Shown here: positions 1 to 38,423 of the stretch, in pieces
How positions within the stretch are numbered: position 1 is the stretch's first letter
Layout: every line of letters begins with the position of its first letter
IMG/VR virus record: IMGVR_UViG_3300047560_000427
Location: 1-38,423 of that record
Strand: one strand, 5' to 3'
Length of the DNA stretch: 38,423 nucleotides
Source: a virus
Program-made: the position numbers and the translations under genes
Notes under the pieces: generated by a model
Database searches by the model: none
Told to the model about the DNA's origin: nothing
Seen by the model: only the letters and a program-made list of their open reading frames with translations

Positions 1-116
1 TGACTTACTTGAGGTGTTTTGTTGTGTGAATATCCTTGCCATAGCCAACATTCACCTTCTTCTATTGTTCTTTTCATCAGTAACTCAAGTGTTTGGAATG
101 TTTTTTTTCTTGTCAT
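1..116 (-). CDS. Partial HNH-type endonuclease-like protein (N-terminus only)
   Basis: An ATG at 114-116 opens a frame that runs without a stop off the left edge, giving 38 codons. The visible part contains EGECWLWQGY, which resembles the CWLWxG segment at the start of many phage HNH homing-type endonucleases. A GAGAAG sequence lies upstream as a ribosome site. It follows the 72-aa gene in the same leftward operon. The catalytic part is outside the window, so the family call is tentative. Confidence 0.5.
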   Translation of the reverse strand, partial: MTRKKTFQTLELLMKRTIEEGECWLWQGYSHNKTPQVS

Positions 117-128
117 GTGTTCTTCTCG

Positions 129-347
129 TTACGCAAAATTCTTTGCTTTTAGTTTGGCTTCAATGGCTCGGACTACGCCATTGGTGTCAGAGTGCATCAC
201 TTTTCTGAGTGCATCTTTCACTTCTTCATTTGTAAGCCCAATCCATGTGCGTTGTTGTGCGGCCTCAAAATCTGCGCGTATACCAGCAAGATTTATTGTT
301 AGGCTCATGTTTTGTTTGATGATTTTTTCAACTTCTTCATCTGTCAT
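129..347 (-). CDS. Small hypothetical protein, 72 aa
   Basis: I do not recognise this protein. It is mostly helical and charged (starts MTDEEVEKIIKQN), with no signal peptide or membrane segment. Its start lies three bases past the stop of the cassette gene at 351-755, and its ribosome site (AAGGAG) is inside the last codons of that gene, so translation is probably coupled. Confidence 0.65.
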   Translation of the reverse strand: MTDEEVEKIIKQNMSLTINLAGIRADFEAAQQRTWIGLTNEEVKDALRKVMHSDTNGVVRAIEAKLKAKNFA

Positions 348-350
348 GTC

Positions 351-755
351 TTACTCCTTAATGCCGTGGGCGGCTTCGATTGCTCTGGCGTAATCAAGTG
401 ACGCAACATCGTAGATGTCCATCAACTTTGCAATCTGCTTATCCGTCAGCGGCTTGCGTTGTTGTGGTGTGGTGTAGACAGGTTCAGCGTCATCGTCAGG
501 CTCACTTAGCAAGTCAATAATGTTTCCCTTGGCGCTTCGCTTAATCCACGCCACAGGCTCTTGCTTCTCTGCCTCTGTGATGGCTTGGCGTAGGGATGTG
601 ATCGCGGCTTCAATCAGTTGAATTGAATGCGCATCATCAGGTGCTAGGTTTTCATATCCTTTGTACCGTTGTGCATTTTCAAACTGTTCGCTTTTTGCAT
701 AGTCCAAACCATGTTCTAACGCCTCAAGCCACTGTTTCATTGCTTCTATGCTCAT
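351..755 (-). CDS. Cassette-family protein with one EPVAW...YTTPQ module, 134 aa
   Basis: This is one of three clear paralogues lying in tandem. It begins MSIEAMKQWLEALE, has a bridging helix SLRQAITEAEKQ (about residues 54-65), one module from EPVAW (66-70) to YTTPQQRKPLT (94-104), and ends EAAHGIKE. Proteins with repeated EPVAW/LYTxPQ modules occur in many phages, but I know of no established function. The last codons ATT AAG GAG TAA supply the Shine-Dalgarno of the next gene. No catalytic motif is visible. Confidence 0.7.
   Translation of the reverse strand: MSIEAMKQWLEALEHGLDYAKSEQFENAQRYKGYENLAPDDAHSIQLIEAAITSLRQAITEAEKQEPVAWIKRSAKGNIIDLLSEPDDDAEPVYTTPQQRKPLTDKQIAKLMDIYDVASLDYARAIEAAHGIKE
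441..478. repeat. 38-bp direct repeat in the cassette array, copy 1
   Basis: This stretch, encoding the YTTPQQRKPLTD part of the 134-aa protein, is identical to 1080-1117. A third, diverged copy lies at about 1631-1668. Near-identity at the DNA level between paralogues indicates recent duplication or ongoing recombination. Confidence 0.75.
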
Positions 756-758
756 GTC

Positions 759-962
759 TTACTCCTTAATGTCGTGGGCGGCTTCCAAGCTGTCGAGTTC
801 TTCGCGTAACTCTGCAATATTCACAATGAACTTGTGAAGAGTCCTTCCACCACCCCAAGGTTTTGGACCTGCCAAGCGATGGCCACTGTAATCATCTCCA
901 ATATAAAAACTTGGCCCTTCTACGCCTGCAACGACTTCAAAAATTACTGTTCCTTTTTTCAT
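759..962 (-). CDS. Small cassette protein sharing only the family C-terminus, 67 aa
   Basis: The first 55 or so residues (MKKGTVIFEVVAGVEG...) are unrelated to the neighbouring MSIEAMKQ proteins, and only the tail SLEAAHDIKE matches them. It looks like a different body placed on the shared tail, as expected if recombination joins cassettes at their common ends. Its stop is three bases from the next start, with the AAGGAG site in its own codons. Function unknown. Confidence 0.65.
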   Translation of the reverse strand: MKKGTVIFEVVAGVEGPSFYIGDDYSGHRLAGPKPWGGGRTLHKFIVNIAELREELDSLEAAHDIKE

Positions 963-965
963 TTG

Positions 966-1511
966 TTACTCCTTAATGTGATGAGCAGCTTCGGCTTGAC
1001 GAAATATTCCGATGCGATAGTCACGGTCAACAGGCTTTCCACGGTAATAAATATGGTCTGTCATCAAATCTATTTCTGCATCCGTCAGCGGCTTGCGTTG
1101 TTGTGGTGTGGTGTAGAGAGTGCGTACTTCATACGGCCCGTGACCATCATGGTGGTCTGGGATTCCGTCATACCAATCTGAACAATGAGGATTGCGATAT
1201 TGATGTATCGCCACAGGCTCACCCTGCTCCTGCTTTGGTTGTGGTGTGGTGCAATTCGCGCATTTAAATGGCTCGTACCATTTTTTTGTCGCTGGGGTTT
1301 GAGCCTCATACATTTTTTGAGAAATGAAGCGCTTTAATCCAGCAATACCAGTAAATCTCCACGCCACAGGCTCACCCTGCTCTTGCTTCTCTGCCTCTGT
1401 GATGGCTTGGCGTATGGATGTGTGCGCTTGCCATGCCGTGTCTTCATCGAGTTTGTGGTTCAACCACAATTCCAAAGCCTCAAGCGCCTGTTTCATTGCT
1501 TCTATGCTCAT
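966..1511 (-). CDS. Cassette-family protein with two EPVAW-type modules, 181 aa
   Basis: A paralogue of the 351-755 and 1515-2417 genes. It starts MSIEAMKQALEALE, has SIRQAITEAEKQE near 32-44, a first module from EPVAW (47-51) to CTTPQPK (87-93), a second from EPVAI (98-102) to LYTTPQQRKPLT (132-143), and ends EAAHHIKE. A CANC pair and several His residues could bind metal, but this is weak. Protein length tracks module number: 134, 181 and 300 aa for one, two and three or more modules. Confidence 0.7.
   Translation of the reverse strand: MSIEAMKQALEALELWLNHKLDEDTAWQAHTSIRQAITEAEKQEQGEPVAWRFTGIAGLKRFISQKMYEAQTPATKKWYEPFKCANCTTPQPKQEQGEPVAIHQYRNPHCSDWYDGIPDHHDGHGPYEVRTLYTTPQQRKPLTDAEIDLMTDHIYYRGKPVDRDYRIGIFRQAEAAHHIKE
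1080..1117. repeat. 38-bp direct repeat in the cassette array, copy 2
   Basis: Identical to 441-478; here it encodes the YTTPQQRKPLTD segment of the 181-aa cassette protein. Further long shared blocks encode the RQAITEAEKQ bridge (about 561-592, 1383-1414 and 2256-2287). Confidence 0.75.
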
Positions 1512-1514
1512 GTC

Positions 1515-2417
1515 TTACTCCTTAATGCCGTGGGCGGCTTCGATTGCTTCTTTCAACGCTAAATCCCAACCGTCACCATCCCAACCGTCTTGACGGAAAA
1601 GGCTGTTGCGAATGACTTGGAATTGCTCAACCGTTAGCGGCTTTCCTTGTTGTGGTGTGGTGTAGAGAGGCTCATTTAAACAACCTTCTCCACCAATACC
1701 TTCTGCAAACCAGAAACCAAGTTCAGGGTCGTTTGGGTACGAAATACGCCACGCCACAGGCTCAACCTGCTCTTGCTTGGCTAATTGAGTTTCAAGATCA
1801 TATATGCGCTGATACAAGCGACTACGAATGTCTACTTCGTCTTGGTCTGTTTGCGATGTGGTATTGTTTCTTGCTTTGAGTGCAGCTTCAAACTCTTTAA
1901 ACTCTTTTGGATAGCCATGCTCCGCGACAATGAGGTCAACAATCGCACGTTCACGCGCTAAAGGCTCTTGCTCTGCTTTTGGTTGTGGCTCGGTATATAG
2001 AGCGCGTATTTCATAACCACATGAATCTCGTCGCCAATGTGCTTGTTTCTCATCGTCTAAATTTTCCCATTCAGACTCGTTGTCCATTCGGCCCTGCCAC
2101 GCCACAGGCTCTTGCTCAACCATTTTCGTGGCGTCAGGAATATGGTCTGCCTTTGGTTGTGGGTGGGTGTAGAGATTGCCTATAACCGCTTTAGGTGCAA
2201 GCGTCTTGTAATACACACCACCTTCACCGTCATCAACACATTCAGCCACAGGCTCTTGCTTCTCTGCCTCTTCGATGGCTTGGCGTAAAGATGTGCCTGC
2301 GGACAATAGTAAATCCTGTGCGTATTCGTGCTTTGTCTTTGCTGTTAATTGTTTTTTCAAACAAGCATCTGCATATTCCAAAGCCTCAAGCCACTGTTTC
2401 ATTGCTTCTATGCTCAT
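1515..2417 (-). CDS. Largest cassette-family protein, three to four modules, 300 aa
   Basis: Starts MSIEAMKQWLEALE and ends AAHGIKE like its paralogues. Modules run from EPVAE (55) to LYTHPQPK (82-89), from EPVAW (103) to LYTEPQPK (140-147), and from EPVAW (219) to LYTTPQQGKPLT (251-262). A degenerate EPLAR (151) and a predicted coiled stretch (190-215) lie between. Its ATG overlaps the TGA of the zinc-ribbon gene as ATGA. It is the promoter-proximal member of the array. The modules are recognisable phage repeats of unknown role. Confidence 0.7.
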   Translation of the reverse strand: MSIEAMKQWLEALEYADACLKKQLTAKTKHEYAQDLLLSAGTSLRQAIEEAEKQEPVAECVDDGEGGVYYKTLAPKAVIGNLYTHPQPKADHIPDATKMVEQEPVAWQGRMDNESEWENLDDEKQAHWRRDSCGYEIRALYTEPQPKAEQEPLARERAIVDLIVAEHGYPKEFKEFEAALKARNNTTSQTDQDEVDIRSRLYQRIYDLETQLAKQEQVEPVAWRISYPNDPELGFWFAEGIGGEGCLNEPLYTTPQQGKPLTVEQFQVIRNSLFRQDGWDGDGWDLALKEAIEAAHGIKE

Positions 2418-2626
2418 TTTTGGTACTCCACAATATGTCCACAGTCTTTACAAATCATTTTGTAACGGGTGTAGTAGTAAACGTCATAAGACATTTTTGG
2501 TTTCTTTTCTTCTTCAGCCATTTGAGTCATTGTTAAATGAATCTCTTGAGGCTTTGAAACCACTTGTTCATGCAAAACATTTGTTGAATCACATTTATCG
2601 CAATGAATGATGTTGATGTAACTCAT
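2414..2626 (-). CDS. Small zinc-ribbon-like protein, 70 aa
   Basis: Two CxxC pairs, CDKC near residue 9 and CKDC near residue 59, frame a middle containing a Met/Glu/Lys-rich stretch. This is the usual layout of a four-Cys zinc ribbon, so a nucleic-acid or protein-binding role is plausible but unproven. Both ends overlap neighbours as ATGA, with the 34-aa gene before it and the 300-aa cassette gene after it. Confidence 0.65.
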   Translation of the reverse strand: MSYINIIHCDKCDSTNVLHEQVVSKPQEIHLTMTQMAEEEKKPKMSYDVYYYTRYKMICKDCGHIVEYQK

Positions 2627-2727
2627 AAAGGAGCCTTTGGCAGTTGTGCGCGTTGCGCTGCTTTGTATGCTTGTTCTTGAGATTTAGTCCAGGGGACTAC
2701 TGGTTGTGTTGGGAAAGGCCATGTCAT
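2623..2727 (-). CDS. Micro-protein, 34 aa, Pro/Gln-rich
   Basis: The frame ATG (2727) to TGA (2623) encodes a peptide starting MTWPFPTQPVVPW, with an Ala/Gln helix at the end. It exactly fills the gap between two genes: its ATG overlaps the upstream TGA, and its TGA overlaps the downstream ATG. That double ATGA fit is the main evidence. Function unknown. Confidence 0.6.
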   Translation of the reverse strand: MTWPFPTQPVVPWTKSQEQAYKAAQRAQLPKAPL

Positions 2728-2957
2728 GCTTCATCTCTTGCTCGGATTGTTCTGGCGCATTGATCAACTGCCAAAGCAGAATTACCAACAACCTCAATCA
2801 CCAATTCTTCACACACCTTTGCACACGCCTCACGCTCTTTAGCAGTGACAACGTCTGCTACCAGTTTTGCAAACTTTCTCAACTGTTCTTTTCTAAAGTG
2901 CACGGTTGCGTGTAAATCAGCCTCTTTAGCCATCTCAATGATTTCATCTTGTGTCAT
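2724..2957 (-). CDS. Phage protein with MTQDEIIEM start and IRAR end, 77 aa
   Basis: Starts MTQDEIIEMAKEADL, carries FAKLVADVV-KEREACA in the middle, and ends IRARDEA. The same pattern occurs in the 4016-4255 gene, so the two are paralogues. The type is common in phages of Proteobacteria and has no known function. A helical, soluble protein is predicted. It overlaps both neighbours by four bases. Confidence 0.65.
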   Translation of the reverse strand: MTQDEIIEMAKEADLHATVHFRKEQLRKFAKLVADVVTAKEREACAKVCEELVIEVVGNSALAVDQCARTIRARDEA

Positions 2958-3280
2958 TTCATTGCCTTTCCTATTTCAGCCGCTGCTCTTACGATTGCTC
3001 GGCGGGTTGCTCTTTCAGGATCATCACCATAATGCGGCTCATCAATCAGAATCTCACCGCAAAGAACACGAGAACAAGCAGAGTCGCCATGAATCCAAGG
3101 CTCAACATCCATTCGCAACTTCACAGCCAGACGCAGCGCATCACCATCGTCTGTTAGTGGGTTCCACCAACCGCTATCAGGGTCATCGTCAATCATTCCC
3201 CATTCGCCAAGATATTCGTAATATTTGCGCTTATATCCAGCCGCTTTAGCAGCCAGCTCTAACAGTTCTTTATCAGTCAT
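2954..3280 (-). CDS. Conserved phage protein with WNPLTDDGDALRLAVKL motif, 108 aa
   Basis: The central WNPLTDDGDALRLAVKL and the ending ATRRAIVRAAAEIGKAM are hallmarks of a small family I recognise from betaproteobacterial phages. Its role is not established. The N-terminus MTDKELLELAAKAAG is helical. Overlap with the next gene is ATGA. No membrane segment or metal site is apparent. Confidence 0.7.
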   Translation of the reverse strand: MTDKELLELAAKAAGYKRKYYEYLGEWGMIDDDPDSGWWNPLTDDGDALRLAVKLRMDVEPWIHGDSACSRVLCGEILIDEPHYGDDPERATRRAIVRAAAEIGKAMK

Positions 3281-3289
3281 ATCAATCCT

Positions 3290-3571
3290 TTACATGTGCT
3301 TTTCAATCAATCTCTCTATCCCTCTTTCGATGTCTCCATCTCCTAACTCTTTGAGGTTTAGTGTCGCTATGTTATTTATCTTGAGTGTAACAGTCAAGCC
3401 TTCTTTTTTCGGTTGTTGTATTTTTGTTGAAGGTCTGCCAGCGCCCGGTCTTTTTCCACCACGTTTCGTCCTTGGGCCTACGAATTCATCCCAGTACCAA
3501 GAGGGCTTTTTGTAGTATTTCTCGTACTCGCTCTCTTTTTTTGGATCGTATCCAATGTCATTCCAGTCCAT
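3290..3571 (-). CDS. Putative DNA-binding protein with AT-hook-like KRPGAGRP, 93 aa
   Basis: The middle contains RGGKRPGAGRPS, a GRP-type AT-hook-like basic patch. The C-terminal half (VTLKINNIATLNLKELGDG...) resembles a ribbon-helix-helix strand followed by helices. Both point to DNA binding, possibly as an early regulator. I place the start at the ATG at 3571; a GTG at 3580 is an in-frame alternative. It overlaps the end of the resolvase gene by 14 bases. Confidence 0.55.
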   Translation of the reverse strand: MDWNDIGYDPKKESEYEKYYKKPSWYWDEFVGPRTKRGGKRPGAGRPSTKIQQPKKEGLTVTLKINNIATLNLKELGDGDIERGIERLIEKHM

Positions 3572-4019
3572 CGTTCTCACGCCGTAAGTACTCTGCCATC
3601 AGTAATGCTTCTGCTCTTCCGTTGTCTTTTTTTCTTTTTAGCGGAGCAATAGGCCATATTTCTCTTGCCAGGGTCAAACTCTTGTTTTTGTCAGAATCGA
3701 GTTTGAGGGCTTTTTTCCATTTCTGAGGGGTAACTATGTGCCAGGGGCAATTAAAGCGTTCTACGATGGCTATAGCGGCTCCAAACGCCATCCCAAACTT
3801 GAAACTGGAGCTAACTCCTTGTCCTGGCATAGCATGGACTGATTCAATGATGATCTCTATGTCTTGTCGGTCAACTGCTTGACACATTTCTGCCCAAACT
3901 GATCGGGAAAGAATGTGTTTTTCATTGTGGATCATGTCGCCACAAGAGATGTACTTCCCGTTGTGGTCAACAATGCCCCAAGCTCCAGTAAACCCAGGGT
4001 CGATGCCTAAGTACATCAT
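3558..4019 (-). CDS. RuvC-like Holliday-junction resolvase
   Basis: The N-terminus reads LGIDPGFTGAWGIVD, the first RNase-H-fold strand of RuvC-type nucleases with the catalytic Asp at residue 7. IIIESVHAMPGQG supplies the second acidic residue (Glu59), and KDNGRAEALLMAEY (131-144) the C-terminal acidic pair (Asp132, Glu137). VTPQKWKKAL (96-105) is also typical. At 153 aa it is close to RuvC length. It probably resolves branched replication and recombination intermediates before packaging. It shares an operon with the replication gene and pairs functionally with the ERF/SSB module on the other strand. Confidence 0.85.
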   Translation of the reverse strand: MMYLGIDPGFTGAWGIVDHNGKYISCGDMIHNEKHILSRSVWAEMCQAVDRQDIEIIIESVHAMPGQGVSSSFKFGMAFGAAIAIVERFNCPWHIVTPQKWKKALKLDSDKNKSLTLAREIWPIAPLKRKKDNGRAEALLMAEYLRRENDGLE

Positions 4020-4255
4020 GCTTTACCTCTTGCTCGGATTGAGTTTGCCGCAAATTCATATTCTTTGAATCCAGCGATGTTTAATACTGTTTGAGCACAC
4101 GCCTCACGCTCTTTATCAGTGGCAACGGCTGCTACCAGTTTGGCAAAGGCTTCAAGTTCTTCAGTAACGATTACCCAAAACCCATTTTGCTCAGGATCAA
4201 CTCGGTCTTTATCGCACGATGCTCTAAGCATCTCAATGATTTCATCTTGTGTCAT
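4016..4255 (-). CDS. Paralogue of the MTQDEIIEM...IRAR protein, 79 aa
   Basis: Starts MTQDEIIEMLRASCD and ends SIRARGKA, with FAKLVAAVATDKEREACA in between, matching the 2724-2957 protein. I place the start at the ATG at 4255 because it overlaps the upstream TGA as ATGA; an in-frame start 15 codons earlier would intrude into the neighbour. Function unknown. Confidence 0.65.
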   Translation of the reverse strand: MTQDEIIEMLRASCDKDRVDPEQNGFWVIVTEELEAFAKLVAAVATDKEREACAQTVLNIAGFKEYEFAANSIRARGKA

Positions 4256-4731
4256 GCCAACTCCCTCGTGATAACTCGCACCTTCTTTGTGATAATGCAT
4301 TGATTAACATAGTCGATTGATTGTTCAAGTTCTTTTACTGTCGTTTCCTCTAACTGTTGGTCATGAACTTGCATAGCCAGTTTCACAGCTTGAATCTCAG
4401 GACCAGTAAACAGATAACTCTTGCCATTCACCCCTCGTCTACCCATTTCGTAAACAGCGTCTTGGGCTTCTTTGATCTCTGGCAACCAATCACTTCCCTT
4501 TTCAGGAAATAGCTTGGCAATAGCTTCTGCTTGGTTGAATGCATGAATGAGAATGTCGGCATGTTCCATAGTGCCTCTGCCGAACAAAATCTCGTCTAGG
4601 GCTGCATGGTTTTTTGTAATCAGCGTAGTGCCAGCACCTGGGACTTTTGCCACTGTTAGCATGCCTGACTTAACGTATGTCATTACATCTAGACGGATGC
4701 CCTTAGGACGGTATTTGCTTCTTTTTTTCAT
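4252..4731 (-). CDS. Conserved phage protein with RSKYRPKG start, 159 aa
   Basis: Starts MKKRSKYRPKGIRLDVMTYV and is otherwise helical, with no clear catalytic motif. Proteins with this basic N-terminus occur in replication regions of betaproteobacterial phages, but their role is not known to me. The ATG at 4731 has an AGGA site about nine bases upstream, so I prefer it to the TTG one codon earlier. It overlaps the next upstream gene by 29 bases. Confidence 0.6.
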   Translation of the reverse strand: MKKRSKYRPKGIRLDVMTYVKSGMLTVAKVPGAGTTLITKNHAALDEILFGRGTMEHADILIHAFNQAEAIAKLFPEKGSDWLPEIKEAQDAVYEMGRRGVNGKSYLFTGPEIQAVKLAMQVHDQQLEETTVKELEQSIDYVNQCIITKKVRVITRELA

Positions 4732-4888
4732 CAATGCGTTCCTTTACAAGTTCTGGAAGGTCTTTAAATAAACCTGAGTTATCGTCGCGTAACGAACGGA
4801 CTTGATGACGAGCGTGTTCTACGGTAGCGGGATTCAGCGCCATAGTCGCATAGTGTTCTACTAATCTCTGGATCAGTTGTTCGTACAT
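4703..4888 (-). CDS. Small helical protein, 61 aa
   Basis: Starts MYEQLIQRLVEHYATMA and has a charged C-terminal helix (LVKERIDEKKKQ). Its first 110 bases overlap, in another frame, the end of the 4779-4991 frame, which is unusually long for this operon. The sequence is protein-like, so I regard this frame as the genuine one in the overlap. An AGG sits about eight bases upstream of the ATG. Confidence 0.55.
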   Translation of the reverse strand: MYEQLIQRLVEHYATMALNPATVEHARHQVRSLRDDNSGLFKDLPELVKERIDEKKKQIPS

Positions 4889-4991
4889 CTAGATCACCTG
4901 TTTTTATTAATGCTTGGTTGATCAGGTTGAAGGGAATCAGTTTGTTTCTTTTTGCTTCATCCAGGATCTTGTTTGCTTTGTCTCTTGTCAT
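4779..4991 (-). CDS. Small protein with long out-of-frame 3' overlap, 70 aa
   Basis: The first 34 residues (MTRDKANKILDEAKRNKLIPF...) look like a real helical phage protein. The last 36 become Arg/Ser-rich and lie antiphase to the 61-aa gene at 4703-4888. Either the protein truly extends through the overlap, or an indel removed an earlier stop. The start overlaps the DUF1376 gene stop as ATGA, which supports the N-terminus. Confidence 0.5.
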   Translation of the reverse strand: MTRDKANKILDEAKRNKLIPFNLINQALIKTGDLDVRTTDPEISRTLCDYGAESRYRRTRSSSSPFVTRR

Positions 4992-5812
4992 TTTTGCTCC
5001 TCAGAAATCTTCTGACGCAAAGCAGCAAGCCGTTCAAGAGTCTCCAAGGATGGAGCAGCGGCCCTCTTTGCATCTTGGTCAAGTTTGACAAGTGCTGGGT
5101 CACGCTCTTGGCTTCCAGGCACTGTTGTAGAAAAGTTGTCGAACTTGTTTACAGTCTTAACTTCCGCGATTTCATACAAGTCTTGCCAACTGCTTGTAAT
5201 TGATCGCTCAAGAATAGCTTGGACATTTTGTCCGTTGTTCTTGAACTTCTCAAGCTTGTTGATCAACAACTTTATTGCATAATCAGTTGGTGGCTTCTTA
5301 ATGCGCTTACGCATCTTGATGAATGCTTCCCATGTCTCCATTGGTAACCAATCTGGAAAAACAAAAACATCCTTTGTTTTATGGTTAGTGGTTAGTGGAT
5401 AGTGGTTAGTGGTTGGTTGAACATACGTTGAACTAGATTCCAACATCTGTTCATCATCTGTTTGAACACCTGTTGAACTATTGTTCGTCATGCGTTTAGC
5501 AGCAGATGCTTTTCCAGCCTTCTTTTTGCTGTTTATGAAGTCATAGTATTCAGCTATGCCTTCTTCGCAACGATGATTGATCCAATGTGAACCTTCTTCA
5601 TTGATGACAAAAAAGGTGTTTAACAGCCATTGAACCTTGTCTTTTTGGTCTCTTGCGCTGACACGCATGCTGAGTTGTTCAATGTCATTCTCAAGAGGAT
5701 GTTCGGTATCGTAGTAATACCAAATCAACTTCATGTAAATGCCAATTTCCTCATTAGTCAAAAATGAGGTGCTCTTGATGAAATCACCAATGTGATGCTG
5801 GTAGTAGTGCAT
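4988..5812 (-). CDS. DUF1376-type phage replication initiation protein
   Basis: The N-terminal 90 residues (YYQHHIGDFIKSTSFLTNEE, then YYYDTEHPL) match the DUF1376/YdaU-like winged-helix domain found in phage replication proteins. A low-complexity linker rich in Ser, Thr, Asn and His (about 110-145) joins it to a helical C-terminal domain beginning near FPDWLPMETWEAF. It would bind the origin and recruit host replication proteins, since no helicase or polymerase is visible here. At 274 aa it is a usual length. The ribosome site is weak, so coupling to an upstream micro-gene is possible. The linker is encoded by a heptanucleotide repeat. Confidence 0.75.
   Translation of the reverse strand: MHYYQHHIGDFIKSTSFLTNEEIGIYMKLIWYYYDTEHPLENDIEQLSMRVSARDQKDKVQWLLNTFFVINEEGSHWINHRCEEGIAEYYDFINSKKKAGKASAAKRMTNNSSTGVQTDDEQMLESSSTYVQPTTNHYPLTTNHKTKDVFVFPDWLPMETWEAFIKMRKRIKKPPTDYAIKLLINKLEKFKNNGQNVQAILERSITSSWQDLYEIAEVKTVNKFDNFSTTVPGSQERDPALVKLDQDAKRAAAPSLETLERLAALRQKISEEQK
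5383..5417. repeat. Five tandem copies of a heptanucleotide (GGTTAGT) inside the replication gene
   Basis: Units at 5383, 5390, 5397, 5404 and 5411 read GGTTAGT, GGTTAGT, GGATAGT, GGTTAGT and GGTTGGT. On the coding strand the unit is ACTAACC, and three units encode seven residues, giving the TTNHYPL-TTNH linker. Because 7 is not a multiple of 3, unit gain or loss would shift the frame of the C-terminal half. Confidence 0.85.
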
Positions 5813-5888
5813 ATTGCCCGCTTTTTAACAGCCCCTTTGATGAAAAAACTGCGGCAGGAGAAGGGGTAACTCTTTTCGGTCTGCTCAT
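5784..5888 (-). CDS. Possible micro-protein upstream of the replication gene, 34 aa
   Basis: ATG at 5888 opens MSRPKRVTPSPAAVF and closes at 5784, overlapping the start of the DUF1376 gene by 29 bases. An 11-codon frame directly upstream ends in an ATGA overlap with this start. It could be a genuine small basic protein or merely a coupling device for the weak ribosome site of the DUF1376 gene. Confidence 0.35.
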   Translation of the reverse strand: MSRPKRVTPSPAAVFSSKGLLKSGQYALLPASHW

Positions 5889-5921
5889 GACTTCAGACCT
5901 AGCCGTGTTTCATAAATCATA

Positions 5922-6083
5922 TCACGATTCCGTGATGATCTTGGCACGTTGCATGTTCTGCAACATTTCTAAAAACATAACTGCTGCTGCTTGTGATACG
6001 CCACCCTCAGATCCAGGTTCAGCGATGATCTGGACACCAAGAGTACCGTCTTCTTTGTCTGTCAGAATGATGTTGACTGTCAT
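5922..6083 (-). CDS. Small protein, 53 aa, unknown
   Basis: The frame runs from ATG 6083 to TGA 5922. It starts MTVNIILTDKEDGTLGVQII and ends in a helix (VMFLEMLQNMQ). The ATG overlaps the stop of the membrane protein before it as ATGA. The alternating first half suggests a beta strand pair then a helix. I do not recognise a family. Confidence 0.6.
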   Translation of the reverse strand: MTVNIILTDKEDGTLGVQIIAEPGSEGGVSQAAAVMFLEMLQNMQRAKIITES

Positions 6084-6241
6084 TTACGATCTTCCCAGTA
6101 CTTGATCACTCGCTTGATCAACCACTCATGTGCTTCATAGATGAACATTACGCCCACCCAGAAACAAGACAAGACTGTCAGTGTGGCAAGTACAGTCATC
6201 ACAATCAAAAATGCATCCCATGCAATGCTAAAAAAGTTCAT
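6080..6241 (-). CDS. Single-span small membrane protein, 53 aa
   Basis: The frame from ATG 6241 to TGA 6080 has one hydrophobic segment at about residues 11-35 (FLIVMTVLATLTVLSCFWVG) followed by a basic, amphipathic tail ending YWEDRK. Both ends overlap neighbours as ATGA. It is predicted to sit in the inner membrane; early phage proteins of this kind often target the host envelope, but nothing specific can be assigned. Confidence 0.6.
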   Translation of the reverse strand: MNFFSIAWDAFLIVMTVLATLTVLSCFWVGVMFIYEAHEWLIKRVIKYWEDRK

Positions 6242-6549
6242 TTCGTTTCCTTATAAAAAATCCCGTCAGCTCCCATTGTTCCCTTGCGATCCTTGATTTG
6301 GTTGTACGCATGTTCAAGACAGTCTGTAAGGTTTACATCCATCAAAGCACAAACATTAATCAAGCAAACTACAGTATCACCAACAGCATCAACGGTTTCC
6401 AAATTGTCTTTTGCTTTCAATGCATCCATCAGTTCATTTAGCTCTTCAAAAGCTTTTTTCCATTGCGCTCCTGGAGTACTGTTAGGAATGATCTTTCGCG
6501 CTTCAGACCATCGAATAACCTTCAATTCCAACTCTGCAAAACTACTCAT
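6238..6549 (-). CDS. MazG-like nucleotide pyrophosphohydrolase
   Basis: A helical 103-aa protein with the all-alpha NTP-PPase pattern: EELNE at 35-39, then DAVGD at 54-58 as the second acidic motif, and a KDRKG end typical of the family. Such enzymes hydrolyse NTPs or dNTPs to monophosphate and pyrophosphate with magnesium; phage versions are thought to adjust nucleotide pools or alarmone levels. It is the third gene behind the early promoter, suggesting early action on host metabolism. Length fits a single-domain MazG. Confidence 0.7.
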   Translation of the reverse strand: MSSFAELELKVIRWSEARKIIPNSTPGAQWKKAFEELNELMDALKAKDNLETVDAVGDTVVCLINVCALMDVNLTDCLEHAYNQIKDRKGTMGADGIFYKETK

Positions 6550-6650
6550 TTCTTTTCCTTTTCTTCTTTCTTTTTCCCGAAGATTGCATCCCAGTTATCA
6601 CGAAACTTCTGTGGATCAGGGATAGGTCTTGGTGTCGAGCCTTTACCCAT
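6546..6650 (-). CDS. Conserved micro-protein MGKGSTPRP..., 34 aa
   Basis: The frame from ATG 6650 to TGA 6546 starts MGKGSTPRPIPDPQKF and ends with a Lys/Glu tail. I recognise this as a recurrent tiny phage protein with pattern GSTPRP...WDxIFGKK. It overlaps the Cro-like gene by eight bases and the MazG-like gene as ATGA. Function unknown; the charged tail suggests nucleic-acid or protein binding. Confidence 0.65.
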   Translation of the reverse strand: MGKGSTPRPIPDPQKFRDNWDAIFGKKKEEKEKK

Positions 6651-6816
6651 TCTTTTCCTCCTTGATCCATTCAGGCTTCAACTCTTTCAACTGGTAGACA
6701 CGCAACTCAGGGATCTTGTTGCGCACCTTGTACTTGTATGCCGCTGGCGCTGTGATGCCAAGCACCTTTGCCAATTCATACAAAGTAACGTGTTTAGGTA
6801 GATCGGTAACTTTCAT
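6643..6816 (-). CDS. P22 Cro-like helix-turn-helix regulator, 57 aa
   Basis: The segment LYELAKVLGITAPAAYKYK (about 12-30) is a helix-turn-helix closely patterned on phage P22 Cro, followed by a conserved IPELRVYQL turn. I place the start at ATG 6816 because AGAGGA sits just upstream; an in-frame ATG 19 codons earlier would put the start inside the promoter. It is the first gene of the leftward operon and probably represses one or both divergent promoters by binding the adjoining palindrome or direct repeats. No CI-type partner is visible. Confidence 0.75.
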   Translation of the reverse strand: MKVTDLPKHVTLYELAKVLGITAPAAYKYKVRNKIPELRVYQLKELKPEWIKEEKNG

Positions 6817-6850
6817 TAATTTCCTCTTGTTAAATATTGATGTGAGCGAT

Positions 6851-6878
6851 ACTATACCAGAGTGCAATAACATTCCAA
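6851..6878 (-). promoter_or_regulatory. Leftward early promoter (sigma70-like)
   Basis: On the minus strand TTGGAA (6873-6878) and TATAGT (6851-6856) are separated by 16 bases, about 35 bases upstream of the Cro-like start. The -10 is a strong match and the -35 matches four of six. Confidence 0.6.
6856..6874 (+). promoter_or_regulatory. 19-bp imperfect direct repeat, copy 1 (in the leftward promoter)
   Basis: Begins ACCAGAGT and matches 6933-6951 at 15 of 19 positions. This copy fills the spacer of the leftward promoter. Identical orientation and presence in both promoters suggest a shared regulator site. Confidence 0.5.
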
Positions 6879-6884
6879 TTGGAA
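6873..6884. promoter_or_regulatory. Perfect 12-bp palindrome TTCCAATTGGAA, candidate operator
   Basis: A perfect dyad covering the -35 of the leftward promoter in the only divergent intergenic region. Its position fits a site for the Cro-like protein or another phage repressor; binding is inferred. Confidence 0.55.
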
Positions 6885-6923
6885 AAACCTATGAAGTCTG
6901 AAATCTTGATAGAAATAAATGTG

Positions 6924-6950
6924 TAGACATTAACCAGAGTTGAATTACAC
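6924..6950 (+). promoter_or_regulatory. Rightward early promoter candidate
   Basis: TAGACA (6924-6929) and TACACT (6945-6950) match the sigma70 boxes at five and four of six bases, with a short 15-base spacer. It precedes the 48-aa gene by about 34 bases. Weak, possibly needing an activator. Confidence 0.4.
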
Positions 6951-6951
6951 T
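6933..6951 (+). promoter_or_regulatory. 19-bp imperfect direct repeat, copy 2 (over the rightward -10)
   Basis: Begins ACCAGAGT and overlaps the proposed rightward -10 (TACACT, 6945-6950). It lies 77 bases from copy 1. Confidence 0.5.
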
Positions 6952-6983
6952 GCTCATACATCAACGCAAGAACAGGAGTAAAT

Positions 6984-7130
6984 ATGGATGCGGTAGATGC
7001 CTACAGAGAAGGCCACAAGGCTGGTCAGCAGATGGTGCTAGACCTGATCAACAGGTGGTGTGATGCAAAGGTTCAGACACTTGCTCAATTGATCCACTAC
7101 ATCAAGCAGCTGGAGAACAATGATGAGTAA
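6984..7130 (+). CDS. Small helical protein, first gene of the rightward operon, 48 aa
   Basis: ATG 6984 to TAA 7130, with AGGAG seven bases upstream. The product starts MDAVDAYREGHKAGQQMV and is entirely helical and charged. Its position directly opposite the Cro-like gene is where a regulator is often found, but no helix-turn-helix is evident. It overlaps the next start by eight bases. Confidence 0.6.
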   Translation: MDAVDAYREGHKAGQQMVLDLINRWCDAKVQTLAQLIHYIKQLENNDE

Positions 7131-7422
7131 ACACACACCGGGGCCGTGGCAATACAACGCCAAATTGTCCGGCAGCGAAAACCACCGTGGATTCAGTATT
7201 TGCAATGAACACGGTTGGGCGCTGGCAGATGTTCAACCAGCAGACGAAGACGGCATTGAGGGTGAATTCAACGCCAGCCTGATCGCCACAGCGCCTGATT
7301 TGCTGGCTGTCTTGCAAGAACTGATCGACATTGAAGGCCCGCAACCGGGCACAGTAGCATGGGCCGACAAAGCCCGAGCAGCCATCGCCAAAGCAACAGG
7401 GGAAAACAATGATCAAGACTGA
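7123..7422 (+). CDS. HTPGPW-motif conserved phage protein
   Basis: Starts MSKHTPGPW and carries NASLIATAPDLL in the middle; both are signatures of a very common small phage family of unknown function. I choose the second of two adjacent ATGs because GGAG lies seven bases before it. The 99-aa length is typical. It overlaps both neighbours, as usual in this operon. Confidence 0.75.
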   Translation: MSKHTPGPWQYNAKLSGSENHRGFSICNEHGWALADVQPADEDGIEGEFNASLIATAPDLLAVLQELIDIEGPQPGTVAWADKARAAIAKATGENNDQD

Positions 7423-7621
7423 TCCATTCTCAGGCCACACTTACACAACTACTGGCAGCGTCAAGATGTCTGACACAGGTGAAACATTCACTAAAACAGG
7501 CAGCTTCTGGTTTGGCAATGACGGTAAGACAATCCAGGAAACCAAAGATGGGTTCTTTAACCTTCATACAGGTGTTAAAAGTAGCTTTGGAGACCCATTT
7601 CAGGAGGACAATAATGAATAA
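7409..7621 (+). CDS. Hypothetical protein rich in Thr/Gly, 70 aa
   Basis: Starts MIKTDPFSGHTYTTTGSV, with several TGxx turns suggesting a small beta-sheet protein (KTGSFWFGNDGKT). No family recognised. It overlaps the HTPGPW gene by 14 bases and the next by eight. No signal peptide. Confidence 0.55.
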   Translation: MIKTDPFSGHTYTTTGSVKMSDTGETFTKTGSFWFGNDGKTIQETKDGFFNLHTGVKSSFGDPFQEDNNE

Positions 7622-7784
7622 CACAACACGATGCTATCCACGCACTTTGCAAGAAGCTTTTCCTAAAGACTATTGTGGATGGATGGAGCGACCAGTTAAG
7701 AGGGTTTCCTTGTATGACGTCTTCTTATGGGTTTTGTCTTTTGTGTTGTACAGCGTTATTGGATACCTTCTTTTAAAGACATGA
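7614..7784 (+). CDS. YPRTLQEAFP-type small membrane protein, 56 aa
   Basis: CYPRTLQEAFPKDYCGWMERP is a conserved start seen in many phages of Burkholderiales and Pseudomonas. The last 23 residues form one hydrophobic span (VFLWVLSFVLYSVIGYLLL), so it is probably an inner-membrane protein with the conserved part in the cytoplasm. Start at ATG 7614, preceded by AGGAGG. Function unknown. Confidence 0.7.
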   Translation: MNNTTRCYPRTLQEAFPKDYCGWMERPVKRVSLYDVFLWVLSFVLYSVIGYLLLKT

Positions 7785-7957
7785 ACACACAAAAAAAGAT
7801 GATCACCTATGAAGGAATCAAAGTTGTTGTTGAGTTTGAAAAGATTGGTGAGTCAATCATCATCGACAAGATATGTACTCTTGATGGTCAAAACATCATT
7901 GATCTAATCAGAGACAGAACAATCACAGTAATTGAATTGATGTTGCGAGGTAAATGA
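7781..7957 (+). CDS. Small beta-rich protein, 58 aa
   Basis: ATG 7781 overlaps the previous TGA as ATGA. The product starts MNTQKKMITYEGIKVVVEFE, consists of alternating strands and one helix, and has no recognised family. It is followed one base later by the next gene. Confidence 0.55.
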   Translation: MNTQKKMITYEGIKVVVEFEKIGESIIIDKICTLDGQNIIDLIRDRTITVIELMLRGK

Positions 7958-7958
7958 A

Positions 7959-8162
7959 ATGAAATACAAAGGCTGGTACGAGAAAATCGTAGAAGAGTTT
8001 GAAGACAGTGATAACACTTATTGTGCTTACTGTCTGGTTATTGATGGTGGTCATGGTTGTGATTGCGGTCAAAAAGCATGGCGCACATTCAGTGAGCTAG
8101 ATGAAGCAAGTCAAAAAGAGATCATCAATCAAGAGTTTGATTTAACAAAGGAAAAAAAATGA
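7959..8162 (+). CDS. Cys-rich small protein, possible metal binder, 67 aa
   Basis: The middle reads CAYCLVIDGGHGCDCG, two CxxC/CxC pairs plus a His, which suggests a compact metal-binding loop. The flanks are acidic helices. No family is recognised. It overlaps the next membrane-protein gene as ATGA. Confidence 0.55.
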   Translation: MKYKGWYEKIVEEFEDSDNTYCAYCLVIDGGHGCDCGQKAWRTFSELDEASQKEIINQEFDLTKEKK

Positions 8163-8509
8163 ATGCTGCACTGTTTTTCTATTTTGCAGAAATGCTAAAC
8201 AACATAGGCATATTGCTTGGAATCATTGGTATAGGAGGAATCATACTTTTTGGGATGGCAACAATAGTAGTTTTTGCTAACTATGATCGTTATCACGGAA
8301 AAGATTGGGCATGGATCATTCCTTCTATATGCTTAGTAATTACTTGTTTCATTCCATCAAGCAAAACCATGTACATAATGGCTGGAGCTATTCTTACAGA
8401 GAAAGCAATAGACACAAAAGTTGGTCAACAGATCATTGACTTGCTTGAACTCAAGCTTGATGATGAACTGAAAAAAGCAAGAGATGAAATTACAAAGGAA
8501 AAGAAATGA
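8159..8509 (+). CDS. Membrane protein with two to three spans and charged tail, 116 aa
   Basis: Hydrophobic segments lie at about residues 14-40 (ILLGIIGIGGIILFGMATIV) and 52-63, followed by PSSKTMYIMAGA and a long charged helix to the C-terminus. I have seen PSxxTMYxMAGA-type proteins in many tailed phages, without a defined role. Predicted inner membrane with a cytoplasmic tail. ATGA overlaps at both ends. Confidence 0.65.
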   Translation: MNAALFFYFAEMLNNIGILLGIIGIGGIILFGMATIVVFANYDRYHGKDWAWIIPSICLVITCFIPSSKTMYIMAGAILTEKAIDTKVGQQIIDLLELKLDDELKKARDEITKEKK

Positions 8510-8757
8510 TTGACTTGACTATTTTTCTTTTGATTTTTTCCACCGCAATATTTCTTGCCATTTTTTCACTTGGTTTAAACAATGTTGTTGATGGTCTATT
8601 TCATAAATGTTGGCACAAATGGGAACCTTGGGAAGATCCACACAATACAGGAGTTCATGTTGTACAACTTAGAACATGCAAAAAATGTAACATAACAGAA
8701 CATAGGATTGTTGTTCAAAACGCAAAGATTCAATTATTAGATGAGGTAAAGAAATGA
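8506..8757 (+). CDS. Membrane-anchored CxxC protein, 83 aa
   Basis: An N-terminal span (about 4-24) is followed by HKCWHKWEPWEDP and RTCKKCN. The Cys/His spacing suggests a small zinc site after the membrane anchor. The HKWxPW...RxCxxC pattern is shared by other phage proteins I recall, role unknown. ATGA overlaps on both sides. Confidence 0.6.
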   Translation: MIDLTIFLLIFSTAIFLAIFSLGLNNVVDGLFHKCWHKWEPWEDPHNTGVHVVQLRTCKKCNITEHRIVVQNAKIQLLDEVKK

Positions 8758-9005
8758 AATTAAAAACAGTTTCAGTAGGTTTTGATTTTGTGATAGTTGT
8801 TGATGATGATGATTCTTATGCTCAACAGCAATCTCATGCTGAATATTACATGCGAGAAGCGCTTGGAGATGCAGGTCATCAATGCGTTGATATAACTATT
8901 TGGGATTATCCAGATGTGCCATGTGAAGGTTGGGATGGGGATTGCATTCCATACGGAGGCGATGGCAATACAAGAACAAGTGAATATTTAACCAAGTCTT
9001 CATAG
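8754..9005 (+). CDS. Hypothetical acidic protein, 83 aa
   Basis: Starts MKLKTVSVGFDFVIVVDDDD and ends with a Gly/Asp-rich stretch containing CEGWDGDCIPYGGDG. The Asp clusters could hold a divalent ion, but no family is recognised. The gene ends 31 bases before the HNH gene, the largest gap in this operon. Confidence 0.55.
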   Translation: MKLKTVSVGFDFVIVVDDDDSYAQQQSHAEYYMREALGDAGHQCVDITIWDYPDVPCEGWDGDCIPYGGDGNTRTSEYLTKSS

Positions 9006-9036
9006 GTTGCTGACAATCTTATGATATGATGCAGTC

Positions 9037-9528
9037 ATGAAACATCTATTTACTCAAAAAGAACTTTGGGAAATCCTTGACTACAACCCAAACACTGGTG
9101 TATTCATGTGGTGTAAACAAAGACGAGGCGTCAAAACTGATGCACCACTTGGGACTGACAATGGCTTTGGTTATCTTCGGATTACTGTGCTTGGCAAGTC
9201 TTATTACGCGCATAGGCTGGCTTGGTTTTACATGCAAAACGAATGGCCTGACCAGATTGATCACATAGATGGCGACAAGTCTAACAATTCGTGGGAAAAC
9301 TTACGCAATGTGACTGTTCAACAAAATGCTCAGAACAAATTGAAAGCTCAAAAAAACAGCGATTCAAAAATTTTGGGTGTCAGTTGGCATAAAAAAGCAA
9401 AGAAGTGGCAAGCGCACATCTGTGTTTATAAAGAAAGAAAGTACCTTGGATTGTTCAAGGACATCAACGAAGCACAAGAAGCTTATTTGAAAGAAAAGGA
9501 AAGGATTGATTATGAGTTCAGTACATAA
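9037..9528 (+). CDS. HNH-AP2 homing-type endonuclease
   Basis: Residues 56-90 (YYAHRLAWFYM, then QIDHIDGDKSNNSWENLR) are a classic HNH nuclease core with His76 in the DH pair and downstream Asn residues. Residues 112-155 (ILGVSWHKKAKKWQAHI...YLGLF) form an AP2-type DNA-binding domain. Such stand-alone enzymes cut phage DNA at specific sites and spread by repair. It sits behind a 31-base gap with a weak ribosome site and overlaps the ERF gene by 17 bases, as for an inserted gene that has kept the operon intact. Confidence 0.85.
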   Translation: MKHLFTQKELWEILDYNPNTGVFMWCKQRRGVKTDAPLGTDNGFGYLRITVLGKSYYAHRLAWFYMQNEWPDQIDHIDGDKSNNSWENLRNVTVQQNAQNKLKAQKNSDSKILGVSWHKKAKKWQAHICVYKERKYLGLFKDINEAQEAYLKEKERIDYEFST

Positions 9529-10126
9529 AAAACTAATGCAAGCCCGTATCAAACTACAAGCCACCCCCCTTAAAAAGTCAGGCTTGAACAAATTTGCTGG
9601 GTTTCAGTATTTTGAGCTTGGCGACTTCTTGCCACAGATCCAACAAATCTTTTCAGAGATTGGTTTGTGTGGCGTGGTGAGCTTTGATACACAATTGGCT
9701 ACCTTGACCATCACCGACACAGAAGATGGCTCAAACATCGTTTTAACCAGCCCTATGGCTGAAGCAAACCTCAAAGGTGTTCATCCCATTCAAAACATGG
9801 GAGCTGTAGAAACTTATAGCAGACGATACCTTTGGGTAACCGCCCTTGAAATTGTTGAACATGATGCACTGGACGCAACTACAGGACGTAAAGGTGATGC
9901 GCCAATCATTACTCCCAAAGGCAATGTAGGTGACGATTTGCCAGAAGAGGAAAAAGAGTTTCTCAGTGAGATGGCAGCATCTTGCGAGGAATTGGTCAAC
10001 CAAGACAAAGCTTTAGAAGCCGCACAGATGGTGGATGAAGCAGCGTTAGAGGCTGACCAAAAAGTATGGCTCTGGGGACAGCTAACAGCTAAAACCAGGG
10101 CTGCAATTAAGAAAGCCAAAGCTTGA
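9512..10126 (+). CDS. ERF-family single-strand annealing protein
   Basis: Contains FAGFQYFELGDFLPQIQQIF and the diagnostic GAVETYSRRYLWVTALEI followed by an acidic stretch, which identify the ERF recombinase family (P22 Erf-like annealing proteins). It anneals complementary single strands in phage recombination and concatemer formation. The C-terminal third is acidic and helical. Start at ATG 9512 with AAGGA six bases before it, giving 204 aa. The next gene encodes an SSB-like protein, a common pairing. Confidence 0.85.
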   Translation: MSSVHKKLMQARIKLQATPLKKSGLNKFAGFQYFELGDFLPQIQQIFSEIGLCGVVSFDTQLATLTITDTEDGSNIVLTSPMAEANLKGVHPIQNMGAVETYSRRYLWVTALEIVEHDALDATTGRKGDAPIITPKGNVGDDLPEEEKEFLSEMAASCEELVNQDKALEAAQMVDEAALEADQKVWLWGQLTAKTRAAIKKAKA

Positions 10127-10136
10127 AAGGAATACG

Positions 10137-10409
10137 ATGGCTGAATTTAACAATGACAATCGTGGCGCTCTCTTCAAAAACAAGAAGAAAGAAACAGATA
10201 AACACCCTGACTACAACGGCTCAATTACCGTTAATGGCACAGAGTACTGGCTAAGTTCTTGGTTACAAACATCAAAGAATGGTGAAAAATACATGTCTTT
10301 GTCTGTCAAACCAAAAGAAGACTCCCCCCGTCAAAGTTCTGCACCTACCCGCAAAGAAGCCCCAAAAGGCAAATCTGTGCAGGATATGGATGATGATATC
10401 CCTTGGTAG
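10137..10409 (+). CDS. SSB-like protein with DDDIPW tail, 90 aa
   Basis: The first 60 residues (RGALFKNKK, then SITVNGTEYWLSSWLQ) look like a short beta-barrel. They are followed by a Pro/Ser/Lys linker and the acidic ending MDDDIPW, which mimics the SSB C-terminal tip (DDDIPF) that recruits host replication and repair proteins. It lies ten bases after the ERF gene with its own AAGGA. It probably binds single-stranded DNA or host SSB partners. It is shorter than cellular SSB, and the fold is inferred. Confidence 0.6.
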   Translation: MAEFNNDNRGALFKNKKKETDKHPDYNGSITVNGTEYWLSSWLQTSKNGEKYMSLSVKPKEDSPRQSSAPTRKEAPKGKSVQDMDDDIPW

Positions 10410-10437
10410 AATAACCAAAGTAAATAAAGGAAATGAA

Positions 10438-10563
10438 ATGAAAAAACTTTTTGTAGCTATCACACTCTTGGTCGTTGCTGGTTATGCAGCAGCTTCTTGT
10501 CCCGTAATGACACGTTACCAATGCTTCCCTGTTGGTAACAAAATGCAATGCGGTTGTATGTGA
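10438..10563 (+). CDS. Secreted Cys-rich micropeptide, 41 aa
   Basis: Begins with a clear signal peptide (MKKLFVAITLLVVAGYAAA) and continues into a mature region of about 22 residues with four Cys (21, 29, 38, 40), enough for two disulfides. The AASC junction could also be a weak lipobox. Related signal-plus-CxxxTRYxC peptides occur in other phages. A periplasmic or outer-membrane role such as superinfection exclusion is possible but unproven. ATG 10438 follows AAAGGA. Confidence 0.65.
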   Translation: MKKLFVAITLLVVAGYAAASCPVMTRYQCFPVGNKMQCGCM

Positions 10564-10571
10564 GGTAAATC

Positions 10572-11069
10572 ATGGGGATAGATGATCAATTCGACCTGTT
10601 TATTGATTCCCCATCTTCTCCTATGAATCCGAACAAATCGAAAACTTTTCCAGATTGTTTTGTAAGCGTAATCCAATACCAACAGTGGCTGAACGAAGCT
10701 TACAGGGCTAAAGAACAGACAACGATTTGTGAGGATTGCTCAAACGATTACAAAGCAAAGATGAAGGCTCAAGGACGCTGCCACGAGGAATGGACTATGA
10801 ATCATGGCATCGTTTACAACAGACGCAAAGAAACGGAGTTAACAAATGAAATTATTCAAGTTTTGGAGAGCACGAAAATCCGACCCACATACAAGTCAGG
10901 AAGCAGCCGCGCAAATAAAGGAATCAGCACCGCAGCACATGGATTTGATCTATCAATGTCTGTTAGAGCATGGACCTCTGGGCAAAGACGGGATCGCCAG
11001 AATGACTGGATTGAACCCCAATCAAGTAGCTCGGAGGCTTCCGGAGATGAAGAAGCTTCAGGTGGTTGA
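10572..11069 (+). CDS. Zinc-finger-like phage protein, possibly frameshifted, 165 aa
   Basis: The first 90 residues contain FPDCFVSVIQYQQWLNEAY and CEDCSNDYKAKMKAQGRC, a pattern I recognise from small phage proteins that usually end near residue 90. Here the frame stays open for another 75 residues (Ser/Glu-rich) antiphase to the winged-helix gene, a 224-base overlap. A TAA sits one frame over immediately before that gene's ATG, so a one-base indel would restore the short form. The N-terminal half is well supported, the C-terminal half is not. Confidence 0.55.
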   Translation: MGIDDQFDLFIDSPSSPMNPNKSKTFPDCFVSVIQYQQWLNEAYRAKEQTTICEDCSNDYKAKMKAQGRCHEEWTMNHGIVYNRRKETELTNEIIQVLESTKIRPTYKSGSSRANKGISTAAHGFDLSMSVRAWTSGQRRDRQNDWIEPQSSSSEASGDEEASGG

Positions 11070-11133
11070 TACAACAGGTCAAACAGTATTGTCGGATGCT
11101 GGTCGATCAGAACGTGAGTGGGGTTTGGTATGA
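10846..11133 (+). CDS. Winged-helix DNA-binding protein, 95 aa
   Basis: Contains DPHTSQEAAAQIKESAPQH and then HGPLGKDGIARMTGLNPNQV, a helix-turn-helix/winged-helix segment common in small phage regulators. The end (TGQTVLSDAGRSEREWGLV) fits the wing and tail. It may regulate early or late transcription. GGAG lies seven bases before ATG 10846; the stop overlaps the next gene as ATGA. Confidence 0.7.
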   Translation: MKLFKFWRARKSDPHTSQEAAAQIKESAPQHMDLIYQCLLEHGPLGKDGIARMTGLNPNQVARRLPEMKKLQVVDTTGQTVLSDAGRSEREWGLV

Positions 11134-11348
11134 CAGACGAAACAAATTACGCATTTCCATATCAATACAAATCAGCACCTGATCAACTTACAGTTTGTTT
11201 AGGCATGACTTTGCGCGATTACTTTGCTGCCAAAGCGATGCAAGGTTCAATTGCAATGGATGGTTTGCCCTCACATCATGTCAAAGACTTCCTTGCTGAG
11301 CAAGCATATTTGATGGCAGACGCAATGCTGAAATCGAGAAAAAAATGA
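11130..11348 (+). CDS. GMTLRDYFAAKAMQG-type phage protein, 72 aa
   Basis: GMTLRDYFAAKAMQGSIA followed by AEQAYLMADAMLKSR is a well-known conserved pattern in phages of Proteobacteria; function unknown, helical and soluble. Start at ATG 11130, which overlaps the previous stop as ATGA, in preference to an upstream GTG. Confidence 0.7.
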   Translation: MTDETNYAFPYQYKSAPDQLTVCLGMTLRDYFAAKAMQGSIAMDGLPSHHVKDFLAEQAYLMADAMLKSRKK

Positions 11349-11563
11349 ACGTTTTTCATCCTGAATACATCAGAACATACCACCCAGATCTCTTAAAAGA
11401 CCACATACTGTCTTCTAGAGGAAGTATTGCAATGACTAAGTACGTAGAGAAAAAACGTCTTGAAAAGCCTTCTCATGGCACATTGCTAGGGGTATCAAAG
11501 AAACCTATATCTCTTAAACCACTTGAGTTCTTTGTTTACTCAAGAGCAGGAGCACCAAAATGA
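11345..11563 (+). CDS. Hypothetical basic protein, 72 aa
   Basis: Starts MNVFHPEYIRTYHPDLLKDH and is Lys-rich in the second half. No family recognised, no membrane segment. ATGA overlaps at both ends support its reality. Confidence 0.5.
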   Translation: MNVFHPEYIRTYHPDLLKDHILSSRGSIAMTKYVEKKRLEKPSHGTLLGVSKKPISLKPLEFFVYSRAGAPK

Positions 11564-11652
11564 TTGAACTGATACTGTTTTGTCTTGGCATTGGAATCTT
11601 CACTGCATTAGTAATCTGGATGTTAATCAAATGTCTAATCGCAATGCAGTAA
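11560..11652 (+). CDS. Membrane micropeptide, 30 aa
   Basis: ATG 11560 overlaps the previous TGA; the frame closes at TAA 11652. Almost the whole product is one hydrophobic helix (LILFCLGIGIFTALVIWMLI), so it should insert in the inner membrane. Function unknown. Confidence 0.55.
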   Translation: MIELILFCLGIGIFTALVIWMLIKCLIAMQ

Positions 11653-11831
11653 AAGAATGGTCATATGTCCTTCTACAGCGTGATGCAGAAGGAACAATCA
11701 TCGACAGTACAGAGGTCACTGATGAAGTGATCTTCTTGTACACACTAGTTGAAAAACAAGAAAAACTCCTGAATGAGTACAGACTCAATGCAGGATATGA
11801 TTTTCTTGTTGAAACACCATCAATTCATTGA
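11631..11831 (+). CDS. Small protein at the end of the rightward operon, 66 aa
   Basis: Starts MSNRNAVKEWSYVLLQRD and ends with a helix, EVIFLYTLVEKQEKLLNEY. No family is recognised. The ATG at 11631 lies inside the micropeptide gene. The last 12 bases overlap, tail to tail, the endolysin gene on the other strand, so no terminator fits between the two operons. Confidence 0.55.
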   Translation: MSNRNAVKEWSYVLLQRDAEGTIIDSTEVTDEVIFLYTLVEKQEKLLNEYRLNAGYDFLVETPSIH

Positions 11832-12497
11832 GGCAAGGCACTTTTCGTATCTTGCTTTACGGTCTGCGATACCAATCAAGCCTCCGTTGATTCGCTTTGT
11901 CAGACCTTCAATGTCTCCAGCATCTGCAAACTGATCGCACTTGTTTGCCGACCAAAACCATGCGCCTGATAGAGCAGCAGCTTCAGGTTGAAGCAATAAG
12001 TCAGGTTCAGCAACAATGTCAATCCCCAAAGCTTTGCCGCAGCGTGTGTAGTTGTCCTTGCCTGTCAACTGCTTCAAACCACGCCCACGGTACTTCCAGC
12101 CTTCACCAGACTCGATAGTGCCGTTGCCCATACGGTTGCTGTAAACAGTATTGGCGATGGCTTCAGGCTTCTTTTCTAGGGCTAAAGCAAATGCATTAGG
12201 AATGTTCTTTCCTTGTGCGTCTTTTTTTGCTCTAGTCTTTCCTGGCTTATTGGGATCAGGTTCTTGAACTGCAAATCTTTTATCCCAGCAAGCAGCCATC
12301 GTAGTCGCCCGGTAGTTCAGGTTCTCTTCCAGCATAGTGAATCCACCAGACTCGTGAGCACACTGAGACAAGAATCCGGCAATACGTTGTTTGGTATTGA
12401 TCTGGAATTTGTCAGCAGCTACACGAATAGCTGGCAACCACTTCTCAGCTACATCTGGCTTCACGCCAGCAGCAATGATGTTTTCCAGGGTGATCAT
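11820..12497 (-). CDS. Endolysin, glycoside hydrolase family 19
   Basis: AHESGGF at 47-53 supplies the catalytic Glu49, and KYRGRGLKQLTG (135-146) is the signature substrate-cleft motif of GH19 chitinase-like lysozymes. The 225-aa length fits a one-domain phage enzyme. It cleaves peptidoglycan glycan strands at the end of infection. There is no signal peptide, so it depends on the neighbouring holin. Its ATG overlaps the holin-like gene as ATGA. It is the last gene of the leftward late operon. Confidence 0.9.
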   Translation of the reverse strand: MITLENIIAAGVKPDVAEKWLPAIRVAADKFQINTKQRIAGFLSQCAHESGGFTMLEENLNYRATTMAACWDKRFAVQEPDPNKPGKTRAKKDAQGKNIPNAFALALEKKPEAIANTVYSNRMGNGTIESGEGWKYRGRGLKQLTGKDNYTRCGKALGIDIVAEPDLLLQPEAAALSGAWFWSANKCDQFADAGDIEGLTKRINGGLIGIADRKARYEKCLASMN

Positions 12498-12973
12498 TTA
12501 GCCTCACCTTTCTTGTCTTCAGTATGAACAGCACCGTAGAAGAAACGGATCACAGCAGTCACAGCCTGAGAGATCAAGAAGCCTAAGACAATGTTCACAA
12601 AGTCACGGTTACGGTTCTCGACAGGAAAGAAAGAAACAGCAAAGAAATAACCAAAAGAAACAACAACCAAGAACCAAGCCATCTGGTAATTGAATCGACG
12701 TACCACCCAATCATTGGACTGCATAGCAATCAACTGCATATCAGTAGCTCGTTGGGCAGATTTCTCGTCTAACTCAGCCATGAACTCTTGATGTTTCATA
12801 GCTTCAGCAGAAAGTTGTTTGTTGTACTCTGGGGTCGCTTGACCTTCAGGCTTGAGTTCCATTCCTAGTTTCTCCTGAACAGCATCTACACCTTTTTCAA
12901 TGACTTGATCAGCAACTTTATGCATACCGTTATCAATGAGGTTGGCAACAATTGAGGCTACGATAGGTAACAT
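12494..12973 (-). CDS. Holin-like membrane protein, 159 aa
   Basis: An amphipathic N-terminal half (MLPIVASIVANLIDNGMHKV...) precedes two hydrophobic spans at about 97-115 (MAWFLVVVSFGYFFAVSFF) and 125-145, then a charged tail. This resembles 3TM-type phage/GTA holins and lies directly before the endolysin with an ATGA overlap. It probably forms the membrane lesion releasing the endolysin. Assignment rests on topology and position. Confidence 0.65.
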   Translation of the reverse strand: MLPIVASIVANLIDNGMHKVADQVIEKGVDAVQEKLGMELKPEGQATPEYNKQLSAEAMKHQEFMAELDEKSAQRATDMQLIAMQSNDWVVRRFNYQMAWFLVVVSFGYFFAVSFFPVENRNRDFVNIVLGFLISQAVTAVIRFFYGAVHTEDKKGEAK

Positions 12974-13146
12974 TACTCTTCCTTTTCTTTCTGAGATTTA
13001 GACTTCTTTTCCATCTGTTCGACACGTTGCAAAATGATCTCTGCTTTACGTATCTGCTTATAGTTATGGGCAAGGCCAAACGAAAGGGCCATGATGCAAA
13101 AGATCAATAGCCCTACGATGCATGCCCATAGCCAGAATTCCCTCAT
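12973..13146 (-). CDS. Small membrane protein with charged helix, lysis cassette, 57 aa
   Basis: ATG 13146 to TAA 12973. One N-terminal span (about 4-25, WLWACIVGLLIFCIMALSFG) is followed by a Lys/Glu coiled helix. That layout fits a short inner-membrane spanin-like protein or an antiholin. It overlaps the 245-aa gene as ATGA and the holin-like gene as TAATG, so it is clearly part of the lysis block. Confidence 0.6.
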   Translation of the reverse strand: MREFWLWACIVGLLIFCIMALSFGLAHNYKQIRKAEIILQRVEQMEKKSKSQKEKEE

Positions 13147-13880
13147 AGAGTGAAATACAGTCCAGCTGCTTCCAGTATCCCGAACAGAATTGCCACTAGG
13201 TACATTCCTTTGTAGACCAGAATCTTTTTGCGGTGTTCTCGTTGCGATGCTTCGTCCCTCGCCTTCTTCAATTTGACTTGACGATCGAACTCTTGCTCCT
13301 CAAGAATCTCATCATAGGTACGCAAAAATTTCTTGTACAAATCACCAAGGCCAAGCTTCTCAGGTGTCTCGTAAATCATCGCGTGACTTACTTGGTTCTG
13401 TAGCTGGGCCATTTGCCATTCCATCTCTATGCGATCAATCGCACTATCGGCAACCTTCTCTGTTGTAAGAGATTGTTGTTCAAGTTCCCGGCAGTGTGCT
13501 TTTAATTGTCTGATTGCTTCAAAGTAAACCTTTAAATGTTCACAGATCTCGTGTACTTGTCTGGCTTGAAATTCTTCGTAGGTAAGTTCTGGTTCTGGTT
13601 CTTTACGAAGTTTCTTACTGGGTTTGGATACCTGGGTTTGAACTGCTTCTGCTTTAGGCGCTCCAACATCAGTCTTCTTGTCTCGTGGGTTAAATAAACC
13701 AGTAATCCACCCCCACAGTCCTGTAACCTCTTTGTAGATTGCCTTGGCATCACCTATGGCTTTTTCAGTGTTCTTTTTAAATTTGTCAATCTCAGCCCGG
13801 CCTTCTGACAAAAACTGACAGCCTTTGCTGATAGCAGCAGCCGCACTCTGTGCCATAAGGAACAGGCTGATCGGGTCCAC
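13143..13880 (-). CDS. Coiled-coil protein with C-terminal membrane anchor, 245 aa
   Basis: Starts at a GTG (MDPISLFLMAQSAAAA), has a Lys/Pro linker near 70-100, a long helical region with heptads (100-215), and a final hydrophobic span (YLVAILFGILEAAGLYFTL). I do not recognise the family. Lying between two small membrane proteins in the lysis region, it could be an accessory lysis factor or a membrane-contacting ejection protein. The GTG start is unusual here. Confidence 0.55.
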   Translation of the reverse strand: MDPISLFLMAQSAAAAISKGCQFLSEGRAEIDKFKKNTEKAIGDAKAIYKEVTGLWGWITGLFNPRDKKTDVGAPKAEAVQTQVSKPSKKLRKEPEPELTYEEFQARQVHEICEHLKVYFEAIRQLKAHCRELEQQSLTTEKVADSAIDRIEMEWQMAQLQNQVSHAMIYETPEKLGLGDLYKKFLRTYDEILEEQEFDRQVKLKKARDEASQREHRKKILVYKGMYLVAILFGILEAAGLYFTL

Positions 13881-13881
13881 A

Positions 13882-14103
13882 TCACTTTTTCCAGTTAGAC
13901 CACATCAACGTAGTAGCAGCCCACGCCCCTGCAATCCAAAGAAGAGGTTTGGCAATCTTGGCAATCCAACCAAGAACAGTAAAAGCTCCTTGGACAGCAT
14001 TGAACCCGTCAACAATGTCTTTGGTGTTCTTATCTATGGCGTCTACCTTGCCTTCAACAGCAACTAGACGTTCATAGATTTGTTCGTGTGTTACGTTATC
14101 CAT
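13882..14103 (-). CDS. XhlA/holin-like small membrane protein, 73 aa
   Basis: A helical N-terminal part (THEQIYERLVAVEGKVDAID) precedes one hydrophobic segment (about 40-67, containing WIAKIAKPLLWIAGAWAATT) and a basic end. The layout recalls XhlA-type proteins that help holins. It begins the lysis block, just after the structural genes. The holin role could lie here or with the 159-aa protein. Confidence 0.55.
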   Translation of the reverse strand: MDNVTHEQIYERLVAVEGKVDAIDKNTKDIVDGFNAVQGAFTVLGWIAKIAKPLLWIAGAWAATTLMWSNWKK

Positions 14104-14105
14104 GA

Positions 14106-15251
14106 TTATTTCGGTGGTGGAACTGAACGATAGGGACTACCAAGCTTTTGAGCTTCTTTAAACTTCTGAGCGATCAAAGATTCTTCTTGGGCTTTTGGAA
14201 TGCCAGCCTCACGAGACTGAGCAAATGGGAGAACAGCAAAGTCAGTAGCAATATCAGTCATTGCACCAAAGTCTTTACGTTGTGCAGCTTCTGCAAAACC
14301 TGGGATAGCAGCAAGTGCAGCAATACCACCAGCCCCCTTCATTACCTTTTTCATGTCATGTGTAAGGTTAACTTTAGGTCCAGCGATTTCTTGTTTACGC
14401 CAAGCTTTAATGGCATCGTTTGCTTCTTTGCTTAAACCACCACCTTGGCCTTTTTCATAGGCAGGTGTATATCCAAGAATTTCACCTACTTTTTTATAAG
14501 CAGTTTCACCTTCTGGACCGCCACCATATTGACTAATTAAGTAACGCTTCATACTGGCTTGTTCTTTTGTCAAACCAGATTCATCAATTTTTGGAGCTAC
14601 TGGTTTTTTTCCAGTTTTAGGAGGCGCTTTACCTACAGTAGCTTCAACATCAGCAGCAGCTTTACCAGCCTCTACATTGCCAAGAATGGTTGCTTCTTGT
14701 GGAGAAATGCCACCACCAGATTTACCTGTCTTAATCTTGCCTTCAGAAACAATTTGCTGTGTAGCTTGTTCAGCAGTAGGAATAGTTGGTTTTTCACCAA
14801 TATTCTGTTCAACAACATCAAGAGTTGGCTCAATCCGTCCATCTGGTTGACGAACACTTGTATCCATTTGAGGTTCAACTTTGATAATAGAACGCTCTTT
14901 TAATTTTGATGGCTTTTCTTGTTTTTCTCCACCAAAGAAATGACTTGCCAAAGAAGCAGCACCCAACGCACCAACAGCATATTTCAGCCAAGGCATGCTT
15001 GTATCTAATGCATCAACAACTGAAGGTGATTCTTGTTTAAGCTTTCCGTATCCAGAAGATACTTGGCTTGACATGCCACCAAGATCCACAGGAGCAGCTA
15101 TAGGCTGCGCAACAGGAGCAGTACTAGATTGCGTTACAGGCGGCATTTCTTGCTGCGTAACAGTTCTAGTTGGAGTTTTGATAGCAGGTTGTGCAGCAGC
15201 CTGTAAAGACTGCATGTGAGCTAATTCTTCTGGTGAATAATCTGCTGCCAT
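14106..15251 (-). CDS. Putative virion/ejection protein, 381 aa
   Basis: A Pro/Gln/Thr-rich first quarter is followed by a hydrophobic patch (WLKYAVGALGAASLASHFFG, about 88-107), a Lys/Gly/Ala-rich middle, and a second hydrophobic patch (GAGGIAALAAIPGFAEAA). Flexible proteins with amphipathic patches at this position in short-tailed phages are usually internal virion proteins ejected with DNA. No enzyme motif seen; assigned by position and composition. Confidence 0.5.
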   Translation of the reverse strand: MAADYSPEELAHMQSLQAAAQPAIKTPTRTVTQQEMPPVTQSSTAPVAQPIAAPVDLGGMSSQVSSGYGKLKQESPSVVDALDTSMPWLKYAVGALGAASLASHFFGGEKQEKPSKLKERSIIKVEPQMDTSVRQPDGRIEPTLDVVEQNIGEKPTIPTAEQATQQIVSEGKIKTGKSGGGISPQEATILGNVEAGKAAADVEATVGKAPPKTGKKPVAPKIDESGLTKEQASMKRYLISQYGGGPEGETAYKKVGEILGYTPAYEKGQGGGLSKEANDAIKAWRKQEIAGPKVNLTHDMKKVMKGAGGIAALAAIPGFAEAAQRKDFGAMTDIATDFAVLPFAQSREAGIPKAQEESLIAQKFKEAQKLGSPYRSVPPPK

Positions 15252-15253
15252 AA

Positions 15254-16657
15254 TTAATCCTCGTGAGCTTCAATCTTGCCAGATTTGCGATAAATTAGAT
15301 CACCCTTTTTTACAGGTTCTCCACGACCAGTCATCTTATAGATGCGATCTTTGGCATAGTTAACAGCGCCTTTAGCCATATCAGAATCTTTGAAACGATC
15401 AAAAATTTCTTGAGTAGAAATGACTTTGCCAGTTGTTGCCATTTCTTTTTGCGCTCTGTACAACTCATTGTTGTAAGAAGCAATCAAAGCATTGTTGGCT
15501 TGTTGTGAATAACGGTTTTCAAGCAATGTATCAACACCACTTGTAAATACATCAGAGGGAGCAATCTTTCTCCAGCCTGGAGGTTGTGCATCTTCTGGGA
15601 TATTTTGATTAGACAAGTTGTTAGCTTGGTTTAAATCAACTAAACGCATGAATTCGCTAAACTCTTGAGGACTCTTAATTGAACCCAAAGAAGCTTGCAT
15701 GATTGCATTTTGCAAAGTTTGCTGTTCTTGAATTGTGTTTTCACGAGCACGTGCTTCAGTATTGGCTTGAGAAGCACCAACAGATGCCTGTTGACCAGCG
15801 CTAATGTTTGCACCAAGCCCACCAGGAATTGAAGCACCACCAACACCACCACCAATTTGTGTTTGATCACCCAGACCAACACGACCACCAGCTTCAGAAG
15901 CTTTACGAAGATTTTCGCTGTTTGTTCGATAGCGATTTGCATAACCCATCAACACCTGACGTTGTGCAGGGTCCATGTTTGACATGGTATTGACGACATG
16001 TTTCAGCTTTAAAGCTAAACCAATTTCTTGATCAATATTTTTGTTTGATGCGCTACCTTCATTAGCAGCAGCCATAGCTTTGGTACGAGAAGCAATAAGT
16101 TGACTTTCAAAGCCTTTATTAGCATTGACAATTGCACTTTGAGCAGATTGCCAAGTAGCATTACGTTCTGCACGTTGATCCGATTCGGTGGTTACTCCAC
16201 CACGTGCAAACAATTCTTTCTTTTGCGAATCAGACAAAGGTTTGCCAGTTGTCCAATCTTTGTAATCAGTAGTCTTGCCGCGCTCAGATACACCAACCCA
16301 AACAGGATTGCCATTTACATCACGGCCTTCTTCATATTTAACACCACCACCGTTGTACCATTTGTATGCTTCACCAACACGACCCTGAAGCAAACTAATC
16401 ATCATCTTGCCAACTTGCATTGAACGATTAGGATCTTCTGCTTCGCTTTCTTTGGCACGTGTATTGATAATGTCAGCAGTCTTTTTATTACCCTCTGTCG
16501 TAGGTGCAATGATATTCTGAACAATGTGTTTAAAGTTCGGATCGTAATCAAGCTGAACACCAGCAACACCACTTTCAGCGCCAGCGGCTGGAGGGATGAT
16601 GCCTGTTTGAATAACAGGAGCTTGGTTTTCCGAAGGTGGAGCGATTGATTGATCCAT
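15254..16657 (-). CDS. Putative internal virion (ejection) protein, 467 aa
   Basis: Begins with a disordered Pro/Gly/Ala stretch, then a region with YKWYNGGGVKYEEGRDVNGN, a long helical Ala/Gln/Asn-rich middle, and a basic C-terminus (DLIYRKSGKIEAHED). Composition and location between the Ala-rich proteins and the lysis block fit a DNA-ejection component. No lytic transglycosylase motif was found. Two bases separate it from the next gene. Confidence 0.5.
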   Translation of the reverse strand: MDQSIAPPSENQAPVIQTGIIPPAAGAESGVAGVQLDYDPNFKHIVQNIIAPTTEGNKKTADIINTRAKESEAEDPNRSMQVGKMMISLLQGRVGEAYKWYNGGGVKYEEGRDVNGNPVWVGVSERGKTTDYKDWTTGKPLSDSQKKELFARGGVTTESDQRAERNATWQSAQSAIVNANKGFESQLIASRTKAMAAANEGSASNKNIDQEIGLALKLKHVVNTMSNMDPAQRQVLMGYANRYRTNSENLRKASEAGGRVGLGDQTQIGGGVGGASIPGGLGANISAGQQASVGASQANTEARARENTIQEQQTLQNAIMQASLGSIKSPQEFSEFMRLVDLNQANNLSNQNIPEDAQPPGWRKIAPSDVFTSGVDTLLENRYSQQANNALIASYNNELYRAQKEMATTGKVISTQEIFDRFKDSDMAKGAVNYAKDRIYKMTGRGEPVKKGDLIYRKSGKIEAHED

Positions 16658-16666
16658 GTTTACCTC

Positions 16667-16978
16667 TTATTCGATGTGGACTTGAAAGCCCCAATCTTGT
16701 TGCTCTTGTGCTGACTTTGTGGTTACTTGACCAGGAATTGATGGCTGACTGACTTTTTTGCCAAATGCAGAAACCTGATCTATTATTTTATTAACTGGAA
16801 CAACAGCTTGTTTAGCCTTTTGTTCAAACATCTCTCCAAATGATTCAGGAGGCGCAACACCAGGAGGCTGCGCAGCAGAAGCTGCAAATTGACCAGTCTT
16901 GCGATCTAAGCCAGCATAAGTAGCCCAATCACTATAGTTATCAGGTGCTCCATAACCAAATTGGAAAGATGATGCCAT
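16667..16978 (-). CDS. Hypothetical structural-region protein, 103 aa
   Basis: Starts MASSFQFGYGAPDNYSDWAT with an aromatic-rich segment, followed by Pro/Ala and a helical region. No recognised family. Its place among ejection-type genes suggests a virion component. Confidence 0.5.
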   Translation of the reverse strand: MASSFQFGYGAPDNYSDWATYAGLDRKTGQFAASAAQPPGVAPPESFGEMFEQKAKQAVVPVNKIIDQVSAFGKKVSQPSIPGQVTTKSAQEQQDWGFQVHIE

Positions 16979-16987
16979 TTTGATTCC

Positions 16988-17701
16988 TTAGCTTAATTTA
17001 AAGCCCATGCCCTTGCCAGAAGTTGTCTGACCTTGAGTGCCAGAAAAATTCGGAGTTGTAGTACCTTGAGGTGTTCCATAGATGATCGAAGCATATTTAG
17101 CCAACACATCTTGAGGTGTTTGAGCCAGTCCAACTCGACCAGCAGCAGCAGTTTGAGCGCCTGTAAGACCAGTTTGACCAGCACCAAGTAATGCTTGAGC
17201 AGCAGCAGCTTTATTAGCTTGAACTTGAGCTTGTGCTCCAGCAGCAGCAGTCGCTTGACGTTGAGCATTCAAACTAGCCAAGTTCTTATCAGCCAAAGCC
17301 ATACGAGAAGAACCCAAGCCACCAGCAGCACCGTACATTGCATTCTGACCAACTTGCGATTCACGAGCAGATTCACGACCAGCTTGCAAAGCAGCGTTAA
17401 CTTGACCTTGTTCATATTGAGGATCAAACAAAGAAGCCAAACCAGCCATGCCAGTCAATGTGCCAGCAGTTCCAGCAGCCTCTTGCAAAGCACCAGTTCG
17501 ACCAGCAACATTCATTGCTGTATTGGCTGCTTCAGTAGCAACAGGATTTACTTGACCATAAACATCACCAGCTTGACCAACAGTTTTTTGGTAAGCAGGG
17601 AACGCAGTACCCGTCAAAAACCCTGTTTGGGCTTTTAATAGGTCTTTTTGTTCTTGAGTTGTAACCGCTTGTTGGCTACCAGAGGATTTACCGCCACCCA
17701 T
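16988..17701 (-). CDS. Ala/Gly/Gln-rich internal virion protein, 237 aa
   Basis: Starts MGGGKSSGSQQAVTTQEQKD, a start I associate with short-tailed-phage ejection proteins, then long Ala/Gln helices with GGLGSSRMAL (the small-residue LGSSR turn seen in that group). The ending SGKGMGFKLS is basic. It probably assembles inside the capsid and helps DNA cross the envelope. Its alpha-helical, low-complexity composition differs from the fibres upstream. Confidence 0.6.
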   Translation of the reverse strand: MGGGKSSGSQQAVTTQEQKDLLKAQTGFLTGTAFPAYQKTVGQAGDVYGQVNPVATEAANTAMNVAGRTGALQEAAGTAGTLTGMAGLASLFDPQYEQGQVNAALQAGRESARESQVGQNAMYGAAGGLGSSRMALADKNLASLNAQRQATAAAGAQAQVQANKAAAAQALLGAGQTGLTGAQTAAAGRVGLAQTPQDVLAKYASIIYGTPQGTTTPNFSGTQGQTTSGKGMGFKLS

Positions 17702-17703
17702 AA

Positions 17704-18012
17704 TTAACCACCTTTCCCTTTGCCGTGTTGTACAGGCTGTATTTGTGCATTATCCCACTGTCCGACAGTATTTGGATATTGGTTTGGCTGACCTATCCTT
17801 GGCTGTCCAGAATTAGCATTATGTTGATAATTCCCACCCTTACCCATAGGTTGTGGAGCTTGTGGAAAATAACCATTGTTTATGCCATCTAGTGGCTGAG
17901 GAGAACTAGAAATTGCTGGCAATGGTTGAGAAGGAGTTTGATCTCCAGGACCACCTTTGCCTTGAGGTTGGCTGGCTTGAGGTTGTTGTACTTGCGCTGA
18001 AAATCCACCCAT
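17704..18012 (-). CDS. Pro/Gln/Gly-rich protein with GKGG repeats, 102 aa
   Basis: Strongly biased composition with QGKGG, MGKGG and a final HGKGKGG, spaced 35-45 residues. It is predicted disordered, with no fold. The neighbouring 237-aa protein also begins GGGK and ends with SGKG, so the basic-glycine motif recurs. It may bind DNA or lipid in the virion; unknown. Confidence 0.5.
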   Translation of the reverse strand: MGGFSAQVQQPQASQPQGKGGPGDQTPSQPLPAISSSPQPLDGINNGYFPQAPQPMGKGGNYQHNANSGQPRIGQPNQYPNTVGQWDNAQIQPVQHGKGKGG

Positions 18013-18021
18013 GATTTATCC

Positions 18022-20424
18022 TTAAATTGTTGGCTGAAAAATATCAACCCGACCATTAAATAAACGATCAGAAACAGGAACTGAGTAACCCAAGTTACCA
18101 GACGAATCATAAAATCCTGCGTCTGAACATATAAATACTGCATAAGTGCCAGCAGCAAAATTACCATTTCTAGTCCATGACAAAGGCAAATCCAATCTAC
18201 TGATAGGAGAGCCTCCTAAAGAAGGTATAACGGCTGGAGCTTGAAGACGAATATTAAAAGTATCGCTTATTCCTGTAGCTGTTCCAGGCAAAGTTCCACC
18301 AGTAATTTTTCTGATAGAAATAGTAACAGGGGCATAAACACCTGGATATGAAGTTGTATTTGAACTAAAAATAACCTCTCCTGTTACAGTAATTTGAATA
18401 AATCCAGGTTTTGTAACTAAAAAACTGTCTAAATATCCGGTTGGAGATGTTCCACTTGGAGTTAAAGGCATTTGAATGCCTGTATTTAATCCACCATAAC
18501 TTGCACTAACAAATCCATTCAAATATACATTTGATCCATCAAATACAAAGTTTTTTGAACTATTTCCAAAAACAAAACTACCACTGCTGTATAAATGAGC
18601 GCCAGTACCAGTCATCGTAGTGCCACTAATAGCGGGAGATGAGCCGATACTTAAATCACCAGCAGTAATAGTCCCAAGGTTGGCAGCGATAGCAGACAAC
18701 TGAGATACGTTCATTTTGTCTGACGTAATCGTATTACTGACAATCAAACTGCCAGTAATATACGTAACAAACAAAGACCAACTTGTGATGTATTGATAGA
18801 CAACAGCATTGTTTGCTGAGTTGTAACTTACAGTACAAATGTCTCCAGATACTGCATAGCGCCCAAGTACAGCATAGACTTCTGATGGTGTTGGAGCAGA
18901 ACTATCGTTTGCACTTCTTGTCACTACAAAAGTAGCAGCACCATTAGTGCCATTAGTTCCGTTTGACCCGTTAGCTCCGTTATAGGCAACAGCCCTGATT
19001 GGATAAGTTGTGTCTGTCCAATCAAGTGCAGAAGTCGTTGTTGTGGCACTTACTGTCAATGGAATAGTAATAGACCAAAGATAGTTGCCAGCAGTAGTGT
19101 TTGTTGGAGGCTGTGTAGCCCATCCAGAAGGCGCTGTATATGCGCCAGTAGACCAAGTGTAGGTCGATGTAGTTGATGGCCTTGTAGGAGGCGTAGACGA
19201 TCCTGTCCAAATATAAATAGTTGGAAAGGCAGACATCACACCGTTAGCGCCAGCAGTACCAGGAGCACCGTCATACACGACAGGCATCTTGATTGATTTG
19301 CTGATTGGAGATGCAAGGTTGCTACCGTTAACAGTCAGGGTTACGTCAACACCTGTGGAAGATGATGTAGGAGTTACAACAACAGAAGCTGTAGAAGCAG
19401 TTGTTGGAGTGGCTCCAGAAATCGTCCAAGAGTATGTTGGTGAAGTTACGTTACTCAACAATGCAGTCAAAGTTGCATTAGTAGGAGTAAATGCTCCACC
19501 AGTATTTTCAACAAACGATGTGTATCCAGAAATGTCTACTGAAGAACCAACGGGGCCTGTAGAACCTGGATCAACAAACACATATTGAACTTTGGCAACA
19601 GCAGCCTGAGTAACTACGCCAAGACTATTCTTGTATCGAACAGGAACAGTAATGTAGGCAGGGTTTCCTGACATCGCTGTTGGAATAGGCCACAGGGCAT
19701 AGTCACCAGCATCTGTTGGGTTGCCAACTGTGATGTTGGTATAGGAGATGTCTCCAAAACCAGTGGTAGATGAATTACCAATACGCCATGAGTTATTTAC
19801 AAATGCTACGTTACTGTCTGTTTGTGCATCAGTAAAAGGAACAACAACGCCTTTGTCAGTAGCAAACATTACAGCATTTACGTTTGTAAACACAGGAGCT
19901 AAAGGGCTTCCAGTACGTGGAACTTGTAATGTCGATGGCGTAAAGTAAGCAAAGAATGTCTCAGCAATCACAGGAACTGTTGCTGATGTGATGACATCTA
20001 AATCAATAGATGCGCCAGTGTCTTGCAACCATCCAGCATCAGGAGCAGCAGTAGCTACAGCAAACTGAATTGCACGACCACCTGTTGTGATATACCAAAG
20101 GAATTTTGTAGAACCGAATCCACCAGTTACTTTATTCCAAATGTAATCAGTAGGGTTTGTAGATTCAGCAGCATCATTGCTATTACGAAGACCGTAATAT
20201 GCACGACCTGTCGGAGAGTTGCTGAAGTTAACAGAACCATCAAATGAATCTGCATACTTCACAGCAATGTACTGATACAAGTATCCAATAACTCCAACGG
20301 CTGGAGCAGTGATCTGACCTGTATTAGGATCAGAAGTAACACCAGCTGAGAAGTTACTCAGCAAGTAATTTACTGCTTCAGAGATCTCTGATTGAGTTGG
20401 ATCTCCATCTAAAAAGAATGGCAT
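18022..20424 (-). CDS. Large tail fibre / host-specificity protein, 800 aa
   Basis: The N-terminal 300 residues are a beta-rich adhesin-like region. There are Ig-like Thr/Ser-rich stretches, short collagen-like runs (GAPGTAGANG and NGSNGTNGTNG), and a middle segment SDKMNVSQLSAIAANLGTIT resembling the helical spacer found in J-type host-specificity proteins. The C-terminus is another beta-sandwich. A central part shares a GWATQPPTNT pattern with the two smaller fibres upstream. It probably contacts the host surface. Its ATG overlaps the propeller gene stop as TAATG. Confidence 0.7.
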   Translation of the reverse strand: MPFFLDGDPTQSEISEAVNYLLSNFSAGVTSDPNTGQITAPAVGVIGYLYQYIAVKYADSFDGSVNFSNSPTGRAYYGLRNSNDAAESTNPTDYIWNKVTGGFGSTKFLWYITTGGRAIQFAVATAAPDAGWLQDTGASIDLDVITSATVPVIAETFFAYFTPSTLQVPRTGSPLAPVFTNVNAVMFATDKGVVVPFTDAQTDSNVAFVNNSWRIGNSSTTGFGDISYTNITVGNPTDAGDYALWPIPTAMSGNPAYITVPVRYKNSLGVVTQAAVAKVQYVFVDPGSTGPVGSSVDISGYTSFVENTGGAFTPTNATLTALLSNVTSPTYSWTISGATPTTASTASVVVTPTSSSTGVDVTLTVNGSNLASPISKSIKMPVVYDGAPGTAGANGVMSAFPTIYIWTGSSTPPTRPSTTSTYTWSTGAYTAPSGWATQPPTNTTAGNYLWSITIPLTVSATTTTSALDWTDTTYPIRAVAYNGANGSNGTNGTNGAATFVVTRSANDSSAPTPSEVYAVLGRYAVSGDICTVSYNSANNAVVYQYITSWSLFVTYITGSLIVSNTITSDKMNVSQLSAIAANLGTITAGDLSIGSSPAISGTTMTGTGAHLYSSGSFVFGNSSKNFVFDGSNVYLNGFVSASYGGLNTGIQMPLTPSGTSPTGYLDSFLVTKPGFIQITVTGEVIFSSNTTSYPGVYAPVTISIRKITGGTLPGTATGISDTFNIRLQAPAVIPSLGGSPISRLDLPLSWTRNGNFAAGTYAVFICSDAGFYDSSGNLGYSVPVSDRLFNGRVDIFQPTI

Positions 20425-22040
20425 TAGAACGCATCCTCAGTGATAGTTGCTTGCCAGTTCAAAGCGGTCAAATTCCATGCATCTGTCGCATCATTTGATT
20501 CAACTTTTACAGCAACTGTACGAACAGTGTTTTGTTGAGTAGTAACCCAAGGATTATCTGTAACTACAGAAACTACTTGAGTTGCACCATAAGTAGGTGT
20601 TTGGGCAGTAGAGTTAGCACCACCCACAGTGATATTGATAGTCCCAGATCCAGAGATCTCAGGCAATACACGATGTGTGTAAACCTTTGACGAAAAAGGT
20701 ACAGGACCATCTGCTGTTTGGAACGCCATGTTTGTACGCTCAAACAATGTAGGAATAGGCGCTGAATTGATGAAAGAATTACCACGACCTGTTTGGACAA
20801 TCTTGTGATCAGTCATTCCACCACGCGCGTACACAACAGTTCTAGATGCATATTTAAATGCACCGCCAGTAAACACAGGACCTTCACAGCCCATACAAGC
20901 ATTAGCAATGTCTTTAGGGGCATTCCAGATGTTCAAGTCATAACGCCAAGACAACATCTCATTACACCAACCTGTTGATGTAAGGTTAGGGAAATACACT
21001 TCAATCTGATTTTTCTGAGTGTTGTTAACAACAAAAATGCGATCAGAATAAGTTGTGTTCAGATGGCTAAAGAAATAGTCACGGACTTTTTGATTGCCTA
21101 ACGGAGCAAAGTTAGAACCATCAAACACCCAGATGTCACGGCTGTCAACACCATAAACACTTGAGTCTGTGTTTGTCCAACAGTTGTTGTTGATTAGGCC
21201 ACGACCTTGATTAAACAGACGTACCCCAAAAATTGGGGCAGTCGTATTTTGATAGGCAATAGGAGAAAAAACAACCGTATCCCAATAGCTACAAACATAA
21301 AAGTTTGCACCCAAAAAGAAACCATCAATCAATGGACCACGAACAGGAACTTCTTGTTCGTTAGCTACGTTGTTTAATGTAGGTTCCCATGTTGCAGGAA
21401 CACCTGTATTGGCAAAAGCTTGTGACCAACGAACCGTAGTTGGGTAGTTCACAGTAGTGCCACCAGACAAGTCTTCGGTCAGGTTGCCAGCAATCAGAAT
21501 GTTTCCTACGTTTGGAGAGCAATAGTTACGCACAAAGCCCGCACGAGTAGCCAACACACCGGGTGTGTAGTTCCACTCAGCATCAGCAGTAATCGTGATT
21601 TCTGTGTTTGTAGGCAAAAACTGCATAGGGTTACGAATTCCATCATTGATGAAAAAGACGTTACCAACCCATGAAGTTGTAATGTTTGTTGAGTCTGAAT
21701 ATCCTGTCAGATAAGCAGAAGGATTAGCGCCAACACCAGGAGTGATGTTAGAAATCCCAGAAGAAGTAACCATGTACCAATAACCATGCGTACCATCAAT
21801 GGCACACACGATATAGACCCATTGAGCTTCTGATCTAAAACCACCATCAATAAAGATAGGGCTGTGAGGAATAGCAGAGAGGATTTCCTCCTCTCCGCTA
21901 ATCTTTTTGATGCCTCGTACATCAGCCTCTACATTACGACCACTGTTGTACTCATTCGCTCCTAGTGCATTACTAGGAACGTCTGGTGTGTAGCTCATAG
22001 CTACAAATGGTGTTCTAAGAGGTGTGTACTGGTCAGCCAT
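20424..22040 (-). CDS. Beta-propeller-like tail protein (P22 gp10-type candidate), 538 aa
   Basis: Starts YTPLRTPFVAMSYTPDVPSN and contains repeated short strand motifs such as GFRSEAQWVYIV, VFFINDG and DIWVFDG, the pattern of propeller blades. In P22, gp10 of about 470 residues closes the portal channel below the adaptor, and this protein has the right size class and context. The family match is by pattern, not alignment. A fibre-anchoring role is an alternative. Confidence 0.55.
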   Translation of the reverse strand: MADQYTPLRTPFVAMSYTPDVPSNALGANEYNSGRNVEADVRGIKKISGEEEILSAIPHSPIFIDGGFRSEAQWVYIVCAIDGTHGYWYMVTSSGISNITPGVGANPSAYLTGYSDSTNITTSWVGNVFFINDGIRNPMQFLPTNTEITITADAEWNYTPGVLATRAGFVRNYCSPNVGNILIAGNLTEDLSGGTTVNYPTTVRWSQAFANTGVPATWEPTLNNVANEQEVPVRGPLIDGFFLGANFYVCSYWDTVVFSPIAYQNTTAPIFGVRLFNQGRGLINNNCWTNTDSSVYGVDSRDIWVFDGSNFAPLGNQKVRDYFFSHLNTTYSDRIFVVNNTQKNQIEVYFPNLTSTGWCNEMLSWRYDLNIWNAPKDIANACMGCEGPVFTGGAFKYASRTVVYARGGMTDHKIVQTGRGNSFINSAPIPTLFERTNMAFQTADGPVPFSSKVYTHRVLPEISGSGTINITVGGANSTAQTPTYGATQVVSVVTDNPWVTTQQNTVRTVAVKVESNDATDAWNLTALNWQATITEDAF

Positions 22041-22042
22041 GA

Positions 22043-22189
22043 TTACTCTTTAGGAGGTTCTTCTTTGGGAAGTTGTCCAATGATCTTTTGCACCAATGGG
22101 AATGCTCCAGAACCTGTAGGCAACTGATTGAGCACATTGATGATGTCACGAACTTCACCTTCCAAAAGAGTCAGTGTGATTTCTTGCAT
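22043..22189 (-). CDS. Conserved micro-protein, 48 aa
   Basis: ATG 22189 to TAA 22043; starts MQEITLTLLEGEVRDIINVL and contains LPTGSGAFPLVQKIIGQ, a pattern I recall from small genes beside tail genes in other phages. AAGGA precedes the ATG. It is helical with a Pro/Glu tail. It may be an assembly factor, but no function is known. Confidence 0.6.
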   Translation of the reverse strand: MQEITLTLLEGEVRDIINVLNQLPTGSGAFPLVQKIIGQLPKEEPPKE

Positions 22190-22218
22190 TGCTTTTCCTT
22201 TTGTTAAACGGGACTATA

Positions 22219-22518
22219 TTATGCCGTAGCCCAAGGCAAACCTGTTTGTTGAACAGGGTTCTTCTGCAAGTCAATCTTAGCAGCCACAGCAGCTTCAGTT
22301 GCGGTTTTATCCACACCATTAGCCCAACACCAATTCAGCACATCTTGTTCAGATACGCTGTTATAGGGGATAGCAGGTGTAGCAGGGGCAAAGCTGCAAG
22401 TAGAGTACACATTGTCAGTGTAAGTGCCGTCAACGCCAGTGCAGACCCAATGGGCGGTTGTGATGAATCCATCTGCTACCAAGTAGTCAGTTTGGGGAAT
22501 AGTCCAGGTAATTTCCAT
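22219..22518 (-). CDS. Fibre-associated conserved phage protein (DUF7936-like), 99 aa
   Basis: WTIPQTDYL, HWVCTGVDGTYT, VSEQDVLNWCWANGVD and the final GLPW match a small family found next to tail-fibre genes in cyanophages and freshwater phages. Its role is unknown; probably a fibre assembly or tip protein. It directly follows the S74 fibre gene. Confidence 0.6.
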   Translation of the reverse strand: MEITWTIPQTDYLVADGFITTAHWVCTGVDGTYTDNVYSTCSFAPATPAIPYNSVSEQDVLNWCWANGVDKTATEAAVAAKIDLQKNPVQQTGLPWATA

Positions 22519-22520
22519 GA

Positions 22521-24470
22521 TTATTTTCCTTCAAGTTGAGCCAAGCGGGTACGCAGAGATTGAATTTCTTTAACAAGCATGGGGACAAGTTTGGAATAGT
22601 CCACAGCCATCATTTCTTCAGGATCAGCGGGTTGATATACAGCTTCAGGAGCAACGGTCACAAGTTCTTGAGCAATAAAACCATAACGCTGATGTGAGCC
22701 ATTTGATTTCCAATCATATTGACGCACTTGAATTGCATCAATCAAATCGGATGCAGACGCAGCGTCTAAGATGTTTTCTTTAAGGCGTTTATCAGATGTG
22801 GCGTTATATAAAACCAATGAACCATTAAATGTAATTCCACCAACTTGGTTTCCACTTGTTCCTGAATAAAAAGCAACTAAGTTAGTTGATCCTGTTGCAT
22901 TATTCCAAAATCCTCCCGCGTATTCCGTTGATGTTGTTTGTTGAATCCCTAATGTCGGGCCACTTGAATTCGTAGCTTGAATTTTTGCATTAGTAAACAA
23001 TGAACTTGTTAATCCAACAAGCAACCTACCGCTGGAGTCGATACGGGCTTTTTCTGACCCGTTGATTGCAAAGGCATACGCATGGTTTGTCCATGTTCCT
23101 GTATAGGCCACAGAACCTGTTGCATAAGGCAAGAAACCAGTTTGCACAGTCCCATCAGTTGCAAGAATTTTTAAGCCGCCCGTGTTTGTTGTACCTCCAA
23201 CCAACAAGTTACCAATTGCATCAATACGGGCGCTTTCTGAGCCACCAGTGAAGAATTTAATGGGGCCATAACCACCAGAACCATAGTAGGTGGAAATTAG
23301 GGATACACCATTACTACCTGTTGTATCGGGCGTAATCTGGAAAATGTTCGAGTTGGCAGCGCCGTTTGCAAACCGCGAACTCCCCCAAACTTCCAGAGGA
23401 GTGGCAGGGTTTGTTGCTCCAATTCCCAAATACCCACTTGCATTCAGCGTCATCGCCTGAGTGAAGCTGATGGCGTTACCTGCTGTGCCGGAGGGTGCGT
23501 TGTACCAAATATGTTGCCCACCTACTTGAAAATAACGGGCGGCTGTTGAGCTTGTTTTATAAAGATAGTTTGTTCCGTCATAGTAGGCATTTTGCATAAT
23601 GCCTAAGTTTGTTGAAGCTCCGCTAAACACAGAACCACCAACAAGTTCAAACGCTTTGAAACCACCGCCCCAAGCACTAGGAGTAACCCCCAAGCCGAGG
23701 TTGCCGGAGGAGTCAAGGCGCATGCGTTCTGCACCGTTGGTATCAAAGCGTAAAGCATAAGAATCTGTACTCGCGGCCGAGCCAAAACCAAAAATGCTTG
23801 CAGTTACAACAGCAGCAGAATCATAAAATCTTAAAATACCACCGTTGGCTGAACTTCCTTGTAACGCCATCTGGGCGTAACCAGAAGTGTTTGAAACTTG
23901 AAATTTATAAGAAGGCGAACTCGTCCCAATCCCCAGCCCTGTGCTGGTTAGGCGCATTTGTTCGGAGGTGTTGATGCCAAACATAATGGAGCCAGATCGG
24001 GTATTGAACCCAAGATCAGATGCACCACCAGTGTTTATGGTTTGCTTGGCTGTACCAATATCCCAAACCGCTGTTCCGCTTGAGTAGCCAGTAAAGTATC
24101 CCCCGTTTGCGTTTGAACTTTTCAGAGCAGCCATCAAACCAGTGGCGCTCGCATCGACTGTTAGTGTTGCCCCATCAAACGTCAGCGCAGAACCAGTGGT
24201 CAGCACCTTAGAACCGTTGAGATAGGCTACACCGTTGGCTGTGCCGCCAGAAAATGTGACTGTGCTAGATGCGCTTAATGTTGTAAAAGAACCAGAGGCA
24301 GAAGATTTAGTTGCCAATGTTTGAACAACACCAGAACTGTCTTTGTAAAACAGCTTGCCATCATTGGTATTAAGAGCCAACTCACCAGCAACCAAATTGC
24401 CAGCAACAGGTGCAGCAGAAGCAGTAGCTGAGTAGTACAGCGAAATAGGGGTGTATCCCGTTTGACTCAT
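22521..24470 (-). CDS. Tail fibre with C-terminal S74 chaperone-protease domain, 649 aa
   Basis: The N-terminus (SLYYSATASAAPVAGNLVAGE, then GKLFYKDSSG) is a common virion-attachment segment. The middle has repeated short beta units such as RIDSSGRLLVG. The last 90 residues begin TSDKRLKENI and contain YGFIAQEL and VDYSKLVPML, the intramolecular chaperone (peptidase S74) with its Ser-Lys dyad. It trimerises the fibre and then cleaves itself off. The ending IQSLRTRLAQLEGK is a coiled coil, as in the family. Confidence 0.85.
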   Translation of the reverse strand: MSQTGYTPISLYYSATASAAPVAGNLVAGELALNTNDGKLFYKDSSGVVQTLATKSSASGSFTTLSASSTVTFSGGTANGVAYLNGSKVLTTGSALTFDGATLTVDASATGLMAALKSSNANGGYFTGYSSGTAVWDIGTAKQTINTGGASDLGFNTRSGSIMFGINTSEQMRLTSTGLGIGTSSPSYKFQVSNTSGYAQMALQGSSANGGILRFYDSAAVVTASIFGFGSAASTDSYALRFDTNGAERMRLDSSGNLGLGVTPSAWGGGFKAFELVGGSVFSGASTNLGIMQNAYYDGTNYLYKTSSTAARYFQVGGQHIWYNAPSGTAGNAISFTQAMTLNASGYLGIGATNPATPLEVWGSSRFANGAANSNIFQITPDTTGSNGVSLISTYYGSGGYGPIKFFTGGSESARIDAIGNLLVGGTTNTGGLKILATDGTVQTGFLPYATGSVAYTGTWTNHAYAFAINGSEKARIDSSGRLLVGLTSSLFTNAKIQATNSSGPTLGIQQTTSTEYAGGFWNNATGSTNLVAFYSGTSGNQVGGITFNGSLVLYNATSDKRLKENILDAASASDLIDAIQVRQYDWKSNGSHQRYGFIAQELVTVAPEAVYQPADPEEMMAVDYSKLVPMLVKEIQSLRTRLAQLEGK

Positions 24471-24480
24471 GGTTTATCCT

Positions 24481-25020
24481 TTAAAAGCTACCGCCTGAAA
24501 TACCGCCTGTAGCAGTCACAACATTAAATGTTTTTGTTCCACCGATTATCTGATTATTTACTAAATCTACGTAATCAGTAGGTCCAACACTTTGAACCCA
24601 ACCGCCAGATTCTTTAAACCAAATAATCCGTGGAGTTGTAGTTTGAACATACATCTGGCTAGTAACACCATCACCAGATGTAGGGGCAGAACTTCCCGAC
24701 AAAATTGGTAAACCAGCACCGCTGGAATAAGCAAATTGACCAGGAGTTGACCAAGTTAATGTAGATGCTGTTTTGCTGTTAACTACAGCAATAGACACCC
24801 ACACTAATGTTGTTGGGTTTGTTGGAGGACTTGTTGACCAACCAGTAGGTGGAGTCCCCATATTTGTCGTGAAATCCCAAGAACCACCAGTTGGAGTTGC
24901 AGGAGCAGAAGGCGATGATTGGAAAATAAACCACTCAAAATATGTCCCACCAAATGTATTGGTGTTGCCATACAGACCGACAGATTCAGATGAATTGCCG
25001 TAAAAACTACTGGTCATCAT
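24481..25020 (-). CDS. Small tail-fibre protein, paralogue of the neighbour's N-terminus, 179 aa
   Basis: Residues 10-100 (LYGNTNTFGGTYFEW, ATPTGGSWDFTT, GTPPTGWSTSPP, LTWSTPGQ) parallel the N-terminal domain of the 527-aa fibre, and the last residues GGISGGSF match its GISGGTF. It lacks the collagen-like and long adhesin parts. I start it at ATG 25020, which overlaps the upstream stop as ATGA, with GGAGG upstream. It probably co-assembles at the same attachment point. Confidence 0.65.
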   Translation of the reverse strand: MMTSSFYGNSSESVGLYGNTNTFGGTYFEWFIFQSSPSAPATPTGGSWDFTTNMGTPPTGWSTSPPTNPTTLVWVSIAVVNSKTASTLTWSTPGQFAYSSGAGLPILSGSSAPTSGDGVTSQMYVQTTTPRIIWFKESGGWVQSVGPTDYVDLVNNQIIGGTKTFNVVTATGGISGGSF

Positions 25021-26603
25021 CAGAATGTCCCTCCAGAGATGCCAGACCAAGTAGCACTTGTTCCATCAGTGGTCAGTACTTTTCCTGCATTGCCTGTTTG
25101 AGTGGGAGTCAAAGAGTTAAATCCAAGATCACCAGATCCAAGCAAAGAGTTACTTGCGACAGTCTTAATGTTTGTGCCACTTACCAAAGCAGCTTGTTTG
25201 TTGTTAAACGTAGTCCAATCAGTGCTAGTTAAATAACCATTAACTGATGTGGTTGCAGCAGCCATGCTAATAGCAGGAGTAGTACCACCGCTAGAAACAA
25301 TAGGAGCAGTTCCAGTAACAGACGTAACACCGCTATTGGCGATAGATATAGATCCAGCGCCATTAGTAACTGATATGCCTGTACCAGCAGATATATTGTG
25401 TGCTTCCCACAATGAAGTGGTTGCGTTCCAAATAATTGTTTGTCCGTTGCTTGGTGTTTGAGCACTGACATTATGAAGTTCATCTAACTCATAACCGTTC
25501 TGAACTTTGACAAACAATTTTCCATGAACAGCATGAGCATACTCAACAACAGCAACATAAACCAAATGCGTAGGAGCATAAGTTTTCGTTGCAGTCAAAG
25601 TGCCAGCAGTTGTTCCACTTAAATACAGTTGAGCACCATCTGTATAAGCAGATGTATCAATATCTGTAATCAGTCCAATGATTGTGACATTGCCATTTGA
25701 ATTGTTTGCCAAATCAGCAGTTAACAATCCTAATGTTTGAGCAGAAGTGGCATCACTGGTTGCCAATGCTTTGCTAACAGTAGGAATCTGTCCAGTAGCA
25801 CCAGAAATATAAACAGCAGTGCCTTTTGTCAACGTAGCACCAGTAGTGTTACGGACTTGGCAAATGACGTTGTTTGTAGCAGCGGCAACCGCAACCGACA
25901 AATCAACTGCACCACTTGCGTTTGTAACAGTTACAGAGCCGTCAGCAGAAGCAACGCTACTAACTACGTTAGACCACTGAGTGTTGTAGTCTGTGCTGTC
26001 AATCTTGGTTAACGCTTGACCAGTTGTGCCACCTGTTGGAACACCAGCGCCTGTAGGGCCTGTAGGGCCTATTGGTCCTGTAGCTCCAGTATCCCCTCTT
26101 GGGATAGTGAAATTAAATACAGCAGCTGATGTTGTACCGGAGTTTGTTACAGAAGCCGATGTACCAGCAGCACCAGTTGTAGTTGTTCCCGCCGCAACAG
26201 TAGCAGCAGTACCTGGATTTCCCTGTGGACCTTGTGGACCAGTGGGTCCTGTAGGACCAGTTGGACCTGTAGGACCTTGTTTAAAGATTTGACCGGGAAC
26301 TGACCAGCTTAACGCCGATCCATTGCGCGAATTAACCAACGCAATGGACATATAAACAGGATTTGTAGGAGATGCAGGAGGTGAATTACTCCAACCACTA
26401 GGAGGTGTACCAGTGTTACTAGTAAAGCTCCAAGAACCACCAGTAGGCGTAGCAGGAACAGTCGTAGACTCAATGAAAATGAGATATTCAAAATATGTAC
26501 CGCCAAAACTAGAAATATTGCCGTACAGACCAGCAGATTCTGATCCAGAAGACGCAACAACATTCCCGTTTGGGCTGGATCCGTAAAGTCCACCTGTTGC
26601 CAT
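25020..26603 (-). CDS. Collagen-like tail fibre, 527 aa
   Basis: The N-terminal domain (1-107) with LYGNISSFGGTYFEY and GTPPSGWSNSPP is shared with the next gene. Two collagen-like blocks follow, at about 109-131 and 168-188 (GPTGPTGPQG and GATGPIGPTGPTG), linked by an Ala/Thr-rich beta segment. A Val/Thr/Ala-rich adhesin region runs to the end GISGGTF. Collagen-like runs form triple-helical stalks in phage fibres. It binds the host or carries the S74 fibre. Confidence 0.7.
   Translation of the reverse strand: MATGGLYGSSPNGNVVASSGSESAGLYGNISSFGGTYFEYLIFIESTTVPATPTGGSWSFTSNTGTPPSGWSNSPPASPTNPVYMSIALVNSRNGSALSWSVPGQIFKQGPTGPTGPTGPTGPQGPQGNPGTAATVAAGTTTTGAAGTSASVTNSGTTSAAVFNFTIPRGDTGATGPIGPTGPTGAGVPTGGTTGQALTKIDSTDYNTQWSNVVSSVASADGSVTVTNASGAVDLSVAVAAATNNVICQVRNTTGATLTKGTAVYISGATGQIPTVSKALATSDATSAQTLGLLTADLANNSNGNVTIIGLITDIDTSAYTDGAQLYLSGTTAGTLTATKTYAPTHLVYVAVVEYAHAVHGKLFVKVQNGYELDELHNVSAQTPSNGQTIIWNATTSLWEAHNISAGTGISVTNGAGSISIANSGVTSVTGTAPIVSSGGTTPAISMAAATTSVNGYLTSTDWTTFNNKQAALVSGTNIKTVASNSLLGSGDLGFNSLTPTQTGNAGKVLTTDGTSATWSGISGGTF
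26226..26280. repeat. Tandem 9-bp repeats encoding a collagen-like run
   Basis: Units close to GGTCCTGTA repeat about six times and encode Gly-Pro-Thr triplets of the 527-aa fibre. A second block lies at about 26040-26100. Such repeats change length by slippage while staying in frame. Confidence 0.65.
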
Positions 26604-26611
26604 TGTTTACC

Positions 26612-27598
26612 TCACCGGAACGAATAGCGATAGTCGCGTGGTTGGAATTCTGATGTGAGATGTTGATCTCCACCATGCCATTTGCCACGGTAGTTTTGAT
26701 CTTCAATCAGACCATAAGCTTCACTTATACGAGCTTCCCACTTCTGAGCTTCAGCAGTGTTTTTATTCTTGTCGTAATAACTTGCCAAAGTGCCAAAGAA
26801 ATAACCTTCTGGGAATGATGCCAACACAGCATTGTTTTGCACGATTGGGTTCAAACTGTCACCAGTTGGGCTAAACAAGAATGGGAATGTACGCTGGTAA
26901 TAAGCCTTGATTTCAACATCTTTGCCAGGGTTTGGTGTAAAGATGTAGTTAGGACCGACTTCAGAAAAGCTGGCTCGGATCACACGAGGCACACCAAAAG
27001 GACGAACATACAGTTGGTCAATCATTCTTCGACGAATAATCTCACGATCACCAACGCGGTCATAAATAATCCAAGGACCCATGCTCGCGGCAGGAGTACC
27101 AGGAGCAACTTGTGAATTTGGTGTTTCTTGGAAGAACAAAACAGGCATATTCATATCCGCAGGGATAGGGGCCATGCCGTTTTCATCTGTAGTCAGGATT
27201 GTTGGATCGTCACCATAAGGATTGGTACGCAAAGCTGGCAATTCCAATGTACGCATCTTTAGTTCTGCGAACTGGATACAAGCTTGGATTTCCAAAGAAG
27301 ACTGGCTTGGCAGCTTCAAAATGGTAACTGGAGGTGTCAGATTGCTCCATGTACCATCAGGGTCATTGACCAAAACAGTAGTACTTGTGACATCCAAAAC
27401 TACTGTAAAAGGCAAAGTGTTACTTGGACCAATAAAGTCACCAACAGAAATAACACTACGTGGATCAGAAGATACCGTAATCAGACCTGTAGAAGTATTG
27501 ATTGACGATACGCTAATACTTGTTGATTGAGGTAAAGCCCCCACCCATTGAGCAACACGGCTAACTAATACGTTAGCTGATTGAATAAATAGGGCCAT
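26612..27598 (-). CDS. Head-tail adaptor / tail connector protein, 328 aa
   Basis: An extra N-terminal beta region (1-95) is followed by a helical part with QACIQFAELKMRTLELPAL. The C-terminal segment FPEGYFFGTLASYYDKNKNT, then AQKWEARISEAYGLI, resembles the helices of podovirus adaptor proteins that sit under the portal. It lies between head and fibre genes, as expected. It is larger than P22 gp4 (166 aa), so the homology is tentative. Confidence 0.6.
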   Translation of the reverse strand: MALFIQSANVLVSRVAQWVGALPQSTSISVSSINTSTGLITVSSDPRSVISVGDFIGPSNTLPFTVVLDVTSTTVLVNDPDGTWSNLTPPVTILKLPSQSSLEIQACIQFAELKMRTLELPALRTNPYGDDPTILTTDENGMAPIPADMNMPVLFFQETPNSQVAPGTPAASMGPWIIYDRVGDREIIRRRMIDQLYVRPFGVPRVIRASFSEVGPNYIFTPNPGKDVEIKAYYQRTFPFLFSPTGDSLNPIVQNNAVLASFPEGYFFGTLASYYDKNKNTAEAQKWEARISEAYGLIEDQNYRGKWHGGDQHLTSEFQPRDYRYSFR

Positions 27599-27607
27599 AG
27601 CTCTTCC

Positions 27608-28117
27608 TTACTTGGACGGTATGAGTGGATTATATGGTAGAGGGATTTTTCCTGAAGGATGACAAACGTATTCTGAATAGTACTCGTTAACAATGGCATA
27701 GAACAAAATCTTGTCCTTTTTATCCATCTTAATCAACTCCCACGGACGGTTGTTAAAGTACTTAGAACAGATCGAATGTGCAATAGCTTTTGGAAGACTC
27801 ATTGCTTCAAAAGTACCAGCAAAAATCGGGTTATCTGTTGTACCGATCATCTGATAAAACTCCCTGCGATCTTTGCAGTACTGTTTTATTTGATCAGTAT
27901 TGTGTTGGGTGTATTGAACATATCTTTCACCATTCAAAGCACCAATTTTGTAATCAATGTTGTTGGTCTTGAAAGTCTGTGACCATGTACCCGATTTGAC
28001 TTCGTTGTACAACTTGTCGTTTTGTCTAACAACACCTTCAACTCCTGCCTCAAGGTTTCCCTTTAAGTAGTAGTCTTCATTGACTTTTGCTTCTTCATTG
28101 TTCAGATTCAATTCCAT
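27608..28117 (-). CDS. Hypothetical protein between capsid/HNH and adaptor genes, 169 aa
   Basis: Starts MELNLNNEEAKVNEDYYLKG; mixed helices and strands with several Tyr/Asn/Lys residues and no catalytic motif that I recognise. Its position suggests a head-completion or assembly protein. Its first ten bases overlap the end of the HNH gene, so the HNH insertion sits precisely at its border. Confidence 0.5.
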   Translation of the reverse strand: MELNLNNEEAKVNEDYYLKGNLEAGVEGVVRQNDKLYNEVKSGTWSQTFKTNNIDYKIGALNGERYVQYTQHNTDQIKQYCKDRREFYQMIGTTDNPIFAGTFEAMSLPKAIAHSICSKYFNNRPWELIKMDKKDKILFYAIVNEYYSEYVCHPSGKIPLPYNPLIPSK

Positions 28118-28611
28118 ACTTTCCCTTTGCGCTGGTTTTCCAAAGCTGTCAGAATTTGAAGATTAAATTGGTTATGCAACCCACAGACATTTTCTCCTGC
28201 CAATGGCACGATATGGTCAACATGGTATTTCACACCAGGATTCATTTCCTCTAATTCTTTGGCTTTTTTGTAAAAAGCTTTTACATTTTCTTGACCCCAT
28301 TTTGTAGTTGCTTGCAGTTTGTAAGCTCTACGTCTGGCGTCTTTTGCAATGTAAGCATGCTTATTTTTTTGATAGTGTTCACGACCATATTGTTTTCGCT
28401 TTTCCACCATCTTTTCAGATTTTAGATAAGCAACAATTTTCTCGGGATTTCTATCTGACCAGCTTTTGGTCCTATTTTGCTGACAAACAGAACAGTTTCC
28501 TGTTGCTGTCCATCTTTTAGCAATATGACCTTGCTTGCAGAACAAACCCGTAAAGTAAGCTTTTACGCCTTCTTGACGAGCTTGTTCTCTTGTCTTTGGT
28601 AAATCGTACAT
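28108..28611 (-). CDS. HNH endonuclease with Cys-pair finger, 167 aa
   Basis: An N-terminal CKQGHIAKRWTATGNCSVC is a zinc-finger-like element. After a basic helical linker comes the HNH core (YHVDHIVPLAGENVCGLHNQ, then NLQILTALENQRKG) with the DH pair, the spaced His and the Asn. The start at ATG 28611 is preceded by a perfect GGAGG. It interrupts the late operon right after the capsid gene and has its own strong promoter, both signs of a selfish insertion. Confidence 0.85.
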   Translation of the reverse strand: MYDLPKTREQARQEGVKAYFTGLFCKQGHIAKRWTATGNCSVCQQNRTKSWSDRNPEKIVAYLKSEKMVEKRKQYGREHYQKNKHAYIAKDARRRAYKLQATTKWGQENVKAFYKKAKELEEMNPGVKYHVDHIVPLAGENVCGLHNQFNLQILTALENQRKGKVWN

Positions 28612-28620
28612 TTGACCTCC

Positions 28621-28654
28621 GTTGCAATAAGGCCATAATAGACCATATTGCAAC
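28621..28654. promoter_or_regulatory. 9-bp inverted repeat over the HNH promoter
   Basis: GTTGCAATA (28621-28629) and TATTGCAAC (28646-28654) are exact reverse complements with a 16-base centre that contains the -10 box. It may be an operator, or form a hairpin just ahead of the ribosome site. The lack of a U-tract argues against a terminator. Confidence 0.6.
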
Positions 28655-28663
28655 TTCAGTCAA
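28635..28663 (-). promoter_or_regulatory. Strong sigma70-type promoter for the HNH gene
   Basis: On the minus strand TTGACT (28658-28663), a 17-base spacer and TATTAT (28635-28640) give one of the best consensus promoters in the window. It lies between the capsid stop (28671) and the HNH start (28611). Confidence 0.7.
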
Positions 28664-28670
28664 ATACTGA

Positions 28671-29828
28671 TTAAGCCAAATAGCGCTGTACTTGTGCGCT
28701 TGGGCGAGTAGTTGTAACGGCTGCGCCTGTGGGCGAAACCGCTGCCAACACTGCAACACCTGCTGGGTTGCGCACAATGAGCGTGCCTTCGAGGATGTAT
28801 TGGTCCAAAGAAGCGTCAGCGTTAGAGAACACTTCGTTGTTAGGACCCAGTTCGCGCAAGCTACCCCATTGAATCACATCAGGATTCAGGAACAGTGCAG
28901 AAGTGTTGTCCGAACCAGTTTGATCCATCACCCAGCTATCGTCGATTTGGTAGGTGTAGTTGAAGTCACCTTCGTATGTCGAGATAGTGTCGCCTTTGTC
29001 AGCGGGGTTGAAACGGTTGATGCTACGGCTAGTAGGCATCATGTCGCTGATGTGGGTACGCATCGAAGTTGGGACCACCATGTTAGTGATCTTGGCATTG
29101 AAGCGTTGTTCAGCAACAGTTACCAACTGCTTGTACAGGTAGGGGCTGAATTGCTGCAAGGTCACGCCAGAACTGAAAGTGAAATAGCCCAAACCAGCGT
29201 TAGCCAACGAACCGTTGAAAGGCACGTTAGTGTTCACAACAGAAGTTGTGTCGTTGCTGTCAGAAGCTGCCAAGTTCAGGATGGAAGTGCCATCAGTGTC
29301 GTTGCCAGAACGTGTGCCAGCAAAAGCAAACAAAGAGCCAAAACGACGACCGTTGTTAGGCGAAGAACCTTGGGTAGCAGCTTGACCAGCGTACTTGATA
29401 GAAGCACCGTCAGCGCGAACCATTTGCAGTTCAACGTCAAACATGATTTCGGTCAATTGCTTGACTTCTTGATAGGCTTGGGGGTCGCCACCAGCTTGTT
29501 CAACAGCGCGGGCAGTACCGGTAGCACCGATCACGGTTGTGAAGATCTGAGTGTAGTTACCCAAGTTAGAACGGGTGTTAGAAGCAGCAGCAGACGAATC
29601 CACAGCAGCGCCTTCCAACTTAGCGTTCAGGGCTGGAACACGGAAATAGTCGTTAGGCCAAATGTGCAGAGTCGAGTTGACTTTGCGCTTTTTGCTCATA
29701 GCCATGTTAGTGATCGGGGTACGATCTTTAACATAGTTCGACACGGTCATGTCGAGGTCTTTAACGACGATGTCGGTGGTGTAGGAACCGTTACCGTTAC
29801 CGAGTGCGGCAGAGGTGATAGTAGACAT
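28671..29828 (-). CDS. Major capsid protein, DUF5309 / SU10 type
   Basis: The N-terminus (YVKDRTPITNMAM, then STLHIWPNDYFRVPALNAKLEG) follows the DUF5309/SU10 major-capsid pattern. EQRFNAKITNMVVPTSMRTHI and FLNPDVIQWGSLREL are the expected HK97-fold spine and domain segments. The 385-aa length fits. It follows the scaffold gene. A GGAG lies close upstream, and local GC and codon bias look higher than in neighbours, as often in a highly translated gene. Confidence 0.85.
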   Translation of the reverse strand: MSTITSAALGNGNGSYTTDIVVKDLDMTVSNYVKDRTPITNMAMSKKRKVNSTLHIWPNDYFRVPALNAKLEGAAVDSSAAASNTRSNLGNYTQIFTTVIGATGTARAVEQAGGDPQAYQEVKQLTEIMFDVELQMVRADGASIKYAGQAATQGSSPNNGRRFGSLFAFAGTRSGNDTDGTSILNLAASDSNDTTSVVNTNVPFNGSLANAGLGYFTFSSGVTLQQFSPYLYKQLVTVAEQRFNAKITNMVVPTSMRTHISDMMPTSRSINRFNPADKGDTISTYEGDFNYTYQIDDSWVMDQTGSDNTSALFLNPDVIQWGSLRELGPNNEVFSNADASLDQYILEGTLIVRNPAGVAVLAAVSPTGAAVTTTRPSAQVQRYLA

Positions 29829-29841
29829 TTAAAACTCCTGT

Positions 29842-30957
29842 TTATTTACGGCGCGTCTTGTTTTGCGCCAAAAGGTTTGCCAAAAGATCTCGCGCTGCGC
29901 CTTTATCGCCAGCTTGTGCTTTTCTTTGAAGTTCAGAAGCCTTATCTTCAGGTCCGGTCTTAGCCCGAGCCGTTGGTTTAGTAGCCGCAGCCAATGAACC
30001 ACCAGCATTACGAACTTTAGGGCCTTCCCTAAATTTCATACCGTCACGGATCAACCCCAACAAGTATTCATCACTAGATACCAAATCAATGTTTGGTACA
30101 CCAGGAACAAAAGACCCACTAGCGCCTTTCCAATCCTTGGACAACTTATCACGAAGTTCGTTAAAGTTGGCCTTATTGCTCAGTTCCTTGTCAGAGAATC
30201 CCTGACGAGCTTTCTCAAGTTGCTCCTGCACGAATGCAGTGCGATGTTGATAGAACTGCTCAACTTTTGGACGGTTCGTTTGGATGAACTGGCTCTTTTC
30301 TTGGATCAACTCATCGTTCTGGCGGATAGCCGCTTCAGCTTCGCTTCGTTGAACCTCGTCAATAGCATTTGCGAGGATTTGCTTCCAAGTCTGGTTATAT
30401 CCTTGGATTTTGATCAAGTCATCAGCAGCTTGTTGAAGCTGCGGTTGAATTGTCAGTTCCAGACCAATCTGCAAACCATCAAGTTCAGCCCTACGCTTAC
30501 TTTCGTACTCTTCAAAATCAGCACGTTCGGCTTTAAGCTTACGCGCATTTTCATGGATAGCACTTCCTTGACCCAAAATAGCAGCCGCCTTGGATACTGG
30601 GATCTCCACAAAGCCGCCTTCCGCGTCCTTGTTTGGAATCCTCCACAGCATGTCAGGATTCTGCTCTGCAAACTCTAAGAAGTTGATCGAATCAGTTACA
30701 CCATCGGTGGCTTCTTCGGCTTCTGAATCTACAGTTTCTGTAGTCTCGTCAACACTACCTTCAGGTTCGGCTTCTTCTACAGGAGCCGCCTCGGGGGATT
30801 CGGTTTTCACCTCTTCTTGTCCCGCTGGTGGGGCCGTACTACCTTCGGGTTGAGACATGTTACGTCGGTTGACGGCAATCATCTCAGCGATGGCATCGGC
30901 GGGGTTAGCCGCACCAGTTTGCTCAGTGGCGGGTGCAATAGCACTTACGTCTGACAT
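29842..30957 (-). CDS. Scaffolding protein, 371 aa
   Basis: A very acidic first third (EEAEPEGSVDETTETVDSEA) leads into a long helical, coiled-coil middle (about 130-270) and a basic, Lys/Arg-rich end (AQNKTRRK). This layout, directly before the capsid gene and after the portal, is that of phage scaffolds, whose basic end binds coat subunits during prohead assembly. Sequence is poorly conserved in this class. Confidence 0.75.
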   Translation of the reverse strand: MSDVSAIAPATEQTGAANPADAIAEMIAVNRRNMSQPEGSTAPPAGQEEVKTESPEAAPVEEAEPEGSVDETTETVDSEAEEATDGVTDSINFLEFAEQNPDMLWRIPNKDAEGGFVEIPVSKAAAILGQGSAIHENARKLKAERADFEEYESKRRAELDGLQIGLELTIQPQLQQAADDLIKIQGYNQTWKQILANAIDEVQRSEAEAAIRQNDELIQEKSQFIQTNRPKVEQFYQHRTAFVQEQLEKARQGFSDKELSNKANFNELRDKLSKDWKGASGSFVPGVPNIDLVSSDEYLLGLIRDGMKFREGPKVRNAGGSLAAATKPTARAKTGPEDKASELQRKAQAGDKGAARDLLANLLAQNKTRRK

Positions 30958-30973
30958 ATCTTATCCTATTTCG

Positions 30974-31294
30974 TTAAGTTTCGGCTTTTTTCAAAGCCAC
31001 CTTAGCGAGATATTCACTCTTCTCAATGAAGTCAATGAAATCACGCACTCCAGCAACATAATATGCGTTGCCAATTCTTTTCTCATCGCTGTCGGACTCT
31101 TCAAGTCGTTCCAGCATGTTGAACCTATACAGGTTAAACATCAATGCAAAATCCTCATTACGCATCAGCCGACCAGCAGCTTCTCCGTTTTGGATTACCA
31201 GAGTTCGTCTTTCTACATGGGCCTCCTTGTAACTATCCGTTGCTTTTGTCCGACGATTAAAGTAATCCCGGATATTCTTTACTAAGCTTTTCAT
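30974..31294 (-). CDS. Hypothetical protein between portal and scaffold, 106 aa
   Basis: Helical and charged: starts MKSLVKNIRDYFNRRTKATD and carries RLMRNEDFALMFNLYRFNML and VRDFIDFIEKSEYLAKVA. No family recognised. Its place suggests a prohead assembly factor. GGAAG lies before the ATG. Confidence 0.55.
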   Translation of the reverse strand: MKSLVKNIRDYFNRRTKATDSYKEAHVERRTLVIQNGEAAGRLMRNEDFALMFNLYRFNMLERLEESDSDEKRIGNAYYVAGVRDFIDFIEKSEYLAKVALKKAET

Positions 31295-31303
31295 TGACTT
31301 CCC

Positions 31304-33475
31304 TTAATCAATCTCTACGGCGCTCAACTTGCCTCGTTTAGCAGCCATAGCTTCAAACATGTTGTCAACATCAATGTCTTCTGCTTTCTTGATATTCAAG
31401 GCAGCGACAGTCTGAGATTCTTGAGTCTTAGCATTGTTCAAGTCCACTTTAGACTTGACTTCTTGCTCTGCGATGCCAGGACCAGCAGCTTGTTTGGCTT
31501 GGAACATCTTAAATGCCTCTTCCATTGTAGGCAAGTAAGAGTCGCAATTCTTAACTCCCAAGGCATACAAAGTGTCCTCAAATGGACGACGAGCCTTGAT
31601 AAACATTTCTGGAACGCTAGGATCAAGTTGGGCAACAATGCCAGCAAACTGTTGTTGAGCTTGTGTAATCAACTGTTGACGAGTCAGGCGGTTTTCGTCC
31701 GACAAAAAGCCCAAAGCAAGATCAATGTTGATCATGTTGCGGTCAATGAAGTCAAAGTTTTCCATTGACTTGGCATCCAAGAAGCCGCCAGCGCCCGGAA
31801 GCATTGCTTCAGCCAATTGCTGCATGTTGTAGTCATCAGCGTACTGAACCATAGTCTTCCAGACGATATAAATCAAGTCTTTCAAGCCAACTGCACAATT
31901 TTTAACCATCTCATCTTGGATAAGCTGGTTTGGACCCATTGCCAATTGCAACTTGTAACCAGAGTTACCGTCCTTCATCACTTCTGGATTCAGAGTGTCA
32001 GAAGGATTGGTCATACCCAACATACGGCTTGTATCTTGGTCAAAACGATCCATTGCATCTTGGACATAAGCCAAGTTACCTTGCATTGGCTCAAACTCGT
32101 AAACGTGTTTGGTAGGATCAAACTTGCGGTCAAGGATGAACAAAGCAGACACGCCACGCTGGATTTCTTCTGCGTCGACAAACTCTGGGTTTACACCAAT
32201 ACGAGGCGTAGAAGCTTGCATTGCAAAAGCAATTTCTGCGCGATTAATGGCTGTTTTGTACTCTTGCAGGGGTACTAAACGCTCTCCTTGTGAGTAACCA
32301 AAGAAGTTGCCAACGATTGGTTTTGGAACCATCGCAGCCAAAGGAATGAAATCCACTTCCTTGATGTACAAGATGTAAGAACCCGAGTAGCAGATCTCAA
32401 TGGTCTCTTCTTCGCCATCATTGTCGATGTCGCGTTTAAGCCATGCTGTAGTCAACATGACCACACGGCTGTAACGATCAGCGCCTTGGCTGGCAATTAC
32501 GCCTTGACCTGGAACTGGAGTCGAATCACGGGCATGCAAAGCCAGATCGTTTTCCAAAGCACCAGCTTGGTAAGCACCAGCAGGACCATAAGCCGCATGA
32601 TCAGCAAACTTTTCAAGGTCAATGTACGGATACTGAGCTTTAGCCTCATGAATCGTCATTGGATCATAGAAACCACAAAAGTCTTGGTTACGGATACCAG
32701 GAATCGTTGGATTAGCAACAAAATAATGTTGCGCAACATGCTTAATTTGGATATTGGTTGAATATCCAGTTAGCTTGTACTTTGCACGATAAATGGTATT
32801 GGAACGGATTGCATCTTGGACTTCTTCACCAGTAGGCTCAACAGATGAACCTGTCTCATCGGTGACAGTTTCTTGCATAACACCTTGAAGATCTACGTCA
32901 ATCCGACGCATTTGTTGCCGTTTTGCAACAAGACCTTTCTCAGCAGCCATGATTTCAAAGGAACGCAGTTGATCGCGTGTGCCTTCGACTTCTTTGTATT
33001 GGGTAATTGGATTGCGAATTGGGGAAACCATCACAACGCCAGTTTTGTGCAGCAATGAGTCTTGCGCCCAATCACGGATGATGGAATATGAATCGTTTTT
33101 GCTGTTAATGAAGTGCAATGCCATTTTCATGGCTTGGCGTGAACCAGCTTCATCATTTTCATGCAAACGCTCAAACTCAAAGTTCACTTTGCCTTGAGGC
33201 ATCAAGCACTTTGTTATGACAGCGGTGGAATAGTCAATACCGGGGCTGACAACAGGAGCAATGTAGTCAATACCGCGAACAGGTTCAGTAGAATTAGATA
33301 CCGCAATGTTGAGGTAGTGGTAATCGGTTAATCGGTTGAGGGTGTTTTTTGCTTGAGTCAAACGAAGATAGTCAACCATCTTCAAATATGCTTCATGAGC
33401 GACCTGATATTCAATCCCTTTATTGGACGGAGGGCTTTCCAAACTCTCAACAATCAGGTTTTGTTTATCAAGCAT
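31304..33475 (-). CDS. Portal protein, P22-like size class
   Basis: With the ATG at 33475 (AAGGA upstream; an in-frame start 12 codons earlier lies inside the terminase gene) the product is about 724 aa, nearly the size of P22 gp1. Segments such as NFFGYSQGERLVPLQEYKTA, the long helical MLGMTNPSDTLNP region and a Gln/Ala-rich C-terminal helix (QQLITQAQQQFAGIVAQL) are typical of podovirus portals. It forms the dodecameric DNA channel and the docking site for TerL. It begins one base past the terminase stop. Confidence 0.85.
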   Translation of the reverse strand: MLDKQNLIVESLESPPSNKGIEYQVAHEAYLKMVDYLRLTQAKNTLNRLTDYHYLNIAVSNSTEPVRGIDYIAPVVSPGIDYSTAVITKCLMPQGKVNFEFERLHENDEAGSRQAMKMALHFINSKNDSYSIIRDWAQDSLLHKTGVVMVSPIRNPITQYKEVEGTRDQLRSFEIMAAEKGLVAKRQQMRRIDVDLQGVMQETVTDETGSSVEPTGEEVQDAIRSNTIYRAKYKLTGYSTNIQIKHVAQHYFVANPTIPGIRNQDFCGFYDPMTIHEAKAQYPYIDLEKFADHAAYGPAGAYQAGALENDLALHARDSTPVPGQGVIASQGADRYSRVVMLTTAWLKRDIDNDGEEETIEICYSGSYILYIKEVDFIPLAAMVPKPIVGNFFGYSQGERLVPLQEYKTAINRAEIAFAMQASTPRIGVNPEFVDAEEIQRGVSALFILDRKFDPTKHVYEFEPMQGNLAYVQDAMDRFDQDTSRMLGMTNPSDTLNPEVMKDGNSGYKLQLAMGPNQLIQDEMVKNCAVGLKDLIYIVWKTMVQYADDYNMQQLAEAMLPGAGGFLDAKSMENFDFIDRNMINIDLALGFLSDENRLTRQQLITQAQQQFAGIVAQLDPSVPEMFIKARRPFEDTLYALGVKNCDSYLPTMEEAFKMFQAKQAAGPGIAEQEVKSKVDLNNAKTQESQTVAALNIKKAEDIDVDNMFEAMAAKRGKLSAVEID

Positions 33476-33476
33476 T

Positions 33477-35069
33477 TTATATCCTTTGAACCTTGCCCTC
33501 AATAGGAGCAAAGCGTTTAGCTGAAAATGTATTGGCGCGGCTCACAACTGATTCACCATGACCCTGAATTAACGCCAAAACGCCAATCCGCGCAGAGTCA
33601 ATATGGTCATCAGGATCAGAAAATCGTCCAGCATCGTCAATAGCATAGTTCCGAGCCTCTTCCAAGAATTTGGTACATGATTCGTTAATCATAAACGTAC
33701 CACGTTCCATACCCATGCGCATTATATTGATTCCATACGCTTTGTGGTTTGTTACTTTACCTTGGTCGTTAGGCGGGTTGAGAATGGCCCCAGGGATACA
33801 ATTAAGCCCATAGGAATCCTCAAACACTTCACGAACCGATTGTTCAGTAAGCGTGTAACGTCCCGGTTGGCTGCCATCATGCGGAAGTGCGATAGGGACG
33901 CCTTTGGTTTCTCGGTCCAATAAATAATGGACATATTCATCCGGTACTTCCCCACTTGGGATCGTGATTTGCTTGTGTAAGTAGATAATCTCTTCAACAG
34001 GATCGCGGAAAAAGAACGAGATAACAGTCGGGTCATTTTTAATTCCTAAGTCAAAGCTAATCAAGCGTTCAAGCTTGTCGTTGTTGCGCAAGTCAAGGTC
34101 AATAGCCTTGTAAATGGGCCATTCCAACAATGGGAATACAACGCCTTTGCCAATAAGTGGAATACCTTCCATACGGCATTTCCTCTCCCAAGGCATAAAG
34201 TCCCTAGACAATTGTTCACGCTCTTCTTTGGTGAAGAATGGTTCACCCCATTCGTTCTCATAAGGAATATCGTCCCAAGTCACCCGCACATGCGAATAAC
34301 CTTCGATCTGATCCCAGAACTTTCTTACAAGTCCTGACATCCCTTTGAGGGGGGTAAATGAGCAGATAACCTGTCCGTTTCTAGCTGCTGTACGGACAAC
34401 AAGTTCTGAAAAAGTTTCATCTGGTGGCTGCTCATCAAGGACAACAAGATCAAGTTCGAAGCCTTGCAAGTGTCGAACTTGTTGAGTGTAGTTTGAGAAG
34501 TAAAGCTTGGACTTTCCACCACTAACGTGCCAGATTTCAATTGAGAGAACATTTGCTCCGTCTGATCGGTAGGATTTTTCATCAATGCACTCCCTTGGGA
34601 TAGAACCTGTCCCCAGTTTATAGCTTTGCTTAATATCATCGCAACCTAGCAGCTTAGACTGCAAAGTTTTGGCAACTTGTTCCCAGGATTCACCAGAGGC
34701 CATAGCCACAATAGGTTTATCCCACCGACGACCTTTCCAGTTATCTGGATAACGGCCTGTCAGGTGGTAAGCAGTCTCATAGGTAGAAGCGATTGTCTTG
34801 CCAGCGCGGTTGGCGGCAATCATTCCACGACGAGTACTTGTTGCACCTGTCTCAAAGAATTTCTTTTGGTACTCAAAAGGGCGAAACCATTTGAGCGTGT
34901 TGAACTGCATGTCATGAGCCAATTTGACTCGCGCCAGCATCATCTTTTTCTTTTGATCGGTAGACAAGGCATTGGCGGCACGTTTACCGCCAGCCAGCTT
35001 TACCAAATGTTTTAACGCCCGTTCCTTGTAAATAGGAAGGATGTAATCACTGGCTTCACTTTTTGCCAT
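33477..35069 (-). CDS. terL: Terminase large subunit
   Basis: Walker A is seen as IAANRAGKT (84-92), Walker B as LDLVVLDEQP with Asp212/Glu213, and the coupling motif as CSFTP (235-239). The RNase-H-like nuclease domain begins at LISFDLGI (catalytic Asp339), with a late acidic cluster at DPDDHIDSAR. The 530-aa length is normal. It translocates and cuts phage DNA at the portal. A TerS candidate lies about 1.8 kb upstream in the same operon. Confidence 0.92.
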   Translation of the reverse strand: MAKSEASDYILPIYKERALKHLVKLAGGKRAANALSTDQKKKMMLARVKLAHDMQFNTLKWFRPFEYQKKFFETGATSTRRGMIAANRAGKTIASTYETAYHLTGRYPDNWKGRRWDKPIVAMASGESWEQVAKTLQSKLLGCDDIKQSYKLGTGSIPRECIDEKSYRSDGANVLSIEIWHVSGGKSKLYFSNYTQQVRHLQGFELDLVVLDEQPPDETFSELVVRTAARNGQVICSFTPLKGMSGLVRKFWDQIEGYSHVRVTWDDIPYENEWGEPFFTKEEREQLSRDFMPWERKCRMEGIPLIGKGVVFPLLEWPIYKAIDLDLRNNDKLERLISFDLGIKNDPTVISFFFRDPVEEIIYLHKQITIPSGEVPDEYVHYLLDRETKGVPIALPHDGSQPGRYTLTEQSVREVFEDSYGLNCIPGAILNPPNDQGKVTNHKAYGINIMRMGMERGTFMINESCTKFLEEARNYAIDDAGRFSDPDDHIDSARIGVLALIQGHGESVVSRANTFSAKRFAPIEGKVQRI

Positions 35070-35244
35070 ACTTGTCCCGAATGTCCAACATTATGCTTGC
35101 CGTGTTTGCAAGATAAAAGACTTCTTCAGGAGTAAGACGCATCGTGCCTTGGAGATCTTTTTGGAGCCACTCCAAGGTTTTCCGAGCGCATACTTCTGCC
35201 TGTCCAGACAGCTTTTGCTGGAATATTGCAGAGTAGTCTTCCAT
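35056..35244 (-). CDS. Small helical protein before TerL, 62 aa
   Basis: Starts MEDYSAIFQQKLSGQAEVCA and contains RLTPEEVFYLANTASIML. No family recognised. It overlaps TerL by 14 bases and its upstream neighbour as TAATG. A packaging accessory role is possible. Confidence 0.55.
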   Translation of the reverse strand: MEDYSAIFQQKLSGQAEVCARKTLEWLQKDLQGTMRLTPEEVFYLANTASIMLDIRDKYGKK

Positions 35245-35525
35245 TATTTTCGTTTAAAAATTTCTTCGGCTAAAAGATATCCCTCAAGAGGCCAAGCTTT
35301 ATTAATGGCATCTTCATAGGCATATTTTTCACCAAGAGCTTTATTAAACTTTGCTGGATCAATGCATGCGCTTGTACCAAGAATAACGTAACCGTTTTCC
35401 ATGAACAATTGGCAAATAGTTGTTGTGCAATCAGGAAGAATAATAAATGTTGTTTTCTTTACTTTTTCTGTAATGTCGTTCAATGACACGACAGTGCGCT
35501 GCTGAGCAATTTCAGGTGTATTCAT
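35244..35525 (-). CDS. N4 gp49 / Sf6 gene 66 family protein, 93 aa
   Basis: TTICQLFMENGYVILGTSAC, then KYAYEDAINKAWPLEGYLL, fits the small phage family named after N4 gp49 and Sf6 gene 66: a strand, a GxSAC turn, then the AxxKxWPLxGYxL helix. The function of this family is not known to me. AAGGA precedes the ATG. It lies among packaging genes, although relatives are often early genes. Confidence 0.75.
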   Translation of the reverse strand: MNTPEIAQQRTVVSLNDITEKVKKTTFIILPDCTTTICQLFMENGYVILGTSACIDPAKFNKALGEKYAYEDAINKAWPLEGYLLAEEIFKRK

Positions 35526-35537
35526 TGCAATTCCTTA

Positions 35538-36179
35538 TTACGCCCAGGGGTTAGCGATGTTTTTCTCGGTGACGGTAACCATGTCGCGGTCAATCAATGA
35601 CCAAATGCCACCACCTTTTTCACCAACGCAGTAGGTGTGCAAACCACGACCAACTTCAGTGTATGTACCATCAGGACGACGCATCACTCGTTCTTCAGTA
35701 CGTGGGTCCATCCATGTGTATTTCTCAGGTACGTTTTGACCGTACTTGTTAATACGTGAACCAACAGCTTGTTGCTCCAAAGGACCCATGACTTGGTAAG
35801 TCAACAAACCGTTTTCATACTTGCGGAAAGTAATATGAACTTTGCGGTCAGACTGTGGATCAAGTGGATGAGGCATGTTAGTCGCACCAAACTGGTGGAC
35901 CATAGAACTCTCATCTGGCAGATCAGCGCTGCGGGCAGGAAGTTTACGGATTTCATCAACAGGGATCAAATCTTTCTTTTCGACATACGGGTTTTCGTCG
36001 GTCAAAAATTCAGAAGGAATCTTCTTCCCCTCAAGTGCGTTCTTAGCTACTTGATACTGATCTTCTTTTGATTTGCCAATAAGATCTAACGCAATCTGTG
36101 TCTTATCGTACACAAACTGCGCTAGTTCTTTAGCCGTGGGTAAGTCTGCCTTTAAAGCTTCAATGTCATACGTTGCCAT
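35538..36179 (-). CDS. Hypothetical protein, 213 aa
   Basis: A helical first half (TAKELAQFVYDKTQIALDLI) is followed by a beta-rich part with HITFRKYENGLLTYQVMGPL and RRPDGTYTEVGRGLHTYCVG. I do not recognise a family. The position among head genes suggests a virion or packaging component. AAAGGA precedes the start. Confidence 0.55.
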   Translation of the reverse strand: MATYDIEALKADLPTAKELAQFVYDKTQIALDLIGKSKEDQYQVAKNALEGKKIPSEFLTDENPYVEKKDLIPVDEIRKLPARSADLPDESSMVHQFGATNMPHPLDPQSDRKVHITFRKYENGLLTYQVMGPLEQQAVGSRINKYGQNVPEKYTWMDPRTEERVMRRPDGTYTEVGRGLHTYCVGEKGGGIWSLIDRDMVTVTEKNIANPWA

Positions 36180-36188
36180 ACTTTTCCT

Positions 36189-36410
36189 TTAAACGTTCTT
36201 GGGAGATTTAATAGTCTTAAATTGACCACGTTGGTGAATATCATTAGTCTGTGGATCAGACAATGATGCGCCTACAAAAGCATTGCGCACAGCACCAGCA
36301 ATTTTGGCGCTACGGCTATGGCTTTCGGAGAACTTAGACAATTTATCGTTGATGCCTTTGGTCAAACCTTTAGACATCTGTTTGCCACCAGAGATAACTT
36401 TACCGTACAT
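36189..36410 (-). CDS. Small basic protein, 73 aa
   Basis: Gly/Lys/Ser-rich, starting MYGKVISGGKQMSKGLTKGI, predicted largely disordered with one helix (KIAGAVRNAFVGA). No family recognised; GAGG lies upstream. Similar basic character to the two neighbours suggests a group of nucleic-acid-binding or virion proteins. Confidence 0.5.
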   Translation of the reverse strand: MYGKVISGGKQMSKGLTKGINDKLSKFSESHSRSAKIAGAVRNAFVGASLSDPQTNDIHQRGQFKTIKSPKNV

Positions 36411-36417
36411 GATTGCC

Positions 36418-36702
36418 TCACTTCAGAAAGTTTTTGCGGTCAGCATTACGGTAGCTGTCGTTAGCGCCATAGCTATCAACAGGACGACTGACAGACACTT
36501 TTTGACCACGACCAGATGTAGCATCTTTGCCGGGTTTAGTAGCGCCTTGATGACCAACGCTGTAAGCAGTAGAACCTTGAGGACGGGTAACAGAAGTTAC
36601 GCCACCAGAATGTTTTGCAGTGTCTTTGGATTGATTGCCACGGCGATTAGGAGCCTGGGCCATCAGGGTAGGGGCATTGTTGCCAGAGGTGTAACCGCTC
36701 AT
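36418..36702 (-). CDS. Disordered basic protein, 94 aa
   Basis: Low complexity, rich in Gly, Ser, Asn, Lys and Arg; starts MSGYTSGNNAPTLMAQAPNR. No predicted fold. ATG 36702 overlaps the stop of the 48-aa gene as ATGA. Possibly a DNA-associated virion protein; no family recognised. Confidence 0.5.
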   Translation of the reverse strand: MSGYTSGNNAPTLMAQAPNRRGNQSKDTAKHSGGVTSVTRPQGSTAYSVGHQGATKPGKDATSGRGQKVSVSRPVDSYGANDSYRNADRKNFLK

Positions 36703-36845
36703 TTGGAACCTTTCCGTTTGTGTTCAGCGTCACGTTTTACCGCATACGCAATTGCCACCGCTTGTTTCTGAGGCTTACCAGCCTTGACTTCAGCTTTGAC
36801 ATTCGATTTAAAAGCCTTCTCAGACTTTGACTTTTTCAACGGCAT
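36699..36845 (-). CDS. Conserved basic micro-protein MPLKKSKS..., 48 aa
   Basis: ATG 36845 to TGA 36699. MPLKKSKSEKAFKSNVKAEV and GKPQKQAVAIAYAVKR match a small family widespread in phages (pattern KKGKSxK...GKPQKQAVAIA). Basic and helical, probably nucleic-acid binding; no established role. It was found only by reading the gap between larger genes. Confidence 0.7.
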   Translation of the reverse strand: MPLKKSKSEKAFKSNVKAEVKAGKPQKQAVAIAYAVKRDAEHKRKGSK

Positions 36846-36846
36846 T

Positions 36847-37332
36847 TTAGACCTTTCTTAAAGAATCAAGGAAATCATCTAACGCATCATCAGCCGACAC
36901 ATCTTCTTCTTTAACCAAGTTCTGTACGTGCTCAATAGAGATTACAGGTGCTCGACTCGATTCAAATGTAGCCAGCTTCTCTGCAATCTTAGACTTTTCT
37001 TTCAAATCTAGTTCGTCAGACTGCATAGCTTCAATCAAAACTTCCATTGCTGTCTTCAAAGGAGGCAACCCTTTTTCAATATGAGCTTCGTTTAGTTTAT
37101 TAAACAACGCGCCATATTCTGTGACACGGTTAACAATAGACTTAGGACGACCTTTGGTGTTTCGGTTGGCAGGGTCAGACAAGCCACCTGTATTTTCACG
37201 TGGAAGTTTGTCACCAGAAGCCAATCTCATTGCTTTACGTTCGGCACGTTTGATAGCCGCAATCTCACGAGCAGCAGCTTTTTCTTTTTCTGATTTAACA
37301 GTAGAACCTTCAGGTCTTATTTCGTCAAACAT
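36847..37332 (-). CDS. Terminase small subunit candidate, 161 aa
   Basis: A basic helical N-terminus contains NRNTKGRPKSIVNRVTEYGA, a GRPK-type DNA-binding patch. It is followed by MEVLIEAMQSDELDLKEKSK and IAEKLATFESSRAP, which resembles the middle helices of small-terminase-like proteins (short stretch DPDxDxxxRLxAAE...). The C-terminus is acidic (DDALDDFLDSLRKV), as needed for oligomer or TerL contacts. Position near the head of the packaging block agrees. Not certain without alignment. Confidence 0.5.
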   Translation of the reverse strand: MFDEIRPEGSTVKSEKEKAAAREIAAIKRAERKAMRLASGDKLPRENTGGLSDPANRNTKGRPKSIVNRVTEYGALFNKLNEAHIEKGLPPLKTAMEVLIEAMQSDELDLKEKSKIAEKLATFESSRAPVISIEHVQNLVKEEDVSADDALDDFLDSLRKV

Positions 37333-37844
37333 TTATAAGCCTCTTCAGTACGAATCCAAGCATAGCTGCCATTTGTTGTGAAACCACGTTTACGGTGGAT
37401 CTTCATAAAACCATCATGGTCAGCCCTGATAGATGTAGAACAAACAACAGGGATACCCCAAGTATGCGCCCATAGTATATGTTGGTCAATCATCTCATTA
37501 ACAAGGCGTACACGAGTACGTACAGGCAAACTAAGATCCAAATGGTGGAACTTTGCATTTGAAATCTCTTCATTAGAGTAGGTTGTATAACCGCCACGGT
37601 CAAACCAGCAGAACCCAAGAAGGTCGCCAGAACCGTATTCAGGAGGATCAAAGCTTCGACATACAGCAATAAACTCACGGCCTTTGTTGAACAGTTGTTC
37701 AGTAGTAGCTACAGTAACTCTGTGTCGAAACACATTACGGTCTCTAGTCAAGATGCCATCAGCTTCATGCCCAAACCAACTATCAGCCATTTCAACAATA
37801 TCGTCTATATCATGTAGGGGATGCGCAAGAGACCATTCAGTCAT
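37317..37844 (-). CDS. GNAT-type acetyltransferase-like protein, 175 aa
   Basis: LLGFCWFDRGG gives the central strands, HHLDLSLPVRTRVRLVNEMI is the acetyl-CoA-binding strand-helix region, and MKIHRKRGFTTNGSYAWIR is the GNAT-like ending. The canonical Q/RxxGxG/A loop is not clear, so activity is uncertain. GNAT-like proteins are found beside terminase genes in several short-tailed phages. The substrate is unknown. It overlaps the TerS candidate by 16 bases. Confidence 0.6.
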   Translation of the reverse strand: MTEWSLAHPLHDIDDIVEMADSWFGHEADGILTRDRNVFRHRVTVATTEQLFNKGREFIAVCRSFDPPEYGSGDLLGFCWFDRGGYTTYSNEEISNAKFHHLDLSLPVRTRVRLVNEMIDQHILWAHTWGIPVVCSTSIRADHDGFMKIHRKRGFTTNGSYAWIRTEEAYKCLTK

Positions 37845-38041
37845 TTCATTCTCCGGATAGCTTCAGACCGATATTTCTCGTACTCAGACGCAAACAGTTC
37901 ATCAGCTAAAGAACTAATGTCTTTCTTAATCTTTTTATCAGCCAAAGTCTCCAACAAAGTAATGATGTCAGACAGCTTATCGCTAATGACCCACAACCAC
38001 AGAAGAATGATCGCCGAATAAAACCACATTACTAATTCCAT
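37841..38041 (-). CDS. Small membrane-anchored protein, first secure late gene, 66 aa
   Basis: An N-terminal span (about 3-20, LVMWFYSAIILLWLWVIS) is followed by a charged helix with ADELFASEYEKYRSEAIRRM. ATG 38041 has GAGG seven bases before it. It overlaps the GNAT gene as ATGA. Function unknown; it heads the late operon directly after the structured leader. Confidence 0.6.
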   Translation of the reverse strand: MELVMWFYSAIILLWLWVISDKLSDIITLLETLADKKIKKDISSLADELFASEYEKYRSEAIRRMK

Positions 38042-38044
38042 GCT

Positions 38045-38281
38045 TTACCTCGCGGAGCAAATTTTTATAAAATTGACCGTCTCTCCGATCTGCCTCTGGG
38101 TTTGACCTTCAGCCTCCCCAGTTGAGACTCCGTATCGCACGACTTTCGGGAAGGTTTCCCTACACGGTCTATCGTTCTGGCCGTTAACGTGCTGATTCAC
38201 ACCAACACGGCTGAAGACTTTGAAAGTGCCGCCCGTTGCTCTCAGCGACCCTTCCATCCGTAGCACCGGATAAATCTTCAT
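38045..38281 (-). CDS. Doubtful ORF overlapping the structured leader, up to 78 aa
   Basis: A frame starting MKIYPVLRMEGSLRATGG (an upstream ATG at 38308 sits inside the TATAAT box) runs to a TAA three bases before the next gene. That spacing is gene-like. However, no good ribosome site precedes either ATG, the sequence is GC-rich and full of inverted repeats, and no family is recognised. I consider a non-coding leader about as likely. Confidence 0.3.
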   Translation of the reverse strand: MKIYPVLRMEGSLRATGGTFKVFSRVGVNQHVNGQNDRPCRETFPKVVRYGVSTGEAEGQTQRQIGETVNFIKICSAR

Positions 38282-38292
38282 GCGTCTTGATG
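38050..38292 (-). ncRNA. Candidate structured leader / non-coding RNA of the late operon
   Basis: This GC-rich stretch stands out from its AT-rich surroundings and contains many complementary pairs: 38075-38080 with 38164-38169, 38079-38083 with 38124-38128, 38096-38100 with 38117-38121, 38148-38152 with 38156-38160, and 38256-38260 with 38267-38271. The pair 38130-38135/38162-38167 closes only with a G-U on the minus-strand RNA, while another hairpin (38235-38249) favours the plus strand, so the strand is not settled. It starts just downstream of a TATAAT box and ends at the ribosome site of the first late gene. It matches no RNA class that I can name. Confidence 0.35.
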
Positions 38293-38299
38293 TTAGTTC

Positions 38300-38305
38300 A
38301 TTATA
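38300..38305 (-). promoter_or_regulatory. TATAAT -10 box, candidate late-operon promoter
   Basis: A perfect -10 on the minus strand, about 260 bases before the first secure late gene. The best -35 candidates are poor: TTGCTT lies 20 bases upstream, which is too far. An activator-dependent promoter is possible. Confidence 0.4.
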
Positions 38306-38344
38306 CATAGGTAAAGAAACTTTTAAAGCAAAAATTTTTATAGG

Positions 38345-38357
38345 GGTTTAGTAAACC
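38345..38357. promoter_or_regulatory. Palindrome GGTTTA-G-TAAACC upstream of the late promoter
   Basis: A perfect 6-bp inverted repeat around one base, about 40 bases upstream of the TATAAT box, where an activator or repressor site would be expected. Role inferred. Confidence 0.4.
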
Positions 38358-38384
38358 TGAAATTTATAGGAAAAATTTGGGAAT

Positions 38385-38401
38385 GGGGGACTGGGCCCCC
38401 C
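38385..38401. other. G/C-run hairpin at the right edge
   Basis: GGGGG (38385-38389) faces CCCCC (38396-38400) across six bases, and further C-runs follow to 38413. The minus strand therefore carries several closely spaced G-runs. The region 38309-38423 holds no gene that I can see. It may be near a packaging or contig end, but that cannot be told from the sequence. Confidence 0.45.
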
Positions 38402-38423
38402 TTACCCCACCCCAGTTCCAGCC

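Follow-up and report, generated by a model that had tools for sequence, protein, structure and literature searches.

The 38,423-base window analysed here, a single IMG/VR virus record with SU10-type capsid and portal genes from a freshwater-type phage, carries an array of small genes made of interchangeable parts, between which lie short, nearly fixed DNA connectors. We consider in-frame shuffling by homologous recombination at these coding connectors to be the best explanation of the array and probably the correct one. The array proteins fall within a large and unnamed group of modular phage proteins, and the same three connectors, EPVAW, YTTPxQR..LTDEE and the EAAHGIKE/EAKLKEK tail, join modules at hundreds of IMG/VR loci. 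As an earlier note on this DNA had described, ORFs of 300, 181, 67 and 134 aa stand in tandem at 351-2417, all on the minus strand, and the paralogues differ in their number of EPVA..TP modules. The 300-aa gene (1515-2417) encodes an N block, three clear EPVA..LYT modules, one EPLA coil segment without LYT, a KPLTV C module and an EAAHGIKE tail; the 181-aa gene (966-1511) encodes an N block, two EPVA modules, an RKPLTD C module and an EAAHHIKE tail; and the 134-aa gene (351-755) encodes an N helical hairpin, a single EPVAW..VYT sheet, C helices and an EAAHGIKE tail. The description of the 67-aa gene (759-962) as a foreign body with the tail of the paralogues, here EAAHDIKE, is supported by the match of this phrog_24647-like small phage protein body to a 73-aa protein of Stenotrophomonas phage Bhz59 (53% over 60 aa), which ends in ..YEARHG where the window copy goes on as ..LEAAHDIKE. 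The fifth gene of the array, of 72 aa (129-347, minus strand), has a QRTWIGLTNEE C module of the LTDEE type, and its IEAKL tail is decayed to IEAKLKAKNFA; a remnant of tail DNA (CGAGAAGAACACATGAC) lies outside this ORF, 5' of the next ATG (window 100-347).

At the DNA level, the connectors are written GAGCCTGTGGCGTGG for EPVAW, CTCTACACCACACCACAACAACGCAAGCCGCTGACGGATGAG for LYTTPQQRKPLTDE or its RTWVGLTDEE variant, and GAAGCCGCCCACGGCATTAAGGAG for EAAHGIKE or its EAKLKEK variant. On the minus strand of the window, the EPVA connector is found at 549-560 in the 134-aa gene (GAGCCTGTGGCG), at 1362-1373 and 1209-1220 in the first and second modules of the 181-aa gene, and at 2244-2255, 2100-2111 and 1752-1763 in the first, second and last modules of the 300-aa gene, which also contains the YTTPQQ connector at 1647-1669. 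The YTTPQQRKPLTD connector of 38 bp occurs on this strand in two exact copies, at 441-478 and 1080-1117, and the identity of these blocks, already pointed out in the earlier note, was borne out. The longest exact blocks between paralogues measure 38, 36, 35, 34, 27 and 24 bp, whereas 500 codon-shuffled pairs gave no block longer than 14 bp. However, the claim that the 38-bp identity is a sign of recent exchange in this genome was not upheld: 15 further viral contigs contain this 38-mer without a mismatch, flanked on either side by different modules, and the identity is therefore in itself no proof of recent exchange within the window.

The connectors are conserved as codons, more strongly than codon usage predicts and more strongly than the primosomal/resolvase genes of these contigs. 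For EPVAW, 47/80 cases use GAGCCTGTGGCGTGG, where 0.5% would be expected from the codon usage of the same ORFs, and YTTP starts with TAC ACC in 78/78 contigs. Codon identity at shared residues was 0.69 for the connectors versus 0.467 for the primosomal/resolvase genes, and the connectors scored higher in 207 of 241 non-independent pairs of contigs whose primosomal/resolvase proteins have no more than 70% identity (mean 42%). Pairs at this level were used because near-identical contigs had inflated an earlier control with all primosomal-gene contigs (0.578 versus 0.384 expected), which was discarded. Moreover, all exact connector words stand in the canonical frame (73/73, 49/49, 61/61 and 109/109), and across 3.88 Mb each copy is inside an ORF of at least 40 codons, except for two at contig ends. 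Part of this conservation could be at the protein level.

Judged by its placement, the constant tail is the putative Shine-Dalgarno site for the gene that follows. The array genes end in ATT AAG GAG TAA, with about 6 nt between AAGGAG and the next ATG. On the minus strand of the window, the 300-aa gene has AAGGAG in its tail at 1518-1523, and the ATG of the 181-aa gene (1509-1511) follows 6 nt later; the 181-aa, 67-aa and 134-aa genes have it in their tails at 969-974, 762-767 and 354-359, with the following ATG at 960-962, 753-755 and 345-347, respectively. Viral contigs were searched for the EAAHGIKE and IEAKLKEK variants using patterns degenerate at every codon: K-E is written AAGGAG in 109/120 terminal EAAHGIKE tails as compared to 3/78 other KE in the same ORFs, and in 118/142 terminal IEAKLKEK tails as compared to 4/79 other KE. 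An ORF-opening ATG was detected 0-19 nt downstream of 115/120 EAAHGIKE and 127/142 IEAKLKEK tails, mostly at 5-8 nt. The bodies that bear the tails are highly varied, 196 of the 262 tail proteins being without an EPVAW-like match. The sharing of a constant tail would be explained by AAGGAG serving as Shine-Dalgarno sequence of the following gene, and a ribosome-binding role of the tail would likewise account for the 67-aa gene, in which a Bhz59-like body is joined to DIKE, the Shine-Dalgarno codons. Any cassette ending in the tail would keep the operon translated, for example the unrelated body at 759-962. A conserved C-terminal peptide can thus serve the translation of the gene behind it instead of reflecting a function of the protein, and such a tail can mislead annotation as well as the prediction of function from motifs.

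The exchange of modules between phages was analyzed by cutting 475 array genes into 1,062 modules with the connectors trimmed and asking, for each shared module, whether the adjoining one is also shared, with fixed-size blocks of ordinary ORFs from the same contigs as control. For modules sharing at least 90% DNA identity, the neighbouring module was homologous in 10/84 comparisons versus 643/901 for the ordinary-ORF blocks, and in the 78-90% band in 4/76 versus 867/2,595 comparisons. A non-homologous neighbour was found at least once for 76 of 81 module clusters with a comparable neighbour, and 760 of 884 module clusters occurred in a single contig only. Abrupt ends of high-identity matches lay at most 12 nt from a connector in 134/240 cases as compared to 24% for random positions (maximum 33% in 1,000 random sets), counted per gene in place of a lenient either-gene rule; about 44% of the abrupt ends are away from annotated connectors. 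In these alignments the internal connectors as well as the ends are the predicted points of exchange.

Individual loci illustrate this pattern. The second module of the 181-aa gene (EPVAIHQYRNPHCSDWYDGIPD..LYTTPQ) is present in contig L161 with 83% DNA identity over 144 bp and connectors at both bounds, and is followed there by a different module. In L117 and L213, the neighbouring DNA is about 96% identical over 3.3 kb, whereas the arrays differ: the C module QIDEIADTVANMPLVGIVxDFRTRFARAIEAAHGIKE belongs to gene 2 in one contig and to gene 1 in its counterpart, and the module PATLEEIRKAMIFGIPLYTTPQ to gene 1 in one and to gene 2 in its counterpart, with the joins at GAGCAGGGTGAGCC and CTCTACACCACACCACAA. 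The same modules are thus reassorted between neighbouring genes in a reciprocal exchange. Relatives at the same locus were compared, as the earlier note had proposed, and showed bodies and module numbers that vary, ends that stay constant and modules that are swapped. Those at 64-88% resolvase identity carry none to three array genes downstream of the resolvase gene versus five in the window, and their modules differ, several of these loci having too little sequence to judge; relatives with a similar resolvase may be without an array in their contig sequence. The earlier interpretation therefore stands as regards swapping, variable bodies and constant ends, but it had missed the internal connectors and the ribosome-binding site in the tail. 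The contigs L145 and L208, 99-100% identical, are distinguished by a 150-bp deletion (L145 6217-6366 versus L208 3575) which joins the LTDEE connector in frame to the next gene with almost no homology, and therefore illegitimate joining also contributes.

Some further observations concern genes other than those of the array. A paralogous pair of small genes is located at 2724-2957 and 4016-4300 of the window (MTQDEIIEMA..EREACA..IRARxxA), and L067 and L306 carry members of this MTQDEIIEMA-type family as fusions with the LTDEE connector, which means that the family also enters the shuffling. In the nearly identical contigs L413 and L420 (about 1800-3200), one gene of the replication region is mostly different with only its last part in common, which suggests a replacement inside that gene. 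In the window, a tail-type protein with a collagen-like GPTGPTGPTGPQGPQG stretch is encoded at 25020-26603, and the start of the neighbouring gene at 24481-25050 appears to be paralogous to it.

AlphaFold2 modelled the 134-aa protein with a mean pLDDT of 80, falling to 48 at the last residues: residues 3-64 form a helical hairpin, residues 69-93 a sheet of three strands, and two helices make up the C-terminal part. EPVAW is placed on strand 69-73 (the first strand, VAWIK), VYT on strand 90-93 (the last strand) and LTDEE before the C helices; the connectors are hence at the ends of structural units, which fits a role at the protein level as well as at the DNA level. The model of the 181-aa protein was poor in the middle. 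The four array proteins had no match above the curated cut-offs in Pfam and NCBIfam, and weak matches to unknowns only in PHROGs. PADLOC gave no function and the PDB fold search no significant match; weak GreA/Gfh1-like matches (E about 1) were set aside. In BFVD, the matches at E ≤ 0.001 were uncharacterised proteins of uncultured phages only. That these genes lie in the early region, are hypervariable and fall into no recognised enzyme family suggests small proteins acting on host factors. As for the host, the AIEAAHGIKE tail was found by genome scan in one betaproteobacterial MAG contig, and the assignment is therefore weak.

Selection on protein domains could produce such a pattern if illegitimate joins arise anywhere and those at domain edges are kept, the connector peptides being structural anchors (first and last strand of a small sheet, helix caps) whose codons are alike by shared ancestry. 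The placement of EPVAW and VYT on strands of one small sheet and of LTDEE before helices is in line with this view, as are the EPVAW/PLYT-like proteins in an E. coli phage and the illegitimate in-frame fusion in L145/L208. We nevertheless regard it as unlikely as the sole explanation, given that codon identity in the connectors exceeds that at conserved residues of other genes in the same contig pairs, that TAC ACC at YTTP is invariant and that the AAGGAG codons of the tail are explained by translation and not by the protein. A dedicated site-specific system acting at the connectors, such as inversion, integron-like cassette capture or a diversity-generating retroelement, would be suggested by the fixed DNA words at the cassette ends, but the connectors are direct repeats (save one 81% pair of 21 nt found in the search for inverted repeats) and are coding in one frame everywhere. 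Shufflons and other invertible cassettes need inverted repeats and a site-specific recombinase, and diversity-generating retroelements a reverse transcriptase, whereas integrase, serine recombinase and reverse transcriptase genes (PF00589, PF00239 and PF00078) are absent from the 38-kb record, which may be incomplete; such a system is very improbable.

Of even lower probability is the possibility that assemblers joined unrelated pieces at the repeated connectors of 20-40 bp. Despite the fact that the relatives are all metagenome contigs and that the connectors are short repeats, whole multi-module genes recur at 98-100% identity in contigs of separate IMG data sets (L440/L442/L444, L101/L205, L105/L178, L110/L198, L148/L191, L224/L300 and L195/L203, pairs representing the same contig twice being left out of the count), the frames stay open, and shared modules are usually 1-20% different, whereas chimeras from the same sample would be identical. 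Least probable of all is an absence of shuffling, with common ancestry and fast divergence of the segments between conserved motifs. The many module clusters confined to one contig would be in accordance with it; by contrast, modules at 90-99% DNA identity adjoin unrelated modules, and the modules common to L117 and L213 stand in different genes of the two.

The explanation we retain is thus shuffling through homologous recombination at the connectors, and the phage encodes recombination genes. The ERF that the earlier note had reported was located at 9506-10126 on the plus strand as an ERF-family single-strand annealing protein, a candidate recombinase, together with a single-strand DNA binding protein (SSB) at 10137-10409 on the plus strand and a RuvC-like Holliday junction resolvase at 3558-4019 on the minus strand, 1.1 kb upstream of the array. 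Based on their presence in the same genome, the ERF/SSB/Holliday junction resolvase set probably carries out the exchange. Lambda Red efficiently recombines DNA diverged by 22% (PMC2327257), which supports the notion that phage annealing systems act on imperfect connectors. Two HNH-type genes were also noted: an HNH endonuclease with AP2-like domain, probably a homing endonuclease, at 9037-9528 directly before the ERF gene, and an HNH-like ORF without Pfam match at the threshold used at 28108-28653, directly downstream of the major capsid gene.

Following this, we propose that the array represents one instance of a gene type that is widespread in phages and built from interchangeable modules, which meet at short coding connectors of one reading frame and nearly fixed DNA. 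Recombination or strand annealing between neighbouring genes or co-infecting phages may swap the stretch between two connectors, and a new open protein would result, given the similar DNA and constant frame of the connectors; the homology of the connectors would accordingly be what drives the exchange. The products may be small early host-interaction proteins for takeover or counter-defence, diversified by an arms race. In its full form the proposal is tentative, and we give it somewhat less than an even chance: connectors would be kept as fixed-frame homology patches from which new in-frame proteins are continually built during infection out of a common environmental pool of modules, with the ribosome-binding site in the last connector so that both the product and the downstream gene are expressed. 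If true, this combinatorial building of proteins would be a bacteriophage analogue of exon shuffling.

Several known systems share features with the array. T4-type PeSLs, as outlined where PMC4503421 cites Arbiol 2010 and Comeau 2014, are mobile cassettes of promoter and stem-loop. On that outline, the array has in common with them a region of small early genes in which an expression signal recurs where genes end and is at the same time a point of exchange; it differs in that the signal is a putative ribosome-binding site in a protein tail and further connectors lie inside ORFs. A conserved element of promoter plus stem-loop, which defines PeSLs in that outline, was not seen: in a scan limited to the sigma-70 consensus, promoter-like (4 versus 3.0 expected) and terminator-like sites (4 versus 3.2) showed no excess over chance, the latter all being on the other strand and the array strand having two weak promoter-like matches only. 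Domain mosaicism, in which unrelated phage proteins share near-identical fragments and recent swaps occur between close relatives, is described in the sections of Smug et al. (2023, PMC10684548) considered here for protein fragments in receptor-binding proteins, endolysins and polymerases; compared with that description, the array has repeated DNA connectors, several per gene, in tandem small early genes. The PVAW/PLYT protein of enterobacterial phage Av-05 (AII27666.1; 39.7% identity over 54% of a composite query) contains a PVAW..PLYT-like segment twice, as in the array, but has neither the EAAHGIKE nor the LTDEE connector. In the literature searched, we found no earlier description or naming of the connector peptides, nor the combination of fixed-frame coding connectors, several per gene, with a ribosome-binding site in the last.

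It has been debated for decades whether phage modules are joined by boundary homology or by illegitimate joining and later selection. The boundary sequences found here are many per locus, lie inside genes and carry a codon-level signature, which makes the question directly testable. In the boundary-sequence (linker) mosaicism of lambdoid phages, short conserved DNA at module junctions allows general recombination to swap the module between; according to PMC3029335, which summarises this mosaicism, boundary sequences cannot be found at most junctions. The array modules likewise carry short conserved DNA at both ends; unlike lambdoid linkers, their connectors are also inside genes, code in one fixed frame, recur many times at each locus and subdivide single proteins. 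We file the array as a variant of boundary-sequence mosaicism.

Follow-up and report, generated by a model that had tools for sequence, protein, structure and literature searches.

A putative modular RNA with tRNA-like units in phages of Burkholderia-like hosts

On the minus strand between positions 38292 and 38075, the window examined here (the whole stretch of viral DNA, 38,423 nucleotides in length) appears to encode a modular structured RNA belonging to a phage RNA family with no match in the Rfam scans. Comparison of related sequences indicates that this family is built from a double stem, the A module, around interchangeable bodies, together with tRNA-like B units and a C hairpin, and that it occurs as a single array in each long record, clustered with tRNA genes that run in the same direction. 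The RNA is present in hundreds of virus contigs, often beside tRNA or packaging genes, in phages of Burkholderia-like hosts, and the class is apparently undescribed so far. The explanation we favor, with a probability of roughly 0.45, is that the late region opens with a stable RNA which mimics tRNA, is produced together with phage tRNAs and would engage the tRNA-handling machinery.

An initial annotation of the window proposed a GC-rich, foldable leader behind a TATAAT box, and this part of it is borne out by the minus strand of 38310-38042, which lies 3' of a promoter-like site. GC content is 0.525 between 38100 and 38299, higher than the 0.39-0.45 of the intervals from 36800 to 38000. The minus strand of 38042-38300 folds to -81.1 kcal/mol, compared with -71.5 +/- 4.9 for dinucleotide shuffles, a moderately unusual value (z -1.96, equally low in 7 of 200 shuffles), and the plus strand of the same region folds no better than its shuffles (z +0.80). 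The relevant strand is minus. The TTTAAA-16-TATAAT pair matches 10 of 12 consensus letters, and the RNA start predicted near 38293 would place the A stem at the RNA 5' end. The features of the region are listed below.

38322..38327, minus strand: -35-like hexamer TTTAAA, a consensus match only, with 16-nt spacing to TATAAT
38300..38305, minus strand: -10 box TATAAT, a consensus match, 21 nt from CGCAUG
38200..38292, minus strand: putative A module, comprising an outer stem, a CA/GY internal loop, an inner stem UGAAGAUU/AGUCUUCA and a variable body
38279..38284, minus strand: CGCAUG, the 5' conserved core of the A stem
38220..38272, minus strand: A-module body with two predicted hairpins (body folding z -3.25)
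38202..38219, minus strand: AGUCUUCAGCCGUGUUGG, the 3' conserved core of the A stem
38095..38199, minus strand: linker domain joining A to C, similar in part to L100 and L081 (three sequences)
38075..38094, minus strand: C hairpin GGCA-GAUC-GGAGAGAC-GGUC
37841..38041, minus strand: first downstream gene, 66 aa, with no assigned function

The A hairpin at 38292-38200 scores 58.0 bits (E 7.7e-16) against a model that has the window among its training sequences. Its stem carries AA/UU where GG/CC is usual, a compensatory difference, and U38280 and G38279 correspond to tRNA positions -1 and +1 in the numbering of an ARAGORN call on one relative's module (L103). The array in the window consists of A and C, with a downstream domain of its own that has no clear tRNA fold. 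A switch between two helices had also been proposed (38075-38080/38164-38169 against 38130-38135/38162-38167). The former is a perfect 6-bp match and the latter has, by eye, one mismatch; neither is kept in the two nearest relatives, a comparison of three sequences only, and this suggestion was not upheld. The strong structure lies elsewhere, in the A hairpin and the C hairpin (38094-38075).

Relatives of the element came to light through both protein and DNA searches. A tblastn search with an 87-aa frame (38308-38045) matched six contigs over residues 6-43 only, and in these six (L003-L008) a DNA block of about 90 nt, consisting of body and arms, is 91-95% identical, the flanks being otherwise unlike. 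Where the window has GAAGA/UCUUC, all six contigs have GGGGA/UCCCC, which is a paired change. In L011, identical outer arms recur four times around differing centres. In the sister phage MW202484.1 (87.7% identity in the large terminase), the arms stand at the corresponding place around a 105-nt centre, as against 53 nt in the window, directly after a tRNA-Asn whose CCA runs straight into A. A pattern scan of IMG/VR with CGCATGNNGATT-N{32,62}-AGTCNNCAGNCG gave at least 120 viral stretches, and the pattern of an AG/CT sub-class alone also gave at least 120. From both scans and other loci, at least 314 modules were read in at least 232 loci, with two to four modules in 72 of 233 locus-strands. 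Matches in L018, L044, L094, L106 and L116 were omitted from most counts as chance-like (NN unpaired or no outer stem), and L003-L006 are duplicates of L009-L012. A bacterial genome collection held seven exact matches, all in Betaproteobacteria-type records: Chromobacterium (Chromobacterium subtsugae is among the titled carriers), Variovorax, Paraburkholderia, Pandoraea, Polynucleobacter, one Burkholderiales MAG and one Pseudomonadota MAG. Surveying the order of the Polynucleobacter genome gave 3 of 399 genomes, the Pseudomonadota MAG again among them, and a phylum survey gave 1 of 398, namely the query genome itself. Five phages reached by terminase similarity (KX815270, MW202879, MW202711, MW202496 and, for bases 8000-57457 only, MW202545) contained no match to the model.

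Across the family, the double stem of A, ACACG-CA-UGNNGAUUG / CAGUCNNCA-GY-CGUGU, hardly varies, while the body that it encloses can be exchanged and measures 27 to about 105 nt. The initial annotation had read the leader as a possible RNA and called for a covariation comparison, and compensatory changes in the relatives strongly back that reading. Among 127 aligned modules, a set thinned by shared 8-mers, body length and pairing score, 93.0% of the cells of the 19-pair stem are paired and 12 of the 19 pairs show double-side changes. Double-change cells number 170, compared with 46 in shuffles, and the covariation score is 0.272, compared with 0.119 for shuffles and 0.05-0.10 when slid. Pairing of the free NN positions is seen in 119 of 123 pattern matches and in 307 of 310 modules, with more than 10 combinations. 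The two strands of the stem also differ, with a wobble U-G conserved in 125 of the 127 modules and a 2x2 internal loop of CA facing GY, and this asymmetry points to RNA. Because the scan itself demanded the core letters, 67 modules that do not satisfy its pattern were examined separately; U-1, G1 and A73 are found in 67 of 67 and C72 in 66 of 67, in modules that still came from a motif search allowing two mismatches per arm. Position 4 varies together with its partner in the same modules. Together U-1, the G1-C72 pair and A73 are determinants of the 5'-end cleavage site of tRNA, as in an RNase P substrate. A role of position -1 is described in the literature. One A module, in L103, is itself called a tRNA by ARAGORN, with the acceptor GGGGAUU/AGUCCCC, and is the sole such A module among 60 loci. 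Taken alone, the bodies fold only slightly more stably than shuffles (mean z -0.76, n=127).

The B units are tRNA-like, and the A and B-I stems both covary. For the GUUGGUG 3' arm, an exact 6-nt partner lies within 200 nt in 88 of 168 modules, compared with 16.9 expected. Twenty-six distinct B-I units fit an arrangement of a 7-bp acceptor, D-like and T-like hairpins and a 6-bp kiss between the D-loop and T-loop; 97.7% of their cells are paired, with 26 double-change cells against 6.8, in a set of 26 from 30 sequences from which four plainly non-B-I ones were dropped by eye, a choice that favors the B-I structure. The kissing pair 20-139 is GC in 16 units, AU in 6 and GU in 4. Over all 90 mixed B candidates, loop kissing was observed in 26 against a weak control in which shuffles had a mean of 15.1 and a maximum of 22. 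B is recognized in part of the family only (122 distinct candidates, loosely assigned, for 310 A modules), and the units in which an acceptor-like stem with a stacked T-like hairpin and a D/T contact is found are the 26 B-I units of relatives. One large cluster of bodies (140 entries, single linkage) spans A, B and flanking positions, and visual inspection finds the motif GGGUUAGCGCC...CUGCUUUAUGUG within A stems as well as B stems. C, a hairpin with a GGARAGAC loop, follows the pattern GRCA-N4-GGARAGAC-N4', which is found 14 times in the array regions (123,766 nt) and 0 times on the opposite strand there, compared with 2 times in 1,877,650 nt outside arrays; only 13 of 130 arrays contain the hairpin. 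Of 17 contigs matched by a DNA pattern for C, the five with A, close relatives of each other, all have paired C stems and the 12 without A have none.

In each of 39 long records, one array holds all of the A modules. Within 800 nt of 189 non-identical arrays, 36 tRNAs are called in 305 kb, all on the same strand, compared with 8 elsewhere in 1.23 Mb; a few odd calls (tRNA-???), the L103 A module itself among them, are part of these counts. A tRNA is detected in that range for only 26 of the 189 arrays, and ARAGORN finds no tRNA in the window. At L002 41503-41718, the CCA end of tRNA-Asn continues into A, and the near-relative window copy has A and no tRNA there. Hexamers resembling a -10 box lie 12-35 nt upstream of the first CGCATG, mostly at 19-23 nt, in 34 cases compared with 9.7 expected (N=165); such a box upstream of A is enriched in the family and is not universal. 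Full sigma-70 promoters with both hexamers within 120 nt show no enrichment (17 of 115, compared with 14 of 115 for the opposite strand). The first ORF downstream that has 130 aa or more runs in the direction of the array at 84 of 130 loci, against it at 23, and is absent at 23; for the first such ORF upstream, the corresponding figures are 56, 25 and 49. Part of the downstream bias therefore reflects general gene direction. The terminase family phrog_2 is found in 37 of the 67 loci with a large co-oriented downstream ORF, and other terminase families occur as well, multiple matches being possible; with the array standing before terminase genes in many relatives, the description of the neighboring gene as the first late gene was a fair one. 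Other downstream genes encode primase/helicase, ribonucleotide reductase, baseplate and unknown proteins. In L027, L083, L031 and L054, the array is upstream of ribonucleotide reductase or primase/helicase and not of terminase.

If the element is a stable tRNA mimic, the RNA would start at about 38293 and lead the late transcript, and the host tRNA-handling machinery would recognize the tRNA-like units at their acceptor-like end. The RNA could then accumulate beside the phage tRNAs, with the swappable bodies as its variable working part, for example as a decoy for, or a modulator of, tRNA-binding or tRNA-cutting host proteins. The stem covariation, the tRNA likeness of the B-I units and of the L103 A module, the U-1, G1, C72 and A73 identities, the neighboring tRNA genes and the arrays that end at an intrinsic terminator just after B (L171, L050) all speak for a mimic. 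Against it stand the small share of arrays with a nearby tRNA, the lack of one in the window, the recognition of B in part of the family only, the absence of a clear tRNA fold in the window's downstream domain and the weak kissing control. In addition, no RCCA follows the acceptor-like stem (A has AGYC; B most often has AAC), and flanking bases lengthen the A stem and should hinder maturation; the missing RCCA and the paired flanks both argue against ordinary tRNA maturation. RCCA dependence is reported for one RNase P substrate (PMC12710915). A more specific and rather improbable proposal is that the arrays serve RNA-based counter-defence or host takeover, with a constant acceptor-like handle for production and stability and with swappable bodies, traded between unrelated phages, acting as decoys to tRNA-binding or tRNA-cutting host proteins.

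A serious though less probable alternative is that the array leads the late transcript in cis and, while it is being transcribed, works on host RNA polymerase in the manner of HK022 put, giving antitermination without a phage protein. The promoter-like box about 20 nt upstream in the window, and enriched in the family, would suit such a leader, as would the co-orientation of the downstream gene in 84 of the 107 loci with a call and the many terminases among these genes. A near-invariant stem shared by phages with a variety of terminases, with bacterial carriers that are all of Betaproteobacteria type, suggests a host partner such as polymerase, and none of the 39 records has a PF06530 antiterminator Q. 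T7-type polymerase (PF00940) had no match in the 39 records, in a search whose control matched nowhere either. However, terminators are not enriched downstream of arrays (10 of 104, against 14 of 104 upstream), a few arrays ending at an intrinsic terminator just after B (L171, L050), and boxA (CTCTTTAA-like, from the lambda-type nut site) occurs 0 times in 157,013 nt of array regions. There is also one array per record and not one per operon, 23 of 107 downstream genes are opposed, and some arrays precede primase or ribonucleotide reductase. A put-like leader would moreover leave the tRNA neighbors, the tRNA-like folds and the body swapping unexplained.

These properties could also be expected of a self-assembling or scaffold RNA like ROOL or GOLLD, held by loop-loop contacts between modules, in that the element is a structured phage RNA near tRNA genes with kissing loops, but this is unlikely given that Rfam gives no match to either, that the conserved part is a small stem and no large ornate fold, and that array length and bodies vary widely. 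The position of the A stem at the predicted +1 would allow a 5'-end hairpin that shields the late transcript from decay; any stable hairpin would suffice for that, with no need of near-invariant unpaired and wobble positions, and we hold this to be quite improbable. The inverted ends, variable core, adjoining terminase genes and exchange of bodies between unrelated phages recall a DNA-level element, such as an integron attC-like recombination site, a mobile inverted-repeat element or a packaging site. Yet the fixed strand difference (CA vs GY; U-G wobble in 125 of 127) is needless for a DNA repeat, of the RYYYAAC ... GTTRRRY boxes that mark attC, the GTTRRRY end is seldom seen here (GTTGGTG in 92 of 168 3' arms and GTTGGGT in 5), and the element is common to phages with divergent terminases, all of which makes a DNA function very unlikely. 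There is next to no chance that the 87-aa frame is a protein-coding gene. The frame is open and has its tblastn matches in six contigs, but these end at the A module, the lengths of the bodies fall evenly into all three frames (43/43/41), the body in MW202484.1 has 105 nt where that of the window has 53, and Pfam and PHROG give no match. The initial annotation was right that no ribosome-like site precedes the frame; its ATG (38308-38306), which had been placed within the -10 box, adjoins the box and lies upstream of any transcript from the TATAAT promoter.

Scans of the window and 40 distinct loci with Rfam 15, ROOL and GOLLD included, gave only tRNAs above gathering score. SmY, FuFi-1, anti-hemB and sR30 appeared as weak sub-threshold hits that do not fit the element. 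Of the three identities first suggested, an unknown RNA class fits best because no Rfam family matches, and the tRNA neighbors make a stand-alone phage RNA plausible; the third, a put-like antitermination or attenuation leader, is possible. In the account of HK022 (PMC9378689), put measures about 70 nt, forms two stem-loops and serves the early operons of a phage with a gamma-proteobacterial host; it is likewise a phage structured RNA, with putL just downstream of a promoter and no dedicated protein. Here too a promoter may lie directly upstream, as predicted in the window and as enriched but not universal in the family. Unlike put, A forms a single long stem with interruptions, B units often come after it, the modules stand in tandem with swappable bodies, and there is one array per record, in Betaproteobacteria-type carriers and often beside tRNAs. 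ROOL and GOLLD, which PMC12286853 describes as phage RNAs often near tRNA islands, share with the element a phage-borne structured RNA near tRNA genes, but they are large folds in Rfam, whereas the element has small repeated stems, exchangeable bodies and no Rfam match. Likeness to tRNA and viral tRNA-like structures is found in the 7-bp acceptor-like stem, in A73, in the D/T-like kissing hairpins of B-I and in some bodies with TTCRA T-loops. Unlike tRNA, the element has no CCA and no consistent anticodon arm, and its conservation lies at the acceptor-like end and not in the loops. The antisense RNA of phage P4 CI and P1 C4 (c4) is a phage RNA with tRNA-like processing, but the Rfam scans gave no c4-family match and the anatomy is different. 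The literature searched, mostly open papers, gave no description of the RNA, and an unpublished or paywalled account is possible.

Near-invariant stems in more than 200 viral contigs, without a match in the Rfam scans, would represent unrecognized, common phage biology around Betaproteobacteria, and a plan of constant handle and variable body is unusual for a bacterial or phage RNA. The stable tRNA-mimic explanation raises the question of whether such mimics let phages control late expression or weaken tRNA-targeting defences. Phage tRNAs are reported to evade defences of that kind (PMC11555353).

Several further elements accompany the arrays. At L171:4127-4238, a B-I unit has a second, truncated tRNA with D-arm and T-arm sequences in place of the anticodon arm and is followed by an intrinsic terminator. 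Upstream of A in L016, L056 and L097, a hairpin with a GUGAAARGC loop stands where other arrays have C. A conserved long hairpin body, GTTAAGCCAGC..GAGGATG..CTGGCTTTCC..GAAGACC, lies downstream of A in L008, L014, L049, L073, L074, L091, L093 and L128; it is common to unrelated phages and ends in a T-run in L008. The sequence GGGGGGCCCAGTCCCCCATTCCCAAATTTTT lies upstream of the promoter in the window, at 38401-38371 (minus strand). It recurs in MW202484.1 (41382) and, with slight changes, in L065, and may be an upstream promoter element or a packaging-related site.
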